A stretch of DNA of 64,000 nt from an uncultured Tolumonas sp. (GTDB taxonomy: Bacteria; Pseudomonadota; Gammaproteobacteria; Enterobacterales; Aeromonadaceae), in the NCBI RefSeq assembly GCF_963556105.2, contig NZ_OY829944.1:1461501-1525500 (forward strand), read 5' to 3'. The notes beneath the pieces are model-generated. The model was given only the letters and a program-made list of their open reading frames with translations, was not told the origin of the DNA and did not search any database. This document shows positions 1-64,000 of the stretch, piece after piece. Position numbers and translations under genes: made by a program. The stretch's first letter is position 1; every line of letters begins with the position of its first letter.

Positions 1-82
1 ATCGCCTAGTTGATGAGTTTTCTGCTCCGATGGGTGTTACAACGAAACAGCTTTTTTTATCTCTTTTTTCTTGTGTTTCCAT
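1..82 (-). CDS. TIR-like/deoxyribosyltransferase-like protein, N-terminal fragment
   Basis: Only the first 27 codons are in the window; the gene runs off the left edge. The visible N-terminus contains CFVVTPIG followed by AENSSTRR. This resembles the first beta strand and loop of bacterial proteins annotated as TIR-like or nucleoside 2-deoxyribosyltransferase-like (the FVxxPIG motif), which are often nucleotide-binding defence effectors. A second in-frame ATG lies just upstream at 83-85; I chose the downstream one because GGAA sits six bases before it. The family assignment rests on one short motif. Confidence 0.5.
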   Translation of the reverse strand, partial: METQEKRDKKSCFVVTPIGAENSSTRR

Positions 83-101
83 CATTGGTTCCAATAATTT
101 A

Positions 102-151
102 TAACTTCGAATTGTGGGGCAGCGTAGCTGTCCCACACCAATTTTTTGTTA
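102..151 (-). repeat. attC site, class G
   Basis: 50-bp site. The stem CAGC/GCTG lies inside GGGG/CCCAC arms. It belongs to the HTH-2TM cassette on its right. Confidence 0.9.
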
Positions 152-156
152 TGTGT

Positions 157-630
157 TTATAGCTTGCGGCCAAGACGCTTTTCTATTTGACGTTTTTCCC
201 ACGCGGGGCTGAAGAAATGAAAAACTTCAAACACATTCAGGCCATGAGAAAGCACACCCAAACCCCAGCCAAGCATTGGCCACCAAGCCCAAATATAATC
301 GGGGTTTGTTGTTAGATTTATGATAAATAGGGTCGTGATCACAACCACGTATTTAATCAGGTGTGAATAGAAACCCTTAATATCTCGTACATATTCAATC
401 GCTTTTGCTTCGTCACTCGTAATTTGTTGTTGAGTATCCATGTCATTCTCCGGTGCAGAGTGTAAATCAGAGACCTGAACCTCAAACACAGCAGCTAAAG
501 ACTTAAGTGAATCAAGACCAGGATTTTGACCACGCTCAATGCGCTGAATAGTACGGATGCTTAACCCAGAAAACTCAGCCAATTGCTCTTGAGACCAACC
601 TCGTTGAAGTCTTAATTTACGAATAATCAT
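157..630 (-). CDS. XRE-family HTH regulator with 2TM domain
   Basis: This 157-aa protein has an N-terminal helix-turn-helix (residues 1-60; SQEQLAEFSGLS, then RTIQRIERGQ), a short linker, and a C-terminal pair of hydrophobic helices (about residues 92-135) resembling the 2TM domain. The family pattern is a membrane-anchored DNA-binding regulator. Its targets are unknown. It is the only gene of its cassette, and the roughly 180 bases upstream (631-813) hold no gene and could contain its promoter, although I see no clear -35/-10 pair. Confidence in the HTH part is high. Confidence 0.85.
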   Translation of the reverse strand: MIIRKLRLQRGWSQEQLAEFSGLSIRTIQRIERGQNPGLDSLKSLAAVFEVQVSDLHSAPENDMDTQQQITSDEAKAIEYVRDIKGFYSHLIKYVVVITTLFIINLTTNPDYIWAWWPMLGWGLGVLSHGLNVFEVFHFFSPAWEKRQIEKRLGRKL

Positions 631-813
631 TGAATTGCCCTAGTTGTGAAGTTCGAAATGACTATGAATAAATAAACCTAAAATTGTAACGACAGCAAGG
701 CGACATGAATATGACAACATAGAAAAATCAATAGAATAGTACACACAGAACGGAGATTGATTAGAACTCATTCTTTTGGACTATCTGCAACCAAATGCTA
801 TTTCTTAAACACA

Positions 814-863
814 TAACTTTTACTTGTGGGGTTGCGTAGCAATCCCACACCAAGTTTTTGTTA
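814..863 (-). repeat. attC site, class G
   Basis: 50-bp site with stem TTGC-GTA-GCAA inside GGGG/CCCAC arms. Confidence 0.9.
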
Positions 864-1040
864 GCTTTCGCATATTAAATTGAAATTATATAAAATAAAA
901 CAAACTATTGGATTGCTAATAGTTTAAATTGAATAGACATTTATTTAGATAAATATTCTTTATCAATTCATGTTCATGTCTATAAATCAAAGCCTCAGTT
1001 GAACAGATAAAAGCTTGCTTTGATAATTATAGTTTTGATA

Positions 1041-1274
1041 TTAATCATCAATGATTTTTTCACCACAACTTTCACAAATGAGATGACGGGAAAATTCATC
1101 CATAGAAGCAATAAAACTGCCTAAGAACCAGCTTTTGATGAAACCAGCAATGAATTCCTTAAGTTTTCTATTAGAAGAATTTTCAAAACCAGTTTTCTTT
1201 CTTACCAAAATCAATACATGATTCGTTTCTTTACAACAGCATTTACAATAGTGCCTTTCAATTTTATCGGCCAT
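1041..1274 (-). CDS. Small zinc-ribbon-like protein
   Basis: This 77-aa protein has a cysteine-rich N-terminus (HYCKCCCKETNH) and a second CxxC pair near the C-terminus (ICESCGEK), which together could bind one zinc ion as a zinc ribbon. The middle is weakly hydrophobic (FIAGFIKSWFLGSFIASM) and may touch the membrane. The ATG at 1272-1274 is preceded by TTGGAG at good spacing; a longer reading would run through the neighbouring attC and is rejected. Function unknown. About 175 bases between the preceding attC and the stop codon hold no gene. Confidence 0.65.
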   Translation of the reverse strand: MADKIERHYCKCCCKETNHVLILVRKKTGFENSSNRKLKEFIAGFIKSWFLGSFIASMDEFSRHLICESCGEKIIDD

Positions 1275-1292
1275 ATCTATCTCCAAGAAAGC

Positions 1293-1344
1293 TAACTTCG
1301 ACTTATGGGGCGGTTGAAAACCGTCCCACATTAAGTTTTTGTTA
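1293..1344 (-). repeat. attC site, class G
   Basis: 52-bp site with stem CGG-TTGAAAA-CCG, the commonest form in this array. Confidence 0.9.
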
Positions 1345-1370
1345 GGTAAACGTATATACGCGGACATATA

Positions 1371-1808
1371 TCAAGACTCGTCGATATAGCCCATGGTGAA
1401 GGCATTATTTTGATCTTCAAAAATAGCCATTGCTGTTGTCATACGTTTAAAGCCTAATTTTTTGTAAAAAGCCTCTTTGCCTGGTACTGCATAAAGAATA
1501 ATTTTCTTATGACCGGCTGAAAAGCGCAGTAATTCTGAAACAATGTGTTTGCCTAAACCAGCACCCTGATAGTCTGGATGTATAGCGACATCGCAAATGT
1601 AAGCACAATCAACACCATCAGCTAATACCCGACCCGCACCAATGTATTGTGAGTCATGAGAAACAATACATTTGAACATGCTATTCGAATAAGCAAGAGA
1701 TAACCCTTCAGGTGTTTTGTTGCCTAGCGGAGCAATTCGATACAAATGGGCTAGGGCATGCCAATTGATATGATCAGAATCAAACTGCCATGAAAACTGT
1801 GGATCCAT
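1371..1808 (-). CDS. GNAT-family N-acetyltransferase
   Basis: This 145-aa protein has the GNAT core. Beta-strand 4 CDVAIHPDYQ is followed by the acetyl-CoA pyrophosphate loop QGAGLGKHIV (Q/RxxGxG/A type), and the C-terminal part has AFYKKLGFKRM. The family transfers acetyl from acetyl-CoA to an amine; the substrate cannot be told here. It is the second gene of a two-gene cassette, 11 bases after the VOC gene (1820-2212), so the two are probably co-transcribed. Confidence 0.9.
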   Translation of the reverse strand: MDPQFSWQFDSDHINWHALAHLYRIAPLGNKTPEGLSLAYSNSMFKCIVSHDSQYIGAGRVLADGVDCAYICDVAIHPDYQGAGLGKHIVSELLRFSAGHKKIILYAVPGKEAFYKKLGFKRMTTAMAIFEDQNNAFTMGYIDES

Positions 1809-1819
1809 AGTAATTACTC

Positions 1820-2212
1820 TTAATAAGGTCTATGGCAAACGACACATAATTTATTCCCATCCGGGTCGCGAAAATAGGCGCCATAATAATGCTCATGATA
1901 TTCAGGGCGAAGATCCGGAGCCCCCTCAGATGAACCACCATGAGCTAATGCAACGGCATAGGCTTCATCAACAATAGCGCGTGTGTCAGCAGAAAATGCA
2001 ACCATCTGACCGTTACCGCATTCATGAGGTAATTGATTGTACGGTTTACCAATTAGGAAGAGAGGTCTTGGGTCAGGATCAGATTGCCAACCAGCCCATG
2101 GTCGGGCTTTATCACAAAATCTGGGTTTTACGCCTAACACATTCATCAGAGGATTATAGAAAGCCAACGCCTTATCAAAATCAGTAACACCGACGAATAT
2201 ATGTGAAAACAT
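1820..2212 (-). CDS. VOC (glyoxalase/bleomycin resistance-like) family protein
   Basis: This 130-aa protein starts MFSHIFVGVTDFDKALAFY and has the second VOC half at YGAYFRDPDGNKLCVVCHRPY. These are the paired beta-alpha-beta-beta-beta modules of the vicinal oxygen chelate fold. Such proteins act as metal-dependent isomerases or dioxygenases, or bind small molecules; the substrate is unknown. It is the first gene of a two-gene cassette, with the GNAT gene directly downstream and no attC between them. Confidence 0.88.
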   Translation of the reverse strand: MFSHIFVGVTDFDKALAFYNPLMNVLGVKPRFCDKARPWAGWQSDPDPRPLFLIGKPYNQLPHECGNGQMVAFSADTRAIVDEAYAVALAHGGSSEGAPDLRPEYHEHYYGAYFRDPDGNKLCVVCHRPY

Positions 2213-2232
2213 GGAGACTCTCCCAGTTTACC

Positions 2233-2282
2233 TAACTTCGACTTGTGGGGCCGCAAAGCGGTCCCACACCAAGTTTTTGTTA
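2233..2282 (-). repeat. attC site, class G
   Basis: 50-bp site with stem CCGC-AAA-GCGG. Confidence 0.9.
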
Positions 2283-2301
2283 ATTTGAAGCCCGCATATG
2301 A

Positions 2302-2975
2302 TTAACTTTCATTAAAAAATTTAGCAGATATAGTCATAATCGAACCTATGAAAAACAGCAGAATGAATAAAACTGTAAACATGTTTTGCCTTGAATCAAT
2401 ACCTGCTAGAACAAAACTTATTATTTGATTGCATTTATTATTTTTACTCTCAATAAGGTACTCTATTTCATTGATGTGTCCGATAGGGATTTTTATCATA
2501 TCTTCATTAATTTTTGCTTCAGGGATCAGGCTATCAATTGAATTAGCAAGCCCCTTTGTGTTATTTAATTCGTGTTCTAAATTTTTTGATTGTTCATGGT
2601 CTAGGTAATTAGAGTAATTTTCAATTTTTGTTAGTAGATTGGCTTGTAATTCAAAAGTTGTTTTGTATATAAATAGTATTTTTTCAAGGATTTTAACTGT
2701 TTTTTCTAGTTCATCTTTTGGTTGGCTTGATATATCACTAAAATTAAGCGAATTAACATCAATTGAGTTAACCAATGTAATCTCACTTTTTGAAGCTCCA
2801 ATAGTATTTGGTTGTTGTTATATAAATTGATGATTTCAACTTGGAACTGTTGCTTTTCGTCACTTAAGTTTTGAACACCAATGATCTGGCATAGTGTTGA
2901 GAATAAAATAATAATAAGACCTAATATGTCAATTTGCTTGTGTTTATATTTTAATTTTTTAATTATATGGTTCAT
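2302..2975 (-). pseudogene. Two-TM coiled-coil protein, probably frameshifted
   Basis: Two overlapping frames together look like one protein. The first (2706-2975, from an ATG) has a transmembrane helix at residues 18-34 (DILGLIIILFSTLCQIIG) and a helical stretch ending in NLYNNNQ. The second frame (2302 to about 2820) opens just after a stop near the same AAC repeat. It continues with a charged helical region and a C-terminal transmembrane helix (MFTVLFILLFFIGSIMTI). The second frame has only a TTG start (2773-2775) without a good ribosome site. I infer a one-base change in or after the run of AAC codons near 2810-2822. Two overlapping genes are the alternative. Confidence 0.55.
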
Positions 2976-2997
2976 AATGGCTCTAATGCTTTCAAAT

Positions 2998-3051
2998 TAA
3001 CTTAGACTTAAGTGGCGGCATGAAATGCCGTCCGACTTTAAGTTTTTGTTA
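2998..3051 (-). repeat. attC site, class S
   Basis: 54-bp site with stem GGCAT-GAA-ATGCC. The same form recurs at 44584, before the second copy of the same TA cassette. Confidence 0.9.
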
Positions 3052-3207
3052 ATTGGTTTGTTTGACTCTCGATTTTACTACAAAACGTTTTAATGAATGA
3101 CGCTGCCGACGCCAATTTATTTCGATAAGCACGTCAGCCCTGCGCTTGTTGGTTACTGGGTGTTGCGCTCACATTTGTGTGACAAGGTCAATTAAGGGTA
3201 ACAGCGC

Positions 3208-3486
3208 ATGGATACCAGAATTCAATTTCGTGTTGATGAAGAAACAAAACGCTTGGCACAACTTATGGCTGAAAGCCAAGGCCGGACATTAAGCGATGCT
3301 TGTCGCCAGTTAGCCGAACAGTTGGCTGACGAACAAAGAAAAATCATGTCACACGATGCATGGTTAACAGAGCAAGTGAATATAGCGTTTGAAAAAATAG
3401 ACTCAGGAAACGCTGTGTTTCTCACACACGAACAAGCTCAAAAACGAATGGCAGAACGTAAAGCAAAAATTCGCAGCAGAGGCTAA
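3208..3486 (+). CDS. Antitoxin of a ParD/RelB-like type II TA pair (copy 1)
   Basis: This 92-aa protein begins DTRIQFRVDEETKRLAQLMA, a ribbon-helix-helix DNA-binding start typical of RelB/DinJ and ParD antitoxins. The rest is charged and helical and probably wraps the toxin. The toxin gene starts three bases after the stop. It is on the plus strand, opposite to most cassette genes, so it must use its own promoter in the 150 bases upstream, where I could not pick a clear one. An identical protein is encoded at 44794-45072. Confidence 0.85.
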   Translation: MDTRIQFRVDEETKRLAQLMAESQGRTLSDACRQLAEQLADEQRKIMSHDAWLTEQVNIAFEKIDSGNAVFLTHEQAQKRMAERKAKIRSRG

Positions 3487-3489
3487 ACC

Positions 3490-3768
3490 ATGATTTATTG
3501 GGAAGAGGAAGCTCTGAATGATCGTGAAAAAATTTTTGAGTTTCTTTATGAGTTTAACCCTGTTGCCGCCGAAAAAACGGACGAAATAATAGAAGCAAAA
3601 GTCGAGAATCTGTTAGCGCAGCCTTTGATGGGTGTCCGGCGTAGTGGGCTACGAGGCCGACTGCTGATAATCCCAGAAGTATCAATGGTTGTATCTTATC
3701 GATTTGATGATGTAGATATCTATGTCATGCGCGTACTTCACCAGAAACAGAAATTCCCGACGCAGTAA
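3490..3768 (+). CDS. RelE/ParE-family toxin (copy 1)
   Basis: This 92-aa protein has the ParE/RelE fold signature: a helical N-terminus (EEEALNDREKIFEFLYEF), then MGVRRSGLRGRLLIIPE, VVSYRFDDVDIYVMRVLH. RelE types cut mRNA on the ribosome and ParE types poison gyrase; the sequence alone does not decide which. It follows its antitoxin by three bases in one operon. The protein is identical to that at 45076-45354; the genes differ at only a few bases. Confidence 0.85.
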   Translation: MIYWEEEALNDREKIFEFLYEFNPVAAEKTDEIIEAKVENLLAQPLMGVRRSGLRGRLLIIPEVSMVVSYRFDDVDIYVMRVLHQKQKFPTQ

Positions 3769-3821
3769 ATATTATTTTTGCCTGATATTAATGTTTAAAC
3801 AGCCATATTTTAGAAACCAAT

Positions 3822-3871
3822 TAACTTCGACTTGTGGGGTTGCGAAGCAATCCCACACCAAGTTTTTGTTA
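3822..3871 (-). repeat. attC site, class G
   Basis: 50-bp site with stem TTGC-GAA-GCAA. Confidence 0.9.
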
Positions 3872-3885
3872 TGTTTTTTACTTTA

Positions 3886-4293
3886 CTATGTTGAAATAAC
3901 ATGAAATTTAAAAGTTAACGCATTGTCTTTTGGGTTTAACTTTAAGTCTTGCCTGATAGCCAAAACTAAATTGGTTAATAATTTGTCATGCGCTTCAAGA
4001 GGTACCTGTGATAAACGAGTTAATTCTTGATATTGATGTAAACATTCAATTACTTGCTGAGAGGCAAATAGCGCGACTGAGTTAAATGCAAAAGTATAGC
4101 GTTTCTTAGATTCAGGACTTGAGTTTGAGCCTAAAATACCAGAAAGAGCTGACATGTATTCTTTATAATGTATTAATTTTTCCTTTCGCCAGTCAGCTTC
4201 TCGTTCTCTGCTTTTTGTTGTCCAATACGTTATTGCCGCAACTACTATTGAAGCTGATGCAGCAATTATTGAGACCACAATAGTATTGTCCAT
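3886..4293 (-). CDS. Membrane-anchored protein of unknown function
   Basis: This 135-aa protein has one N-terminal transmembrane helix (residues 5-23; VVSIIAASASIVVAAITYW) followed by a charged, helical cytoplasmic part (KSREREADWRKEKLIHYKEY). No catalytic motif is visible. The start is supported by GGGAG eight bases upstream of the ATG. Proteins of this shape are common as single integron cassettes, but no role is known to me. Confidence 0.75.
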   Translation of the reverse strand: MDNTIVVSIIAASASIVVAAITYWTTKSREREADWRKEKLIHYKEYMSALSGILGSNSSPESKKRYTFAFNSVALFASQQVIECLHQYQELTRLSQVPLEAHDKLLTNLVLAIRQDLKLNPKDNALTFKFHVIST

Positions 4294-4309
4294 GATGCTC
4301 CCTTAAACA

Positions 4310-4363
4310 TAACTTTGACTTAAATGGCGGCACACAGTGCCGTCCAGTTTCAAGTTTTTGTTA
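4310..4363 (-). repeat. attC site, class S
   Basis: 54-bp site with stem GGCAC-ACA-GTGCC. Confidence 0.9.
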
Positions 4364-4365
4364 GG

Positions 4366-5172
4366 CTAATTTACATTGAGACCAAATGCTCGACTACCTA
4401 ATTTTGTTTTAATAAGATTTTCTTGTTCAATTACTGTTTCTTTAGTTGAACTGTGTTCAAGAACACGTAGGATTGAGTATTTGAAATTTTTGTAGGCATC
4501 TGGGCGTTCAAGCAATAGTTCATTGATAAGTTTATTGCCGCCAGTTGGATTTTTTGCATAAAAACCCCATCTCTGCCATATACCACCTTTGCCGTAGGCG
4601 CTACCAACATATTGTTGGCCTGTTAAAGAGTCTAAAATTATATATACACCTGATGTTGACGATAACATTCGAAACCATTCCCTATTCGAGTCTGGATTGG
4701 AAATCATCACTTTCAGTTCATTATAGGTCAATTGGAAATCATAAAACCCAGGGAAGTCCATAACATAATTTTCTGGTAATACTTCTGAAATTTTCTTGTT
4801 ACCTTTGCTATGTAGCCATTGAGCCCAAGATCTTGTTCCTTCGCCCCAATTTATAATTAATCTACCTTTTAAATCTTCATAACCATCACATTCAATCGTT
4901 GTATAACTGTAGTCGTTAGTTTCTTCATTTTTGCTTTTATCTATAACCTGCCAAACACCTATAAATTTAGCATAACGATCTCGATCAGCTATAAATGATA
5001 TAATGTATTCAGCATCGCCAAAAACGTCCCATGATTGTTTATTTTGATAATTTTCAAATTTTCCTTCTTGCATCATATTCAAAAGGTCATATTTATCATC
5101 TTTATGTCTGAGTAATTTTACTTTTTTTGATTCTTTAAATCTTTCAAAATGTTTTAAATCTAAGATATACAT
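4366..5172 (-). CDS. GIY-YIG domain protein
   Basis: This 268-aa protein has a C-terminal GIY-YIG-type nuclease domain (about residues 170-262). It contains GVYIILDSLTGQQYVGSA (the GIY and YIG elements), then the arginine in GIWQRWGFY and the metal-binding glutamate in VIEQENLIKTKLG. The N-terminal 160 residues are unrelated to known domains I recognise and may bind a target. Family members cleave DNA, often in repair, mobile elements or phage restriction. It is the sole gene of its cassette. Confidence 0.8.
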   Translation of the reverse strand: MYILDLKHFERFKESKKVKLLRHKDDKYDLLNMMQEGKFENYQNKQSWDVFGDAEYIISFIADRDRYAKFIGVWQVIDKSKNEETNDYSYTTIECDGYEDLKGRLIINWGEGTRSWAQWLHSKGNKKISEVLPENYVMDFPGFYDFQLTYNELKVMISNPDSNREWFRMLSSTSGVYIILDSLTGQQYVGSAYGKGGIWQRWGFYAKNPTGGNKLINELLLERPDAYKNFKYSILRVLEHSSTKETVIEQENLIKTKLGSRAFGLNVN

Positions 5173-5198
5173 ATTTATGCCTAGATATAGATAGAGCC

Positions 5199-5252
5199 TA
5201 ACTTCGTTTTATGCGGTGGCACGTAGTGCCATCCGACATTAAAATTTTGTTA
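5199..5252 (-). repeat. attC site, class S
   Basis: 54-bp site with stem GGTGGCAC-GTA-GTGCCATC. Confidence 0.9.
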
Positions 5253-5260
5253 TAACTATG

Positions 5261-5296
5261 TATAGCTCTTGCGCTATATAGTCTTTGAGCTATACT
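5261..5296 (+). promoter_or_regulatory. Promoter and operator of the HigBA-like operon
   Basis: TTGCGC (5269-5274) and TATACT (5291-5296) are 16 bases apart, a plausible sigma-70 promoter. An inverted repeat TATAGCTC (5261-5268) / GAGCTATA (5287-5294) overlaps both boxes. By analogy with other TA operons, this would be where the HTH antitoxin represses its own promoter. Confidence 0.55.
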
Positions 5297-5318
5297 TTCT
5301 GCATACATAGGAGCTTGT

Positions 5319-5663
5319 ATGTGGACTGTTGTCACCGTAGAGCGGTTTGATGAATGGTTTCTGACACTTGATGAAAGTGAACAGCAAAGCATCTTAACCG
5401 GCGTATTTAAACTTGAACAGCTTGGCCCCATGCTAGGGCGTCCCGATACAGACACTTTAGCAGGCACCAAAAAAGTTAAAAATCTCAAAGAGCTTCGCGT
5501 TCAGCACAACGGAAAACCTTACCGGATTTTCTTTGCATTTGATCCACTCAGACAAGCAGTTATGTTATGTGGTGGCGATAAAACAGGGAATAAGCGTTTT
5601 TATGAAACGATGATCCCGATAGCTGAACAAGAATTTTTAGACCATCTGGACACACTGAGGTGA
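5319..5663 (+). CDS. HigB-like toxin (RelE superfamily, Gp49-like)
   Basis: This 114-aa protein has the phage-derived Gp49-like/HigB pattern: FDEWFLTLDESEQQSIL, LGRPDTDTLAG, NLKELRVQHNGKPYRIFFAFDP and AVMLCGGDKTGNKRFY. Such toxins cleave mRNA on the ribosome. The toxin gene precedes the antitoxin gene (5667-5969), the usual order in HigBA systems. A GGAG sits before the ATG. It is on the plus strand, against the array direction, with its own promoter just upstream. Confidence 0.88.
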   Translation: MWTVVTVERFDEWFLTLDESEQQSILTGVFKLEQLGPMLGRPDTDTLAGTKKVKNLKELRVQHNGKPYRIFFAFDPLRQAVMLCGGDKTGNKRFYETMIPIAEQEFLDHLDTLR

Positions 5664-5666
5664 GCT

Positions 5667-5969
5667 ATGGCCAAACCACTGAATGAGTTACTTAAAAAAG
5701 TGAATCCTGAGGTTGTTCAGGCGGCAAAAGAACAGGCTGAGCAAGAAATCCTGGAACTCAGACTGTCAATGCTTCGTGAACAACTCGAATTATCACAAGT
5801 TGAAATGGCGCACCGATTAGGGATTTCACAGCCCTCTGTCGCGAATCTTGAAAAAAGAGGGCAGGAGATCAAACTGTCATCATTGAAACGCTATGTTGAA
5901 GCCATGGGCGGCAAACTAACCGTTGATGTTCAATTCCCAGATGGTCGTCATATTGGCATGAATTTCTGA
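5667..5969 (+). CDS. HigA-like antitoxin (XRE HTH)
   Basis: This 100-aa protein has an HTH at residues 38-80 (LREQLELSQVEMAHRLGISQ, then PSVANLEKR) and a short C-terminal strand (KLTVDVQFPDG). It should neutralise the toxin encoded three bases upstream and bind the inverted repeat at 5261-5294. The order toxin then antitoxin and the HTH fold both fit the HigBA type. Confidence 0.88.
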   Translation: MAKPLNELLKKVNPEVVQAAKEQAEQEILELRLSMLREQLELSQVEMAHRLGISQPSVANLEKRGQEIKLSSLKRYVEAMGGKLTVDVQFPDGRHIGMNF

Positions 5970-6014
5970 TTTATGTTTTTACTGTGGGTAAACACAGATA
6001 TTTGCCCATAGTTA

Positions 6015-6068
6015 TAACTTCGACTTAATTGGCGGCACGTAGTGACGTCCAAATTTAAGTTTTTGTTA
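6015..6068 (-). repeat. attC site, class S, imperfect stem
   Basis: 54-bp site. The right arm reads GTGACGTCC instead of GTGCCGTCC, giving a mismatch in the stem. The same variant is at 14925. Confidence 0.85.
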
Positions 6069-6791
6069 AGTGTTGTCAATTAGCTTTTTAGTTAAATCGT
6101 ATAACGCCTGACGACCTTCACTTGTTTTTAAAATCTCTTTAATAACTTTCAACATCTTATTCGCTGCTGTTTTGTACCAAACACCCTTTGGATAAACATC
6201 TAATTCTGATTTTGTTTTATCTATGGTTTTGGATAGTTTCGAACTCTCTGCCTCCGATAACTTCATCGTGCGCTCAAGTTCAGAGACTCTTTCTTGTATT
6301 GCATCCAATTTTCGTCTGAGTTCATCAGCTTCATTTTCGGTGAAAAAATCATCTGGATTGTTAATGGTTTTATCTATGTTATCTTGGAATTCTTTTGTTA
6401 TATCATCAAAATCAAAAGAGTTTTTGTTCTTGGTGCTTTTTAAATCATCTTTTATATAATTAATCCATGTGGAAATGAACGATATCGCAGAGTCTAAGTC
6501 TTCAAAATTTTTAGTTTGTTGGTTTTTATATTCACCTGGAGACATTCTACACTTGAAGAGTGTTTTTTGATCAGAGTCAGGTGTTCTAGGCATGGTAACT
6601 AAAAACAGCGGATTGGTAGAGTTACTACTTTCGATGATTTCAAAGAAATAATTTCTTTTGGCAAGAAACTCGAGCGAAACTAGACAACTTCCATTGTCAG
6701 GAAATTTCACATCGAAATCTTCTTTACAAAATGAACTTAAATTTAATGTTTGAATAACATTAGCTATAACTGAATTTTTTAATAATGGCAT
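6066..6791 (-). CDS. Protein of unknown function with coiled coil
   Basis: This 241-aa protein has no recognised catalytic motif. Residues 155-210 form a predicted coiled coil (ADELRRKLDAIQERVSELER), followed by a conserved-looking tail (KGVWYKTAANKMLKVIKEIL). The start at 6789-6791 follows TGGAG; a longer frame through the attC is rejected. The stop codon TAA lies inside the attC R'' box, as in many cassettes here. Confidence 0.65.
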   Translation of the reverse strand: MPLLKNSVIANVIQTLNLSSFCKEDFDVKFPDNGSCLVSLEFLAKRNYFFEIIESSNSTNPLFLVTMPRTPDSDQKTLFKCRMSPGEYKNQQTKNFEDLDSAISFISTWINYIKDDLKSTKNKNSFDFDDITKEFQDNIDKTINNPDDFFTENEADELRRKLDAIQERVSELERTMKLSEAESSKLSKTIDKTKSELDVYPKGVWYKTAANKMLKVIKEILKTSEGRQALYDLTKKLIDNT

Positions 6792-6818
6792 AATTTCTCC
6801 ATTAGTTAATAAAACACT

Positions 6819-6872
6819 TAACTTCGTTTTATGCGGTGGCACGTAGTGCCATCCGACATTAAAATTTTGTTA
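6819..6872 (-). repeat. attC site, class S
   Basis: 54-bp site, same GGTGGCAC-GTA-GTGCCATC form that precedes most NUDIX copies. Confidence 0.9.
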
Positions 6873-7095
6873 TGTGATTTTGTTGTTTCAGCAAACAAGT
6901 CGATTTTGATGGTCATGGCTACCGCACTGATTAATGACGGATCAGATGCCCAACACCGGTTTTCTGCTTTTGATTTGCTCATAGAAACATGATGCCGAAT
7001 GGTGCTGAGAGAGACAAATGAAATCGAGGACTCAATTAAGCAAAACTGAGCTATATCAATGTTGATCGGGGATTTGGCAGGATAAACGGATCGCG

Positions 7096-7515
7096 TTAAA
7101 ACTTGGCACTGACGACAACCCCAGAATAATTAAGACAGTCAGAAATGCGCTGTTGTTGGACGCCACTGAGTTCTGAAATGGCGGCATAGCGAAATTCAGA
7201 ATGTTCGTTGCTGAGGATGATGTTAGAAGGTGAGGGCAGTTCACAGCGAAAAATGAACGCCTGTGAATTATAGGCTGAATGGAAATACACACCGCTGAGA
7301 TAGTTGATGAGAACATCAGAACCCAGTTCTTCACGGCACTCTCGGAGCAAGGCTTCGTGAATGGTTTCACCAGGTTCTAATGCACCACCAGGAAGCCCCC
7401 AAGATTTAGCGCCATAATCCGCTTTTAAGAGCAAAACTTCGCCGACAGAATTGAGAATAACAGCGTGACTGCTGAGTCTGAATTTATCATCAAAGGCATG
7501 ACTACCTCTAATCAC
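7096..7515 (-). CDS. NUDIX hydrolase, copy 1 (normal start codon lost)
   Basis: The protein carries a complete Nudix box, GALEPGETIHEALLRECREE followed by LG, matching GX5EX7REUXEEXGU. NUDIX enzymes hydrolyse nucleoside diphosphate derivatives. Three other copies start ATG-GCC-TTT. Here one base is missing at that point, so the ATG is out of frame. Translation could only begin at GTG 7513-7515, which touches the attC and gives five extra residues. The 220 bases after the gene (6873-7095) are conserved in all four copies but hold no gene. Confidence 0.75.
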   Translation of the reverse strand: MIRGSHAFDDKFRLSSHAVILNSVGEVLLLKADYGAKSWGLPGGALEPGETIHEALLRECREELGSDVLINYLSGVYFHSAYNSQAFIFRCELPSPSNIILSNEHSEFRYAAISELSGVQQQRISDCLNYSGVVVSAKF

Positions 7516-7516
7516 A

Positions 7517-7597
7517 TAACTTCAAGTTAACGGGCTGGGCGCAGCGAAGCGGAGACCAGTCCAGTGAGCAACGCGAACGGCGTTGAACGCCTTGTTA
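7517..7597 (-). repeat. attC site, class L
   Basis: 81-bp site of the long type with arms GGGCTGGGCG, GCGAAGCGGAGACC and a second stem GCGAACGGCGTTGAACGCC. It belongs to family A. Confidence 0.88.
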
Positions 7598-7892
7598 TGC
7601 AGTATTGAAAAAATGAACCCGATTTCATCTCGGAAGTAACGAGTGGTTCTCGGGCTAGCGTTCAACACTGTAAACAGAAAAAATGGTTGTAAGGAATTAC
7701 CCACGACGGCGTTGATGTGCAGAAGCGCATAATCGCCACGCCAAATTTGCTGAAGCTCACGACTAACTTTGTTTGGCGTATTATGCGCGGGCACCCCGCT
7801 GCTATAGTGAGCTGTAGATAACATGGGACTTGCAGCTAACACCGCTTTAAAACGTGAATTCCCCGCAAAACTTTCAGCAAATTAAAACTGCA
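7598..7892 (-). repeat. Gene-less cassette, family A, copy 1
   Basis: About 295 bases starting TGCAGTATTGAAAAAATG and ending AAACTGCA. No credible gene is present; frames through it change between copies. An internal hairpin has arms GCGCATAAT (7725-7733) and ATTATGCGC (7780-7788). Other copies have GCTCATAAT/ATTATGAGC, a compensatory pair of changes. Confidence 0.85.
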
Positions 7893-7964
7893 TAACTTTT
7901 AATTAAACGGCGGCACGCAGTGCCGTCCAGTGAGCGAATGCGAACGAGTTTGAATTTTTTGTTA
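7893..7964 (-). repeat. attC site, class L
   Basis: 72-bp site with stem GGCAC-GCA-GTGCC plus a GCGAACGAG arm. Confidence 0.88.
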
Positions 7965-7967
7965 TGC

Positions 7968-8528
7968 CTATAGTTTGAACATCGGTAATGGATCGAATGG
8001 GTTTTTCACAAAATGCTTTAAAGAAATAGCTATTAATCGTTTATGAAAACCCGAGTTAGGGTATTTATTTTTTACTGACTGAACAAATTTGGTTGTAATG
8101 TTAAATTTTATGAAGCCTAACGAAACATCAATCCAATCAGCTTTACGGAAAATATTAACCAAATTTGTGCAAGTTTCATTATAGCTGGTCACTTTATGAT
8201 GGTTTTCGATCATAGAAGCTATTTCTTCGACCCATTCTGTTTTTCCCGAACTGATTAAGTATTTGGTCGATAATGCTATTGATGGTTTGATATAGTCAAA
8301 TGTATTATCAGTCCACATGCCAAGATCATGAAAGGCAGAGGCTATAGCCAATTTTTCTATATTTTTAGCATCTTGACTGTTATTTAATAAAGTTAAAGAA
8401 AATAAGAAAACCCTAAAGCAATGAAAACGATATGCTTGGTAATCTAAGCCAATGATGTCTTTATATGGAAGTAAAACATCATCAATGAATTTAATATATG
8501 GGTTATCTTCAAACATAAAGTCATTCAT
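7968..8528 (-). CDS. HD-domain phosphohydrolase-like protein
   Basis: This protein of about 186 aa has the HD-domain metal ligands in order: YRFHCFRVF (His), ASAFHDLGMWTD (the HD pair), MIENHHK (His-His) and FRKADWIDV (Asp). Family members remove phosphates or hydrolyse phosphodiesters of nucleotides. The substrate is unknown. The ATG at 8526-8528 lacks a strong ribosome site; a TTG six codons upstream (8544-8546) is an alternative. Confidence 0.82.
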   Translation of the reverse strand: MNDFMFEDNPYIKFIDDVLLPYKDIIGLDYQAYRFHCFRVFLFSLTLLNNSQDAKNIEKLAIASAFHDLGMWTDNTFDYIKPSIALSTKYLISSGKTEWVEEIASMIENHHKVTSYNETCTNLVNIFRKADWIDVSLGFIKFNITTKFVQSVKNKYPNSGFHKRLIAISLKHFVKNPFDPLPMFKL

Positions 8529-8552
8529 ATCTACAAAACTTTGCAAAGGGCA

Positions 8553-8602
8553 TAACTTCGAATTATGGGGCCACGAAGTGGTCCCACATTAATTTTTTGT
8601 TA
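8553..8602 (-). repeat. attC site, class G
   Basis: 50-bp site with stem CCAC-GAA-GTGG. Confidence 0.9.
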
Positions 8603-9556
8603 GCTGGCTTTGCCTAAAATTCGCTGTGCTCTATGCAAGATATGATCGAAGGTGATAATGGTCAGATTATGGTAACTAGAATTCAAAATTCGAAATGCTT
8701 CTTGTTGAGCATCATTCCAGTTATTCGAACGGCCGTATATGAGCGTGCAGCGAGGTTTTATTGTTTTAACACCGCCAACACTTTGGCAAAACTTCATGCT
8801 GTCGGCTTCTCTTTCTATTTCATGAATATATTTTGAAGATTGGGTAATAGCTTTTATTAAATCAGAATGTGGCACGTAGTTATTGTGATCTAACTGACTA
8901 TGCCAAAATTGAAGGCCTCCTTCGGGACGCTTGATCTCAACAATATCAAGAAAACCATCATAACTTTGCATCAAAAAATCAGATATATTTCTTGTATCAA
9001 TTTTTCGCTCATCAAGTAAACGAACAAAGTCACTACCTAAAACCCAATGGTTTTGTTCAAACCATTCTTGCCATTTATTTTCTGTTAAATCAGATTCAAG
9101 CATTGCTTGAAATTCATCTATTGCTCTGGCTCTTCGTGCATGAGCAAGGCCCAGTTCTAAATCAGCTGGAATCACATCATTGTGAATAAGAAACTCTAAC
9201 ATTTGTGTTTTGTCACTCTGATGGAGTAGCTGTTTTATTTGATTAGCAACAGATAAATCATATGGATTATCTAATGGTAGATAGGCCTTTGCACCATCTT
9301 TGAAAGCAACATAGTTGTCTTGAATAAAATTAACTAAACTTTTAAATTCTTCGCCATCAAGTGTTTATTCACTTTTTGGATCATTGAGTTCAACTAATTC
9401 ATCTTCAAACCAATTCAGTGGTTTTTTATAACGTCCAATCTTTAGATGAACCTCGTCTGGCCTTGAATTGTGAGGAACTTTCCAGAAACCAGCCCGAGTA
9501 ACAACTGTCTGTTTATTTCTGAGAATGGTGAACTTTTGGTCTTTAATTCCAGCCAC
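8600..9556 (-). pseudogene. Shedu-like (DUF4263) nuclease gene with in-frame stop
   Basis: Reading the minus strand from GTG 9554-9556, which has a perfect AGGAGG, gives 63 codons ending LNDPKSE. Then comes TAA (9365-9367), then 254 more codons in the same frame (TLDGEEFKSLVNFIQDNY onward). The C-terminal part holds NHWVLGSDF, DGFLDIVEIKRP (Asp and ExK of a PD-(D/E)XK nuclease) and later RCTLIYGRS, as in the SduA/DUF4263 family of anti-phage proteins. The downstream half has no good start codon of its own before an ATG at 9200-9202, which would cut into conserved sequence. So this is probably one gene of about 318 codons broken by a stop, or a read-through or sequencing case. Confidence 0.75.
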
Positions 9557-9574
9557 TAAACCTCCTAAGACAGC

Positions 9575-9623
9575 TAACTTCTAATTGTGGGGTGCGTAAG
9601 CATCCCACACCAATTATTTGTTA
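9575..9623 (-). repeat. attC site, class G
   Basis: 49-bp site with stem TGC-GTAA-GCA. Confidence 0.9.
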
Positions 9624-9628
9624 TGATG

Positions 9629-10210
9629 CTATTCGTCTATTTTTTTAGCTACTAACCCAATGAATCCAACACCTTCTGGTGGTTGTTTATCGTTAGTGTT
9701 GTACCAACGAGAGTCAGGCACCCATTTTTTAATTTCTCGTCTTTCTTTTTTCACCCATTCTGGTCTGTAATATAATCGCAACACTATGCAGACAATGGCA
9801 TTTATTAGACGAAACCGAGTTGTAATCTGTTCTGGTTTTGAATTATCAGGAAGCGGTGATTTTAGGCTAGTGCACAGACCTTTAATCTTTTCACTTTCGA
9901 ATGACAAACCATGTCTAGCATGTGCGAATTCATTTCTAATCTTTCTTATAAGTCCAATTTCTTGATATTCAAATTGGTCAATCAAGGCTAGTGAATAGCA
10001 GGCTTCGATTTTTGCTGAAAATGTGCCTAATGGAGCATTGGGATCAGTTAATAGTTTTTTGGATGATTTGCTATCAACAAAGAAAGACTCCAGTGTCTTA
10101 TGTAGTTTTTCATCGATTAGTGCAGCACCAACAAGTGGTAATCCACGGTCTGTTTCGGCTTGTAATTCTTGAATGAAGTTTGCCAGATCTTCAGCATGTT
10201 CTAATAACAT
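9629..10210 (-). CDS. MltR-family protein
   Basis: This 193-aa, all-helical protein resembles the MltR (mannitol repressor) family: an N-terminal helix ending LLEHAEDLANFIQE, then GAALIDEKLHKTLESFF, and the motif KIRNEFAHARHGLSF. MltR-type proteins do not bind DNA themselves and act as co-regulators. Many copies occur in integron cassettes away from mannitol genes, so the original role should not be assumed. It is the sole gene of its cassette. Confidence 0.8.
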   Translation of the reverse strand: MLLEHAEDLANFIQELQAETDRGLPLVGAALIDEKLHKTLESFFVDSKSSKKLLTDPNAPLGTFSAKIEACYSLALIDQFEYQEIGLIRKIRNEFAHARHGLSFESEKIKGLCTSLKSPLPDNSKPEQITTRFRLINAIVCIVLRLYYRPEWVKKERREIKKWVPDSRWYNTNDKQPPEGVGFIGLVAKKIDE

Positions 10211-10228
10211 TTATTATCCCTAGCATCA

Positions 10229-10280
10229 TAACTTCGACTTATGGGGCGGTTGAAAACCGTCCCACATTAAGTTTTTGTTA
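10229..10280 (-). repeat. attC site, class G
   Basis: 52-bp site with CGG-TTGAAAA-CCG stem. Confidence 0.9.
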
Positions 10281-10296
10281 AATTTTTCTTTATGGA

Positions 10297-10851
10297 TCAG
10301 ACTGGCTCTTTTGATGCAAAAAATCCGTAAACATTGGCATCAACATAGCCGCTTTTAAGTTGAATTCGTTGTTTATCGACGTATTCAAATCTAGCACCCG
10401 ATTTAATTGCAACACGATTGCTAGGTTTGTTATCAATCGCAGCAACGATTTCTAAACGAAGTAGTTTTAATTCTCGAAAGCCAAATTGTTTAATCGCTAG
10501 AACAGCCTCATGGGCATAACCTAGACCTTGCTTGGATCCGCGTACCCAATAACCGATATTGCCAATTTTCATATCGGGTTTGAGTTGGTTAATTGTCACG
10601 CTACCAATGAGTTGATTCGTCTCTTTATCGAATAAACCGAACGTAAATGCTTCACCTTCTTTCATTGCATCATCACAAATAACGAACCATTCAGCGGCAT
10701 TTTTTACTGTGTAGTCAGGTGTACACCATGATAACCAACGACCTACAGTTGCAACTGACTCAAGCACAGCCTCGGTTTGTTCATTGATATCTGAGGCAGA
10801 ATAAGGCCGAATGAATAATCGAGAGGTTTCAATAGGAAAATCAAAACTCAT
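10297..10851 (-). CDS. RimJ/RimL-like GNAT N-acetyltransferase
   Basis: This 184-aa protein starts MSFDFPIETSRLFIRPYSAS, typical of RimJ/RimL-type acetyltransferases, and has IGNIGYWVRGSKQGLGYAHE (acetyl-CoA loop) and RLEIVAAIDNKPSNRVAIKS. Substrates of this type include protein N-termini and antibiotics; none can be assigned here. The ATG (10849-10851) overlaps the last codons of the upstream ABM gene, so translation is probably coupled. It is the second gene of a two-gene cassette. Confidence 0.88.
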   Translation of the reverse strand: MSFDFPIETSRLFIRPYSASDINEQTEAVLESVATVGRWLSWCTPDYTVKNAAEWFVICDDAMKEGEAFTFGLFDKETNQLIGSVTINQLKPDMKIGNIGYWVRGSKQGLGYAHEAVLAIKQFGFRELKLLRLEIVAAIDNKPSNRVAIKSGARFEYVDKQRIQLKSGYVDANVYGFFASKEPV

Positions 10852-11152
10852 AATCACGTTCAACTTTGGCGATTCTTGTTTTAAAAGTTTTATACCATTT
10901 ATCACGGCCAAGCTTTTGCGCTAGTAAGTGCTCAGAGTTTGATTTCCACTGCTTGATTGAATCAAGGTCAAGCCAATAAGAAACGGTAATACCAACGTCA
11001 TTTCGTGCAGATTCAACACCAAGAAAGCCAGGCTGTTTTTCAGCTAATGCAACCATTGCATCAGCAGTCAGACCGTAACCCTCATCAATATCAGTGCGAA
11101 TAGAAGTAAAAATCACAGCGTAGTAGGGTGGTGCTGGCGTTTTGGCGATCAT
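10841..11152 (-). CDS. Antibiotic biosynthesis monooxygenase (ABM) domain protein
   Basis: This 103-aa protein has the dimeric ferredoxin-like ABM fold pattern: YYAVIFTSIR, ALAEKQPGFLGVESARND, VGITVSYWLDLDSIKQWKSN and a tail WYKTFKTRIAKVERDYEF. The family oxidises small aromatic compounds or binds heme; the substrate is unknown. It is the first gene of a two-gene cassette and overlaps the GNAT gene by 11 bases. Confidence 0.85.
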   Translation of the reverse strand: MIAKTPAPPYYAVIFTSIRTDIDEGYGLTADAMVALAEKQPGFLGVESARNDVGITVSYWLDLDSIKQWKSNSEHLLAQKLGRDKWYKTFKTRIAKVERDYEF

Positions 11153-11171
11153 GGAATATCTCAGAAAAATT

Positions 11172-11225
11172 TAACTATTACTTAAATGGCAGCACGTAGT
11201 GCTGTCCAGTTTCAAGTTTTTGTTA
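11172..11225 (-). repeat. attC site, class S
   Basis: 54-bp site with stem AGCAC-GTA-GTGCT. Confidence 0.9.
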
Positions 11226-11236
11226 GGTTGGGAAAA

Positions 11237-11971
11237 TTAAGAGTCTTCATTATTCCATAGGTGTAAAGAATATTGATGAATAACATCTTCATAACTCCAT
11301 TCTGGCGCTATTATGATAGTTTTATTTAGCAATTTAATCTGTTCGTCTGATAATTTATCTTGAAGTTTAACTCTAAGGCTATCCGGATCTGGAGCTATTA
11401 TTGCTGCAATATAATTATAATTAAAACTGAAATTACCAATGTGCCTCCATTCTCTTTCCCATGAAAAGTCATATCGATTATTTATGGTGTTTATTAAACT
11501 ATAATACTTAGATATTTTATTTAATTTATCTAATTTTGCACTTTCTCGTTTTAGTTTTGAAATGTTCTGTAGGTGTGAGACAAATTCATCTCTAAGTGTT
11601 TTATCAAGACCGGAACTAACCCCATTAATATATATTGCTGGACTAGCATTCTTTTTCAAGAGTTCATCTCGCCAAAAGGCCAAACCATATGGACGAAGTT
11701 TTACTTTTCTATCTATTCTTTCATCTGTTAGATGCTTGATATTAACTAATGGTGTTTCAGTGAAACAAACACTTTTAAATATGCTTTTTTGATCTTTTTC
11801 TAATTCTGAATTTCTTATTTGATCATTAAATAGGCAGTGATAATTTCTTGCCTCCAAGGTTTGAGATTTTAGTATATTGATCAAATTATCTTCCGCAGAA
11901 AGATTTGTATAATCCTTTGTTAAATGTACTACGAATTTAGATATGTCATCTCTGTTTTTTAATGGATTCAT
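11237..11971 (-). CDS. AbiGi-like abortive-infection protein
   Basis: This 244-aa protein resembles the AbiGi family, with FVVHLTKDYTN near the N-terminus, VCFTETPLVNI, KLRPYGLAFWRDELLKK, ASPAIYING and DFSWEREWRHIGNF. AbiGi is one half of the AbiG abortive phage resistance pair and is described in databases as an antitoxin-type protein. No partner is in this cassette. The EREWR element also occurs in DUF2971 proteins (see 52787-53530). Assignment is from remembered motifs. Confidence 0.65.
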   Translation of the reverse strand: MNPLKNRDDISKFVVHLTKDYTNLSAEDNLINILKSQTLEARNYHCLFNDQIRNSELEKDQKSIFKSVCFTETPLVNIKHLTDERIDRKVKLRPYGLAFWRDELLKKNASPAIYINGVSSGLDKTLRDEFVSHLQNISKLKRESAKLDKLNKISKYYSLINTINNRYDFSWEREWRHIGNFSFNYNYIAAIIAPDPDSLRVKLQDKLSDEQIKLLNKTIIIAPEWSYEDVIHQYSLHLWNNEDS

Positions 11972-11992
11972 AAATTCTCACATACTAAAACC

Positions 11993-12046
11993 TAACTTCG
12001 ACTTAAGTGGCGGCACATAGTGCCGTCCAGCTTTAAGTTTTTGTTA
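11993..12046 (-). repeat. attC site, class S
   Basis: 54-bp site with stem GGCAC-ATA-GTGCC. Confidence 0.9.
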
Positions 12047-12871
12047 CATATCTTTTAACAAGCTAACTATTTTTAAATATAATTCACTGAAATCTATCAG
12101 TACTGGTGATTTGAATATGCCAGCTTGAAATGCAGTTAAGATAGTAAGTAGGATTGTTAATTTCAACATCCAAGATTGATTTTTTTGTGCATCAATTGCT
12201 CTATTTTTCTCTATCCGATATTGTTCTAATGTAGCAATCGCGAGACCTGTAATCATATATCCTCCTTTGACAACTTTAAGTTCACCTGTTTCAGCTAGTG
12301 AACTTAAATATAGATTCATTTTTTGTCTTAAGGATAAAAAATTAGGATGAAAATACCAACGAGAAGAATACATGTAAGTCAGCATTGAGTTTGCTGTTAT
12401 TGAATAGTCTGGTGTAGAAGATTGATATTCAATAAGTAACTCTAGCAATCTCATTCGTTCTGGGATAACAACTCTTTTTCTATTAAAAAAGAATTGTGGT
12501 ATTTTATCTTTAATTGAATAAATGATGCTTTTTATAATAAAAAATTTAGTTATTTCATTTAGGAAATAACTAAATAAATTAGGGTATGTAAAATCAATTA
12601 AACCATAAAAGTGCTCAATTCTTATGCTTAGTCCATGAGATAAATTAAATGGTATGATGCAATTTTTTGAAAAACTTCGATTATCCCAATACTGACCTGA
12701 ATAACCATGCTTTGATATTGAGTCTACAAGTAAGATCGGAGTGTCATTTTCATGTAGAGTAATGACATTACAATCTACTTTTTCGCCAGCGCTTCCGGAT
12801 CTTGGTATTCGATCCATAGCTTTTTTTCGAAGTGCATGACTGATTAACATTATTTTAAATTTATTAAGCAT
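12044..12871 (-). CDS. Protein of unknown function with C-terminal membrane helix
   Basis: This 275-aa protein has no motif I recognise. A segment near residues 190-215 (LYLSSLAETGELKVVKGGYM) looks like a winged-helix wing. Residues 236-252 (WMLKLTILLTILTAFQAG) form a probable transmembrane helix. The stop codon TAA is inside the attC. The gene is alone in its cassette. A membrane-tethered sensor is only a guess. Confidence 0.55.
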   Translation of the reverse strand: MLNKFKIMLISHALRKKAMDRIPRSGSAGEKVDCNVITLHENDTPILLVDSISKHGYSGQYWDNRSFSKNCIIPFNLSHGLSIRIEHFYGLIDFTYPNLFSYFLNEITKFFIIKSIIYSIKDKIPQFFFNRKRVVIPERMRLLELLIEYQSSTPDYSITANSMLTYMYSSRWYFHPNFLSLRQKMNLYLSSLAETGELKVVKGGYMITGLAIATLEQYRIEKNRAIDAQKNQSWMLKLTILLTILTAFQAGIFKSPVLIDFSELYLKIVSLLKDM

Positions 12872-12892
12872 ATCGATTCTATGTTTAGTATG

Positions 12893-12946
12893 TAACTTTT
12901 ACTTATGGGGCAGCACGTAGTGCTGTCCGCCATTAAGTTTTTGTTA
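12893..12946 (-). repeat. attC site, class S/G mixed
   Basis: 54-bp site combining GGGG with stem AGCAC-GTA-GTGCT. Confidence 0.9.
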
Positions 12947-12952
12947 TATGAC

Positions 12953-13705
12953 TTACTCTGCGATTACCCAATCTTCAGCCAGCATGTCATGAATCGAAAA
13001 TATGTAAGGAAAATTATTCCCATTTGATTGCAAGAAAACTGATTTTATATTGTAACGCCTTGCAATAATGTATGTTGTTATTTGTGGTATAAGCAAGAAA
13101 ATGGACTCTGCTTTCTGGGCTAAACATATATCGGTTTCAGGACGAAAATTAGCGTCGTGAACAACTTTATGCCTAACTGAAAATGCCTGATTTAGTATGT
13201 CAAGCCAATCAGGAAAAACCATGCTGAGGCCTAACTCAGCGAAAACTTTACCATTAAAACCACAGGGGCTAATTACTGTATTACTGAGTGTATTTAGAAA
13301 ATTGTCATTCCCAAGATTGTTGAAAGCAGTTTCAATATCGTTAAGGTTTTGAAAGTTGAAACTTTTACTAAACATTTCTGCGAGTGATAACTCATCAGAT
13401 GTATTAAAGTCATCAGGTGCATTAAATTCACTTAGAAGGCTATTGAGCAAGTTGTCATCTATAGAGTGAATGTATACAAATAAATCTCTAAAAAATGTTT
13501 CCAATCCACCAACTAAAAACACAAAATATTGTCTATAAGCCGTTGGGTTAATTGAAGAGCATTTTTTTAATGATTCATGCATTAATTTTGCATTTTCATA
13601 AAAATTTTTTAGATAATTAAAACAAAATGAATCGAGCGAACCTCTATTCAGTCTTAATTCTAATAACTCATTTTTTAATTTTTCGGTAATTCTACGAGGT
13701 TTCAT
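12953..13705 (-). CDS. HEPN-like domain protein
   Basis: This protein of about 250 aa is all-helical and carries the R-x4-H motif in AFSVRHKVVHDANF near residue 185, the pattern of HEPN RNases. An upstream element (QYFVFLVGGLETFFRDLFVY) is typical of the first HEPN helices. HEPN proteins are usually RNA-cutting effectors of TA or phage-defence systems. The ATG at 13703-13705 has a weak ribosome site; a GTG three codons upstream is possible. Confidence 0.65.
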   Translation of the reverse strand: MKPRRITEKLKNELLELRLNRGSLDSFCFNYLKNFYENAKLMHESLKKCSSINPTAYRQYFVFLVGGLETFFRDLFVYIHSIDDNLLNSLLSEFNAPDDFNTSDELSLAEMFSKSFNFQNLNDIETAFNNLGNDNFLNTLSNTVISPCGFNGKVFAELGLSMVFPDWLDILNQAFSVRHKVVHDANFRPETDICLAQKAESIFLLIPQITTYIIARRYNIKSVFLQSNGNNFPYIFSIHDMLAEDWVIAE

Positions 13706-13722
13706 ATAAGTCACTTGTCATA

Positions 13723-13774
13723 TAACTTCCAATTGTGGGGCGGTTGAAAACCGTCCCACATTAAGTTTTTGTTA
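13723..13774 (-). repeat. attC site, class G
   Basis: 52-bp site with CGG-TTGAAAA-CCG stem. Confidence 0.9.
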
Positions 13775-14533
13775 TATTTTGGGTTGAACAACTTCTTTTT
13801 TAATTAAATAAGAGTCAGTTATTTTATAGATCGTCGAGTCTATGCCATTATAAATGGCTATTGTATCAGAGCCTCGATGAATCAATATGCCACTAATTTC
13901 TTTTTTCTGATCTATGGTTTTATATGTTATGCAATCAGAAAATAATTGCTGTGCTTTAGCCAAACAACCAACTTTGTTGTAACGAGCTAGTGACTCGAAT
14001 GCATTGATTTTGCCTGTGTTGTAAGCCCAATATGGGATTATAAATATAAGAAAAAGGAACATAAATGCTACATAAAACACAAGGTAAATTGGTGAAATTA
14101 TAGAGCAAAGTAATTTAAATGCTGAAAATAAATGGCCTAGCATCCTGAGAGGCAAGCAAGGATGGATATTTTTGATGCTATAGGATGTTTTAGTGAAATT
14201 ACGTCTAATTTCATTCTTGAATGCAATAATTATCGACATTATCACTAATGCCGCTGCAATGCTTATAGCAAAAATATAAATATGTTCAGTTACATACATT
14301 ATAATTTTCATCACAGCTAACAGTGATTTAGCTGTTTCATAATAGAAAAAATAAAATGCATTAACATAAGCATCTTGAATTGATAGAGGAAAATTATCAC
14401 TATCTATACCAAAAGCATTAAGTTTTCCTTGGTAATAGAATAAACCGAGTATATAGCCAATTGGTGCAAAAGAAATTGCCACAGCAGAAAAGAGTATAGA
14501 TTTATATTTCAATATAAGCACCTCGATGGCCAA
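13772..14533 (-). CDS. Multi-pass membrane protein of unknown function
   Basis: This protein of about 253 aa has four hydrophobic segments: residues 13-33, 60-78, 85-104 and 140-170 (SIISPIYLVFYVAFMFLFLI). A soluble C-terminal tail carries ISGILIHRGSDTIAIYNG. No family recognised. The only upstream starts are TTG (14531-14533) or GTG (14519-14521), both with weak ribosome sites, so the exact start is uncertain. The stop is inside the attC. Confidence 0.6.
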   Translation of the reverse strand: MAIEVLILKYKSILFSAVAISFAPIGYILGLFYYQGKLNAFGIDSDNFPLSIQDAYVNAFYFFYYETAKSLLAVMKIIMYVTEHIYIFAISIAAALVIMSIIIAFKNEIRRNFTKTSYSIKNIHPCLPLRMLGHLFSAFKLLCSIISPIYLVFYVAFMFLFLIFIIPYWAYNTGKINAFESLARYNKVGCLAKAQQLFSDCITYKTIDQKKEISGILIHRGSDTIAIYNGIDSTIYKITDSYLIKKEVVQPKI

Positions 14534-14547
14534 ACAGATTAAAAATA

Positions 14548-14628
14548 TAACTTCAAGTTAACGGGCTGGGCGTAGCGAAGCGGAGACCAGTCTAGTGAGC
14601 AACGCGAACGGCGTTGAACGCCTTGTTA
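14548..14628 (-). repeat. attC site, class L
   Basis: 81-bp family A site. One base differs from the others (CCAGTCTAGTGAG). Confidence 0.88.
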
Positions 14629-14924
14629 TGCAGTATTGAAAAAATGAACCCGATTTCATATCGGAAGCAACGATTGGTTTCTCGGGCTAGCGTTCAACAC
14701 TGTAAACAGAAAAAATGGTTGTAAGGAATTACCCACGACGGCGTTGATGTGCAGAAGCTCATAATCGCCACGCCAAATTTGCTGAAGCTCACGACTAACT
14801 TTGTTTTGCGTATTATGAGCGGGCACCACGCTTCGGTAGTGGTCCGTAAACAACTCAGGACTTGCAGACAACACCGCTTTAAAACGCGAATTTCCCGCAA
14901 AACTATCAGCAAATTAAAACTGCA
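14629..14924 (-). repeat. Gene-less cassette, family A, copy 2
   Basis: No credible gene. The internal hairpin arms are GCTCATAAT (14757-14765) and ATTATGAGC (14812-14820). Confidence 0.85.
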
Positions 14925-14978
14925 TAACTTCGACTTAATTGGCGGCACGTAGTGACGTCCAAATTTAAGTTTTTGTTA
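14925..14978 (-). repeat. attC site, class S, imperfect stem
   Basis: 54-bp site carrying the GTGACGTCC mismatch variant, identical in core to the one at 6015. Confidence 0.85.
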
Positions 14979-15655
14979 TGTTTTTTTGCTCAAACCAGTG
15001 ACTCGTTCAATCAACTCAACGATTTCGTGAGCCATTGCATCAGAAATGTCGAAATTATGGTTCGTGTTAAGAAAAGAGACCTCTATTTTTTCACTGAGGA
15101 CATACTTATGTTCTATTTCTAGCCCACCATATTCATCATCAACACCTTGAATGATAAGCATTGGTGTCTTTAGCTGCGCTAAGTGAGCATATCGTTCAGG
15201 CTCATCACCGTGATCGGGATGCTTGAAAGGGTAGCCCAAACAACATGTTTGATCCCCAATTGATCTGCAATTAACGATGAAACTCGCCCACCAGAAGAGC
15301 GCGAAAGAATGATCGTCTGTGCTGCGATACCACGTTTGCAAATTGTATTTGCCAATGATTCACAACGAGATAGCACATCGTTGTTTTTTCTTTTGTAGAG
15401 ATAGACAAGATAAGATGGATTTAACAACCCATAAACTATCTGAATCATTCGGAGGTTAAACTTTTTTATTCTTTTTGAAATAATGCCGAATTTTATCTCA
15501 ATTTTTCTGAGGAAATGAATAACCTCAGCAGCCGGATCTTCCCAAACGACTTCGATGTTATTCGTTCTCAATTTATTGAGTAGAGCTAAATTTAAAGCTT
15601 CATCTTTTTGCCAATCATCGCGACCGACTAAAAGAAGAATATTATTTTTTGTCAC
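14976..15655 (-). pseudogene. Alpha/beta hydrolase, frameshifted
   Basis: Two overlapping frames join into one alpha/beta hydrolase of the Tex30/KANL3-like type. The first frame (from GTG 15655, GAGG upstream) has the nucleophile elbow ILSRSSGGRVSS and ends its homology at LGIKHVV. The second frame continues LGYPFKHPDHGDEPERYAHL, then TPMLIIQGVDDEYGG and NTNHNFD (the acid and histidine). Joining KHVV to LGYPF needs one extra base near 15235-15245, so a single-base deletion probably broke the gene. A sequencing error is the alternative. Confidence 0.7.
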
Positions 15656-15683
15656 ACTCAAGCCTCGGGAAATGAGGAAAACA

Positions 15684-15735
15684 TAACTTCGACTTATGGG
15701 GCGGTTGAAAACCGTCCCACATTAAGTTTTTGTTA
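15684..15735 (-). repeat. attC site, class G
   Basis: 52-bp site with CGG-TTGAAAA-CCG stem. Confidence 0.9.
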
Positions 15736-15783
15736 TGTTTTCTACTAATAATTAGAGTTGTAAAGTTATAAATCGAATATATA

Positions 15784-18592
15784 TCAACTCATTAGGCTAT
15801 CAATTAATTCTTGAATGTCAGCACTTATTATTCCTTGTGTAATAAAATCCTTTACTTGATTTTCTTTGTTGCTATTTAATTTATAACCGTCATTGGTAGA
15901 CCCTTTTGCAGACTCACGGTTAAAGAATTGCTTATTATTTAAAAATTCAAAATAGTTAGACAGTATCAGGTTATGCTTTAGAGAAGCACATTGTTGTTTA
16001 TACAATTGTTCTGACTTCCAAACAAATGCATTTTGTTTAAAGCCAACTTTAAATATTTTTTTAAGATCTTATTTTATATTGTTAATTTGATCTTGTAGGG
16101 ATTTTTCACCAGTTTCAATTAATTCCTTTATGTTGTCAGGTAATATGAAGTTTTTGAAAATTTTATTTGAAAAGGTGTTTTTTGAAAACAGTTTGGTATC
16201 AATGTTTTTAAATTCACAATCTATAAATGTCAGTTCACTTTCAGGGAACGTTGATTTGGATAGATTGTTGAACTCATTAAAGTAACCATCAACAGAAATG
16301 AATTTCCTGAAATTTAGCGGGAAAAACTCACCATATATAGAAAGATAAACTATTCTTTCTCCAATATTTTTGCCAAAAAGTGATAACAATATATCGGAGT
16401 ATTTGTCTTTGTTCTGAACTTCTGTTGGCATTGCCAAGTACAGTAAGCTTGATATTACTTTTCTTGCAAGTTGAAGATTAAAATCAGATTGTGGCAATTT
16501 ACTTAACATCATCTTTAACGTGTTAGATAAATAATCAATGTTGTCATGGGTTACATTGTTTTTTATCTCAAACACTAACGAACCACCATTATAACAATCT
16601 CTAGCTAAAACTTTTAAAACATTCAAGCTTTGTTCATTGGTGCTCGTATTTATTCGATTTGATATAAACCTAGCTTTTACCCAAAACTCCAATGAGTCAT
16701 ATTTTATTCTAAAGTTAGAGCCGACTCTTTGAAGTAATGGTGATACATAAAAACTTGTGAAGTCTTTTATTTTTTCTTCACTCATATCTATAAGGGAATA
16801 TTCTAGTAACTCATCTAACCCTGATTTTGTTATAGTGCAATTATTTTCAAAAACTATATCCTTTAAAATTTCAAAATAGTCATCACAAGTGATTTTTATC
16901 CCTTGTTTTATGATGTCTCTGTTTATTATTTGATAAATAACTTTGTCTAGGGCTTTGTTTTCTTTGAAATATTTACTTTCACTTTTAATTGCTATATCGC
17001 CTGAAACCCCTTGAGCTTCAACAAGCTCACATAGTAATCTAACTATAAGCGGAGTTACTATTTTGTTACTTTCTATCGATATTTCAGATACATAATCAGA
17101 TACTTTTCGCTCATAACCTTTTCCTTTATGTTCACTACGGTTACCATACCGTGTTGTCAAATATGTTTGGATAAGATTTTCATCAAAGCCTTTAAGCTGG
17201 TAAATATTAACCTTATTTCGATCGAATTTTTCAGAGTTGTTTTCACGAGAGGTAATAATTACAGTACAGTTTAAGTATGTATCGTTAAGTTGAATTACCG
17301 ACTCAATGAATGAATCTAGATTAAACTTGTCTTTTAACTTAGATTCTATTTCGTCTAAACCATCTATAAATATTAACAGATTTCCTGAGCTAATATTTAA
17401 TGCTAAATTATGTGAGTCCAATGTTGTATCTGGATCATCTTGTAAAATTCTATATAAAGATTGAATAGAATCTATAGACTCCTCATAACTATTTAGCTCA
17501 TCAGGCAGATCGAAAGAAGATAGTAGTAAAGCTTTTTTCTTACCACCACTAGCAAGCAGTCGATCTAACTTTTCAATGGCTTGAATGCAAAATGTCGTTT
17601 TACCAACACCGCCACCACCCAATAATATATGTATCGGTTTATTATCTTTATGTTTGTTTTGAATGATTTCATCTAAAAAATCTAAACTTAATTTCTCTGA
17701 TGATTCATCATATAACCATTGATCGATGAAAAATGGATCTGTTGCAACATTACTGGCTTCTTTGAGTCTTGAAGTTAGACAATATTTCCATATGTAATCT
17801 TCAATAAACTCATAACTTAATTCTATGTTTTGACAGTCAGCTATATAATTAATGCATTTGTTTTGAATTGTTTTCTTTCTATCTTTAACTTCTTTCCCTG
17901 TTGTTTTGCTAATTTCTTTTTGGAATAGAAAGGTTAAGCTTATATGTTCTTTTATTTTAGATTTGTTGTTGTTAAATAATTTCTCTAATGATTTTGAAAA
18001 GCTTATATTTCTACCTAAAAAAACAAATCCTATTTTTTTTGCTGTTAACGTCTGAAATAGAGTAAAACTGGAAGTCTTTTTGTTCTTCTATTTTGGTTAC
18101 AGAACGGTTTGGATATACTATTGAAATGATTTTATCACACCGCCAATCTTCATTTTTCGTAACCGTCTTCTCTATGAAGTTATATATTGAAACTGGTATC
18201 TTCTCATCTATATCAATGTAATCTTTATTGTCGAACACATTTCTTAATAAATTTTGAACTGCTTTATTTAGCGCGATTAAATCATTTTCATTAAGTGGGG
18301 TTCCACTGTCATGAGATTCGATGTTGCCAAATGTTTGAATTGCATTAAGATCGGTTTTGATTTTTTTTAGGTGATTTTCGTCTTCACTAAGGTTATTTTT
18401 GTTTAATGTGTCAATTAATGTTTGAAATTTTGTTTCTGAACTTTTTAATTGTGTGTTTTGATTTTCGGAGTTAAGTAGAATTACTCGACATATTGCTTCA
18501 CCTATCTTTCTTGCATCGTTTGCTTTATTGCTAGATTCAAATTCATGCAAATAAGTTTCTAGCCTTTCTAATACTTCGGTAATAGTATGCAC
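15784..18592 (-). pseudogene. STAND/NACHT-like NTPase, broken by a frameshift and a stop
   Basis: Joined frames give about 935 codons. The N-terminal ORF (18011-18592) is a helical domain (KIGEAICRVILL, DUF4145-like). It stops just after a run of eight A residues (T at 18033-18040). Using seven A residues instead continues without a break as IGFVFLGRNISFSKSLEKLF through ITCDDYFEIL. This includes Walker A GGGGVGKTTF and Walker B LLIFIDGLDEIE. The frame meets TAA at 16069-16071, then stays open in the same frame for 95 more codons (DLKKIFKVGF to IQELIDSLMS). The architecture, sensor plus NTPase, is typical of large defence NTPases such as Avs/NACHT types. It is the longest cassette gene here and appears inactive unless recoding occurs. 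Confidence 0.7.
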
Positions 18593-18636
18593 AAAATTTC
18601 CTTATAATTAAATAAAACCGATTTGATACAAAAACA

Positions 18637-18707
18637 TAACTTTTAATTAAACGGCGGCACGCAGTGCCGTCCAGTGAGCAACGCGAACGGGTTTGAATTA
18701 GTTGTTA
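18637..18707 (-). repeat. attC site, class L
   Basis: 71-bp site with stem GGCAC-GCA-GTGCC and arm GCGAACGGGTTTG. Same as the site at 19807. Confidence 0.88.
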
Positions 18708-19115
18708 GGTATGAACAAAGAAAAGTCATTACTTAACAACAACAGAACAGGCTAATTGTGACCACGGATTTTCAATTTTCACTGCACTTGATTCAAACAA
18801 CCGCTTGGAACTACTCGCCGACAATGTTGAATAGCGAAATTTGCTGAAACATCGACTGACTTATTCAGTGAGCGAGAGTGGTTGCTAAAAACACAGCGCC
18901 CCGATGATGAGCCGCTTAGGCGTTACACACTAACAATGCCGATGGTTGCCGACACGTAACCAGTGCAGGATTTACAGTTTGCCGAATCGACAAGAATTCA
19001 TGTTTTGCGCAAGGCAACCCACGCTCAGGTAGTGAACTGCAAAAAACACTGGGCCATCTGCACAGCCGCTTTAGGGCTCAAATTCACCACCAATAAATAA
19101 GCCGCTTTTATTACC
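18708..19115 (-). repeat. Gene-less cassette, family B, copy 1
   Basis: About 408 bases starting GGTATGAACAAAGAAAA and ending TTATTACC. No credible gene. It contains GGTTGCC/GGCAACC inverted arms. It is almost identical to copy 2 on the other side of the RelBE cassette. Confidence 0.85.
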
Positions 19116-19169
19116 TAACTTCGACTTAAGTGGCGGCACGTAGTGCTGTCCAACTTTAAGTTTTTGTTA
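19116..19169 (-). repeat. attC site, class S
   Basis: 54-bp site; the stem GGCAC-GTA-GTGCT has one wobble pair. Confidence 0.9.
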
Positions 19170-19215
19170 AACTTTTGCGTTTCTCAGTGAGAACTGAGTG
19201 TGGTGCTGATAACGA

Positions 19216-19267
19216 TTGGAAAATCACCACAAGCCCACTATAATGACCTAATAAAAGACCTATTAGG
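19216..19267 (+). promoter_or_regulatory. Promoter and operator of the RelBE-like operon
   Basis: TTGGAA (19216-19221) and TATAAT (19239-19244) are 17 bases apart, a strong sigma-70 promoter by inspection. An inverted repeat CCTAATA (19247-19253) / TATTAGG (19261-19267) follows the -10 box and runs into the ribosome site, a likely antitoxin operator. Confidence 0.65.
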
Positions 19268-19274
19268 AGGTTCT

Positions 19275-19523
19275 ATGACAGCCCGAATTCTTGCTGATGT
19301 TGCCGCTAGTATCACTGAACTAAAAGCCAACCCCATGAAGGTTGTTAGTAGTGGCTATGGTGAACCAGTCGCCGTATTAAACCGCAATGAACCAGCTTTC
19401 TATTGTGTACCAGCAGAAGCCTATGAGCTTTTAATGGATCGCTTGGAGGATCTGGAACTTTTAGCTATCGCCAAAGAACGCCAGGATGAACCAAGTATCA
19501 CGGTAGATCTAAATGACCTATAA
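19275..19523 (+). CDS. YefM/RelB-like antitoxin
   Basis: This 82-aa protein starts MTARILADVAASITELKANP with MKVVSSGYGEPVAVLNRNEP, a Phd/YefM-type N-terminal DNA-binding fold, then a charged tail (LEDLELLAIAKERQDEPS) that would bind the toxin. AGGAGG lies right before the ATG; the longer reading from 19200 is rejected. Its last codons overlap the toxin gene by 11 bases. It is on the plus strand with its own promoter. Confidence 0.85.
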   Translation: MTARILADVAASITELKANPMKVVSSGYGEPVAVLNRNEPAFYCVPAEAYELLMDRLEDLELLAIAKERQDEPSITVDLNDL

Positions 19524-19803
19524 ATTAGATTTCAAGAAATCTGCATTGAAAGAATGGCAAAAGCTTGGTTCCTCAATCAGAGAGCAATTGAAGAAAAAAC
19601 TGGCTGAGAGATTGGAAAATCCTCATGTACCAGCAGCAAAACTTTCTGGAGCAGATAATCTCTACAAGATTAAACTGCGGCAATCAGGCTACAGATTAGT
19701 CTATCAAGTCGAAGACAATATTATTACTGTTGTTGTTCTTTCTATCGGTAAACGCGAAAGAAATGATGTTTATAAATCTGCACTAGGCCGAATCGAGCAA
19801 TAA
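19513..19803 (+). CDS. RelE-family mRNA interferase toxin
   Basis: This 96-aa protein matches RelE: YKLDFKKSALKEWQKLGSSI, LYKIKLRQSGYRLVYQVED and VVVLSIGKRERNDVYKSA. The basic and tyrosine residues of the C-terminal half fit ribosome-dependent mRNA cleavage. It overlaps its antitoxin gene by 11 bases. The cassette is flanked on both sides by nearly identical family B cassettes. Confidence 0.9.
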   Translation: MTYKLDFKKSALKEWQKLGSSIREQLKKKLAERLENPHVPAAKLSGADNLYKIKLRQSGYRLVYQVEDNIITVVVLSIGKRERNDVYKSALGRIEQ

Positions 19804-19806
19804 GTT

Positions 19807-19877
19807 TAACTTTTAATTAAACGGCGGCACGCAGTGCCGTCCAGTGAGCAACGCGAACGGGTTTGAATTAGTTGTTA
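19807..19877 (-). repeat. attC site, class L
   Basis: 71-bp site, same sequence as the one at 18637. Confidence 0.88.
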
Positions 19878-20285
19878 GGTATGAACAAAGAAAAGTCATT
19901 ACTTAACAACAACAGAACAGGCTAATTGTGACCACGGATTTTCAATTTTCACTGCACTTGATTCAAACAACCGCTTGGAACTACTCGCCGACAATGTTGA
20001 ATAGCGAAATTTGCTGAAACATCGACTGACTTATTCAGTGAGCGAGAGTGGTTGCTAAAAACACAGCGCCCCGATGATGAGCCGCTTAGGCGTTACACAC
20101 TAACAATGCCGATGGTTGCCGACACGTAACCAGTGCAGGATTTACAGTTTGCCGAATCGACGAGAATTCATGTTTTGCGCAAGGCAACCCACGCTCAGGT
20201 AGTGAACTGCAAAAAACACTGGGCCATCTGCACAGCCGCTTTAGGGCTCAAATTCACCACCAATAAATAAGCCGCTTTTATTACC
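19878..20285 (-). repeat. Gene-less cassette, family B, copy 2
   Basis: Nearly base-for-base identical to copy 1 at 18708-19115; one difference seen is CGACGAGAATTC here against CGACAAGAATTC. No gene. Confidence 0.85.
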
Positions 20286-20339
20286 TAACTTCGTTTTATG
20301 CGGTGGCACGTAGTGCCATCCGACATTAAAATTTTGTTA
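20286..20339 (-). repeat. attC site, class S
   Basis: 54-bp site, GGTGGCAC form, in front of NUDIX copy 2. Confidence 0.9.
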
Positions 20340-20562
20340 TGTGATTTTGTTGTTTCAGCAAACAAGTCGATTTTGATGGTCATGGCTACCGCACTGATTA
20401 ATGACGGATCAGATGCCCAACACCGATGTTCTGCTTTTGATTTGCTCATAGAAACATGATGCCGAATGGTGCTAACAGAGACAAATGAAATCGAGGACTC
20501 ACTTAAGTAAAACTGAGCTATATCAAGGTTATGAGCTGATTTAGCAGGATAAACGAATTGCG

Positions 20563-20967
20563 TTAAAACTTGGCACTGACGACAACCCCAGAATAATTAA
20601 GACAGTCAGAAATGCGCTGTTGTTGGACGCCACTGAGTTCTGAAATGGCGGCATAACGAAATTCAGAATGTTCGTTGCTGAGGATGATTTTAGAAGGTGA
20701 GGGCAGTTCACAGCGAAAAATGAACGCCTGAGAATTATAGGCTGAATGGAAATACACACCGCTGAGATAGTTGATGAGAACATCAGAACCCAGTTCTTCA
20801 CGGCACTCGCGGAGCAAGGCTTCGTGAATGGTTTCGCCGGGTTCTAGTGCACCACCAGGAAGCCCCCAAGATTTAGCGCCATAATCCGCTTTTAAGAGCA
20901 AAACTTCGCCGACAGAATTGAGAATAACCGCGTGACTGCTGAGTCTGAATTTATCATCAAAGGCCAT
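20563..20967 (-). CDS. NUDIX hydrolase, copy 2 (intact)
   Basis: This 134-aa protein starts MAFDDKFRLSSHAVILNSVG and contains the full Nudix box GALEPGETIHEALLRECREE followed by LG. It should hydrolyse a nucleoside diphosphate derivative; the substrate is unknown. It is the intact reference for the altered copies at 7096 and 35067. The 223 bases downstream (20340-20562) are conserved among copies and hold no gene. Confidence 0.9.
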   Translation of the reverse strand: MAFDDKFRLSSHAVILNSVGEVLLLKADYGAKSWGLPGGALEPGETIHEALLRECREELGSDVLINYLSGVYFHSAYNSQAFIFRCELPSPSKIILSNEHSEFRYAAISELSGVQQQRISDCLNYSGVVVSAKF

Positions 20968-20984
20968 TACTACCTCTAATCACA

Positions 20985-21036
20985 TAACTTCGATTTATGG
21001 GGCGGTTGAAAACCGTCCCACATTAAATTTTTGTTA
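20985..21036 (-). repeat. attC site, class G
   Basis: 52-bp site with CGG-TTGAAAA-CCG stem. Confidence 0.9.
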
Positions 21037-21051
21037 GCTTCGTGCCTGACA

Positions 21052-21768
21052 TTAAACGGTTAAATCTTGTGGCCACAAGAAGTAGGGGCCAAATTTGGGG
21101 CTCATTCTGAATTCGCCACCGACTTCTTTGCCTTTAGCGGTGATGTAATGTTTGCCATCACGAGGTTCAAGTAACCCAGTTTGAACCAGTTTATCCATCA
21201 GATCGTGAGTTTTGAGGCCGAGTTTTAAAGCTAATTTTGATGATGTTAATTTCTCAGGGGTATTTGCATCAGTGGCATCATCACCGGCTGCCACAGTGTC
21301 TTTCTCTGTAGACTCGCCGACAACACGTTCGAGAGAGATCCGGACTTCATCACTGACACGGATGATGCGTTGAGCTTCATCGTAAGCATCGCGGTATAAT
21401 TCGTTATCTTCTGAGCGTTGGATGAGAACACCCATTTCATTGTTGTTCACTTGGCTGAATTCGTAGAGATTCAGGCTTGTAATGATGCACATTTCTTCAT
21501 TGAGATAGCATTTAGCATGCAGATTTTTACAGAAACTGGTGCGGATATAAGTCAGCTCTTTTAACCAATTAATTTCTTCTGGTTGTAATTCACTTTTGCC
21601 ATAAACGATACGTACATCAATTTTCAGGCGATTTTTATCAGCTAAAAGTTCTTTTATTCGGTCATTCAGCTTTAAGAATGGGCTGATTAAAATTAGGCGT
21701 TCTTTGGCATCTTTGATTAATTCTTCGAGGAAATAATTAGTAGCACTGGTATTCAGGAATTTAGCCAT
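21052..21768 (-). CDS. Phospholipase D-like protein with C-terminal winged helix-like part
   Basis: This 238-aa protein has one PLD (HKD-type) motif: FCKNLHAKCYLNEEMCIITS, then LNLYEFSQVNNNEMGVLIQ. N-terminally it has ERLILISPFLKLNDRIKEL. A single HKD unit suggests that a dimer forms the active site, as in PLD-type nucleases. The C-terminal region (TSSKLALKLGLKTHDLMDKL) looks like a small winged helix, as in antirepressor tails. Possible nuclease or defence role; substrate unknown. Confidence 0.8.
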   Translation of the reverse strand: MAKFLNTSATNYFLEELIKDAKERLILISPFLKLNDRIKELLADKNRLKIDVRIVYGKSELQPEEINWLKELTYIRTSFCKNLHAKCYLNEEMCIITSLNLYEFSQVNNNEMGVLIQRSEDNELYRDAYDEAQRIIRVSDEVRISLERVVGESTEKDTVAAGDDATDANTPEKLTSSKLALKLGLKTHDLMDKLVQTGLLEPRDGKHYITAKGKEVGGEFRMSPKFGPYFLWPQDLTV

Positions 21769-21829
21769 AAGAATAATCTCAGAAAGTGTTAATGGTTAAA
21801 AAGGAATTCGAATTAAACAAAAAAGAAGC

Positions 21830-21879
21830 TAACTTCGAATTATGGGGCCACGAAGTGGTCCCACATTAATTTTTTGTTA
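21830..21879 (-). repeat. attC site, class G
   Basis: 50-bp site with stem CCAC-GAA-GTGG. Confidence 0.9.
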
Positions 21880-21883
21880 GCTA

Positions 21884-22489
21884 TCACTTCATTGGTTGTC
21901 TTATGACTGTTTTCCATTTGGAAGGAGCAGTCTTTCGTGTGTCACTCAAATAAATTTCATGATGTTTACCAGTTCGAACACCACGAGCATCAATATATCT
22001 ATGAATTTTTTCTACGGTTGGACCTTCTTCTGAAAATGGACCAATGTATAAAATTTGAGCGGATAGACCTTCTGAGAAAGATTCAAAGCGAACATTAACA
22101 GTCGAAATGTTTTTCTTTTTCTCTACAGCATCTAATGCGTGAGCGACCATTTCCTTGGTAACAAAATCAGGTTGCATGATCATGAGTGTCCACAACCAGT
22201 TTGATTTGTCATGAACTGAAAAATTAGTCATATCATCAGTCCACCATAATCCTTCTAGCGGCATGACTGCATAATCAATTTCAAGGCTTCCTTTTTTCAC
22301 CATGAATTTCAATGTGTATGAAATAGAGAAAAGTGTTTCTACAGCGTTAGAAAATAATTCAGATGTATTGGGATCACCATGACCATCAATCATTAAATAA
22401 TTCATGCCTGGAACTTCAACTTGGGTAACTTCTTTGCTTGATGGCAAGTAAAATTGTTTTAGCGTCTTTTTAAGGTCTAATTTTTCCAT
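21884..22489 (-). CDS. GyrI-like small-molecule-binding protein
   Basis: This 201-aa protein fits the GyrI-like (SRPBCC-unrelated, Rob/GyrI effector-binding) family: VPGMNYLMIDGHGDPNTSEL, IDYAVMPLEGLWWTDD and AQILYIGPFSEEGPTVEKIH with HHEIYLSDTRKTAPSKWKT. Such domains bind drugs or hydrophobic small molecules, and some hydrolyse cytotoxic compounds. It is alone in its cassette, with no attached DNA-binding domain. Confidence 0.85.
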   Translation of the reverse strand: MEKLDLKKTLKQFYLPSSKEVTQVEVPGMNYLMIDGHGDPNTSELFSNAVETLFSISYTLKFMVKKGSLEIDYAVMPLEGLWWTDDMTNFSVHDKSNWLWTLMIMQPDFVTKEMVAHALDAVEKKKNISTVNVRFESFSEGLSAQILYIGPFSEEGPTVEKIHRYIDARGVRTGKHHEIYLSDTRKTAPSKWKTVIRQPMK

Positions 22490-22509
22490 ATAAATTATCC
22501 CGTGATAGC

Positions 22510-22563
22510 TAACTTCGTTTTATGCGGTGGCACGTAGTGCCATCCGACATTAAAATTTTGTTA
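22510..22563 (-). repeat. attC site, class S
   Basis: 54-bp site, GGTGGCAC form. Confidence 0.9.
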
Positions 22564-22972
22564 GATATGAACAAATAAAAGCTGTTTATTATCAACCAAA
22601 AAGCTGGCTAAGTGGTGTCACAGACTTTCGTTTTTCACTGTGTTTGATTCAAACAACCGCTTAGAATTACTCGCCGACAATATCGGATCAGCGAAATTTG
22701 CTAAAATCTCAATTTGCTCATTTAACGAGCGGGAAGTGGTTGCTAAAAACACGGCGCCTCGATGATGAGCCGCTTAGGTGTTACACACTGACGGCGCTGA
22801 TGGTTGCCGACACGTAACCAGTACAGGCTTTCAGTTTGCCACTTCACGTGAATTCATGTGTTGCGCGGAGGCAACCCACGCACAGGTAGTGAGCCATAAA
22901 CACCGATGGACCATCTACACAGCTGCTTTAAGGCTTGAATTCACCGTCAACAATTAAGCCGTTTTTATTATC
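22564..22972 (-). repeat. Gene-less cassette, family B, copy 3
   Basis: Diverged copy; its ends are GATATGAAC and TTATC, so the terminal complement changed on both sides (GTTAGATA/TATCTAAC). No gene. Confidence 0.82.
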
Positions 22973-23022
22973 TAACTTCGAATTATGGGGCCACGAAGTG
23001 GTCCCACATTAATTTTTTGTTA
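22973..23022 (-). repeat. attC site, class G
   Basis: 50-bp site with stem CCAC-GAA-GTGG. Confidence 0.9.
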
Positions 23023-23023
23023 G

Positions 23024-23461
23024 CTATCGCTCTTTGATGGGGAATTCTTCATCAGCATTTTGCAGTTCACGCCGGATCTTCATCAGGATTTCACCCGTCA
23101 TATTCGTGCCATGACCATCAACCCCAATGCCCCAGAAATTGTCTGCCGCTGAGTGATCATAGAGTTTACGCTTGGTCAGCTTGAGTGCTTTAGCCAGTTC
23201 GGGGTGTTGCTCAAATCGAGCTCGAATAGCTTGCTCCATCACCGACACTTTAATTTTTTCCCAATCATCACGAATTTTAAAACGTCTGGTTTGTCCGATG
23301 GCGGCACAACGGAACGGGCTTTCACAGACTTTAATTTTCTCAATGATTTCATCATCAGTGAACTTCGCCGCCTGAAAGAATTGTTCGGCGGAATGCCATG
23401 TAAACCCAGCCAAAGAAAAAGGAATGATAGCCAGATTTGAAAAGATATCTTCTTCAGTCAT
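23024..23461 (-). CDS. NADAR-family N-glycosidase-like protein
   Basis: This 145-aa protein belongs to the NADAR/YbiA fold: FTWHSAEQFFQAAKF, ESPFRCAAIGQTRRF and DNFWGIGVDGHGTNMTGEIL. Members cleave N-glycosidic bonds of riboflavin intermediates or remove ADP-ribose from DNA bases, and several sit in phage-defence or counter-defence settings. It is the second gene of a two-gene cassette, two bases after a GNAT gene, so both are probably translated from one mRNA. Confidence 0.88.
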   Translation of the reverse strand: MTEEDIFSNLAIIPFSLAGFTWHSAEQFFQAAKFTDDEIIEKIKVCESPFRCAAIGQTRRFKIRDDWEKIKVSVMEQAIRARFEQHPELAKALKLTKRKLYDHSAADNFWGIGVDGHGTNMTGEILMKIRRELQNADEEFPIKER

Positions 23462-23463
23462 GA

Positions 23464-23940
23464 TCAGGTTGATTTTCTCATATGGATCAGCGCAATCGCA
23501 TGATCATTTTGGTCAGAACGCTGCTCAATATGAAAGGGGACAAAGCCACGACGAGCATAAAGCAATAACGCCTGCGTGTTGGTGTTAAAGCATGAAATTT
23601 CGATGTGAGTGGCAGAGTAGGCGACTTTTGCCAAAGTCATCATATGTTCTAGCAAAAAAGAACCTGCACCTTGACCTCGATAGTCTGGCTTAACGATGAA
23701 ATTGCCAATTTTGCAGCAACCCTGATTTTCCCAGTGATAGAAATTAGCAAACCCGATCACCGAATTATTATGAGTAAGCACCGTAGAGTTTTGCCGATTA
23801 TCAATGGCAGACTGTAATTGTTCACATGTAAGTGGATAAATTGCTTTCGGATAAACGAAATAGAGTTCATCTGCATTTTGAGGAAATGAGCAGATGTGCT
23901 CTAAATCGTTTGGCTCAACAGGCCGACAATTGAAATTCAT
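23464..23940 (-). CDS. GNAT-family N-acetyltransferase
   Basis: This 158-aa protein starts MNFNCRPVEPNDLEHICSFP and has IGNFIVKPDYRGQGAGSFLL (the acetyl-CoA loop RGQGAG) and ALLLYARRGFVP. Substrate unknown. It is the first gene of a two-gene cassette with the NADAR gene; AGGGAT precedes the ATG. Confidence 0.9.
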   Translation of the reverse strand: MNFNCRPVEPNDLEHICSFPQNADELYFVYPKAIYPLTCEQLQSAIDNRQNSTVLTHNNSVIGFANFYHWENQGCCKIGNFIVKPDYRGQGAGSFLLEHMMTLAKVAYSATHIEISCFNTNTQALLLYARRGFVPFHIEQRSDQNDHAIALIHMRKST

Positions 23941-23971
23941 CGAATATCCCTATGAACTTACCCAAGATAGC

Positions 23972-24025
23972 TAACTTCGACTTATGGGGCAGCACGTAGT
24001 GCTGTCCGCCATTAAGTTTTTGTTA
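23972..24025 (-). repeat. attC site, class S/G mixed
   Basis: 54-bp site combining GGGG with stem AGCAC-GTA-GTGCT. Confidence 0.9.
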
Positions 24026-24359
24026 TGTTTTTCTCATATTCATAAGTAGTTAAAAGCCAGAATTCTTGGTTCTTCCAGCTAATTTCTTTAAAAGAAGTTG
24101 TTAATTCACCTGAACAAAGTAATTGTTTCATATAGTCGCTAGGAGATGAGTACGATTTGTAATCGTAACTAAAAGCAAACCCGAGGCTGTTCAGTTTTAA
24201 CATGAGAACTAACAGTTTTTGCTGCCTCAAATCATCATTTGTATAGTCGAGAATAATTTCGTCACCAAAACCAAGTATTTTCCGTTGTAGAGGATCACCA
24301 CTAAGTCTGATGATCTTAGTATCTATTGAGTAAACAGGGCGGGGGCTCTTGACGGCCAT
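24012..24359 (-). CDS. Protein of unknown function
   Basis: This 115-aa protein starts MAVKSPRPVYSIDTKIIRLS. No motif recognised. Its last codons and stop lie inside the attC, so the C-terminus NITKT is encoded by the recombination site and could change after cassette movement. No strong ribosome site is seen. It shares a cassette with 24516-24782, 153 bases away, with no attC between. Confidence 0.5.
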   Translation of the reverse strand: MAVKSPRPVYSIDTKIIRLSGDPLQRKILGFGDEIILDYTNDDLRQQKLLVLMLKLNSLGFAFSYDYKSYSSPSDYMKQLLCSGELTTSFKEISWKNQEFWLLTTYEYEKNITKT

Positions 24360-24515
24360 CACTAAATATTACGTTGTAAGGAGGCATTTTTATCATATAC
24401 ATCCTAGATATATCGCTATAAATAAATGTTTGCGTGCTGCGTCTAATATTATCGTTGAATAAGGTTTCATGCTTTTTCTAGGAATGCTACTTTCAGTTTA
24501 GTAAGCAAATGCTCG

Positions 24516-24782
24516 TCATTTTTTTAGAGGGGAAAACTGTTTGTTTATTTCTGTCTCGATTATTTTTTTGGGATCTTTACCTAATTTTATAAGAGCTTCT
24601 TTGTATGTGTTTATTTGCCACCACGGACAACTAGGATCATTACATGCCTTATCTGGATCACCATCATGCTCATATTCAAAATGAAAGCAAATCCAGTGCA
24701 TTTTTTCGAAAATATCATAGTATTCACGATTAACATCGACTGGTTTATGACATTTTACGCACAACAATTCATCATCTTTCAT
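24516..24782 (-). CDS. Small cysteine-rich protein
   Basis: This 88-aa protein has LLCVKCHKPVD (CxxC) and a second cysteine group (CFHFEYEHDGDPDKACNDPS, then CPWW), a possible zinc-binding fold. Function unknown. It is the first gene of a cassette that also carries 24012-24359. Confidence 0.6.
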   Translation of the reverse strand: MKDDELLCVKCHKPVDVNREYYDIFEKMHWICFHFEYEHDGDPDKACNDPSCPWWQINTYKEALIKLGKDPKKIIETEINKQFSPLKK

Positions 24783-24819
24783 TTTAATATTACCACTATA
24801 TTGATGAGGTGAAAAAACA

Positions 24820-24871
24820 TAACTTTTAATTATGGGGCGGTTGAAAACCGTCCCACATTAATTTTTTGTTA
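24820..24871 (-). repeat. attC site, class G
   Basis: 52-bp site with CGG-TTGAAAA-CCG stem. Confidence 0.9.
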
Positions 24872-24895
24872 TGTGCCGGGTATCAGAATATTCAG

Positions 24896-25048
24896 TTAAG
24901 CTAAAATGATTTTATATTCAACACTCGACACTTTCATGATGTCGCTAACGACGATTTTTTTACGTTTTTGTGTTTCGATCAGGCCATTGACCAGTATGCT
25001 TCCGTATTCAATCATCGATTTTACTTCACCACTGCTTGATTGATGCAA
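24896..25048 (-). pseudogene. S4 RNA-binding-domain-like remnant
   Basis: A 50-codon frame reads SSGEVKSMIEYGSILVNGLI, then ETQKRKKIVVSDIM. This closely resembles the core of YbcJ-type S4 RNA-binding proteins (SGGxAKxxIxxGxVxVNGxxE). The usual first 15-20 residues are missing, and the only upstream start is TTG (25046-25048), three bases past the stop of the 91-aa gene. It may be a truncated gene or one translated by coupling. Confidence 0.4.
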
Positions 25049-25050
25049 TA

Positions 25051-25326
25051 TTATAAGTCAGCCAACTCAGATCTGGCTATTTTCCATTCTTCCCAAGCAT
25101 TTTCAGGATTTATATCTATATACCCTCGACTTTCCTCGATTTTTTTCTTAGCAAATAACGGCATTGCAATACATTCAGAACTGTCTCTGATTTCTACAAC
25201 TTCTGCTTCAGTAAGTGGTCTACCTTTCTCATTTTCAATGCTTAGGAGAACTGCTACCAATGCTGGAACGTGAACTAAAAATAACTGGTCTAATCCAGAA
25301 GCATCGTGATTTTCATATTCGTTCAT
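25051..25326 (-). CDS. Small protein of unknown function
   Basis: This 91-aa acidic protein starts MNEYENHDASGLDQLFLVHV and includes EKGRPLTEAEVVEIRDSSEC. No catalytic motif is clear. Short proteins with this LTEAEV pattern recur in integron cassettes. An S4-like remnant follows directly downstream in the same cassette. Confidence 0.65.
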   Translation of the reverse strand: MNEYENHDASGLDQLFLVHVPALVAVLLSIENEKGRPLTEAEVVEIRDSSECIAMPLFAKKKIEESRGYIDINPENAWEEWKIARSELADL

Positions 25327-25367
25327 TTCAGAGTTCCGTTATTAGTATGCTTACTACAAGAGGCTCA

Positions 25368-25438
25368 TAACTTTTAATTAAACGGCGGCACGTAGTGCCG
25401 TCCAGTGAACGAAGTGAACGGGTTTGAATTAGTTGTTA
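25368..25438 (-). repeat. attC site, class L
   Basis: 71-bp site with stem GGCAC-GTA-GTGCC and second arm GTGAACGAAGTGAACGG. Confidence 0.88.
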
Positions 25439-25850
25439 GGTATGAACAAAGAAAAATATATTCATCATCAACAACAAAACTGGCTAAGTGGAGCCACAGG
25501 CTGCAATGTTGCAACTGGGCCAGCTTTAAACCCCCGCTTGGAATTACTCGCCAACAATATCGAATCAGCGAAATTTGCTGAATTCTCAAATTAGCTCATT
25601 TAATGAGCTTGAAGAGGTTGCTAAAAACACTGTGCCGTGATGATGAGCCGCTTAGGCGTTACACACTGACGGCGTTGAAGGTTGCCGAAGACGTAACCCG
25701 CGCAGGCTTTCAGTTTGCCAGTTCACTTGAATTCATGTGTTGCGCGAGGCAACCCACTCGCAGGTAGTACACCGCTCACACCACTGGACCATCTGACTAG
25801 CCGCTTTAGGGATCGAATTCACCGCCAGCAATAAAGCCGTTTTTATTACC
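25439..25850 (-). repeat. Gene-less cassette, family B, copy 4
   Basis: Same end sequences as copy 1 but more diverged inside. No gene; GGTTGCC/GGCAACC arms are kept. Confidence 0.82.
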
Positions 25851-25904
25851 TAACTTCGATTTAAGTGGCGGCACATGGTGCCGTCCAACTTTAAATTTTT
25901 GTTA
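25851..25904 (-). repeat. attC site, class S
   Basis: 54-bp site with stem GGCAC-ATG-GTGCC. Confidence 0.9.
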
Positions 25905-26198
25905 GGTTTTTGATTGCAGCAATGTTTGCTTTCTGAATTCTGTAAACTGCCACCATGACTGTGCGTCTTCACCTGCCATGAATCGTGTTACAGAGATAAA
26001 CACATCAATGACACATGGATCGTGACGAATACCGGTCATTTGACAGAGTGAGTCGTACATTTCAAATGGACATCGCCCAATTAAGTCTTTTGGAGTATGG
26101 ATACCTAATAACTGCAAATCCATAGCACTGGCTTTACCAATATTAGGCAAGTCAGTAAGTAGTTTGACATTTTCTCGTACTACTTTTTGAGGATTCAT
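25902..26198 (-). CDS. Helix-hairpin-helix (Cdd1-like) protein
   Basis: This 98-aa protein starts MNPQKVVRENVKLLTDLPNI and has LPNIGKASAMDLQLLGIHTP, a helix-hairpin-helix-type element, followed by CPFEMYDSLCQMTGIRHDPC. This matches the Cdd1/pathogenicity-locus family of small HHH proteins. Biochemical role unknown; HHH elements usually contact DNA. It is the second gene of a cassette behind a VOC gene. The stop is in the attC. Confidence 0.8.
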   Translation of the reverse strand: MNPQKVVRENVKLLTDLPNIGKASAMDLQLLGIHTPKDLIGRCPFEMYDSLCQMTGIRHDPCVIDVFISVTRFMAGEDAQSWWQFTEFRKQTLLQSKT

Positions 26199-26215
26199 TT
26201 TTATATTGAATATTA

Positions 26216-26608
26216 TTAATTGTTCATCGGTGAACAAAGTTCAATTAGTATGCCGCTTGGAGTTTGAATATATGATACGCGTTGTCCCCAAGGTTTTTGT
26301 TTTGGTACAGACAGTTCAGTTGCACCCGCAGTTATGGCTTTTAGATGTGCCATATCAACATCATCAACAACGAATGCCAGCTCAAAGCCTAAAGGCTTAG
26401 GAGTATCATTCACAGCGATATAGCCATTCGGCAGATTTATCTCACCTAGGTTATGTGATGCAAAAGCTAGCGTTGTATCACCGGTATTTAGTTCACCATA
26501 TTCGCCTGATTCATGGATGAATTTTCTTTTCCAGCTAAAAGCCTGTTCGAAGAAAGAGAGGGTTTGTTCTACATCTGGAACATATACTATTGCATAGCCA
26601 AATTTCAT
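26216..26608 (-). CDS. VOC-family protein
   Basis: This 130-aa protein starts MKFGYAIVYVPDVEQTLSFF and has the paired VOC modules (GFELAFVVDDVDMAHLKAI, RVSYIQTPSGILIELCSPM). Metal-dependent enzyme or binding protein; substrate unknown. It is the first gene of a two-gene cassette; the HHH gene starts 17 bases downstream. Confidence 0.9.
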   Translation of the reverse strand: MKFGYAIVYVPDVEQTLSFFEQAFSWKRKFIHESGEYGELNTGDTTLAFASHNLGEINLPNGYIAVNDTPKPLGFELAFVVDDVDMAHLKAITAGATELSVPKQKPWGQRVSYIQTPSGILIELCSPMNN

Positions 26609-26628
26609 GATTATTTCCTGAGAAAACC

Positions 26629-26682
26629 TAACTTCAATTTAAGTGGCGGCACGTAGTGCCGTCCAGCTTTAAATTTTTGTTA
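26629..26682 (-). repeat. attC site, class S
   Basis: 54-bp site with stem GGCAC-GTA-GTGCC. Confidence 0.9.
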
Positions 26683-26694
26683 GATTAGTTCGGT

Positions 26695-27282
26695 CTACTC
26701 GTGTGGCAAGTTAAATAGTGATAAGTCTTTTGCTGAAGGCGTGTTTTTAAATGCAATCATTTTAATTTCAATATTCTTTGTTAAACTGTAGGTTTTTTTA
26801 AAACCAGCATCGTTAATTGCTTTTAATAATGATTTTCTTGTGAATCCGGTTTTGTGAGCAAAATACTCTAATCCGCTTTTTTCTATTTCATCACTGTAAC
26901 CATATAGGACGTCTCGCACTTTAATGGGCCCCGCAGATGATTTGTATAAAATATCATCAATATCTAAGTTTTTTTCTACAGTAATACGCATCAACTCACT
27001 TATGTCTGGTACACGTATTTGCACAAAACCATCATCTTTAAGTACATGAAGAAAACCAGCAAGTACCTTTTTGACTTCATGATGATAGTAATGCTCTAAG
27101 TTATGAGAACAATAAATCGCATCAAATTGACATGGTTCTAGTGTTTCTAGCTTTCTTGCATCGCAAACAATATCAGGAAGACCTTTTGGATCGATGTCTA
27201 GAAGTATATGTTGGAAGTCATTATATTGAGGCGGGAGAAGAATCGCTTTGCTGTTTCCTCCAACATTTAATACTTTTCTCAT
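26695..27282 (-). CDS. SAM-dependent methyltransferase (class I)
   Basis: This 195-aa protein starts MRKVLNVGGNSKAILLPPQY; LNVGG is the glycine-rich motif I, ILLDIDPKGLPDIVCDAR holds the acidic SAM-ribose ligand, and FDAIYCSHNLEHYYHHEV is the motif II/post-II region. The target is unknown. TGGAG precedes the ATG at 27280-27282; a longer frame that enters the attC is rejected. Confidence 0.88.
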   Translation of the reverse strand: MRKVLNVGGNSKAILLPPQYNDFQHILLDIDPKGLPDIVCDARKLETLEPCQFDAIYCSHNLEHYYHHEVKKVLAGFLHVLKDDGFVQIRVPDISELMRITVEKNLDIDDILYKSSAGPIKVRDVLYGYSDEIEKSGLEYFAHKTGFTRKSLLKAINDAGFKKTYSLTKNIEIKMIAFKNTPSAKDLSLFNLPHE

Positions 27283-27320
27283 TTTTTCTCCATAATTGCT
27301 ATCAATGTTCTGTAATAATC

Positions 27321-27370
27321 TAACTTCTAATTGTGGGGCAGCGTAGCTGTCCCACACTAATTATTTGTTA
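27321..27370 (-). repeat. attC site, class G
   Basis: 50-bp site with stem CAGC-GTA-GCTG. Confidence 0.9.
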
Positions 27371-27685
27371 GGCATGTGATTGCCGATATTGAAAAAATAA
27401 ATAGATCAATAACCCATAAACTAGTGAGCCAAGTGGAATACCGGCGAAAAATAAAATAAGTTGAAAACTCGTTACCGGACAAGCCCCTGAGATATTGGGA
27501 GAACACACTATTAACTTCTCTAGTAATACGCTGGGCCATTGTAAAATAGTTACCAGTTGCAACCACTGTTCAGAAGGATATTCAAGTTCTGCAATTAAAA
27601 TTGACAGGAAAAAACAGCATAGAGAAGTAAGAAAACCTAAGGATAAGGATAAGGATACATTATATATTCTCTTAAGTTGTAACAT
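27368..27685 (-). CDS. Small membrane protein
   Basis: This 105-aa protein has two strong hydrophobic segments: residues 10-32 (VSLSLSLGFLTSLCCFFLSI) and 74-97 (FQLILFFAGIPLGSLVYGLL). The loop between them carries two cysteines (VCSPNISGACP) that could pair outside the membrane. A good AGGTGAT precedes the ATG. Function unknown; the stop is inside the attC. Confidence 0.65.
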   Translation of the reverse strand: MLQLKRIYNVSLSLSLGFLTSLCCFFLSILIAELEYPSEQWLQLVTILQWPSVLLEKLIVCSPNISGACPVTSFQLILFFAGIPLGSLVYGLLIYLFFQYRQSHA

Positions 27686-27743
27686 ATCACCTGATTTTTA
27701 TTTTTTGGTTAATATTAAAGTGAACGTGAATTTTATAACTGCC

Positions 27744-27793
27744 TAACTTCTAATTGTGGGGCCGCGTAGCGGTCCCACACCAATTATTTGTTA
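27744..27793 (-). repeat. attC site, class G
   Basis: 50-bp site with stem CCGC-GTA-GCGG. Confidence 0.9.
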
Positions 27794-28665
27794 GAGTTTT
27801 CACTTGTTTTTTCTAGATTCTTTAATGCATTTGGAACGAGCGTCTCGCTAAAGCCTGCTAGCAAGCAAAAAGCCATAATAGGATAGAGCTTATTCGATGC
27901 TGCATTTAGGAACCCGAAAATCAGATTGCTTTTTATTAGGACTAATATAAATAATCCGCCGATGAGAGAAATTATCATGCGTTCAATCCCATATGCAAAA
28001 TAAACTCTCTTTTTTAGCCCTTTATCAATGGTTAGCTCTTTCATTTTGATAGAAATTGATAAAAAACCACCTAGTGCTGCAAAGGCCGTAGCAATAGCGA
28101 TATGAAATAGGAATTGATTTTTTATGACGAATTCATCAAGTCTGAAAATGTATAAACAAAATGAAATTGATAGCAATATTAATGAGATAAACAAAGCACC
28201 CGCTTGATAAGATAATTTGCCATAAATTTTTTCTGAATGATCATTTATCGCATCTGCTTTAATTTTATTGAACAGTAATTTCGCATTATCTAAATCACCG
28301 TTTATGGCCATAGTTATAGCGCTAGCTGCTCTTTTTTTGAATGAAACATCACATTCATATTTAGCATGTATTGATATGAATTCATCAAAATCTGGTTTGA
28401 TTTTATTAAATCTAGATATAGCAGCAGTATCCTGCTCAAGGATTGTATCTATAGCTACTCTAATTGATTCTTGTGGCGGGAGGTTTGATACTTCATATAT
28501 CACATATTCATCTCCACGGGCTAGAATCTTCTTTATTTCATACCCTAATGGATCTGTAGCTCCTGTTACATAGCTATTAATACGCGCTTTTTGCTCAATT
28601 TTATATTTTTCACTCGCATCATTCGTATTGTTTTTATGGCTGTTTATATCTTCTATGTTATTCAT
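27784..28665 (-). CDS. Four-TM membrane protein of unknown function
   Basis: This 293-aa protein has a soluble helical N-terminal half (residues 1-170, KKRAASAITMAINGDLDNAK) and four hydrophobic segments in the C-terminal half: GALFISLILLSISFCLYIF, HIAIATAFAALGGFLSISI, IISLIGGLFILVLIKS and YPIMAFCLLAGFSETLVP. No catalytic motif. The start at 28663-28665 is chosen because the upstream frame enters the attC. The last codons and stop are encoded by the attC. Confidence 0.65.
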   Translation of the reverse strand: MNNIEDINSHKNNTNDASEKYKIEQKARINSYVTGATDPLGYEIKKILARGDEYVIYEVSNLPPQESIRVAIDTILEQDTAAISRFNKIKPDFDEFISIHAKYECDVSFKKRAASAITMAINGDLDNAKLLFNKIKADAINDHSEKIYGKLSYQAGALFISLILLSISFCLYIFRLDEFVIKNQFLFHIAIATAFAALGGFLSISIKMKELTIDKGLKKRVYFAYGIERMIISLIGGLFILVLIKSNLIFGFLNAASNKLYPIMAFCLLAGFSETLVPNALKNLEKTSENSNK

Positions 28666-28722
28666 TTTTATCCACAATATTTGAGGGTTAAACTTTATAA
28701 AATATGATTGGTTGATTGACTC

Positions 28723-28774
28723 TAACTTCCAATTGTGGGGCGGTTGAAAACCGTCCCACACTAATTGTTTGTTA
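28723..28774 (-). repeat. attC site, class G
   Basis: 52-bp site with CGG-TTGAAAA-CCG stem and CCAATT/AATTG outer pair. Confidence 0.9.
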
Positions 28775-29061
28775 ACTGGTAGTTGAGTTGAAATTGTTTA
28801 AGGCACGACGGCATTTTGCGAACCACCGCAGTAGCAAATAAACATTTTCATGTTCGGCCAGAACGTGAATTCACGAACGGACTTACTATTTTCACGACTC
28901 AAACAGTGCGTTGATTTTGAATTTACCCACTGAACTTGCTTTCACTGAAACCGAATTCAACACAAATCTTGCTGTGCCCAGAAGTGCAGGGAGCGGCGTT
29001 GAAAATTTCGACAAACTGTCTACACCAGCGAAAAATAAAACACACAACCAACAAAACCAGT
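28775..29061 (-). repeat. Gene-less cassette, family C, copy 1
   Basis: About 287 bases starting ACTGGTAGTTGAGTTGAA and ending AACAAAACCAGT. No gene: minus-strand frames are broken in this subfamily. Its right part carries the AGAAGTGCAGGGAGCGGCG motif shared with cassette 43984-44583. Confidence 0.85.
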
Positions 29062-29110
29062 TAACTTCAACTTGTGGGGTGCGTAAGCATCCCACACCAA
29101 GTTTTTGTTA
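29062..29110 (-). repeat. attC site, class G
   Basis: 49-bp site with stem TGC-GTAA-GCA. Confidence 0.9.
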
Positions 29111-29118
29111 TTCGTAAC

Positions 29119-30081
29119 TTATATATCATTGCTTTGAATCGACAACCTTTGCTCTTCTTTTGCTTTTAAATACTCTTGTAAAAATATATTTTCACCCCAA
29201 GCTGAAATTTCATAGTTATTAAAAATGCTATCAATTAAAATATTTGTGTAAGCATCTTGACTAATCATGTTTACATGTTCGAACATTGAAAATTCTGTTA
29301 TTAAATTATGATATTCTTCATAATTTGGTTTAGTATCAGTTATTGAGCAATTAATGGCTAGTAATTTTAGCTTAGATGGATTTAGTAGAGCTCTAATGTG
29401 ACCTGAGTAAAATTTTCTATCTGATTTATCATCTATATGGTAGATGAAGTGGGAATATTTCACATCGGATCTCTTTTTGGGTATTTTTTGATCTATGAAT
29501 TTTAGTATTCTAAATAAAAAAATAAAATACTCATTAAGGTTTGGGATTGTATGTATATCTCTCTTTGTTTTACTCAGTTGAACATCTAATTCATCACTTA
29601 TTTGATCTGGGTAAAAGTTCAAAACTTCATATCTGGAAATGATATCATCAAATTTTATTTTTGATTCTAATTGAGATAAATGACCCAGCATGCTAAAAAA
29701 AGTGGACTCAAAGGTTTGTTTTTCTGAATTATATGAGCTGATTTCTTGCTCTTTAAGTTGGCTATTAAATTGTGACTTCGTTACATTGTATGTTTTTATT
29801 AAGAAAATCATGCCAAATAATGAAATGATTGGATTTAGCATGCCACCAAAAAAGTCTCCTGTAGCCCCCCAAATTGGCATGCTATTTGAAATTTTCTCAA
29901 TAGGAAAACCTAAATAAATAACCGTTCTATATAAATAACTATCATTAGATATATAATCATATTTTATGAGCCACAAAATGATAGGTGTTAAAATTACAAT
30001 AAAAAATACAAACAGAAATGAATATTTTCTAAGTGTGCTTTCTAAATATTTTAATATGATAGATATCTTTAATGAGTTCAT
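29119..30081 (-). CDS. putAbiC-like phage abortive infection protein
   Basis: This 320-aa protein has two N-terminal transmembrane helices (YSFLFVFFIVILTPIILWLI; GMLNPIISLFGMIFLIKTYN) around GATGDFFGGMLNP. A long cytoplasmic domain has STFFSMLGHLSQLE and IRALLNPSKLKLLAINC. The GDFFGGxLNPI element and the later LNxxEL/LLALN-type stretch match the putative phage abortive infection (putAbiC) family. Mechanism unknown to me. It is the sole gene of its cassette. Confidence 0.78.
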   Translation of the reverse strand: MNSLKISIILKYLESTLRKYSFLFVFFIVILTPIILWLIKYDYISNDSYLYRTVIYLGFPIEKISNSMPIWGATGDFFGGMLNPIISLFGMIFLIKTYNVTKSQFNSQLKEQEISSYNSEKQTFESTFFSMLGHLSQLESKIKFDDIISRYEVLNFYPDQISDELDVQLSKTKRDIHTIPNLNEYFIFLFRILKFIDQKIPKKRSDVKYSHFIYHIDDKSDRKFYSGHIRALLNPSKLKLLAINCSITDTKPNYEEYHNLITEFSMFEHVNMISQDAYTNILIDSIFNNYEISAWGENIFLQEYLKAKEEQRLSIQSNDI

Positions 30082-30110
30082 ACAAATTTATATACTTATA
30101 AGTTTACGAA

Positions 30111-30159
30111 TAACTTTTACTTGTGGGGTGCGTAAGCATCCCACACCAAGTTTTTGTTA
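30111..30159 (-). repeat. attC site, class G
   Basis: 49-bp site with stem TGC-GTAA-GCA. Confidence 0.9.
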
Positions 30160-30215
30160 AATGCCGCGACTTAGTTTACACTTAATGCGTATATATCATG
30201 CGCATGAGGTTTGTG

Positions 30216-30461
30216 ATGAAAACAAGTTTTAATGCTCAGGCACCGAAAAAGCCAACAAATTTGAGTTTGAACAGTGACTTATTGGCTGAAGCTAAACGTC
30301 TTAACATCAATTTGTCAGCAACTTTAGAGAAAGCACTGATTGAAGAAGTAAATGAACGAAAAAGAGCTGAATGGCTTCATGATAATGCCGCAGCAATACA
30401 AGCCTGTAACGAACTGACTGAAAATCACGGCTGCTTTTCAGATTCATTCAGGGTGTTTTAA
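30216..30461 (+). CDS. ccdA: CcdA antitoxin
   Basis: This 81-aa protein (MKTSFNAQAPKKPTNLSLNS) has a ribbon-helix-helix start, then LLAEAKRLNINLSATLEKAL and a C-terminal toxin-binding tail with ERKRAEWLHDNAAAIQACNE, as in CcdA. GAGG lies before the chosen ATG; an earlier ATG at 30198 has no ribosome site. It is on the plus strand, three bases before ccdB. TTTACA at 30175-30180 could be part of its promoter, but the -10 box is unclear. Confidence 0.9.
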   Translation: MKTSFNAQAPKKPTNLSLNSDLLAEAKRLNINLSATLEKALIEEVNERKRAEWLHDNAAAIQACNELTENHGCFSDSFRVF

Positions 30462-30464
30462 TCT

Positions 30465-30782
30465 ATGTCACAATTTGTTGTTTATAAAAATACTGATAAA
30501 AACACTTCGAATGCTTACCCGTATTTCATTGATCTTCAATGCGATTTTCTGTCAGGTCTAAATAGTCGACTAGTAGCACCGTTGACACCTGCTGATTTAT
30601 TAGAGAATAAAGCTCCATCACATTTGTGCCCGATAATAAAATTGCAGGATGAACAATTTGTTGTTCTAACACATCAAATGGCGAGCGTGCCGTCTAAATT
30701 GCTTTCGCAAGCTATCGCAGATATGAGTGAATACAGAGATGAACTTGTTGGTGCTATCGACTTTCTCATCACAGGCATTTAA
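30465..30782 (+). CDS. ccdB: CcdB gyrase-poison toxin
   Basis: This 105-aa protein starts MSQFVVYKNTDKNTSNAYPY and has the family motifs DLQCDFLSGLNSRLVAPLTP, APSHLCPIIKL, QMASVPSKLL and the ending IDFLITGI. CcdB traps DNA gyrase on DNA. The plasmid F protein ends in WGI; chromosomal integron CcdB from Vibrio fischeri also ends FLITGI, so the change is not a sign of decay. The stop codon TAA is part of the attC. Confidence 0.93.
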   Translation: MSQFVVYKNTDKNTSNAYPYFIDLQCDFLSGLNSRLVAPLTPADLLENKAPSHLCPIIKLQDEQFVVLTHQMASVPSKLLSQAIADMSEYRDELVGAIDFLITGI

Positions 30783-30831
30783 CTTCGAATTGTGCGGTGG
30801 CTGAAAGCCATCCGACACTAATTTTTTGTTA
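30780..30831 (-). repeat. attC site, class G-like (GCGG)
   Basis: 52-bp site with stem GGTGGCT-GAA-AGCCATC. Confidence 0.9.
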
Positions 30832-31447
30832 TGCATTGATAGTCGGAATAACTAGCATCTGATTTATCAATTTTATATGACATCAAAGATAGGTTATTAT
30901 CTAAACCGACTGCATATGTTAATTTTGCTTGCAGGATTGGACTCTCACCAGTCTCCTTTAGATAGCTCTTACTCACATTAAAATACTGAGATTGAATATC
31001 TATGTGTGGGACTATAACTATGTTTAATTGACTATCTATTTTTATTTTATCCATTGGTATTGCAATGTAATTGCTGCCATCACCACAGTTGCATGGGTAT
31101 ATATAAGTTATGGGTTCTTTTTTTATTATTTTTTCTGTTAGACCCTTTAAGTCATTTTCATCTTCATGTATGAGATGTCTGGCATTTATTGCCTTTAAAA
31201 AGCCATGAATATTTTTATCTTTAAATGAAAGGTGTGAAAGTGTGGATTTTAAATCACACAAAGAAAGTGATTTATCAGTGTAGTCCATTCTCAGTCTTGA
31301 CTCTGGCTCTGCATTTTCATAGGCATGGTCAAAAACAAGCTTAATGATTTCAGTGTCTGTGAGGAAATGATTAACTTCGTAATAATTTATTTTTACGAAT
31401 AATGTAGATGAAAGCCATATACTTAGAATTATAAATATTTTTATCAC
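30818..31447 (-). CDS. Exported or membrane-anchored protein of unknown function
   Basis: This 209-aa protein has a hydrophobic N-terminus (MIKIFIILSIWLSSTLFVKI) that is a signal peptide or anchor. The rest is soluble with YPCNCGDGSNYIAIPMDKI. No catalytic motif recognised. The start is GTG with GGAAGG upstream. The stop is in the attC. Confidence 0.65.
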   Translation of the reverse strand: MIKIFIILSIWLSSTLFVKINYYEVNHFLTDTEIIKLVFDHAYENAEPESRLRMDYTDKSLSLCDLKSTLSHLSFKDKNIHGFLKAINARHLIHEDENDLKGLTEKIIKKEPITYIYPCNCGDGSNYIAIPMDKIKIDSQLNIVIVPHIDIQSQYFNVSKSYLKETGESPILQAKLTYAVGLDNNLSLMSYKIDKSDASYSDYQCITKN

Positions 31448-31476
31448 AAAAGGCCTTCCGATATTAGATTAATGCA

Positions 31477-31528
31477 TAACTTCCAATTGTGGGGCGGTTG
31501 AAAACCGTCCCACACTAATTGTTTGTTA
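31477..31528 (-). repeat. attC site, class G
   Basis: 52-bp site with CGG-TTGAAAA-CCG stem; always this form in front of family C. Confidence 0.9.
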
Positions 31529-31814
31529 ACTGGTAGTTGAGTTGAACTTGTTTATGGCGCGACAGGATTTTGCGAACCACCGTCGTTGTTGATAAACATT
31601 TCTGTGTTCGGCCATAACTTGAGTTCACAACAGGATTTACTATCTTCACGACTCAAATAATGCGCAAATTTTGAATTTATGGCTGAACTTGCTTTCGTTG
31701 AAATTGAATTCAACGCAAATCTTGCTGTACCCAGAAGTGCAAGGAGCGGCGCTGAAAATTTCGACAAACTGTCTATGCCAGCGAAAAACAAAACACACAA
31801 CCAACAAAACCAGT
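31529..31814 (-). repeat. Gene-less cassette, family C, copy 2
   Basis: Same ends as copy 1. A minus-strand frame of 82 codons is open here but broken in other copies, so I do not call a gene. Confidence 0.82.
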
Positions 31815-31866
31815 TAACTTCGAATTGTGCGGTGGCTGAAAGCCATCCGACACTAATTTTTTGTTA
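31815..31866 (-). repeat. attC site, class G-like (GCGG)
   Basis: 52-bp site with stem GGTGGCT-GAA-AGCCATC, same as the site at 30780. Confidence 0.9.
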
Positions 31867-32172
31867 GGTGTGTTCTCTATTTATTGTTTCGTGTTCTGAT
31901 AGTTCGGCATGTATGAATTCATTAATCATTGTTCGATAAACAGCCTCAACAACAGATGATGGAGCATGAAGTTCATTTGCCTGTGCGATAACCTTTTTAA
32001 TGATTTGCTCCACACGACTAGCCGCTTTTACTTCAGTTGTGTTCTTTTTAAACTTTGCTGCTTGTTTTACATATTGTGAGCGTTCGGCGATTAGACCAAC
32101 TAACAGAGTATCGATACGATCGATATTAGCTCTAACTTCGTCGATTGATTCGCATTGTTGAATATTAATCAT
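31864..32172 (-). CDS. Chorismate mutase type II-like (PchB-like) protein
   Basis: This 102-aa, all-helical protein has the AroQ pattern: IDEVRANIDRIDTLLVGLIA, ERSQYVKQAAKFKKN, ASRVEQIIKKVIAQA and EAVYRTMINEFI. The family isomerises chorismate to prephenate, or (PchB) makes salicylate from isochorismate. It follows a LysE-family exporter gene by 54 bases in one cassette. The stop is in the attC. Confidence 0.88.
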   Translation of the reverse strand: MINIQQCESIDEVRANIDRIDTLLVGLIAERSQYVKQAAKFKKNTTEVKAASRVEQIIKKVIAQANELHAPSSVVEAVYRTMINEFIHAELSEHETINREHT

Positions 32173-32226
32173 TCTATTGCCTTTAAATGATATGGAAATG
32201 CTATAAGTGGCTGTTTGACCGATTTA

Positions 32227-32853
32227 TTAGGCGTTTGCTTTTTTATACAAAGCCAAGAAAACAGCGAGAGATATTAATGAGGATGCACATGCTCGATTTA
32301 GTTTCGTTAATCCTTTAGCAGTTAATAATCGAGCAGCCTGAGCACCACCAGATGCATAACATGCCATAATTGTTATATCTAATGTTGCAGTTAAAATTGC
32401 AAGCGTGATGTATTGGATTGTTTGTGGTTCAGAAGTATTAATAAATTGAGGTAAAAATGCAGAGAAAAAGAGTAGTCCTTTGGGATTGGAAAGAGCAACC
32501 AACAAACTTCTACGGAAAGCTTTAATTGCACTAGAGCTAGGATTATTAATGTTAGCCCCTAATGAGGTTGGTTTATGTCGCCATAACTGAATTGCAAGCC
32601 ACAAAAGATAAACAACACCAACCCATTTAATAATCGAAAAGAAAAGTTCAGATGCAGCAAGAACAGCACCTAAGCCAATAGCAACAGCACCAATTAGGAT
32701 GAGATCAGACAAGGCAGCACCAAGCATACCCATGCCAGCAATACGCCAGTTTCTGGCAGTACCATTAGCAAGAGCTAGTAGCATGGTTGGGCCCGGAATA
32801 ATTGTGACAGCAAAGCAAGCTGCCAGATATAAACAGATAGTCGAAAATGTCAT
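32227..32853 (-). CDS. LysE/RhtB-family amino-acid exporter
   Basis: This 208-aa protein has six hydrophobic segments and the family signature near the N-terminus (AACFAVTIIPGPTMLLALAN), with RRSLLVALSNPKGLLFFSAF in the middle. It should export an amino acid or homoserine lactone-like compound across the inner membrane. AAGGAG precedes the ATG. It is the first gene of a two-gene cassette. Confidence 0.92.
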   Translation of the reverse strand: MTFSTICLYLAACFAVTIIPGPTMLLALANGTARNWRIAGMGMLGAALSDLILIGAVAIGLGAVLAASELFFSIIKWVGVVYLLWLAIQLWRHKPTSLGANINNPSSSAIKAFRRSLLVALSNPKGLLFFSAFLPQFINTSEPQTIQYITLAILTATLDITIMACYASGGAQAARLLTAKGLTKLNRACASSLISLAVFLALYKKANA

Positions 32854-32881
32854 GAAATTCTCCTTTAATCAGCCAAACACC

Positions 32882-32935
32882 TAACTTCGTTTTATGCGGT
32901 GGCACGTAGTGCCATCCGACATTAAAATTTTGTTA
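32882..32935 (-). repeat. attC site, class S
   Basis: 54-bp site, GGTGGCAC form. Confidence 0.9.
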
Positions 32936-34792
32936 GTTGTCTTTCTCGAGAGCCTCTATAGAGCTCTTTAGGTACTCATCAATCAAGAGTCCTATTCTAA
33001 ATCCACTAAGTTTACCGTGGGATTCATTTCTTTTCTTTTCTAATAAGGAATTAATTTTTTTTAACCAGTCTAATTCACTTATAAGATTTAAATTGAATTC
33101 ACTAATGGAATAACGTGTTCGAAACATGTACCCAACGTGCCTGAAATCATTTCCAGATAAAGAGATAAGTTTTTCAACAAATGCCTCTGGGTCTATATTT
33201 CTTAAAATTGGTGTTTTGTAAAAAATATTTTCTTTGTTGTTGTTAAGAATAAGTCTTATGCTGAAAAGCGTTACATCATGCTGCATTAAATCAAGTAACT
33301 CTTTAGCAATGCCAGGTAGACATTTAACTTTGTATTCATTTATTTTATTATCAAGATACACGGAAAATTCTTTGAATTCATTAGTATCTCTACCACAAAA
33401 TCCCAATCCACCCCAGTTGTCTGAGTCATAATCAAAGATATGATCGTTTAGTTCTGAAGGAAGATATCCATTATCAAAAAGATAATCTACATATTGTTTG
33501 AATTCGTTTAAAATACTTAGTTTGTCAAACGATATTAAAAATATATCAGATAATCTAATAAATAATCCCATAATGTGTTTTACAACTTGGTGATTGGTAT
33601 ACTTGCGTTCATGTACTTCTTGGCTGACAACTGAAAAAAGTTGGTCAAAATCGCTATCTGAAAGATCATGGTAATGCCATAGCTTTACCCAGTTTTCAGT
33701 ATTAACATCTTGATAATATTTATTTATTTCTATTGATTCTTTAATTTTTACTTCATCTGCTATACCTCTATCAAAAAAGTCGACCCATATCGACTCTTCT
33801 ACAAGCACATCACTGAAGTTAATCATAGGATATTTTGAAGATAAAATAGAATATAATGATTTGACCGAATTTTCTTTATTTTTATTAAATATGTCGTCAT
33901 ATATGCTATTTTTTACATTCGAAATTTCTTGTATTGTGTAATTGGCGCTTCTGGTTTCGAATGAAAAACACAAGAACAATCTGAGCAATTCAATTTTCAA
34001 TTGAACTTTATCGAAAGTTGAATCTGGTAATACATTGTGAAATCGTTCAAAATCCCATAAAGCTTGTTTTAAATGGCGCAAATTTTTGCATTCTGAGCTT
34101 GCGTAAACAGAAATTATATTACTTATATTATCTTGATAAAATGCCTTTAGAGAAGATGAATCAATAAATGACTCAAGCGCAAGATTAGTATTAGGAACCA
34201 ATTCAAATGTTTTTCCAATGAGCTTTTCCTTTGCTCTTGAATAACATTTATTAGCATCAGTTTTTTCTAATATTTCATTTTCATTGGCAATTATTACTAC
34301 CTTATATCCTTGATGCTCCACAAACTGGTTTATATACCCCAAAACATCAGCAATATTCATTGAACATCGTTCTAGATCATCAAAAACAAGTACAAAACCA
34401 TCTGTATTTTTGAGATAGTCGGGTAGCTTAACATCTTCTGGTGGGATTTTAACGTTCGTTTCAGCTTTCCCGTTATCATCAAGGTCTAATTTTATGGTTG
34501 CTCTTAATAGTCCTTTTGCAATTTTCGCAGTTAATTTCATACCTTTTGAAGAAAGGATAGGGTGCATTTGTTCAAAAAATGAATTTTCAATATCATCAAA
34601 ACTAACCATTCCATAGAGGCTAACATAAAGATATTTGCCTCCGTTTTTCTTTAATCGTTCAAGTGCTTTTTGTACGAACCAAGATTTTCCAGAGCCCCAG
34701 GCGCCTTTAATCAAAACCGCGTATTCGGGTTCTTGAGAAAAACTAAAATAGTAATCCAAGAAATCATTTATATTTTTATTTTGTTCTGACAT
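32933..34792 (-). CDS. KAP-family P-loop NTPase
   Basis: This 619-aa protein has Walker A at residues 28-36 (KGAWGSGKSWF) and Walker B near residue 137 (FVLVFDDLERC), followed by INQFVEHQGYKVVIIANENE. These match the KAP NTPases, which are often linked to phage defence. I see no transmembrane insertion. The C-terminal 350 residues are helical and unassigned. It is the largest apparently intact gene of the window and the sole gene of its cassette; the stop is in the attC. Confidence 0.87.
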   Translation of the reverse strand: MSEQNKNINDFLDYYFSFSQEPEYAVLIKGAWGSGKSWFVQKALERLKKNGGKYLYVSLYGMVSFDDIENSFFEQMHPILSSKGMKLTAKIAKGLLRATIKLDLDDNGKAETNVKIPPEDVKLPDYLKNTDGFVLVFDDLERCSMNIADVLGYINQFVEHQGYKVVIIANENEILEKTDANKCYSRAKEKLIGKTFELVPNTNLALESFIDSSSLKAFYQDNISNIISVYASSECKNLRHLKQALWDFERFHNVLPDSTFDKVQLKIELLRLFLCFSFETRSANYTIQEISNVKNSIYDDIFNKNKENSVKSLYSILSSKYPMINFSDVLVEESIWVDFFDRGIADEVKIKESIEINKYYQDVNTENWVKLWHYHDLSDSDFDQLFSVVSQEVHERKYTNHQVVKHIMGLFIRLSDIFLISFDKLSILNEFKQYVDYLFDNGYLPSELNDHIFDYDSDNWGGLGFCGRDTNEFKEFSVYLDNKINEYKVKCLPGIAKELLDLMQHDVTLFSIRLILNNNKENIFYKTPILRNIDPEAFVEKLISLSGNDFRHVGYMFRTRYSISEFNLNLISELDWLKKINSLLEKKRNESHGKLSGFRIGLLIDEYLKSSIEALEKDN

Positions 34793-34823
34793 AGAACGCC
34801 TATAAAGTTTTTATGTAGACAAC

Positions 34824-34877
34824 TAACTTCGTTTTATGCGGTGGCACAGAGTGCCATCCGACATTAAAATTTTGTTA
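34824..34877 (-). repeat. attC site, class S
   Basis: 54-bp site with loop AGA (GGCAC-AGA-GTGCC), in front of NUDIX copy 3. Confidence 0.9.
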
Positions 34878-35066
34878 TGTGATTTTGTCGTTGCAGCAAA
34901 CAAGTCAATTTTGATGGTCATGGCTACCGCACTGATTAATGACGGATCAGATGCCCAACACCGATGTTCTGCTTTTGATTTGCTCATAGAAACATGATGC
35001 CGAATGGTGCTGAGAGAGACAAATGAAATCGAGGACTCAATTAAGCAAAACTGAGCTATATCAAGG

Positions 35067-35504
35067 TTATGAGCGGATTTTGCGGGATAAACGGATCGCG
35101 TTAAAACTTGGCACTGACGACAACACCAGAATAATTAAGACAGTCAGAAATACGCTGTTGTTGAACGCCACTGAGTTCTGAAATTGCGGCATAACGAAAT
35201 TCAGAATGTTCGTTGCTGAGGATGATGTTAGAAGGTGAGGGCAGTTCACAGCGAAAAATGAACGCCTGTAATTATAGGCTGAATGGAAATACACACCGCT
35301 GAGATAGTTGATGAGAACATCAGAACCCAGTTCTTCACGACACTCTCGGAGCAAGGCTTCGTGAATGGTTTCGCCAGGTTCTAATGCACCACTAGGAAGC
35401 CCCCAAGATTTGGCGCCATAATCAGCTTTTAAGAGCAAAACTTCGCCGACAGAATTGAGAATAACAGCGTGACTGCTGAGTCTGAATTTATCATCAAAGG
35501 CCAT
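35067..35504 (-). pseudogene. NUDIX hydrolase, copy 3, frameshifted
   Basis: The copy starts normally (MAFDDKFRLSS) and keeps the Nudix box GALEPGETIHEALLRECREE, but one G is missing near 35268. The other copies read GCCTGTGAATTATAGG or the near-identical GCCTGAGAATTATAGG; this one reads GCCTGTAATTATAGG. After FHSAYN the frame runs into unrelated residues. It also has PSGAL instead of PGGAL before the box. It is probably inactive, although the catalytic box itself lies before the break. Confidence 0.85.
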
Positions 35505-35521
35505 GACTACCTCTAATCACA

Positions 35522-35573
35522 TAACTTCCAATTGTGGGGCGGTTGAAAACCGTCCCACACTAATTGTTTGTTA
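35522..35573 (-). repeat. attC site, class G
   Basis: 52-bp site with CGG-TTGAAAA-CCG stem. Confidence 0.9.
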
Positions 35574-35859
35574 ACTGGTAGTTGAGTTGAACTTGTTTAT
35601 GGCTCGACGGGATTTTGCGAACCACCGTCGTTGTTGATAAACATATCTATGTTCGGCCATAACTTGAGTTCACAACAGAATTTACTATCTTCACGACTCA
35701 AATAATGCGCAAATTTTGAATTTATGGCTGAACTTGCTTTCGCTGAAATTGAATTCAACGCAAATCTTGCTGTGCCCAGAAGTGCAGGGAGCGGCGTTGA
35801 AAATTTCGACAAACTGTCTACGCCAGCGAAAAACAAAACACACAACCAACAAAACCAGT
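35574..35859 (-). repeat. Gene-less cassette, family C, copy 3
   Basis: Very close to copy 7 at 62981-63266. No gene called. Confidence 0.82.
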
Positions 35860-35913
35860 TAACTTCGTTTTATGCGGTGGCACGTAGTGCCATCCGACAT
35901 TAAAATTTTGTTA
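35860..35913 (-). repeat. attC site, class S
   Basis: 54-bp site, GGTGGCAC form. Confidence 0.9.
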
Positions 35914-36480
35914 TGTAATATTTAATCGCCGAGCCCAAAGCTCTCGCATTCTTTTGATATGTTCTTCAGCCAGTTCTGACAAATGAGCTTTTGGAACACC
36001 ACTATTTTTAAGTTTATTTTTAACTCGTTTGAAATATAGGGCTTCCCAGTAGTCAGGTGTGGTTTCTTCTGGAACTTCAAACATAATGCTAGGTGCATCA
36101 ATATTTTCAGAAAATTTTTCACCGGTAACACTAGAACGGATTATTAATGCTCGGCTTTGAATTATTCCATCTATTAATGCAAATTGAGTATAGGTATTGA
36201 ACTCTATGACTGTCTTAATTTGCGATGGTTTCGTGAAATTCAAAAACAGATACATAAATTGTTTAGTTATTCGAGGTATTGCCCAAGTTGAGACTACATC
36301 GCCAGGTGGTGTGTGTTTATGTAGTTCTATGAATGTGGATAACTCTGGTAATGAGCTACAGTCCAGAACTGCAATTGGGATCAATCTACCATCACCAACA
36401 TGTGGATTTGCTATACCAGCGTCTGAGATGACTTTAAGGATCGGAACGCCTTGAGGTTTTGTAAATTTATTCAATAACAT
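35911..36480 (-). CDS. Protein of unknown function (beta-rich N-terminus)
   Basis: This 189-aa protein starts MLLNKFTKPQGVPILKVISD and has GDGRLIPIAVLDCSSLPELS and a helical, basic C-terminus (FKRVKNKLKNSGVPKAHLSE). No family recognised. The ATG overlaps the end of the upstream gene by 14 bases, implying coupled translation. The stop is in the attC. Confidence 0.65.
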   Translation of the reverse strand: MLLNKFTKPQGVPILKVISDAGIANPHVGDGRLIPIAVLDCSSLPELSTFIELHKHTPPGDVVSTWAIPRITKQFMYLFLNFTKPSQIKTVIEFNTYTQFALIDGIIQSRALIIRSSVTGEKFSENIDAPSIMFEVPEETTPDYWEALYFKRVKNKLKNSGVPKAHLSELAEEHIKRMRELWARRLNIT

Positions 36481-36991
36481 ATGAAACAAGTCCCGTTTTT
36501 ACATTTGTAGTAAAACCACTTGCTGTTTCTGCTTCAACAATAAACTTTTCTATGGTTGTTTCTTTTATAATTTCATGTGGTAATTCAAAATTAACCCAAC
36601 CGGATATGGTTTCTTTGCTGTTAAACATCAACGGACAACCTAGTGACTTATAGTTTCCAGATTTTGGTTGTTCATTGCAAAGAGGTAAATATAATTCTGG
36701 ATATGACTTGGATGTATTTTTTAACTTTATAATCAATCGGATATCGCTAATTGAATTTTGCAGTGTTGATTTATTTATGAAGCTCACCGCAAATGAGACA
36801 AATGATTTTTCATTTCGTTTCCATTTTAGACTTTCGATAAGGTAAATGGATATTTCTTTTTTTTGATCTTCATATGTTTCTTGTGCGATTTTATAAGCAC
36901 GATTTGATGTGTAATAACTGATTAACGCTATAAATAGAGATATAACACCAGTTATCGCACCAATCAATGCAATCCAATTGTCGAAACTCAC
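36467..36991 (-). CDS. Membrane-anchored protein of unknown function
   Basis: This 174-aa protein has one N-terminal transmembrane helix (WIALIGAITGVISLFIALIS), a short coiled segment (NRAYKIAQETYEDQKKEI) and a beta-rich domain with LYLPLCNEQP and GWVNFELPHEII. Start is GTG with GAGG upstream. It is the first gene of a two-gene cassette whose second gene overlaps it, so the two products may act together. Confidence 0.65.
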   Translation of the reverse strand: MSFDNWIALIGAITGVISLFIALISYYTSNRAYKIAQETYEDQKKEISIYLIESLKWKRNEKSFVSFAVSFINKSTLQNSISDIRLIIKLKNTSKSYPELYLPLCNEQPKSGNYKSLGCPLMFNSKETISGWVNFELPHEIIKETTIEKFIVEAETASGFTTNVKTGLVSYVIE

Positions 36992-37011
36992 CGGAACCTC
37001 TTTATATTACA

Positions 37012-37092
37012 TAACTTCAAGTTAACGGGCTGGGCGTAGCGAAGCGGAGACCAGTCCAGTGAGCAACGCGAACGGCGTTGAACGCCTTGTTA
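37012..37092 (-). repeat. attC site, class L
   Basis: 81-bp family A site. Confidence 0.88.
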
Positions 37093-37384
37093 TGCAGTAT
37101 TGAAAAAATGAACCCGATTTCCTCTCGAAAATAACGACTGATTTCTCGGGCTAGCGTTCAACACTGTAAACAGAAAAAATGGTTGTAAGGAATTACCCAC
37201 GACGGCGTTGATGTGCAGAAGCTCATAACCGCGTCGAATTTCTTGATGCATAGCGGCGAACTAAGTTGACGTGTTATGAGCGGGCACTACTCTCGATAGT
37301 GAGCTGTAAACAACACAGGACTTACAGTTAACACCGCTTTAAAACGTGAATTCCCCGCAAAACTTTCAGCAAATTAAAACTGCA
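37093..37384 (-). repeat. Gene-less cassette, family A, copy 3
   Basis: Hairpin arms GCTCATAAC (37221-37229) and GTTATGAGC (37273-37281): both differ from copy 2 (AAT/ATT) in a way that keeps pairing. No gene. Confidence 0.85.
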
Positions 37385-37460
37385 TAACTTTTAGTTAAAC
37401 GGCGGCACGTAGTGCCGTCCAGTGAGCAGCGCAGCGCGAACGGGTTTGAACTTTTTGTTA
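37385..37460 (-). repeat. attC site, class L
   Basis: 76-bp site with stem GGCAC-GTA-GTGCC and arm GCAGCGCAGCGCGAACGGG. Confidence 0.88.
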
Positions 37461-37755
37461 TGCAGTATTGAAAAGATTGATTTGAATTCGCCTCGGAAAT
37501 AGCGACGGGTTTCACGGACTCAAATTCAACGCCGATAGTGAAACAACGGTTGTAAGGAATTACCCTCTGACGGCAATGAAGTGCAGAAGCGCATAACCGC
37601 CGCACCCAATTTCTTGATGCGCAACACCGGAATAAATGGGCGTGTTATGTGCGGGCACCACTCTCGGTAATGAGCCGCAAAAAACACAGGACTTGCCGGC
37701 CAACCGCTTTTAACACTCGAATTCAACGCAAAACTACCCAACGATAAAAACTGCA
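37461..37755 (-). repeat. Gene-less cassette, family A, copy 4 (diverged)
   Basis: A diverged copy directly following copy 3. The hairpin arms are GCGCATAAC (37589-37597) and GTTATGTGC (37644-37652), pairing with one wobble. Inner arms changed to CACCCAA/ATGGGCG. No gene. Confidence 0.82.
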
Positions 37756-37805
37756 TAACTTCGAATTATGGGGCCACGAAGTGGTCCCACATTAATTTTT
37801 TGTTA
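37756..37805 (-). repeat. attC site, class G
   Basis: 50-bp site with stem CCAC-GAA-GTGG. Confidence 0.9.
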
Positions 37806-38480
37806 CATGCCTTTTGCTAGACGTGATCGCCATTCAATTAGGGATGAAGCAGAACAAACTGCGTTAAGGAGTTGAATGACATCCTTGGCGGTGTAGTCGA
37901 AATCAATCCTGCCGTGCTGAATCCAGTGTCGGTTTAGGTTTCTTGGTTTTTCTTCCTTGAAGCCATGAGGCTTGAAGAAAACTTTAATGAATTCGTTTAT
38001 GGATAAAGCTGTAAAAAGCTCAACACCGGTATAAGAATCTGTATCAATTTTCTTTGCTAAGGGTTGTTGATACTTGATTTCATTGATGCCGAGTTTTCTT
38101 GCAATGATTCCTTCAAATATGGACGTTAATGTTGGTATGCATATACCAAAGTAGCCTTGTCGAAGACATGCTAATACTTGATATAAAATATCATGATATT
38201 TTATATCCGTGTGTGAAATTAGTATGTCAAATATCTTGTAGTTATCTTTTGAATAAATATTAAGAAACTTCGTAGCAAGCTCATCAGGGCTATATTTTTT
38301 AGGACTCAACATCTGCGCCCCAAATAAAGCAAAGTTTGGTGGAATAACCCAAAGTTTATTGGCAAGATCTTCAAGTTGTCTGGAGTAAATTTCTGATACT
38401 ATCCCACGATATTTAGGAATGAATTCTTCGATATCAAAATTATCAAAAAATTCTTTTATCGCTATTTCATTGGTATGCAC
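37803..38480 (-). CDS. HEPN-like domain protein
   Basis: This 225-aa protein ends in a helical region with NRHWIQHGRIDFDYTAKDVI, containing R-x4-H (RHWIQH), the HEPN catalytic pattern. Earlier it has YQVLACLRQGYFGICIPTLT and SIFEGIIARKLG, typical of HEPN-type helices. A role as RNase or sensor in defence is possible. Start is GTG 38478-38480 with TGGAG; the longer frame enters the attC. The stop is in the attC. Confidence 0.7.
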   Translation of the reverse strand: MHTNEIAIKEFFDNFDIEEFIPKYRGIVSEIYSRQLEDLANKLWVIPPNFALFGAQMLSPKKYSPDELATKFLNIYSKDNYKIFDILISHTDIKYHDILYQVLACLRQGYFGICIPTLTSIFEGIIARKLGINEIKYQQPLAKKIDTDSYTGVELFTALSINEFIKVFFKPHGFKEEKPRNLNRHWIQHGRIDFDYTAKDVIQLLNAVCSASSLIEWRSRLAKGM

Positions 38481-38501
38481 GCTATCTCCAGTTTGAGCAT
38501 G

Positions 38502-38551
38502 TAACTTCAACTTGTGGGGCCGCAAAGCGGTCCCACACCAAGTTTTTGTTA
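38502..38551 (-). repeat. attC site, class G
   Basis: 50-bp site with stem CCGC-AAA-GCGG. Confidence 0.9.
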
Positions 38552-38555
38552 AGCC

Positions 38556-40010
38556 TCATTTCACATTGGAAGCAGAATCTTTATTAGGTCGCGCATCGAT
38601 CGTAACTAATGTATCACCTTCAGTCAGTTTTAATTCTTTAAATACTTTCGTGAGTTTTAACAGTTCTGAGTCTGTAAAGTATAAGATTACTTTAATTGAT
38701 TTTTTAGTCTGGTTGGCTGCTTCATAGACTGGGACTTGATTTTGAAGATTTTGTTTTAACTTACTATTAGTTGCCAGTTTGAATTCAACTAAAGTTTTAT
38801 CTTTATTACCTCTTGATATTTTATAGTCAACAGGACCTCTTCCATTATTGACTTCAGCATTGACATCAGAGACTGATGCAAACCATGTTAGCCGAAATAG
38901 TAATTGCAAGTCGGACTCTCGTTTGACTGGAACTCCTTTAATATAAAAAATCTTGTAACCATCATTATTTTCAATAACTTGTTTTAGAAATTTAACTCTT
39001 TCTAATGTCTCATTAAATGTATCTGATGTTGTGGAGTAAAAATCTGTCTTCTGTAATTTTGCAGCCAAAGACTTAACTCTTTCGATGAACATCGTTTCTG
39101 TTTCTTTAACTTTTTCTTCGCTTAGCGTTTTAGCTTCATCACCAGATTCTTCTTTTGACTTGATAAAATAGTCAATGTATTCAGGATATTTAAGAATTGT
39201 AGCTATGATTGCTTTTTCATAGTCTTTTTTCTCTGGTTCATTTGGTAGGTTTCTAGCGAAATAATCGTTAAGTTGTGCTCTGAGTTGGTCATTTGGTATG
39301 GAATTAGCAATGCCAGAGAAATTGGCGATCATGTCTGATTTATTAATCCATGTTTCATCTTTTGTTAGGATATCTTTGGGGGTTAAAAGTACATAATCAC
39401 CATCTATTGTTGGTAAATCGTATTTTTTATTAACCCACGTCCTTGTTTGGTAATTGAACTCTACTTTTTCAACTAAATGTATCTGGCGGTATTTCTCATC
39501 TATATTTTGTTTAGCAAATGATTGAGTGTATTCAAGCAAATACGATTTTATTAAGTTGGTTGTGAAATCACTAATATTGTCACGGCCCACACCATCACGT
39601 ATCAAGCACAACTTTTCTAAATGACTACTAGTTGTGATTTCTTCTGCACCGAAGTTCGTGAAAACCGTATTTAAGTTATCATTTAATGCTTTTGCGAATT
39701 TTGCACCAAGACCGCTACCACCATTACCAACAATACTGTAACCAAACCAGTTTTGTTTTACTTCGGAAAACATAAACCAGCTTTTTAGTAACCCCGGATT
39801 TAAACCTTTACTCATTGATACTTCACGTAAAAAAGCTAGATATGTAATCATGTTGCTGTGAAGTTCTTGGTATTCTTTTTTATCGCTGTTAAATAATAAA
39901 AATGGATCAATGAAAAGAGGCATATCATTAATTAATGATGGGTTAAAAGCGCCATAAGCTTCAATCACATCTTCATTAACATTAAAAAAATCTGAGAAAT
40001 ATATTTTCAT
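38556..40010 (-). CDS. PD-(D/E)XK nuclease-like large protein
   Basis: This 484-aa protein has a C-terminal segment NNGRGPVDYKISRGNKDKT followed by LVEFKLATNSK: Asp then ExK, the PD-(D/E)XK nuclease pattern, ending in a VILYFTDSEL strand. The N-terminal 330 residues (MKIYFSDFFNVNEDVIEAYG and GNGGSGLGAKFAKALNDNLN) are unassigned and could recognise the target. Possible restriction or defence nuclease. TGGAG precedes the ATG. It is the sole gene of its cassette. Confidence 0.72.
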   Translation of the reverse strand: MKIYFSDFFNVNEDVIEAYGAFNPSLINDMPLFIDPFLLFNSDKKEYQELHSNMITYLAFLREVSMSKGLNPGLLKSWFMFSEVKQNWFGYSIVGNGGSGLGAKFAKALNDNLNTVFTNFGAEEITTSSHLEKLCLIRDGVGRDNISDFTTNLIKSYLLEYTQSFAKQNIDEKYRQIHLVEKVEFNYQTRTWVNKKYDLPTIDGDYVLLTPKDILTKDETWINKSDMIANFSGIANSIPNDQLRAQLNDYFARNLPNEPEKKDYEKAIIATILKYPEYIDYFIKSKEESGDEAKTLSEEKVKETETMFIERVKSLAAKLQKTDFYSTTSDTFNETLERVKFLKQVIENNDGYKIFYIKGVPVKRESDLQLLFRLTWFASVSDVNAEVNNGRGPVDYKISRGNKDKTLVEFKLATNSKLKQNLQNQVPVYEAANQTKKSIKVILYFTDSELLKLTKVFKELKLTEGDTLVTIDARPNKDSASNVK

Positions 40011-40037
40011 GATGACTCCAAAGTTGGGATTGAGGCT

Positions 40038-40118
40038 TAACTTCAAGTTAACGGGCTGGGCGTAGCGAAGCGGAGACCAGTCCAGTGAGCAACGCGAACG
40101 GCGTTGAACGCCTTGTTA
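40038..40118 (-). repeat. attC site, class L
   Basis: 81-bp family A site. Confidence 0.88.
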
Positions 40119-40390
40119 TGCAGTATTGAAAAAATGAACCCGATTTCGCCTCGGAAATAACGACTGGATTACAGGCTGGCAGTCAACTTTGCGATTAAAA
40201 AACAGGGTTGTAAGGAATTACCCTCGACGGCCTTGATGTGCAGAAGCTCATAATCGCCGCATCGAATTTGCTGAGGCCTAGGGCTAAAATGTTTGGCGTA
40301 TTATGAGCGGGCACCACTCTCGATAGTGAGCCGTAAACAACGCTGAACTTGCAGCAACACTGCTTTAAAACTTGAATTATATAAAGCTAC
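40119..40390 (-). repeat. Gene-less cassette, family A, copy 5 (altered right end)
   Basis: Typical family A body with GCTCATAAT/ATTATGAGC arms, but the usual end AAACTGCATAAC is replaced by ATTATATAAAGCTACCAAC, leading into a degenerate attC. No gene. Confidence 0.75.
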
Positions 40391-40444
40391 CAACTACGGC
40401 CAGTGTAGGTACAAAGCACCGGAACGGGTTTGAGCGACTTGTTA
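40391..40444 (-). repeat. Degenerate attC-like site
   Basis: The left box is CCAAC instead of TAAC, the hairpin (CCAGTGTAGGTACAAAG) is weak, and only the right part GGAACGGGTTTGAG to GTTAGAAA is clear. It separates family A copy 5 from the next gene and is probably a worn or rearranged site. Confidence 0.5.
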
Positions 40445-40448
40445 GAAA

Positions 40449-40799
40449 TTATTTTGGAGTGAACTCAACCATGTAGAGCTCCAGTATTGATGTGCTACTA
40501 CATACACCTTCGTTTTTAACAAAAATAAAATTTAGAGATTGCCCCGTCGTGTACGCTGTTAAAAGAGCACTTATTAACTCTTTGTAATTGGTAGCCGTAT
40601 TTGGAACTCGAGCGTGCATTCTATATTGATTGCCTCCCCCGCAGCTTGCCGGTGCTGGATTAAATTGGACATATAAACCCTCTGGGGCAAACCTCAAGCT
40701 AGATACCGACCAAGAACCCATTTCTGCAGTATCAGCAAAAGACCTACAAGTTATAGCCAATAAAATTGCTAGCCCCACAAGATATTTTAATCTATTCAT
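40449..40799 (-). CDS. Small secreted protein
   Basis: This 116-aa protein has a clear signal peptide (MNRLKYLVGLAILLAITCRS, cleavage probably after SFA). The mature part is about 94 aa with two cysteines (ASCGGGNQYRMHARVP; KNEGVCSSTSILELYMVEF) that likely form one disulfide. Periplasmic or extracellular; function unknown. GGAG precedes the ATG. Confidence 0.78.
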   Translation of the reverse strand: MNRLKYLVGLAILLAITCRSFADTAEMGSWSVSSLRFAPEGLYVQFNPAPASCGGGNQYRMHARVPNTATNYKELISALLTAYTTGQSLNFIFVKNEGVCSSTSILELYMVEFTPK

Positions 40800-40815
40800 A
40801 ATTGATCTCCATTTC

Positions 40816-40865
40816 TAACTTCGAATTATGGGGTCACGAAGTGGTCCCACACTAATTATTTGTTG
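40816..40865 (-). repeat. attC site, class G, GTTG variant
   Basis: 50-bp site with stem CAC-GAA-GTG. The right core box is GTTGGGT instead of GTTA. Confidence 0.85.
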
Positions 40866-41069
40866 GGTTTTGGTGTCGTTTTGCTGCAATTTTATCAATA
40901 GTAATTATCACTGTATATGTCGTAATTGCTACAACTCAGGGCTAACTTTGTTTGGCGTATTATGAGCGGGCACCACTCTCAGTAGTGAGCCGTAAACAAC
41001 ACAGGACTTGCAGCCAACACCGCTTAAAACTTGAATTCCCCGCAAAACTATCAACAAATTAAAACTGCA
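40866..41069 (-). repeat. Truncated chimeric family A cassette
   Basis: The first ~73 bases (to about 40939) are unrelated to family A. From GGCTAACTTTGTTTGGCG onward it matches the family A end, including only the right hairpin arm ATTATGAGC. A deletion or recombination has joined two cassettes. No gene. Confidence 0.75.
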
Positions 41070-41140
41070 TAACTTCTAATTAAACGGCGGCACGTAGTGC
41101 CGTCCAGTGAACGAAGTGAACGGGTTTGAATTATTTGTTA
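41070..41140 (-). repeat. attC site, class L
   Basis: 71-bp site with second arm GTGAACGAAGTGAACGG, like the one at 25368. Confidence 0.88.
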
Positions 41141-41550
41141 GGTATGAACAAAGAAAAAACGTTTATTATCAACCACAACACTGGCTAATTGGTGACACAG
41201 ACTTTCAGTTTATCACTGCGCTTGATTTAAAAACCGCTCGGAATTACTCGCTGACAATATTGAAACAACCTGCTTGGCTGAAATCTAAAATTGGTTCATT
41301 TAATGAGCGCGCAGTGGTTGCTGAAAACACCATGCCCCGATGATGAGCCGCTTTAGGCGTACACACTGACGGCACTGAAGGTTGCCGACACGTAACCAGT
41401 GCAGGCTTTCAGTTTGCCAATTTACGAGAAATCATGTGTTGCGCGAGGCAACCAACGCAGAAAAAGTGAGCCGTAAAAAACACCGGACCATCCGACTAGC
41501 CGCTTTTAAGACTCGAGCTCACCGCAAAAAACTGAACAAAATTAATTACC
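41141..41550 (-). repeat. Gene-less cassette, family B, copy 5
   Basis: The most diverged family B copy (for example GCAGAAAAAGTGAGCC in place of the GCTCAGGTAGTGAACTG region). Ends still pair (GGT/ACC). No gene. Confidence 0.8.
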
Positions 41551-41602
41551 TAACTTCCAATTGTGGGGCGGTTGAAAACCGTCCCACACTAATTGTTTGT
41601 TA
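41551..41602 (-). repeat. attC site, class G
   Basis: 52-bp site with CGG-TTGAAAA-CCG stem. Confidence 0.9.
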
Positions 41603-41889
41603 ACTGGTAGTTGAGTTGAAATTGTTTAAGGCACGACGGCATTTTGCGAACCACCGCAGTAGCAAATAAACATTTTCATGTTCGGCCAGAACGTGAATTC
41701 ACGAACGGACTTACTATTTTCACGACTCAAACAGTGCGTTGATTTTGAATTTACCCACTGAACTTGCTTTCACTGAAACCGAATTCAACACAAATCTTGC
41801 TGTGCCCAGAAGAGCAGGGAACTGCGTTGAAAATTTCGACAAACTGTCTACACCAGCGAAAAATAAAACACACAACCAACAAAACCAGT
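41603..41889 (-). repeat. Gene-less cassette, family C, copy 4
   Basis: Close to copies 1 and 5. No gene. Confidence 0.82.
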
Positions 41890-41941
41890 TAACTTCTATT
41901 TGTGTGGCGGCTGAAAGCCGTCCAACACTAAATTTTTGTTA
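41890..41941 (-). repeat. attC site, class G-like
   Basis: 52-bp site with stem GGCGGCT-GAA-AGCCGTC inside a TGTG/AACAC outer pair. Confidence 0.88.
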
Positions 41942-42011
41942 ATTGGCCAGATAAATGTAATTAATTAGACCTCTGGTAAAAACGCATAGAATATTTAATT
42001 TGTAATGCCTC

Positions 42012-42076
42012 GCTAAACAGGGCGGTCTGAGGCCACGCTTTTGGTGGCCGGAACGAATTTGAGAGGTTTGTTAAAC
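42012..42076 (-). repeat. Divergent attC from a different integron lineage
   Basis: The boxes are GCTAAAC (42012-42018) and GTTAAAC (42070-42076), with a strong hairpin GGCCAC/GTGGCC at 42031-42049. Arms and spacer are unlike the other sites here. Only about 70 bases without a gene lie between it and the ordinary attC at 41890. Confidence 0.7.
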
Positions 42077-42493
42077 GTTGATTTCTTCGATTTCACTTCC
42101 ATTTATTGAATGCTCTTTTAAAACTGTTAGTGCCGCATCTGAAACGACTAACCTTAAATTGGCGCCAATTCCAAAATCATCGACTCCAGCTTTACCAACA
42201 ACTTTAAACCACAAAAACATGGGCAGTTTTCTATTCGGATATAGCTCATTGAAAATCTCAGATTTTGTAATTTTGCAGCTTGCTAATTCATAACCAGATA
42301 GTTTTGCATTCTTTACAGATTGCGCCAGCTCTTCAGTAACTAAGTAACACGGAAACGAGGTGACAATCGAGTCGCCGAGCCAACCATCAAATTCATAAAC
42401 CAGCTTTTTTACTTTAGGTGGATGGCATGTTGTGTCTGCCTCTGTACCGTCCCCCCATCCTCCTGCTACTTCTGGTTCAAGTTGATAGTACAT
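42071..42493 (-). CDS. Protein of unknown function
   Basis: This 140-aa protein starts MYYQLEPEVAGGWGDGTEAD and has YEFDGWLGDSIVTSFPCYLV and GKAGVDDFGIGANLRLVVSD. The shape resembles small immunity-type proteins, but I cannot name a family. AGGAAA precedes the ATG. It is the gene attached to the divergent attC, which contains its stop codon. The 180 bases upstream hold no gene; their last part resembles the end of cassette 43984-44583. Confidence 0.65.
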   Translation of the reverse strand: MYYQLEPEVAGGWGDGTEADTTCHPPKVKKLVYEFDGWLGDSIVTSFPCYLVTEELAQSVKNAKLSGYELASCKITKSEIFNELYPNRKLPMFLWFKVVGKAGVDDFGIGANLRLVVSDAALTVLKEHSINGSEIEEINV

Positions 42494-42672
42494 AGTTTTC
42501 CTAGACGTTTAATGCAATGTTTGATTGTACCAACACTTACGGACTCGTTACGAACGAATAAACCTGTAGTGTTTGCAATATCTTACTGGCTAATGCCAGT
42601 GTTGTTGAATGCTAAAAATTCCGTAAATGTTGAAACAACTACCGTTTAAACCAGGAAATTTTCAAGCCAAAT

Positions 42673-42726
42673 TAACTTTTACTTAAATGGCAGCACGCAG
42701 TGCTGTCCAGTTTCAAGTTTTTGTTA
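42673..42726 (-). repeat. attC site, class S
   Basis: 54-bp site with stem AGCAC-GCA-GTGCT. Confidence 0.9.
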
Positions 42727-42750
42727 TGTGCGTAATTGATATTCAGGTGA

Positions 42751-43914
42751 TTATTGTAGTAATTCAGAAAGTTGTTGAAATGAGTCATCTAATTGTTTGA
42801 CTATAGATGTGTAAATTTCCATAAGTCCAGAGTTTTCTACTATACCTAAACGCTTAATTACAAAATCCAGTTTTTCTTGTTCACTTTCTGACGAACCTAA
42901 ATGAGAGTAAATTACCCGCAAATCATAAAGAACATAGAAAGGACACATTAAAGCAGTCACATCGGCATCTTTGCAGGAAAGTTCGATAACTTTTTGTAAG
43001 CGTTTAATACTACCAAGACCCTTCGCATCGCCACCTAATTTAGTTATCACGTCACCTAAAGCCTTGTTATCAAATGATTCTAGATAAATTTTGTTTAGAG
43101 TATCAGCTACGTAGCGCCGTTCTTTTTCTGTATCAACTACAGGAGAATTGAGTGATACTGATAAGTCGAATACTTCATCATCAAGATGTGCTACTTTAAT
43201 ACCGAATTTATTGAAGCATTTTTCTAAGAAAATAGATCGATTTTTGAATAAAGCATTTTCTTTAGATAAATCAGTAAAAATACATTCAATTTGCCCATCA
43301 TAAAATTCTGAGCCTATCGAGTGATCGGATGGGATATTTTCTGAACGTAAATAATATTGCTCAGTATCTGGTAGGCGATCAATATCACCAAGCCACATAA
43401 CCACTTTGCCATTCTTATTTATACCAAATGGCATTGAGAAGTCATCCCCTCTACAAATTTGGCCATATGTAGTTGACGCGAAACTAAGATGATAGGTGGG
43501 AGATGCATCATATTTTAAAAGAACTTCGCGATTAAAAAATACTGGTGTAAGAAATCCATCATCCCATGGTCTTTTCAATCCTGGAATGTATTTGTAATCA
43601 TCAGAGTCATATATAAATGGAACAGCACAAAAATTATAAACTTGATTCGTCTTATTTCGAGTTACAGTAACTTTGTTTGATGATTTTTCTAAAGCTTGTT
43701 TGTGTAAGTGAATAATTGCAAATCGTGAATCATCAGGCAGGAAGTTTTGTGTGCAAATTGAACAATGCAACATGGGCAGCCCATATATTTTTATGTCAAC
43801 CCCAGTAATAAATTCATGAAAATCAGTAAATGTTAAATCTAAATGCTTTTTACATTTATCACAAAAAAGAGACTGAATATGTCCATCTTCTGGAAAGAAA
43901 CTTATAATTTCCAC
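42751..43914 (-). CDS. Zinc-ribbon protein with HEPN-like C-terminus
   Basis: This 387-aa protein has an N-terminal zinc ribbon (LFCDKCKKHL and LHCSICTQNF) and a central beta-rich part (VVMWLGDIDRLPDTEQYYL). Its helical C-terminus contains LYDLRVIYSHLG, an R-x4-H pattern as in HEPN domains. A nucleic-acid-linked role is likely but not proven. Start is GTG with AAGGAT upstream. It is the sole gene of its cassette. Confidence 0.65.
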   Translation of the reverse strand: MEIISFFPEDGHIQSLFCDKCKKHLDLTFTDFHEFITGVDIKIYGLPMLHCSICTQNFLPDDSRFAIIHLHKQALEKSSNKVTVTRNKTNQVYNFCAVPFIYDSDDYKYIPGLKRPWDDGFLTPVFFNREVLLKYDASPTYHLSFASTTYGQICRGDDFSMPFGINKNGKVVMWLGDIDRLPDTEQYYLRSENIPSDHSIGSEFYDGQIECIFTDLSKENALFKNRSIFLEKCFNKFGIKVAHLDDEVFDLSVSLNSPVVDTEKERRYVADTLNKIYLESFDNKALGDVITKLGGDAKGLGSIKRLQKVIELSCKDADVTALMCPFYVLYDLRVIYSHLGSSESEQEKLDFVIKRLGIVENSGLMEIYTSIVKQLDDSFQQLSELLQ

Positions 43915-43931
43915 GATTAATCCTTAGCACA

Positions 43932-43983
43932 TAACTTCAAATTGTGGGGCGGTTAAAAACCGTCCCACACTAATTTTTTGTTA
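43932..43983 (-). repeat. attC site, class G
   Basis: 52-bp site with loop TTAAAAA instead of TTGAAAA. Confidence 0.9.
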
Positions 43984-44583
43984 TTTGGCTATTCATATTG
44001 CGGCAGTGAAACAACCACCGGAGAACAAAGCCAGCAACCTGATTTTACCAGTATATTTTTTCATTTCACGATGACATTGCCAGAAACACACGATTTATCA
44101 ACCTTGCAGCCAGGCTACGAACGAATAAATCGGCAGAGTTGAATTCATTGCTAAACTGGCTAACACCAGCGAAGTGCAAGGAGCAGCAATGATTTTTGGC
44201 TACAGACTTTCAACGCCAAAGAAGAAAAATAAACCGCTGTAAAATTCAACACAACGCCCTCAACACCAAAGAATAACGGAACGTAAATTCACCACAGAAA
44301 AACCGACAGCCAAGAAGTGCAGGGCGCGATGATGCCGATTTCACAGGACTGGCTACACCAAAGAAGAGCAGGGAACGGCAATAAATTTTGACACTGAAAT
44401 TGCTACGCCAAAGGAGAAAAAAGCACAGGAATAAGCTCTATCGCTGTATTCTCAACGCCAAAGAAGAACAGAACGATGAAATAGAATTCAGCGCATTATC
44501 AACAACACCCGCCGTAAAAAGCTGAAAACCTCGGCGGAAATGAAACAACCACAGGTTTAAACCTTAATATTTCAAAGCCAAAA
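43984..44583. repeat. Gene-less cassette with degenerate ~48-bp tandem repeats
   Basis: No gene in 600 bases. Units of the form CAACxCCAAAGAAGAxCAGG start near 44163, 44211, 44261, 44308, 44353, 44403 and 44452, spaced 45-50 bases, with weaker units on both sides. The related motif AGAAGTGCAGGG(A/C)GCG also occurs in family C cassettes. Confidence 0.75.
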
Positions 44584-44637
44584 TAACTTCGACTTAAGTG
44601 GCGGCATGAAATGCCGTCCGACTTTAAGTTTTTGTTA
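44584..44637 (-). repeat. attC site, class S
   Basis: 54-bp site with stem GGCAT-GAA-ATGCC, same as at 2998. Confidence 0.9.
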
Positions 44638-44793
44638 ATTGGTTTGTTTGACTCTCGATTTTACTACAAAGCGTTTTAATGAATGACGCTGCCAACGCCA
44701 ATTTGTTTCGATAAGCACGTCAGCCCTGCGCTTGTTGGTTACTGGGTGTTGTGCTAACATTTGTGTGACAAGGTCAATTAAGGGTAACAGCGC

Positions 44794-45072
44794 ATGGATA
44801 CCAGAATTCAATTTCGTGTTGATGAAGAAACAAAACGCTTGGCACAACTTATGGCTGAAAGCCAAGGCCGGACATTAAGCGATGCTTGTCGCCAGTTAGC
44901 CGAACAGTTGGCTGACGAACAAAGAAAAATCATGTCACACGATGCATGGTTAACAGAGCAAGTGAATATAGCGTTTGAAAAAATAGACTCAGGAAACGCT
45001 GTGTTTCTCACACACGAACAAGCTCAAAAACGAATGGCAGAACGTAAAGCAAAAATTCGCAGCAGAGGCTAA
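44794..45072 (+). CDS. Antitoxin of a ParD/RelB-like TA pair (copy 2)
   Basis: The 92-aa protein is identical to that at 3208-3486, with the ribbon-helix-helix start DTRIQFRVDEETKRL. Only scattered base changes are seen in the flanks. It could cross-neutralise the toxin of copy 1, 41 kb away. Confidence 0.85.
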   Translation: MDTRIQFRVDEETKRLAQLMAESQGRTLSDACRQLAEQLADEQRKIMSHDAWLTEQVNIAFEKIDSGNAVFLTHEQAQKRMAERKAKIRSRG

Positions 45073-45075
45073 ACC

Positions 45076-45354
45076 ATGATTTATTGGGAAGAAGAAGCTC
45101 TGAATGATCGTGAAAAAATTTTTGAGTTTCTTTATGAGTTTAACCCTGTTGCCGCCGAAAAAACGGACGAAATAATAGAAGCAAAAGTCGAGAATCTGTT
45201 AGCGCAGCCGTTGATGGGTGTCCGGCGTAGTGGGCTACGAGGCCGACTGCTGATAATCCCAGAAGTATCAATGGTTGTATCTTATCGATTTGATGATGTA
45301 GATATCTATGTCATGCGCGTACTTCACCAGAAACAGAAATTCCCGACGCAGTAA
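45076..45354 (+). CDS. RelE/ParE-family toxin (copy 2)
   Basis: The 92-aa protein is identical to that at 3490-3768. The gene differs by a few silent changes (GAAGAGGAA against GAAGAAGAA, CCTTTG against CCGTTG). It lies three bases after its antitoxin gene on the plus strand. The toxin family motifs (SGLRGRLLIIPE, VVSYRFDDVDIYVMRVLH) are intact. Confidence 0.85.
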   Translation: MIYWEEEALNDREKIFEFLYEFNPVAAEKTDEIIEAKVENLLAQPLMGVRRSGLRGRLLIIPEVSMVVSYRFDDVDIYVMRVLHQKQKFPTQ

Positions 45355-45407
45355 ATATTATTTTTGCCTGATATTAATGTTTAAACAGCCATATTTTAGA
45401 AACCAAT

Positions 45408-45457
45408 TAACTTCGAATTATGGGGACACGAAGTGGTCCCACATTAATTTTTTGTTA
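45408..45457 (-). repeat. attC site, class G
   Basis: 50-bp site with stem CAC-GAA-GTG and GGGGA instead of GGGGC. Confidence 0.9.
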
Positions 45458-46138
45458 GTCGTTTATTTTAATAAATTGGTTGGGCATCCGTTTGCCATCG
45501 CACCAATCTTTATATGTGATGGCTGTATTCCATGCAACTTCATCAGACATTCTTTGGGTAGGAATAAAATTTTCAGTTTGTTCTTGAAATGCAATTAAAC
45601 TCTTAACTTTTTCTGTTTTGCACCAACGAATTCGTTGTTTATTTGCTTCCAATGATGATTGTTTCTCTGTTATATCTGCGATGAATAGAATATTTTCTTC
45701 ACCATCGGCATTAAAAGTAATATCTTTGAGTGTACCGTCGTCACCTTGCCATACAGCATGGCGTTCACCTTCGATATAATTTGGTTCGTTGTACCAAATT
45801 TTGTAACCACAGATAATTCGTCCTGCGTTGACCTTGATATACTCTTGAACATTTAAGTCACAACATGACTGTCTACTCCAGTCTTCAGGTACTATGTTCA
45901 AAAAAATCGGATTGAAGTCACTTATTTGGTGGCAAAATTCTACAATATTTGCATCAATCTTCTTTGGGGTGGTTAAGGATGCTGGGGAAAATAACTTATT
46001 AAGTTCATTTTGCATGCTAACCATTTCATCTAGAGATGATGGCATACCAAAAATTGGACTGGAGTGAGCATTGTTAGATGTTTGTTTTTTAAGTTTCTTT
46101 TTCTTTTGATCACGTTTTGTTTTACTATTTTTTCCCAT
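45455..46138 (-). CDS. Basic-tailed protein of unknown function
   Basis: This 227-aa protein has a strongly basic N-terminus (MGKNSKTKRDQKKKKLKKQT), a helical stretch (SLDEMVSMQNELNKLFS) and a beta-rich part with ICGYKIWYNEPN and GERHAVWQGDDGTLKDITF. The basic start and general shape recall SEC-C-type cassette proteins but the metal-binding cysteines are not at the end. AGGAAGGA precedes the ATG. The stop is in the attC. Confidence 0.65.
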   Translation of the reverse strand: MGKNSKTKRDQKKKKLKKQTSNNAHSSPIFGMPSSLDEMVSMQNELNKLFSPASLTTPKKIDANIVEFCHQISDFNPIFLNIVPEDWSRQSCCDLNVQEYIKVNAGRIICGYKIWYNEPNYIEGERHAVWQGDDGTLKDITFNADGEENILFIADITEKQSSLEANKQRIRWCKTEKVKSLIAFQEQTENFIPTQRMSDEVAWNTAITYKDWCDGKRMPNQFIKIND

Positions 46139-46188
46139 AAAAATCCTTCCTAAATTTAGTTTATTTCTTCATACGGCTTTGTAGCGAC

Positions 46189-46242
46189 TAACTTCGTTTT
46201 ATGTGGCTGCACGTAGTGCAGTCCGACATTAAAATTTTGTTA
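46189..46242 (-). repeat. attC site, class S
   Basis: 54-bp site with stem GCTGCAC-GTA-GTGCAGTC, a compensated change from GGTGGCAC. Confidence 0.9.
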
Positions 46243-46250
46243 TGTGATTT

Positions 46251-46541
46251 TTATGTAGAACAAAATTCAAGTCTCTGACATCTAATCAAAATTGAATCGC
46301 CTGATTGCATCATAATTGTGTATTCGAAATCATTGAGCTTTTCAAGCTCAAGAATGGAACTTGATGGGCCCCATTCAGCATCGTGTGGAATGTTTATCAT
46401 TTCGCAGTCAATAAATTTCAAAGTAAAATTATGTTCATTTTCAGAACACAACTTTCCAGTCACAACAGCTAATTTTGCAGCCCAATTATATGTAATTGTT
46501 TCGATAACTGAGTCGTGAAATGATGATATTGAAAGAGTCAT
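46251..46541 (-). CDS. Small protein of unknown function
   Basis: This 96-aa protein starts MTLSISSFHDSVIETITYNW and looks beta-rich (FTLKFIDCEMINIPHDAEWG). Similar small proteins are often annotated as immunity-like, but I cannot assign it. It follows the DUF4279-like gene by six bases in the same cassette. Confidence 0.6.
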   Translation of the reverse strand: MTLSISSFHDSVIETITYNWAAKLAVVTGKLCSENEHNFTLKFIDCEMINIPHDAEWGPSSSILELEKLNDFEYTIMMQSGDSILIRCQRLEFCST

Positions 46542-46547
46542 TAATTT

Positions 46548-46940
46548 TTACTCGTTAGTTGCGGGGTAAGCACTAACTGACAAATCTAATCCAAGATTGG
46601 AAACTAGCAGTAGTATTTTCTTAGGAAAAAGAACTGTAGAAAAATATTGTGATTCATCGCCAACCGTAAATCCGATTGACAATCTTGCATCTAATTTAAG
46701 TTGATCAAATTTTATATGCTTTTCATCTAGATGATGTAGAAATATAACTAATTTCTCTATCATGTCTGATGGAGTCAAAGACTCAGCGATACATGCTGTA
46801 AATCCTGATTTTTCTATGATTTTACCAGTTATCGTTTGAGTGCCTTTTTGCCATGATGCGTCAATATCAATATTTAGTTTGTTTTTGATAAAGCTCAGGC
46901 TTTGATCATCACCTTCAATAACTAAAGAAACTAGATTCAT
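46548..46940 (-). CDS. DUF4279-like protein
   Basis: This 130-aa protein starts MNLVSLVIEGDDQSLSFIKN and has LNIDIDASWQKGTQTITGKI and a final LLLVSNLGLDLSVSAYPATN. The order of strands and helices (an ACT-like double repeat ending in LGLxLxxSxY) resembles DUF4279. Function unknown. The upstream frame that enters the attC is rejected. It is the first gene of a two-gene cassette. Confidence 0.6.
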   Translation of the reverse strand: MNLVSLVIEGDDQSLSFIKNKLNIDIDASWQKGTQTITGKIIEKSGFTACIAESLTPSDMIEKLVIFLHHLDEKHIKFDQLKLDARLSIGFTVGDESQYFSTVLFPKKILLLVSNLGLDLSVSAYPATNE

Positions 46941-46977
46941 TGTATGTTTTCTCGGATGACGATAGCAGTTAATCACA

Positions 46978-47058
46978 TAACTTCAAGTTAACGGGCTGGG
47001 CGTAGCGAAGCGGAGACCAGTCCAGTGAGCAACGCGAACGGCGTTGAACGCCTTGTTA
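46978..47058 (-). repeat. attC site, class L
   Basis: 81-bp family A site. Confidence 0.88.
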
Positions 47059-47353
47059 TGCAGTATTGAAAAGATTAACTCGATTTCAGCGCAAAAAATA
47101 ACGATTGGTTTCTCGGGCTAGCGTTCAACACTGTAAACAGAAAAAATGGTTGTAAGGAATTACCCTCGACGGCGCTGATGTGCAGAAGCTCATAATCGCC
47201 GCGTCGAATTTACTGAGCCCACGGCTAAAATGTTTGGCGTATTATGAGCGGGCACCACGCTTCGGTAGTGAGCTGTAAACAACACTGAACTTGCAGCCAA
47301 CACCGCTCTAAAACTTGAATTTCCCGCAAAACTATCAGCAAATTAAAACTGCA
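47059..47353 (-). repeat. Gene-less cassette, family A, copy 6
   Basis: Hairpin arms GCTCATAAT and ATTATGAGC are kept. No gene. Confidence 0.83.
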
Positions 47354-47407
47354 TAACTTCGTTTTATGCGGTGGCACGTAGTGCCATCCGACATTAAAAT
47401 TTTGTTA
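47354..47407 (-). repeat. attC site, class S
   Basis: 54-bp site, GGTGGCAC form; same sequence context as the site at 53546. Confidence 0.9.
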
Positions 47408-47433
47408 AGTTCGCTTTTTGACCTGATCGATCA

Positions 47434-47721
47434 TTACATCAGTTTTAATAATCGTTCACTTCGCCACACTCTGATGACTTGCACTTCATCTGCTTTCAGC
47501 AGATAAACAATACGGTAGGGCGGATGAATAAGTTCTCGGAGCGATGGAAGACCATATTCAGGGACAATTCGCCCCATCTGAGGATGTTCAGATAGATTTT
47601 CAATATGATTAAAAACATCATCAACATGTTTCTCCCCGATATGTTCAACACCTTCAAGTTTATAATGCTCTTTGATATCGATAAGATCTTCGTAAGCCGA
47701 ATCGGTGATCGTAATTTTCAT
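47434..47721 (-). CDS. RelE/ParE-family toxin (copy 1)
   Basis: This 95-aa protein starts MKITITDSAYEDLIDIKEHY and has the ParE/RelE features HVDDVFNHIENLSEHPQMG, LRELIHPPYRIVYLL and VQVIRVWRSERLLKLM. It overlaps its antitoxin gene by one base. It runs with the array on the minus strand, unlike the plus-strand TA cassettes. An identical protein is encoded at 53626-53913. Confidence 0.9.
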   Translation of the reverse strand: MKITITDSAYEDLIDIKEHYKLEGVEHIGEKHVDDVFNHIENLSEHPQMGRIVPEYGLPSLRELIHPPYRIVYLLKADEVQVIRVWRSERLLKLM

Positions 47722-47990
47722 TAGCGCAAACCCAGTTTCTTCTTGGCATCATCAAGTGACATTGTTCTGCCTTCTTGAACATCCGTAAGACCCTGAGCAA
47801 TTGCTTTGAGAAAAGCGCATTCTTCTTCACGAGTTTCGTATTCAGCCAAGGACTGAACGACAGCAACACCACGGCCTCTACTGGTAAGAAGAATAGGGCG
47901 TTGAGTTTCAACAGTTTGATTAACAATTTTGCCTGGGTTCACTTTGAGATCTGATAATGGAACCACATCTTCAGAGAATTTGACTTGCAT
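47721..47990 (-). CDS. Phd/YefM-family antitoxin (copy 1)
   Basis: This 89-aa protein starts MQVKFSEDVVPLSDLKVNPG and has GKIVNQTVETQRPILLTSRG and VAVVQSLAEYE, the Phd/YefM DNA-binding fold. Its C-terminal tail (VQEGRTMSLDDAKKKLGLR) should bind the toxin. The promoter lies at 48022-48049. A second identical protein is at 53913-54182. Confidence 0.9.
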   Translation of the reverse strand: MQVKFSEDVVPLSDLKVNPGKIVNQTVETQRPILLTSRGRGVAVVQSLAEYETREEECAFLKAIAQGLTDVQEGRTMSLDDAKKKLGLR

Positions 47991-48021
47991 TATGGTATCT
48001 CGATTGCGATGAGTAGACCTG

Positions 48022-48049
48022 ATTATAGCACCAGTTAACAGGTCTTCAA
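48022..48049 (-). promoter_or_regulatory. Promoter of the Phd/RelE operon (copy 1)
   Basis: On the minus strand TTGAAG (48044-48049) and TATAAT (48022-48027) are 16 bases apart. A GACCTG/CAGGTC inverted repeat brackets the -10 region and may be the antitoxin operator. Confidence 0.6.
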
Positions 48050-48084
48050 TGTTTCGTCGAGGCTTGCTATGACAAATAAGAACT

Positions 48085-48136
48085 TAACTTCTAATTGTGC
48101 GGTGGCTGAAAGTCATCCGACACTAATTATTTGTTA
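48085..48136 (-). repeat. attC site, class G-like (GCGG)
   Basis: 52-bp site; GGTGGCT-GAA-AGTCATC has one wobble compared with the form at 30780. Confidence 0.88.
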
Positions 48137-48210
48137 GGCGTAAGTGGGTGAGAAAATAACGACTTTAAAAACAATTGTTATTTTCGATTTCTTGTGCGTT
48201 TTTAGCAACC

Positions 48211-48513
48211 TTAGTTTTTTGTGTTTAGTAAAATCATCCCAAAGCCCATAAGCATTGCCATCGATATTAGCCATAATAAATATATTGCCTTAATACCGGC
48301 AGGTGCGGTGATTGGCAGTATTTGTTTCCCATTCGGTAAATTAACGAAATATATCTTTTTAATGCTTCCGTGTACTAACTTTACAAGTAAAATAATAATT
48401 GATGGGAGTAAGATGAAAATAATTTGAGCCAAAGCAACTTGCCCATTTATTATTAATTTGTTCGATGTTATTAATGTAAGTATTAGCGTTGCAAAAAATG
48501 CTAGCGTTTGCAT
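48211..48513 (-). CDS. Small membrane protein
   Basis: This 100-aa protein has three hydrophobic segments: residues 2-16, 26-47 (VALAQIIFILLPSIIILLVK) and 75-95 (AIYLLWLISMAMLMGFGMIL). No family recognised. GGGAG precedes the ATG. Confidence 0.65.
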   Translation of the reverse strand: MQTLAFFATLILTLITSNKLIINGQVALAQIIFILLPSIIILLVKLVHGSIKKIYFVNLPNGKQILPITAPAGIKAIYLLWLISMAMLMGFGMILLNTKN

Positions 48514-48610
48514 TAACTCCCTGCCTTTATGTCATCATTGTTCTGTAAAGGAACATTTCATTTTTCAGTGATTACGTGTCGCGCGTATGAGTTCAAAATC
48601 ATAAAACGCC

Positions 48611-48660
48611 TAACTTCTAATTGTGGGGCAGCGTAGCTGTCCCACACTAATTATTTGTTA
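48611..48660 (-). repeat. attC site, class G
   Basis: 50-bp site with stem CAGC-GTA-GCTG. Confidence 0.9.
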
Positions 48661-48776
48661 GGCGTAATTGCTGCCGATGATTTAGTTGGTGAGAATAACA
48701 AAAATATTTGATTTAACTAAGGTAAAAATAATTTAAAAGAAATTCACTTTTTGTATAGAATGCTGATTAACACCAA

Positions 48777-49100
48777 TTAATGATTAAACAAATAATCAAA
48801 TTCAGCTTGGTCTACACTATGAATTTCAACTAATGTTTCGCCTTTATGCTGTATTGTACATATTTTTATTATTTTTCCACCATCCCATTCTTCTTTTGCA
48901 TAGATACAAGTAGATCTTCTCCGTGCTGAAGGATTGTAACTGTTGTGACCTTCAAATTGATTAATCTTACGATCTTTTATTATCGTGATGAGTGCAGTGG
49001 AATCATCCTCATCACGATCAAACACAACAGTTGCAAACTGTTGACTTGAATATACTTCAAAGTCAATTTCACCATAATCAACGCTCTTTAAAAGGGTCAT
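48777..49100 (-). CDS. Small protein of unknown function
   Basis: This 107-aa protein starts MTLLKSVDYGEIDFEVYSSQ and looks beta-rich (FATVVFDRDEDDSTALITII; IIKICTIQHKGETLVEIH). No motif recognised. CGGAGG precedes the ATG. About 115 bases after the stop hold no gene. Confidence 0.65.
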   Translation of the reverse strand: MTLLKSVDYGEIDFEVYSSQQFATVVFDRDEDDSTALITIIKDRKINQFEGHNSYNPSARRRSTCIYAKEEWDGGKIIKICTIQHKGETLVEIHSVDQAEFDYLFNH

Positions 49101-49131
49101 TTTAACCTCCGATATATAATGAGTTTACGCC

Positions 49132-49183
49132 TAACTTCGACTTATGGGGCGGTTGAAAACCGTCCCACATTAAGTTTTTGTTG
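49132..49183 (-). repeat. attC site, class G, GTTG variant
   Basis: 52-bp site with right box GTTGTGC. The matching R' of the same cassette at 49904 is GCACAAC, the exact complement. Confidence 0.88.
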
Positions 49184-49192
49184 TGCGGCCAG

Positions 49193-49645
49193 TTACTCGC
49201 GCAAATGTTTAGCTAATGACGCCAGTTCATTGTCATCAGCGCGAAGATGATCATGAGAGGATAGATAGCCTTCATATTGAAGGAAATATTTATCAACGCG
49301 AGATTCAATAGGCCGCCAAGTCTTCAGATCTGAGGTGCCATGCATTGGAAACAGCTTGGCATGAACATGATCAACGCCAAAACCTTCGAATATCATGCCA
49401 GTCCGGCCAACATCATCTAATTTTGCATCAAGCAACTTTGCGACAGATTTTGTCGCTAGCATTAAATCAGTTAGTACATTGTCAGGTAAATCAAACGCGT
49501 AACTTGAATGGTGTGCTTTAGGTATAACAACGGTAACGCCTTTTGTATTTGGGAAAATAGATAAGAAAGCTAAATGATGTTCATTTTCCCAGACTTTATG
49601 ACAAGGCGATTTACCGGCGACAATATCACAGAAAATACAAGACAT
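49193..49645 (-). CDS. HIT-family protein
   Basis: This 150-aa protein starts MSCIFCDIVAGKSPCHKVWE (the CxxC start of many HIT hydrolases) and has IPKAHHSSYAFDLPDN and GVDHVHAKLFPMHG. The classical HIT triad HxHxH reads HVHAK here, so the last histidine is lysine; activity may differ from standard nucleotide hydrolases. The 258 bases upstream (49646-49903) hold no gene and might include a promoter. Confidence 0.88.
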   Translation of the reverse strand: MSCIFCDIVAGKSPCHKVWENEHHLAFLSIFPNTKGVTVVIPKAHHSSYAFDLPDNVLTDLMLATKSVAKLLDAKLDDVGRTGMIFEGFGVDHVHAKLFPMHGTSDLKTWRPIESRVDKYFLQYEGYLSSHDHLRADDNELASLAKHLRE

Positions 49646-49903
49646 GATGACCTCGACTACAGCGCATCTTTAAAATGCTACCGCCCTTGGTAGCGAAACC
49701 AATAAAGAAAAATATGTGAAGAAAGAGAGTGGTAGCATCCATGCTCGATAGGAGTTGATTGAGATTAGATTGACAAATGAAGCCAGAAATTGGAAGCAAA
49801 ACACGAAAAAAAGTAAGGGAATTTCACGTTTGATTAAAATTCAACCGTTGTTGTTTTTGGTGACTTGAATGTCACGCCGAAACATGAAAAGAGCATAGCC
49901 GCA

Positions 49904-49953
49904 CAACTTCTAATTGTGGGGCAGCGCAGCTGTCCCACACCAATTTTTTGTTA
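49904..49953 (-). repeat. attC site, class G, CAAC variant
   Basis: 50-bp site with left box GCACAAC instead of the usual TAAC and stem CAGC-GCA-GCTG. Confidence 0.88.
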
Positions 49954-49966
49954 GGTGAACGACATT

Positions 49967-50497
49967 TTAAATGCTACGAAAAGGAACATAGATAACATCT
50001 TCGAGAGAGGAGTCTGCATATGCATCAGAATTAGTTAAATGCCCATCGAAAGGACTAACTTTACATATCTGATTGCCATCACGGAATACTAATTGTAAGC
50101 CATGCTCGGGTTCCCATTCGCAGTTGCATTCTATAGATATGTAAATTTTATTATCGCCATGAAAGCGCCGACTTATGTAAATTTCAAATCCAATCGTTAT
50201 ATAATCTAAAATATCTTCAGAATGCTGAATTTGAACTATTTTTTCATGTCCATGATAGTGGCTAAGATAGTCTTTATAATATTGGTAAATGTGTGGTTCT
50301 ATGTTTTTTAAATCATTGTCAGTTAAGTTAATAAAATTGTATATGGCATTGTGAAAGTCGTTTTTTTGATCATCTCGCTGATAACCTTCAATAATAAATT
50401 CGCAATCTATATTAAATGAATTGATATGAACCAAATCACTGTGACAAATGTCATTATTTTCATCTAAATCGCATGTACCTAAATATGGTATTTTCAT
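49967..50497 (-). CDS. DUF6985-like protein
   Basis: This 176-aa protein starts MKIPYLGTCDLDENNDICHS and has YISIECNCEWEPEHGLQLVF with KVSPFDGHLTNSDAY. This ends like the DUF6985 family (immunity-type proteins), as I remember its motif. Role unknown. GAGGGT precedes the ATG. Confidence 0.6.
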   Translation of the reverse strand: MKIPYLGTCDLDENNDICHSDLVHINSFNIDCEFIIEGYQRDDQKNDFHNAIYNFINLTDNDLKNIEPHIYQYYKDYLSHYHGHEKIVQIQHSEDILDYITIGFEIYISRRFHGDNKIYISIECNCEWEPEHGLQLVFRDGNQICKVSPFDGHLTNSDAYADSSLEDVIYVPFRSI

Positions 50498-50580
50498 GTA
50501 CCCTCAATTGCTTTTATATTTAATTATTTTTCACGATTTTTTGAACTGACAGATCCGCAATGTTTGATATTGGAGTCACC

Positions 50581-50661
50581 TAACTTCAAGTTAACGGGCT
50601 GGGCGTAGCGAAGCGGAGACCAGTCCAGTGAGCAACGCGAACGGCGTTGAACGCCTTGTTA
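50581..50661 (-). repeat. attC site, class L
   Basis: 81-bp family A site. Confidence 0.88.
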
Positions 50662-50952
50662 TGCAGTATTGAAAAAATGAACCCGATTTCCTCTCGAAAA
50701 TAACGACTGATTTCTCGGGCTAGCGTTCCACACTGTAAACAGAAAAAATGGTTGTAAGGAATTATCCACGACGGCGTTGATGTGCAGAAGCTCATAACCG
50801 CGTCGAATTTCTTGATGCATAGCGGCGAACTAAGTTGACGTGTTATGAGCGGGCACTACTCTCGATAGTGAGCTGTAAACAACACAGGACTTACAGTTAA
50901 CACCGCTTAAAACGTGAATTCCCCGCAAAACTATCAGCAAATTAAAACTGCA
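50662..50952 (-). repeat. Gene-less cassette, family A, copy 7
   Basis: Nearly identical to copy 3 at 37093, with hairpin arms GCTCATAAC/GTTATGAGC. No gene. Confidence 0.85.
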
Positions 50953-51004
50953 TAACTTCGACTTATGGGGCGGTTGAAAACCGTCCCACATTAAGTTTTT
51001 GTTA
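50953..51004 (-). repeat. attC site, class G
   Basis: 52-bp site with CGG-TTGAAAA-CCG stem. Confidence 0.9.
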
Positions 51005-51565
51005 ACTAGCAACAGTTGGGTGTACGTTATAAAAAATAATCCCAAACTTGCTTTCTATAACATCAAATTTCACTTTGAACTGACCTGATGGTAATTCATT
51101 ATCTTGTTTGTCGGTTAAACAAAACGAAAAAAAAGCATCTTGAATTGGATAGACTAAATCTAATTTTCCAAGACCACTACAGTAACTTTTCCCTGTAGGG
51201 TGTGATTTTTTGACATCTAGAGTCATTGAGTGGTGCGCACCATAGACTGTAGTTAGGATAAATGAAGGAACTCTATTAAATTCACCGTAGCATATAACAG
51301 AGAAAAACAGTATAGCAATACATTGAAATGCTAATGGTTTTCTTTTGTTGATATAATACGGATCTTGGTTTTCTAGTTTAACTTGGAGAATTAAATAGCG
51401 TACCAGAAATACTATCCAAACTATAGTGATAATAACCCCTATATATCTATATTCATACTTAGATAAAAATCTAGATAAAAAGATTTGATCTAAAATAAAT
51501 ATAAGAAGTGGAATGCATATTAATGAGTATTTCTTTAGCTTTGTATTTTTTAATTTCGATAACAC
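51002..51565 (-). CDS. Membrane protein of unknown function
   Basis: This 187-aa protein has three hydrophobic segments: residues 13-31 (YSLICIPLLIFILDQIFL), 42-61 (IGVIITIVWIVFLVRYLI) and 78-95 (PLAFQCIAILFFSVICYG). An outer domain of about 90 aa carries two cysteines (GKSYCSGLGKLDLVYP; FFSFCLTDKQ). Start is GTG. The stop is in the attC. Confidence 0.65.
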   Translation of the reverse strand: MLSKLKNTKLKKYSLICIPLLIFILDQIFLSRFLSKYEYRYIGVIITIVWIVFLVRYLILQVKLENQDPYYINKRKPLAFQCIAILFFSVICYGEFNRVPSFILTTVYGAHHSMTLDVKKSHPTGKSYCSGLGKLDLVYPIQDAFFSFCLTDKQDNELPSGQFKVKFDVIESKFGIIFYNVHPTVAS

Positions 51566-51586
51566 TAGATTTATACCATTGCTAGT

Positions 51587-51662
51587 TAACTTTTAATTAA
51601 ACGGCGGCACGCAGTGCCGTCCAGTGAGCAGCGTAGCGCGAACGAGTTTGAATTAGTTGTTA
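51587..51662 (-). repeat. attC site, class L
   Basis: 76-bp site with arm GCAGCGTAGCGCGAACGAG. Confidence 0.88.
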
Positions 51663-52074
51663 GGTATGAACAAAGAAAAATATAGTCATCATCAACAACA
51701 AAACTGGCTAAGTGGAACCACAGGCTGCAATGTTGCAACGGTGCCAGCTTTAAACCACAGCTTGGAATTACTCGCCGACAATATCGAATCAGCGAAATTT
51801 TCTGAACATTCACACATTTTCATTTAACGAGCGGGTAGTGGACGTAAACACCACTGTGGCCAAACGATGAGCCGCTTAGGCGTTACACACTGACGGCGTT
51901 GAAGGTTGCCGAAGACGTAACCCGCGCAGGCTGTCAGTTTGCCAGTTCATGTGAATTCATGTGTTGCGCGAGGCAACCCACTCGCAAGTAGTGAGTCGCT
52001 AACATCACTGGACCATTTGACTAGCCGCTTTAAGGTTCGAATTCACCGCCACCAATAAAGCCGCTTTTATTACC
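51663..52074 (-). repeat. Gene-less cassette, family B, copy 6
   Basis: Close to copies 4 and 7. No gene. Confidence 0.82.
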
Positions 52075-52124
52075 TAACTTCTAATTGTGGGGCAGCGTAG
52101 CTGTCCCACACCAATTATTTGTTA
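52075..52124 (-). repeat. attC site, class G
   Basis: 50-bp site with stem CAGC-GTA-GCTG. Confidence 0.9.
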
Positions 52125-52706
52125 ACCCGCTATGTGGTATCCAATAAATGAACCATCGAAAGTATAACGTCCAACCCAGCCATGTGGTCCACACCATTGC
52201 TGTTTTAGGAGCTTAATTAATTTTTTTGTATATGCCCTAGTTAGCCATTTATAGTCAGATATTATTTTTATATTTAAAGATAAAGGGTTGTCAGTATTAT
52301 CTTTGTTTAAAGAGCATGGATATCTGGCCCATGATTCATTGCCGTTTTGAAACACCTCTAGAATCGGAATTGACTTGTTTTTATATGGTATTAAATCAGA
52401 TTTATTAGCTAGCTCAGTCAATTTATGGCTTTTAAGGTTTTTTGACAGAACTCCATTAGATATCCATTCAGGGTTTTCATAAACGAGATATGCCTTGATT
52501 AAGTTTTCTAACACAAATGATGCCAATAAAAATATAGTTCTATTTGTGCTATCTAAAGTTATTGCTGCATCTTGTTCATTATTTATCTTTGATATGTATC
52601 CTGTACCAAAATGAGTGATTATCTTTTCAATTTGAGTATGCAGTTCATCTGCAACAAGAAACCAACTATGAGGACATGAACAATCAACGAACTCTAAATT
52701 TGTCAT
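52122..52706 (-). CDS. HEPN-like sensor-type protein
   Basis: This 194-aa helical protein has TIFLLASFVLENLIKAYLVY followed by LKSHKLTELANKSDL and ESWARYPCSLN. The order (a helix with E..IKA, a HxL loop, then WxRYPxS) resembles HEPN-type domains that lack the catalytic R-x4-H and sense or bind RNA. I cannot name a family with confidence. The stop is in the attC. Confidence 0.55.
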   Translation of the reverse strand: MTNLEFVDCSCPHSWFLVADELHTQIEKIITHFGTGYISKINNEQDAAITLDSTNRTIFLLASFVLENLIKAYLVYENPEWISNGVLSKNLKSHKLTELANKSDLIPYKNKSIPILEVFQNGNESWARYPCSLNKDNTDNPLSLNIKIISDYKWLTRAYTKKLIKLLKQQWCGPHGWVGRYTFDGSFIGYHIAG

Positions 52707-52724
52707 CGAGGTTTCCTAGCGGGT

Positions 52725-52778
52725 TAACTTCGTTTTATGCGGTGGCACGTAGTGCCATCCGACATGAAATATTTGTTA
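52725..52778 (-). repeat. attC site, class S
   Basis: 54-bp GGTGGCAC site with GAAATATTTG instead of TAAAATTTTG on the right. Confidence 0.88.
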
Positions 52779-52786
52779 GAATGAGA

Positions 52787-53530
52787 TTAAATGTGTACAT
52801 AGTCAGATATTAACATTTCGTAGTCAGTATTTGATTGAGTTGCTTTTTTGAATGAAACATCTTTATTATGTTTTACTGCTTCGAGTATGGTTTCAATGTC
52901 TTCTGATTTTGATCTTGCGCCGAATATTATCGAAGTTAGCTTGAAAGGGTTATTAATTAATTGGTCACTTTTATCGTTAACTATATACCGCCATTCTTTC
53001 TCGTAAGACCAATCTGCCGATTTTGTCGCTAAGATAGAATGTGTTGTTTTAGCTAAATTAATCCCCATATCATATATGGATACTTTGGGGTATTTCGTTG
53101 CATAATTAACGGCAAGTAATGTGTTATTTAACTTCAAATCAACATCGAACTCTAGACAAATCCCTTTGTGATTATCTGCATAATGAGACCACATCAATAT
53201 AGAATCTGGTATCTCACTTAAGCAAAAAATACCAAACTCATACAAATACTCCTGTGCACCATGATACATGGCATTGGTTTTGACGTCGTTAAATATTATT
53301 TCATTAAATTCAAATTTACTAAACCCAAGATCTACATAAGGAATATCTTGTTTTTTACGAAAATCATTAATATGTTTGAGTTCTATATATTCATTTTCTG
53401 TGAATTTATCTTGTTGAAACTTGCAGTCAAATAAGTCATTGAAGTTTTTAGCTCCAGATAGCCATATTTTATTTTTAATAATAGAACCCAAAGTTTGATG
53501 CGAATATTTCTGATATTTATAAAGCTTCAT
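52787..53530 (-). CDS. DUF2971 protein
   Basis: This 247-aa protein has the DUF2971 features: MKLYKYQKYSHQTLGSI, IWLSGAKNFNDLFDC, FGIFCLSEIPDSILMWSHYA, NHKGICLEFDV and WSYEKEWRYIV. Biochemical role unknown; the family is frequent in mobile and defence regions. The WSYEKEWR element resembles FSWEREWR in the AbiGi-like protein at 11237. It is the sole gene of its cassette. Confidence 0.85.
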   Translation of the reverse strand: MKLYKYQKYSHQTLGSIIKNKIWLSGAKNFNDLFDCKFQQDKFTENEYIELKHINDFRKKQDIPYVDLGFSKFEFNEIIFNDVKTNAMYHGAQEYLYEFGIFCLSEIPDSILMWSHYADNHKGICLEFDVDLKLNNTLLAVNYATKYPKVSIYDMGINLAKTTHSILATKSADWSYEKEWRYIVNDKSDQLINNPFKLTSIIFGARSKSEDIETILEAVKHNKDVSFKKATQSNTDYEMLISDYVHI

Positions 53531-53545
53531 AGTGTCTTCTCATTC

Positions 53546-53599
53546 TAACTTCGTTTTATGCGGTGGCACGTAGTGCCATCCGACATTAAAATTTTGTTA
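53546..53599 (-). repeat. attC site, class S
   Basis: 54-bp site, GGTGGCAC form. Confidence 0.9.
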
Positions 53600-53625
53600 A
53601 GTTTGCTCTTTGACTTTATCGATCA

Positions 53626-53913
53626 TTACATCAGTTTTAATAATCGTTCACTTCGCCACACTCTGATGACTTGCACTTCATCTGCTTTCAGCAGATAAAC
53701 AATACGGTAGGGCGGATGAATGAGTTCTCGGAGCGATGGGAGGCCATATTCAGGGACAATTCGACCCATCTGAGGATGTTCAGATAGATTTTCAATATGA
53801 TTAAAAACATCATCAACATGTTTCTCCCCGATATGTTCAACACCTTCAAGTTTATAATGTTCTTTGATATCGATAAGATCTTCGTAAGCAGAATCGGTGA
53901 TCGTAATTTTCAT
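53626..53913 (-). CDS. RelE/ParE-family toxin (copy 2)
   Basis: The 95-aa protein is identical to that at 47434-47721; a few bases differ silently. It overlaps the antitoxin gene by one base. The key residues of the copy 1 entry are all present. Confidence 0.9.
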   Translation of the reverse strand: MKITITDSAYEDLIDIKEHYKLEGVEHIGEKHVDDVFNHIENLSEHPQMGRIVPEYGLPSLRELIHPPYRIVYLLKADEVQVIRVWRSERLLKLM

Positions 53914-54182
53914 TAGCGCAAACCCAGTTTCTTCTTGGCATCATCAAGAGACATTGTTCTGCCTTCTTGAACATCCGTAAGACCCTGAGCAATTGCTTTG
54001 AGAAAAGCGCATTCTTCTTCACGAGTTTCGTATTCAGCTAAGGACTGAACGACAGCAACACCACGACCTCTACTGGTAAGAAGAATAGGGCGTTGAGTTT
54101 CAACAGTTTGATTAACAATTTTGCCTGGGTTCACTTTGAGATCTGACAATGGAACCACATCTTCAGAGAATTTGACTTGCAT
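53913..54182 (-). CDS. Phd/YefM-family antitoxin (copy 2)
   Basis: The 89-aa protein is identical to that at 47721-47990. Its promoter region is also conserved. The whole cassette is therefore a recent duplication about 6 kb from copy 1. Confidence 0.9.
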   Translation of the reverse strand: MQVKFSEDVVPLSDLKVNPGKIVNQTVETQRPILLTSRGRGVAVVQSLAEYETREEECAFLKAIAQGLTDVQEGRTMSLDDAKKKLGLR

Positions 54183-54213
54183 TATGGTATCTCGATTGCG
54201 ATGAGTAGACCTG

Positions 54214-54241
54214 ATTATAGCACCAGTTAACAGGTCTTCAA
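54214..54241 (-). promoter_or_regulatory. Promoter of the Phd/RelE operon (copy 2)
   Basis: Same layout as copy 1: minus-strand TTGAAG (54236-54241), a 16-base spacer and TATAAT (54214-54219), bracketed by GACCTG/CAGGTC. Confidence 0.6.
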
Positions 54242-54276
54242 TGTTTCGTCGAGGCTTGCTATGACAAATAAGAACT

Positions 54277-54330
54277 TAACTATTACTTATGGGGCAGCAC
54301 GTAGTGCTGTCCGCCATTAAGTTTTTGTTA
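54277..54330 (-). repeat. attC site, class S/G mixed
   Basis: 54-bp site combining GGGG with stem AGCAC-GTA-GTGCT. Confidence 0.9.
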
Positions 54331-55371
54331 TAAGCTTTCGTCATTGTGAGTTAATAACTTTGTTTTACTTTGTTCAATTAATTGGTGTTTGTATGCTTCG
54401 CCAATGTTATGTATTTTATCATTAACTTCAATAGTGGGCTGATCACTTAATAGTATATCAAGTTTTTTGGCTATCTTTTTGGTGGCGGAATTAAGGTGGT
54501 CATTTATCTCTTTTGTATCAATACCTTGTTTATTAAGCTCATCAGATATTTTTAATAATTCATTTATTGCTGTCACTGTTCCAGGTAATTGTTGCAGTTG
54601 TCCAGTCTTAGTAAAGTTTTCCTGATAATAACTTGAAGCTGAGTTTAAAATGGCTGTTAGTATTGTTGCTGTAAGAGTGTGTCCCGCTATTTTTAGCCAT
54701 AAACTCCCACTCTCTATATGGTGAATAATTATTGGATTGTCGATAACAGAGACATTCAATAAGTTGCATATTTCGGTATATATTACCTCTACAGCTTCAA
54801 GTTTTTTCCCAAATGATGTCAGGCTGTTTACATTTGTTAGATATAAATCCAGTGAGGTAAGTTCGTTTTCTACACCATCTGAATCATTGGACCATAATAA
54901 AATATCAATCAATTTCTCTATGTTAATTATTTTGTTTGCCAATTGTAATGATATGAACGAAAGTTTGTAAAATATTTCTGGTTGAGAATTTAATCTATAT
55001 TTGTCATATTCATCTAAAAAAGCATCGAGGGTACTTGCCAAGTCTTCCAAGGATTTTTTCAATTGATCGTTATACTTGCATGCCTCAATAAAACCTTGAA
55101 TTTCTATATTTGCTTTGTGGCAGTCTACAATTAACAATCTAAAATTAATTGAATTCTTTTCATTTGTGATTCCTTGTGATATTTTTCGGATAAATTCATT
55201 TCTTGAAGTTTGTGCTTGTTGGTTGTCATGGAAAAAACTATAGCTAAAATTTTGTGTGTTTTTTGCTGTTTCACTTAGTAGTTCGCAAGTATTTTTTATG
55301 TTCTTGATTTGATTTTCATTTAGTTCTAATTTTAACGTTTGAAGTGTTCTGTAGAAATTTCTTTTAATCAC
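54328..55371 (-). CDS. Helical protein of unknown function
   Basis: This 347-aa protein is almost entirely helical (ENQIKNIKNTCELLSETAKN at the start; NEFIRKISQGITNEKNSINF). A hydrophobic stretch (LWLKIAGHTLTATILTAILN) follows IIHHIESGS near residue 222 and may insert into a membrane or form a pore. The IESGSLWLKI element looks conserved, but I cannot name a family. Start is GTG with GAGGT. The stop is in the attC. Confidence 0.6.
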   Translation of the reverse strand: MIKRNFYRTLQTLKLELNENQIKNIKNTCELLSETAKNTQNFSYSFFHDNQQAQTSRNEFIRKISQGITNEKNSINFRLLIVDCHKANIEIQGFIEACKYNDQLKKSLEDLASTLDAFLDEYDKYRLNSQPEIFYKLSFISLQLANKIINIEKLIDILLWSNDSDGVENELTSLDLYLTNVNSLTSFGKKLEAVEVIYTEICNLLNVSVIDNPIIIHHIESGSLWLKIAGHTLTATILTAILNSASSYYQENFTKTGQLQQLPGTVTAINELLKISDELNKQGIDTKEINDHLNSATKKIAKKLDILLSDQPTIEVNDKIHNIGEAYKHQLIEQSKTKLLTHNDESL

Positions 55372-55391
55372 GATTTACCTCTATATGCTTA

Positions 55392-55443
55392 TAACTTCCA
55401 ATTGTGGGGCGGTTGAAAACCGTCCCACACTAATTGTTTGTTA
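55392..55443 (-). repeat. attC site, class G
   Basis: 52-bp site with CGG-TTGAAAA-CCG stem; useful intact reference for the altered site at 57115. Confidence 0.9.
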
Positions 55444-55730
55444 ACTGGTAGTTGAGTTGAAATTGTTTAAGGCACGACGGCATTTTGCGAACCACCGCAG
55501 TAGCAAATAAACATTTTCATGTTCGGGCAGAACGTGAATTCACGAACGGACTTACTATTTTCACGACTCAAACAGTGCGTTGATTTTGAATTTATCCACT
55601 GAACTTGCTTTCACTGAAACCGAATTCAACACAAATCTTGCTGTGCCCAGAAGAGCAGGGAACTGCGTTGAAAATTTCGACAAACTGTCTACACCAGCGA
55701 AAAATAAAACACACAACCAACAAAACCAGT
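55444..55730 (-). repeat. Gene-less cassette, family C, copy 5
   Basis: Nearly identical to copy 4 at 41603. No gene. Confidence 0.84.
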
Positions 55731-55784
55731 TAACTTTTACTTAAATGGCGGCATGTTATGCCGTCCAATTTCAAGTTTTTGTTA
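55731..55784 (-). repeat. attC site, class S
   Basis: 54-bp site with stem GGCAT-GTT-ATGCC. Confidence 0.9.
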
Positions 55785-55794
55785 TGTTTTGATA

Positions 55795-56184
55795 TCATTT
55801 GATTGTCAATTGGTTATTGGATAACTTCTTTAAATCAGGATAAGGGTTTAGATTAGAGTTTTTTCTTAGTTCTTCAATTTTAACATAAGTAGAAATAATT
55901 ATTTCTGGAGATAATTTTGAAATTTCAACAATTTTTTTCATGTATTTTGAGTCTGTCCTTTGGGGTAAATATTCGAGATAAAATCGGTCACAGAATTTCA
56001 TGAGTGAGGGGGAGTTTTCTACGGTCAAACATGTACCAAAATCATTGATAGCTTGCGCATCTATACTTGCTTGAATTACTGCTGGTCCAAAGTTAGTCAA
56101 ATAATAACGATAACCACCACTAATTAATGAGATACCACATAATCCAGCCCAAAACCATTTTTTATTTAATATTTGCAATATCAT
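55795..56184 (-). CDS. Membrane-anchored or exported protein of unknown function
   Basis: This 129-aa protein has an N-terminal hydrophobic helix (FWAGLCGISLISGGYRYYL) and then a soluble part with two cysteines (FGTCLTVENSPSLMKFCDRF). Function unknown. It is the second gene of a two-gene cassette, 17 bases after another membrane-protein gene. Confidence 0.65.
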   Translation of the reverse strand: MILQILNKKWFWAGLCGISLISGGYRYYLTNFGPAVIQASIDAQAINDFGTCLTVENSPSLMKFCDRFYLEYLPQRTDSKYMKKIVEISKLSPEIIISTYVKIEELRKNSNLNPYPDLKKLSNNQLTIK

Positions 56185-56201
56185 TTCATACCTATTGTTT
56201 T

Positions 56202-56567
56202 TTATAAATGCTGCAGATGAATGCTAACATTTATTATTACATAAACAATTATTGCGTAAATTAAGATGAGAAACCATCGTAATAGCCAACCTCTTTTGTA
56301 ATTTCTCCCTGGAACCCTAATCGGTTTAAAAGTGACGTAAATTAAATTAATGAATTTAAAAGAGTTCACTAATGTCAAAACGACAGCAATTAATATTACA
56401 AAATAGGCTATTTTAACGCCAAAATCTCCGAGGTATAACCATTCTGGATTGTTTTTAGCACAAATCCCCACCCATAATAATGAAGCACAAACAATATAGT
56501 TAGTGAAATGTTCAAATACCACTTTCATGTAATCATTGTTGTTTAAATTTTTTTCTTCAGATGTCAT
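56202..56567 (-). CDS. Small three-TM membrane protein
   Basis: This 121-aa protein has three hydrophobic segments: residues 23-38 (TNYIVCASLLWVGICA), 50-72 (VKIAYFVILIAVVLTLVNSF) and 94-115 (WFLILIYAIIVYVIINVSIH). No family recognised. It is the first gene of a two-gene cassette whose other product is also membrane-linked. Confidence 0.65.
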   Translation of the reverse strand: MTSEEKNLNNNDYMKVVFEHFTNYIVCASLLWVGICAKNNPEWLYLGDFGVKIAYFVILIAVVLTLVNSFKFINLIYVTFKPIRVPGRNYKRGWLLRWFLILIYAIIVYVIINVSIHLQHL

Positions 56568-56632
56568 TTGTAGAAAACCCGTGTTTATATGATTTCATAT
56601 CAGTAATAGTATTAAAATCTCTAAGAAAAACA

Positions 56633-56708
56633 TAACTTTTAATTAAATGGCGGCACGTAGTGCCGTCCAGTGAGCAGCGTAGCGCGAACGTGTTTGAATT
56701 AGTTGTTA
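56633..56708 (-). repeat. attC site, class L
   Basis: 76-bp site with arm GCAGCGTAGCGCGAACGTG. Confidence 0.88.
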
Positions 56709-57119
56709 GGTATGAACAAAGAAAAGTCATTAATTAACAACAACAAAACTGGCTAAGTGGAACCACAGGCTGCAATGTTGCAACAGTGCCAGCTTTAAAC
56801 AACCGCTTGGAATTACTCGCCGACAATATCGAATCAGCGAAAATTGCAGAACATTCACACATTTTCATTTAATGAGCGGGCAGTGGGCGTAATTGCCACT
56901 ACGGCCAGATGATGAGCCGCTCAGGTGTTACACACTGACGGCGTTGAAGGTTGCCGAAGACGTAACCCGCGCAGGCTTTCAGTTTGCCACTTCACGTTAA
57001 TTCATGTGTTGCGCGAGGCAACCCACTCGCAGGAAGTGAACCGCTAACACCACTGGACCATCTGCACAGCCGCTTTAGGGCTCGAATTTGCCGCCACAAA
57101 TAAAGCCGTTTTTATTACC
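56709..57119 (-). repeat. Gene-less cassette, family B, copy 7
   Basis: Related to copies 4 and 6. No gene. Its right border is the palindromic attC. Confidence 0.82.
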
Positions 57120-57173
57120 TAACTTCCAATTGTGGGGCGGTTGAAAACCGTCCCACAATTGGAAGTTAGGTAA
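57115..57173. repeat. attC turned into a perfect palindrome
   Basis: The left half is a normal class G attC start. The right half is an exact inverted copy of it instead of the usual CACTAATTGTTTGTTA. Arms 57115-57136 and 57152-57173 pair over 22 bases without mismatch, with CGG/CCG and loop TTGAAAA inside. The neighbouring family C sequence resumes at TAACTGGTAG. The asymmetry that normal attC sites need is gone. Confidence 0.92.
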
Positions 57174-57458
57174 CTGGTAGTTGAGTTGAACTTGTTTATG
57201 GCTCGACGGGATTTTGCGAACCATCGTCGTTGTTGATAAACATTTCTATGTTCGGCCATAACTTGAGTTCACAACAGAATTTACTATTTTCACGACTCAA
57301 ATAATGCGTCGATTTTGAATTTATGGCTGAACTTGCTTTCGCTGAAATTGAATTCAACGCAAATCTTGCTGTGCCCAGAAGTGCAGGGAGCGACGTTGAA
57401 AATTTCGACAAACTGTCTACACCAGCGAAAAACAAAACACACAACCAACAAAACCAGT
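57174..57458 (-). repeat. Gene-less cassette, family C, copy 6
   Basis: Typical family C body, entered from the palindromic site. No gene called. Confidence 0.82.
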
Positions 57459-57512
57459 TAACTTCGTTTTATGCGGTGGCACGTAGTGCCATCCGACATT
57501 AAAATTTTGTTA
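57459..57512 (-). repeat. attC site, class S
   Basis: 54-bp site, GGTGGCAC form. Confidence 0.9.
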
Positions 57513-57758
57513 TGTGATTTTGTGCACTGCTGAAACTTAGTGTTCAATTTTCTCAGTCATATGCTTTTATGAGCCAATGTAGCCGCATTAGTTACCCAAT
57601 TCTGTCCATCAAACCGACGATATTGATATGCTGAGGTTTGGTGTTTAAACAGCGAGGATTGATGTCTACACCATCTGGGTTAGAGCGCAGTTATGGTAGT
57701 TAAATATATTCCATGGCTTTTGGCTAAAACCCCTGTAACTTGTTGTCAATCATGCTTG

Positions 57759-58064
57759 TTACCTACGTTTACCCAAGGAAGGCAAGCCGCCTGATACTGT
57801 ATAGACACTACGGGACTTAGGCTTTTTCTTTTTAGGCGTTGGGGCTTTTTTTTCTTCTGCTTGAGCTGCATTTAATAATTTTCTTGTAAAAACAATTTCG
57901 TCATGCAATCTATTCATTAAACTTGAAATTACGGTGATTTCACTTTCACTAAGTTTAATATGATTATGTAGCGAACTCATAAGATCTTTACGTTTTTGAA
58001 GTGCATTAATTCTATTTTTAAATTCATTTAATGTATTCAATATACTTGCCCTCATAAATGGCAT
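57759..58064 (-). CDS. Small coiled-coil protein with basic tail
   Basis: This protein of about 101 aa is helical (ILNTLNEFKNRINALQKRKD; ISSLMNRLHDEIVFTRKLLN) and ends in a lysine-rich tail (EEKKAPTPKKKKPKSRSVYT). No family recognised. Three in-frame ATGs (58070, 58064, 58055) lack good ribosome sites, so the start is uncertain. The 246 bases downstream (57513-57758) hold no gene that I can see. Confidence 0.5.
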   Translation of the reverse strand: MPFMRASILNTLNEFKNRINALQKRKDLMSSLHNHIKLSESEITVISSLMNRLHDEIVFTRKLLNAAQAEEKKAPTPKKKKPKSRSVYTVSGGLPSLGKRR

Positions 58065-58069
58065 AAACA

Positions 58070-58123
58070 TAACTTCGATTTAAGTGGCGGCACGTAGTGC
58101 CGTCCAGCTTTAAATTTTTGTTA
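58070..58123 (-). repeat. attC site, class S
   Basis: 54-bp site with stem GGCAC-GTA-GTGCC. Confidence 0.9.
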
Positions 58124-58885
58124 GACATTTATTTCTGCGCTATAAAGAACTCTTAATTCAATATCTATGCTGGTTTCTTTCAAGCTATAACTCCATGTAT
58201 CAGTTATTAATTTAAATTTATCCTTATCTCCATCTAAAATTAGTACTACAATGAAATTTGTTTTAATTTTCATGTATTCATTGGTAAGTTTTGCTCGATA
58301 CATGAATTCCTGTATCGTTTTCATCATAATTCTTGGTTGGGAGTAGTACTTAATTTCTAGTATAGTCGCACCAACACCTGGAGTTATATATGATGCATCG
58401 AATGTGTAATATTCTTGACTAATTTGCACACCAATATTTGGGGCGATATTCAACTCTTTAGATAGAAGATTAATAACATAATCTTCATATTTTTTGATTT
58501 TGTTTTTTACTAAATTTACAGAGAAATTATCTTCTGATGTAAGGTTTTCAATGAATACATTGCCTGCAGCTTCCATGGCATCTTCTTCAAGTTTTTTCTC
58601 TTTTTCTTCTGCAGATAATGTTTTTAGAAATGAGTCATCTGTTTTATAGTCACTTGGACTATAAAGCTTGCCATGATGTTCTGTTACCAGCTTGTAAAAT
58701 ACAAGTAGAACCGTAAAGGGAAACGAAACAATAAATATCAAAAGTGGCCAACGTTCAGATGACTCAAGTTTATCTGCCGAACTCCCTAGTAATAAAGACG
58801 CAAATCCGTAGATTAATGATATGAATAAAGCAATAATCCCCAATGGATTTCTTGCATATTCTTTAGCATTTTTGAAAAATTCCAT
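58121..58885 (-). CDS. Membrane protein with PD-(D/E)XK-like soluble domain
   Basis: This 254-aa protein has two N-terminal transmembrane helices (GIIALFISLIYGFASLLLG; PLLIFIVSFPFTVLLVFYKL). A charged linker follows, then a C-terminal domain with YYTFDASYITPGVGATILEI, then KYYS and NFIVVLILDGD. FDA followed by LEIK fits the Asp and ExK of a PD-(D/E)XK nuclease fold, but the catalytic role is unproven. The stop is in the attC. Confidence 0.62.
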   Translation of the reverse strand: MEFFKNAKEYARNPLGIIALFISLIYGFASLLLGSSADKLESSERWPLLIFIVSFPFTVLLVFYKLVTEHHGKLYSPSDYKTDDSFLKTLSAEEKEKKLEEDAMEAAGNVFIENLTSEDNFSVNLVKNKIKKYEDYVINLLSKELNIAPNIGVQISQEYYTFDASYITPGVGATILEIKYYSQPRIMMKTIQEFMYRAKLTNEYMKIKTNFIVVLILDGDKDKFKLITDTWSYSLKETSIDIELRVLYSAEINV

Positions 58886-58903
58886 AGTTATCTCTTAAAT
58901 GTC

Positions 58904-58957
58904 TAACTTTTACTTAAGGGGCGGTGCGTAGCACCGTCCAACTTAAAGTTTTTGTTA
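58904..58957 (-). repeat. attC site, class S/G mixed
   Basis: 54-bp site with stem GGTGC-GTA-GCACC. Confidence 0.9.
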
Positions 58958-58964
58958 GGCCTAA

Positions 58965-59591
58965 TCAACCAAGTTTAAATTTTTCATTCAATTTGTTTTT
59001 ATTTTTTTCTATCATTTTTTGCTCGAATATATCAATGCAAGGATATGAGCCATGAACAATACTTCTAAATTTTCGTAGCGCCCCATTATTGTGTGCAAAT
59101 AAATATTTAAATTCAGACTCAATCAACTCTCTGTCTGCTACATTATAAACATAAGCAGACACGATGCTTTCAAGCATATTTAAATATGTTATAAGCTGCC
59201 ATCGTAACTGTAGTGAGTACTTTCTTTCGATCAATATGTGACCGTTTTCGATTTTCTCATTTACTTTATCGATCTCAAGTTCAAATATCGCACTGATAGT
59301 TTCTTTGTTGCTATTATTATCATCAACATAGAATTCTTCGTTGTTCACAACAGAGCGAAGCACTTCTTCACTTAATGTTTCTGCAAATTTTCTAGCAAGA
59401 GAACTTTTCTGATCTAACTCTTTAAACCAACATTGCAATAGATCAACAGCTTTTTCACGGCGAGAACGTTCATGATCTTGAGCAGTCTGTTTTTTCTGTA
59501 AGTATACTTGCAATATAATGAAAACTAAGGAAATAGTAGTGATTGAACTTGCAATTGCTGAAATCCAATCAGTTATTTTTATTTCTTCCAT
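58965..59591 (-). CDS. Membrane-anchored helical protein (DUF4760-like)
   Basis: This 208-aa protein starts MEEIKITDWISAIASSITTI with one transmembrane helix (to about residue 30). A long helical cytoplasmic part follows (KKQTAQDHERSRREKAVDLL; LRWQLITYLNMLESIVSAYV). The shape resembles DUF4760-type proteins. The start is supported by AGGAAC; a longer frame is rejected. Function unknown. Confidence 0.6.
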   Translation of the reverse strand: MEEIKITDWISAIASSITTISLVFIILQVYLQKKQTAQDHERSRREKAVDLLQCWFKELDQKSSLARKFAETLSEEVLRSVVNNEEFYVDDNNSNKETISAIFELEIDKVNEKIENGHILIERKYSLQLRWQLITYLNMLESIVSAYVYNVADRELIESEFKYLFAHNNGALRKFRSIVHGSYPCIDIFEQKMIEKNKNKLNEKFKLG

Positions 59592-59649
59592 ATTAATGTT
59601 CCTGACGATAATTTCTTGTAATACTAACAAAAATGCCATGAGAAGGGCC

Positions 59650-59698
59650 TAACTTTTACTTGTGGGGTGCGTTAGCATCCCACACCAAGTTTTTGTTA
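59650..59698 (-). repeat. attC site, class G
   Basis: 49-bp site with stem TGC-GTTA-GCA. Confidence 0.9.
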
Positions 59699-59721
59699 GG
59701 CTTCGGGATGCTGCATTAAGG

Positions 59722-60036
59722 TTAATAATTTTCATTTATACGACAGGCAGTCATTAATGGAATACCAGTTTTAGGCTCCAGATATTCGATGCATGCTTTT
59801 TCATTTATTGTTCGGTGTTGAATCCATAGACCATCACACTTCTTTGCGGCTTCTTCACGCTGGACATGCCCATCATGGTTAGTATCAACATCAGAAACAG
59901 TTACCGGAATTTCTGAACAGTAGTATGAATACCAGAAGCCATTCTTATCAGAAGAATAGATCAATAAATGCCAGCAACCATATAAAACAGAGCAAAAACC
60001 TATAACAGATAAAAAGACTATAAATTTATTTTTCAT
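59722..60036 (-). CDS. Exported or anchored protein with an EF-hand
   Basis: This 104-aa protein has an N-terminal hydrophobic helix (FIVFLSVIGFCSVLYGCWHL) and one EF-hand loop, DVDTNHDGHVQREE, with Asp at positions 1, 3 and 7 and Glu at 12. Calcium binding on the outer side of the membrane is likely. Three cysteines (YYCSEIP; KKCDGLW; KACIEYL) may form disulfides. AGGAAAT precedes the ATG. Function unknown. Confidence 0.72.
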   Translation of the reverse strand: MKNKFIVFLSVIGFCSVLYGCWHLLIYSSDKNGFWYSYYCSEIPVTVSDVDTNHDGHVQREEAAKKCDGLWIQHRTINEKACIEYLEPKTGIPLMTACRINENY

Positions 60037-60126
60037 TTATTTCCTGATGGTTTAAATCTTATATTATATAAGTCAGATTTCTTTATAAGTTAAACGTGCA
60101 TTAAAGCAGAAGTTGTTTCTGAAGCC

Positions 60127-60176
60127 TAACTTCGTTTTATGCGGTGGCGAAGCCATCCGACATTAAAATTTTGTTA
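60127..60176 (-). repeat. attC site, class S, shortened stem
   Basis: 50-bp version of the GGTGGCAC form: CAC-GTA-GTG reduced to GGTGGC-GAA-GCCATC, a four-base shortening within the hairpin. Confidence 0.88.
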
Positions 60177-60399
60177 TGTGATTTTGTTGTTTCAGCAAAC
60201 AAGTCGATTTTGATGGTCATGGCTACCGCACTGATTAATGACGGATCAGATGCCCAACACCGATGTTCTGCTTTTGATTTGCTCATAGAAACATGATGCC
60301 GAATGGTGCTGAGAGAGACAAATGAAATCGAGGACTCAATTAAGCAAAACTGAGCTATATCAAGGTTATGAGAGGATTTTGCAGGATAAACGAATTGCG

Positions 60400-60804
60400 T
60401 TAAAACTTGGCACTGACGACAACCCCAGAATAATTAAGACAGTCAGAAATGCGCTGTTGTTGGACGCCACTGAGTTCTGAAATGGCGGCATAGCGAAATT
60501 CGGAATGTTCATTGCTGAGTATGATGCTAGAAGGTGAGGGCAGTTCACAGCGAAAAATAAAAGCCTGTGAATTATAGGCTGAATGGAAATACACACCGCT
60601 GAGATAGTTGATGAGAACATCAGAACCCAGTTCTTCACGGCACTCTCGGAGCAAGGCTTCGTGAATGGTTTCGCCAGGTTCTAATGCACCACCAGGAAGC
60701 CCCCAAGATTTAGCGCCATAATCAGCTTTTAAGAGCAAAACTTCGCCGACAGAATTGAGAATAACAGCGTGACTGCTGAGTCTGAATTTATCATCAAAGG
60801 CCAT
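60400..60804 (-). CDS. NUDIX hydrolase, copy 4 (intact)
   Basis: This 134-aa protein starts MAFDDKFRLSSHAVILNSVG with the full Nudix box GALEPGETIHEALLRECREE and LG. It is nearly identical to copy 2, with a few substitutions only. The 223 bases downstream (60177-60399) are conserved among copies and hold no gene. Its upstream attC is the one split by the IS element. Confidence 0.9.
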   Translation of the reverse strand: MAFDDKFRLSSHAVILNSVGEVLLLKADYGAKSWGLPGGALEPGETIHEALLRECREELGSDVLINYLSGVYFHSAYNSQAFIFRCELPSPSSIILSNEHSEFRYAAISELSGVQQQRISDCLNYSGVVVSAKF

Positions 60805-60821
60805 GACTACCTCTAATCACA

Positions 60822-60873
60822 TAACTTCAAGTTAACGGGCTGGGCGTAGCGAAGCGGAGACCAGTCCAGTGAG
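60822..60873 (-). repeat. attC site, class L, left part (interrupted by IS)
   Basis: The first 52 bases of an 81-bp family A attC, ending CCAGTCCAGTGAG. The rest is at 62076-62104, beyond the inserted IS. Confidence 0.9.
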
Positions 60874-60888
60874 ATCCTATGTTGTTGA

Positions 60889-61851
60889 TCAAGCCGTTTT
60901 AGTTAAAAACGGGGATGAAAAACGATCTATTTTGAATTCTTCACCGTTCTGCCAGATAGCAAAAGCAATCCTGAGCAGTTTACGTGCTAACGCAATAACG
61001 GCGCCGGCATAAGGTAAACGTTCTCGAAATTTATCAAGTAAAGGCTTAAATAAACCACGGCCAGCAGCGGCTGCTGCATTGTAAAGTAATCGACGCGCTT
61101 CGGAAGGGCCTCGCTTACTAAGTCGGCGTTTACCTTGTTTTTTCCCAGAGTCAGCAAACTTCAAATCCATTCCTAAAAAACAAACTGCCTGATCACTGGA
61201 ATGAAAGGGAACCCGGGAAAATAAACCAGCCAAATAAGCCGCAGTAAGAGGGCCAATACCGTAGATCCCACGCATAGCCATCATTCGGTTGTAGTATTCA
61301 TCACCTTGTTTCTTGCTGAGATGCAGGATCTGTTTTCCGATACTATCAATCAAACGTTGCATAGAAAGTAAGGCCGCAGCTAATTCAGTATCAACACCAG
61401 TCAAAGTTGATGTAGTCATCATCAGAGCATGCCTTATTTTAACTAAGGAGCTGCGACGCAGGAAAAGAGCATGAATTTGTTCTTGTTCCTGACTCATGGG
61501 CAGCCACTCACGGAGGAGAGGTTGCTCCGCAGCCAAATAACGGGCAATGAGAAGAGCATCCCCGCGATCTGTTTTTGCCCGGCGACCGACTCCTTTGGCA
61601 TAATAGTGTATGTCTTTGGGATTAAGCACATAGACTCGCATTCCGGCAGCAAAAGCGAGTTTGGCTAGCAGTAAATGATAACGTCCCGTCACTTCCATAC
61701 CGATAATGGAAGCTTTAGGAATTTGTTCTAACCATTCAGAAATGGCCTCGATGGAATTATCAATATGAAGATTGGAAGCGGAGCCATATTGATTAATATC
61801 AAGCCAGAGGCTGGACACATCAACGCCAAACAACACGAGATCAACTTGCAT
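60889..61851 (-). CDS. IS110-family DEDD transposase
   Basis: This 320-aa protein has the RuvC-like DEDD residues: Asp11 (LFGVDVSS), Glu53 (IIGMEVTGRY), Asp95 and Asp98 (KTDRGDALL). The C-terminal transposase domain has the serine at about 235 (ADSGKKQGKRRLSKRG, then PSEARRLLY). The start is ATG 61849-61851, preceded by AGGGGG; a longer frame to 61896 is rejected. It recombines DNA and in related elements is guided by a bridge RNA. It appears intact. Confidence 0.92.
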   Translation of the reverse strand: MQVDLVLFGVDVSSLWLDINQYGSASNLHIDNSIEAISEWLEQIPKASIIGMEVTGRYHLLLAKLAFAAGMRVYVLNPKDIHYYAKGVGRRAKTDRGDALLIARYLAAEQPLLREWLPMSQEQEQIHALFLRRSSLVKIRHALMMTTSTLTGVDTELAAALLSMQRLIDSIGKQILHLSKKQGDEYYNRMMAMRGIYGIGPLTAAYLAGLFSRVPFHSSDQAVCFLGMDLKFADSGKKQGKRRLSKRGPSEARRLLYNAAAAAGRGLFKPLLDKFRERLPYAGAVIALARKLLRIAFAIWQNGEEFKIDRFSSPFLTKTA

Positions 61852-62073
61852 GAATCCCCCTGTATTGCTTAGATTGAACAAATCAGGGTGGCACATGTCT
61901 GACGTTAGCTTGCGAATAAATCGGCTTTACGAAGCCAGATCCCTCATAGACGTTCTCACATGTGATGGAGCATTTCTCAGTCAGTCTGTCCAGGCTAGTG
62001 GCAGATAGCGAGCAGAAGGCTCTCACCCTGATACCTTTCTCAAATAGAGTCTGATATCAGGGCTAAACATACA
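61852..62073 (-). ncRNA. Candidate bridge RNA region of the IS
   Basis: This 222-base noncoding end lies upstream of the transposase, where IS110-group elements encode the bridge RNA that pairs with target and donor. It has several short hairpins, for example GCGAGCAGAAGGCTC at about 62008-62022. I see only a weak six-base match (GTCCAG, 61988-61993) to the attC target, so the guide loops are not located. Confidence 0.45.
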
Positions 62074-62075
62074 AG

Positions 62076-62104
62076 CAACGCGAACGGCGTTGAACGCCTT
62101 GTTA
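62076..62104 (-). repeat. attC site, class L, right part (interrupted by IS)
   Basis: CAACGCGAACGGCG to GTTA, the other part of the attC beginning at 60822. Confidence 0.9.
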
Positions 62105-62399
62105 TGCAGTATTGAAAAAATGAACTCGAATTCGTCTCGGAAGTAACGACTGATTTCTCGGGCTAGCGTTCAAAACCACAAACAGAAAAAATGGTTGTAA
62201 GGAATTACCCACTGACGGCGTTGATGTGCAGAAGCGCATAATCGGCGCGTCGAAATTGCTGAAACCCACTGTTAAAATGTTTGGCGTATTATGCGCGGGC
62301 ACCACTCTCGGTAGTGAGCCGTAAACAACGCAGGACTTGCAGCCAACGCCGCTTTAAAACTCGAATTTCCCGCAAAACTACCAGCAAATTGAAACTGCA
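62105..62399 (-). repeat. Gene-less cassette, family A, copy 8
   Basis: Hairpin arms GCGCATAAT and ATTATGCGC, the paired variant also seen in copy 1. No gene. Confidence 0.83.
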
Positions 62400-62453
62400 T
62401 AACTTCTTTTTATGCGGTGGCACGCAGTGCCATCCGACATTAAATATTTGTTA
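62400..62453 (-). repeat. attC site, class S
   Basis: 54-bp site with stem GGTGGCAC-GCA-GTGCCATC. Confidence 0.9.
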
Positions 62454-62462
62454 TGAGTGGCC

Positions 62463-62897
62463 TTAATGAATATTGATACCGGATTTTACTTGTGACAAGT
62501 ATGAACTGAAATGCTCATTATTACTCTCAATAGGGAAACTGAATCTACTTATTTGAAGCTCACCTTCTTGGCGCTCCAATAAAAGAAGATACGTTGAATT
62601 CTCCTTGAAATATAATGGGCATGCAGCACGAGGATCTTCGATCTTCGCAGATACATGTATTACCTGATTCGGAGTTAATGCACCTTTTATTTTTTCTAAG
62701 ACAGCAGCATCAAAGGACATCAATGGACTATACATTTCGTCGTCATTATGTTTTGAAGTGATTATCCGAGCGACGATAACATCACTATAACCAGAGAAAT
62801 TCGTAATCTGGTATTTATCTTTATAAAGAGGGTCTTTGCACGCAAAGGAATATGTCGAGGCAAATACCAATAAAATACAGCTAATTATTTTTATCAT
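62463..62897 (-). CDS. Secreted protein of unknown function
   Basis: This 144-aa protein has a signal peptide (MIKIISCILLVFASTYSFAC, cleavage near SFA-C) with a cysteine right after, so a lipoprotein is possible but the lipobox is poor. The mature part has AKIEDPRAACPLYFKENSTY and LLLLERQEGELQISRF, resembling small tissue-inhibitor-like beta-barrel proteins. Function unknown. Confidence 0.7.
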   Translation of the reverse strand: MIKIISCILLVFASTYSFACKDPLYKDKYQITNFSGYSDVIVARIITSKHNDDEMYSPLMSFDAAVLEKIKGALTPNQVIHVSAKIEDPRAACPLYFKENSTYLLLLERQEGELQISRFSFPIESNNEHFSSYLSQVKSGINIH

Positions 62898-62928
62898 GCA
62901 AGAATCTCTCTGGTGTTCATGCCACTCA

Positions 62929-62980
62929 TAACTTCCAATTGTGGGGCGGTTGAAAACCGTCCCACACTAATTGTTTGTTA
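62929..62980 (-). repeat. attC site, class G
   Basis: 52-bp site with CGG-TTGAAAA-CCG stem. Confidence 0.9.
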
Positions 62981-63266
62981 ACTGGTAGTTGAGTTGAACT
63001 TGTTTATGGCTCGACGGGATTTTGCGAACCACCGTCGTTGTTGATAAACATATCTATGTTCGGCCATAACTTGAGTTCACAACAGAATTTACTATCTTCA
63101 CGACTCAAATAATGCGCAAATTTTGAATTTATGGCTGAACTTGCTTTCGCTGAAATTGAATTCAACGCAAATCTTGCTGTGCCCAGAAGTGCAGGGAGCG
63201 GCGTTGAAAATTTCGACAAACTGTCTACACCAGCGAAAAACAAAACACACAACCAACAAAACCAGT
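62981..63266 (-). repeat. Gene-less cassette, family C, copy 7
   Basis: Almost identical to copy 3 at 35574. No gene called. Confidence 0.84.
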
Positions 63267-63316
63267 TAACTTTTACTTGTGGGGTTGCGTAGCAATCCCA
63301 CACCAAGTTTTTGTTA
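63267..63316 (-). repeat. attC site, class G
   Basis: 50-bp site with stem TTGC-GTA-GCAA. Confidence 0.9.
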
Positions 63317-63374
63317 TGTGTTTTTAAATCGATATAACAGATGGTTAATTAAAATATCATTAACTATGGAATTA

Positions 63375-63683
63375 TTAGATCTTGTATCGGTGATCATCAG
63401 CGGAAACATGTCTGGCTAGGGCTATGATTATTTGATCGCCAATTTCACAATTGGCCAAAAGATAGTTACCTGACCAGTTATCAAATCCAGCAGCAATAGT
63501 AACCGAATTTCTGACAAAAGAAGGAAGAATGCCTTCGTCAATGGTTACAATTGATGTTCTTGATTCTGAAAATCCTGAGCCTTTCAGCCATTCGAGAGCT
63601 AATCGCCATTGATTTGTTTCATAATCTTCGAAAGTAAGGAAATTGTGGCCATTAGCCGCAATTGTCAGTAAAGCTGTAGTCAT
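63375..63683 (-). CDS. Small protein of unknown function
   Basis: This 102-aa protein starts MTTALLTIAANGHNFLTFED and has ALEWLKGSGFSESRTSIVTI and WSGNYLLANCEIGDQIIIAL. No family recognised. The 211 bases upstream (63684-63894) are AT-rich without a gene and could hold a promoter; no clear boxes are seen. Confidence 0.65.
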   Translation of the reverse strand: MTTALLTIAANGHNFLTFEDYETNQWRLALEWLKGSGFSESRTSIVTIDEGILPSFVRNSVTIAAGFDNWSGNYLLANCEIGDQIIIALARHVSADDHRYKI

Positions 63684-63894
63684 ACCTATTTATCGCCTTA
63701 AAAAAAGGACTGTTCAATGAAATTAAGTTGTGAGCCATAACCATAGAAATTTGAGAATGTTAAATATCTAATGCAGACAATAATTATATAATTTCTTAAG
63801 CAACAAAGTTTATGGTAAAAAAATTAAATTATTACGATGGTTTAGGCTTTTAGTATTTAATAAACAGCATACAAATTCAAATTTCTTAAACACA

Positions 63895-63944
63895 TAACTT
63901 CGACTTGTGGGGTTGCGAAGCAATCCCACACCAAGTTTTTGTTA
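63895..63944 (-). repeat. attC site, class G
   Basis: 50-bp site with stem TTGC-GAA-GCAA. Confidence 0.9.
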
Positions 63945-63998
63945 TGTGCGTGCATGAGCTACTATTTGCGCCACCAAGGAAATAGCATCATTGGTTTG
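63942..63998 (-). CDS. C-terminal end of a cassette gene
   Basis: A minus-strand frame ends QTNDAISLVAQIVAHART with the stop inside the attC, as is usual here. The gene begins beyond the right edge. No family can be named from 18 residues. Confidence 0.4.
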   Translation of the reverse strand, partial: QTNDAISLVAQIVAHART

Positions 63999-64000
63999 CT

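Follow-up and report, generated by a model that had tools for sequence, protein, structure and literature searches.

The window, the 64-kb stretch of DNA analyzed here as a whole, lies within a chromosomal cassette array that occupies about 1.447–1.600 Mb of contig C1, the 2.39-Mb array-bearing contig of its genome (G000). At the locus of interest, the body of a family B cassette (56705–57119, − strand, start approximate) is followed by the body of a family C cassette (57172–57458, − strand), and a palindromized attC site with paired flanks spans 57115–57173 on the + strand. The C body measures 287 bases as cut, and its nearest copy differs at 6 of the 287 positions. The altered attC belongs to cassette C, because all 13 C copies found carry this attC type at that end (12 normal and one altered) and the attC at their other end varies. 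Reading frames of annotated size around the site are on the − strand, and the + strand is therefore the bottom strand. Cassette B is probably non-coding, since its longest stop-to-stop frame has 103 codons. Its family comprises 112 copies (18 in G000, 9 in G002, 38 in G003, and 47 in G009), mostly about 318 or 412 nt long, and the consensus RNA structure of the family is weak (z of −2.2 to −4.2 against 20 column shuffles). Rfam gave no match anywhere in the 64-kb window.

We built an attC model from 24 sites of the same array. Across 180 kb around the array (G000:C1:1430001–1610000), this model finds 171 matches at E ≤ 0.01, all on the + strand, a count that is partly built in because the model comes from the array itself. 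Normal sites of the class have paired R boxes, an unpaired spacer, and right-arm columns 35, 39, and 43 each unpaired in the consensus. In the 24 sites, 97.2% of cells are paired, 10 of 18 pairs have changed on both sides, and the stem covariation score is 0.426 versus 0.137 in shuffles, with the structure predicted from the same alignment. Two further counts were set aside as evidence. The observation that pairing stops after four pairs in 452 of 479 sites is imposed by the search pattern, which itself demands a T beside both R boxes, and the 324 model matches in relatives include sequence common to two G002 contigs and rely on a model from the own array.

The altered site departs from this class in its symmetry. 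Inverted-repeat analysis gives arms of 28 nt (57115–57142 and 57146–57173) that are 96% complementary around a 3-nt spacer, the loop at 57143–57145. Pairing is perfect over 22 bp, between 57115–57136 and 57152–57173, and the sole mismatch in the arms is G57137 opposite T57151, a G·T. The first-pass annotation had described the right half as the exact inverse of the left over 22 bases, reaching into the end of cassette B, and these positions bear it out. No perfect inverted repeat with a spacer of up to 200 is longer in the 180 kb, where the runners-up measure 14 and 13 bp. The palindrome is absent from the other 33 of the 34 sites in the genome that have the same apical core (≤2 mismatches).

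The altered site is predicted to fold into a hairpin of −31.0 and −29.1 kcal/mol on the two strands, and on both strands the spacer and two of the three extrahelical bases are paired. As it stands today, the site thus no longer shows the unpaired spacer and extrahelical bases expected of an attC. It scores 36.4 bits against the model, the lowest among the matches of 51–56 nt, all others of which reach at least 54.7 bits; the 17 model matches that score below it are of a longer class of 73–78 nt. T57151, which is unpaired in the class consensus, was kept when the right arm was overwritten.

Comparison with other copies indicates which arm changed. In 12 of the 13 cassette C copies of the array, the right arm reads CCCACACTAATTGTTTGTTAACTGG, letter for letter; one of these 12 provides the normal attC at 55391–55443 on the + strand that served as the comparator in the first-pass annotation. 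The altered copy reads CCCACAATTGGAAGTTAGGTAACTGG instead, at an edit distance of 8. On the other side, 16 copies of the B end were found (15 with ATTACC and one with ATTATC), and because all 16 run into TAACTT, the left half is ancestral. The same kind of junction, with a B end running into an unmutated C attC, lies 53 kb away, at window coordinate 110067 and thus outside the window. The identity of the 12 other C copies and this unmutated junction together imply that the right arm is new and the left arm old. The pre-event state, judged by the 24 sites of the array, has what is expected of an attC, namely, an imperfect hairpin with paired R boxes, an unpaired spacer, a covarying stem, and single unpaired bases. 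The same 12 copies and junction also document a pre-existing imperfect inverted repeat at this place, the starting point of a quasipalindrome correction.

The overwritten tract can be delimited closely. The old state, CCGTCCCACA-CTAATTGTTTGT-TAACTGG, has become CCGTCCCACA-ATTGGAAGTTAGG-TAACTGG. On the + strand at 57158–57170, ATTGGAAGTTAGG replaces CTAATTGTTTGT, and all 12 other C copies keep the old letters. Together with the TAA that follows, the new letters are the exact inverse of TTACCTAACTTCCAAT (57115–57130), including the TTACC of cassette B. The source is therein the ancestral left arm (57115–57136, + strand), which consists of the B end TTACC (57115–57119), the R box TAAC, and the left stem. 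Immediately before the tract, CCCACA (57152–57157, + strand) is common to the old right arm and the copied arm, and the T57151 that precedes it was kept. Copying must have begun inside CCCACA because the preceding T of CCGTCC survives. After the tract, TAA (57171–57173, + strand) offers a 3-nt microhomology for the return to the original template. As the first-pass annotation had stated, normal family C sequence resumes after the tract; the exact return point it had named is ambiguous within TAA, which is common to the copied arm. The tract is thus bounded on both sides by sequence common to both arms, a second hallmark of quasipalindrome correction.

These boundaries bear on two alternatives that invoke recombination. 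Cleavage by integron integrases takes place at the R box. A direct integrase product, for example, one of recombination between attC arms or strands, has some appeal, since the site is a substrate of the enzyme and the genome contains an intact integron integrase gene (444.8 bits, on another contig). The junctions, however, fall inside CCCACA and in the TAA beyond the R box, neither of which is an integrase cut, and we regard such a product as extremely improbable. Alternatively, a second cassette or attC could have been inserted inverted, and a deletion between two TAA could then have left only the inverted arm. An attC recombining through its top strand can indeed insert inverted, and TAA is found at both ends of the tract. 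This route requires two rare events, its inner junction would lie inside the stem and not at an integrase cut, and the genome retains no inverted copy of the arm from elsewhere: a search for inverse matches of the arm with ≤3 mismatches returned one, the site itself. We consider it very unlikely.

A different concern is that the palindrome is a fold-back chimera at the hairpin. Hairpins are prone to sequencing and assembly errors, and the site is known here from assembled sequence alone. A chimera would, however, run on in the inverted sense. Here, the C cassette continues normally beyond TAA, inside a 2.39-Mb contig, and the flanks on both sides are normal in sequence and orientation; an artifact therefore has only a slight chance of being the explanation. 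Point mutations accumulated one by one under selection for a strong hairpin, such as a terminator, would be compatible with the high predicted stability of the product. Against this, the edit distance is 8 with no intermediate among the 13 C copies, the letters of a neighboring cassette have been copied, and the + strand has no T run after the hairpin; gradual change of this kind is barely plausible.

Quasipalindrome correction by template switch, the mechanism proposed in the first-pass annotation, is the simplest one-step explanation of the copied arm, the ancestral copies, and the shared boundaries. We hold it highly likely that the + strand switched at CCCACA and returned at TAA, leaving a site that would hardly recombine on either strand and cassettes B and C as a unit that would move only as one. 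The clustered change and the lack of intermediates suggest a single replication step, and we infer both the replication mechanism and the strand. In the proposed sequence of events, the nascent + strand, as the leading strand, would already have been extended past the left arm and the loop to CCCACA in the right arm. Its 3′ end would then have annealed to TGTGGG in a left arm, which could be its own after a fold-back or that of the lagging template strand after a switch. From there, synthesis would have copied the left arm outward past the R box, taken in 5 nt of cassette B, and resumed on the original template at TAA. Initiation on the − strand at TAA, over 3 nt, is possible but less favored. 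The copy passes the integrase crossover point and carries 5 nt of cassette B; the event therefore postdates the joining of B and C, and B has remained the neighbor since then. Among the points that weigh against this explanation are the single occurrence of the event and a return microhomology of just 3 nt.

Folding predictions are consistent with a switch at CCCACA. A + strand that ends there (57107–57157) is predicted to form a 12-pair stem with a paired 3′ end at −11.8 kcal/mol, and 0 of 200 shuffles are as good. In this fold, the register is slipped by one base, as GGGG allows, and the A of CCCACA is paired. For a + strand shorter by 5 nt, the last base is left unpaired and the fold is ordinary, with an energy of −5.6 kcal/mol (z of −1.3) that 18 of 200 shuffles match. 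Folding of the whole normal site predicts a CTA bulge on the + strand, exactly the first letters lost, and the − strand folds otherwise.

The direction of replication speaks to the strand. The dnaA gene is at C1:59010, and of the stretches sampled for GC skew, all 17 between 0.1 and 1.95 Mb are positive and all 3 farther on are negative. From the dnaA position and the skew of the flanks, the fork should run rightward through the array, making the nascent + strand the leading strand; this direction rests on the flanks and dnaA because GC skew inside the array is near zero (−0.005). Mutations of the quasipalindrome type are described as strand biased, with a leading-strand preference (PMC7202029), and a leading nascent + strand agrees with the bias described there.

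The first-pass annotation had gone further and taken the site as direct evidence that attC hairpins form in the cell. As stated, this claim is not supported, because an intermolecular switch between strands would give the same product hairpin-free; only the route that uses the nascent strand as template needs a hairpin. The match between the switch point and the paired 3′ end of the predicted fold lends the hairpin indirect support. The sequence is compatible with both the intra- and the intermolecular route and fixes neither the route nor the strand.

The expected consequence for recombination can be gauged from published VCR mutants. In a VCR in which the extrahelical bases were deleted and the central spacer was paired, bottom-strand integration fell 8.5 × 10^4-fold, and top-strand integration was 2.8-fold above a wild-type rate that is itself 8.2 × 10^−5 of that of the bottom strand (PMC2727003). 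For excision, deletion of the bases in one of two sites gave a rate of at most 7 × 10^−3, and deletion in both abolished it (PMC2727003). The mutant with both changes, mut20-VCR, has lost the same unpaired features as the altered site and provides the expected phenotype; it differs in being a lab-built version of another site, tested with IntI1 (PMC2727003). Unlike mut20-VCR, the altered site also has paired flanks beyond the R boxes and leaves one of the three unpaired bases as a G·T. By analogy, the altered site should be nearly dead on both strands. The first-pass annotation had foreseen "a site without strand choice", a description that is incomplete given the near-loss of recombination on both strands implied by the reported VCR mutant (PMC2727003). 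If the site is nearly dead, B and C should move only together, as one fused unit. Some observations count against a dead site: one of the three extrahelical bases persists here as the G·T, and in the VCR, deleting the extrahelical bases alone cost just 6.2-fold in attI × attC integration and pairing the spacer alone just 27-fold in integration (PMC2727003).

We searched for further cases in several collections. Comparison with relatives, as the first-pass annotation had suggested, confines the right arm of the palindrome (≤3 mismatches) to one of 75 family genomes, namely, its own. The exact palindrome pattern had 0 matches in public genome contigs, in collections that may omit records very near the own genome, and the right-arm pattern had 0 in viral contigs. 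When 881 bases around the site were compared with plasmids, five records were returned, each aligning over just 62 bases (87.1%) that begin at query position 820, outside the palindrome. No second palindromized attC was seen among the top repeats listed for G002, G003, and G009 (364,289 bases, spacers to 120), for five further genomes (338,334 bases, spacers to 60), or for 20 loci (356,047 bases, spacers to 100); some of the scanned stretches have no visible array. Several longer repeats were rejected by eye as attC hairpins of this kind, namely, those of 19 bp in G003, 17 bp in G009, 17 bp in G123 and G326, 20 bp in L113, 19 bp in L122, and 18 bp in L126. The 16-bp repeat seen in L128 belongs to an ordinary attC, with its spacer and a bulge intact.

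The process itself is known; its attC target and the consequence appear to be undescribed in the literature searched, where we found no earlier report of a template-switch or palindrome change at attC (few subscription papers were covered). The E. coli thyA hotspot and lacZ QP reporters share with our case an arm copied from the other arm, a more perfect repeat, and a return to the template (PMC7202029). Unlike those cases as described, the target here is an attC of a natural array, and the copy passes the recombination point into the neighboring cassette. Template switching also creates and maintains RNA hairpins, where perfect stems likewise arise by arm-to-arm copying (PMC8794818). The cases described there concern structured-RNA genes across species, whereas here we have one event in a DNA recombination site that needs an imperfect stem.

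The orientation of the array invites a wider reading. Large chromosomal integrons are reported to have their bottom strand preferentially on the leading template (PMC11023631); here, the bottom strand of the attC sites is on the lagging template. The single-contig relative G003 has the same arrangement, with dnaA at 2,438,921 (−) and attC (−) at 0.947–1.036 Mb among the matches listed, taking fork direction from dnaA alone. In both G000 and G003, the array has no adjoining integron integrase, and each genome has a single full-length match elsewhere. In G003, this gene is at 3,446,721, about 1.0 Mb from dnaA on the side opposite to the array, and the dnaA-to-array and dnaA-to-integrase distances add up to about 2.4 Mb. 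Two of the integron integrase copies in G256 have beside them a 20-bp inverted repeat (L113:19685–19810 and L114:195–320), which ends in ATAAC/GTTAT and encloses an AT-rich spacer of 86 bases; one arm letter differs in L114.

Same-body cassettes offer a view of how attC sites change more generally. Among 329 same-body pairs, the attC differ by 0–5 edits in 250 and by at least 8 in 79, with none between. This gap looks like whole-site exchange, a pattern that counts against general maintenance of stems by arm copying. The same body is found with a quite different attC in 13 of 56 body clusters (arrays of G000, G002, G003, and G009). In 72 of the 79 divergent pairs, likeness ends 7–9 nt inside the body-side attC end; the whole attC was possibly exchanged at the body-side R box by top-strand recombination.

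The function of an attC depends on a few unpaired bases that differ between its arms, and a known replication error erases exactly these differences. The well-polarized case described here shows that such erasure can happen in a natural array, as a natural counterpart to an engineered dead site. It also suggests how two cassettes can become locked together, and it makes the meeting of attC arms at the replication fork testable. A more speculative and rather doubtful extension is that template switching in attC stems acts as a standing force on arrays, ending the mobility of sites, fusing cassettes, and being favored where the bottom strand lies on the lagging template, as it does in this genus, opposite to the usual orientation reported for large chromosomal integrons. 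If this were true, palindromized sites would preserve a fossil record of attC arms in close contact at the fork.
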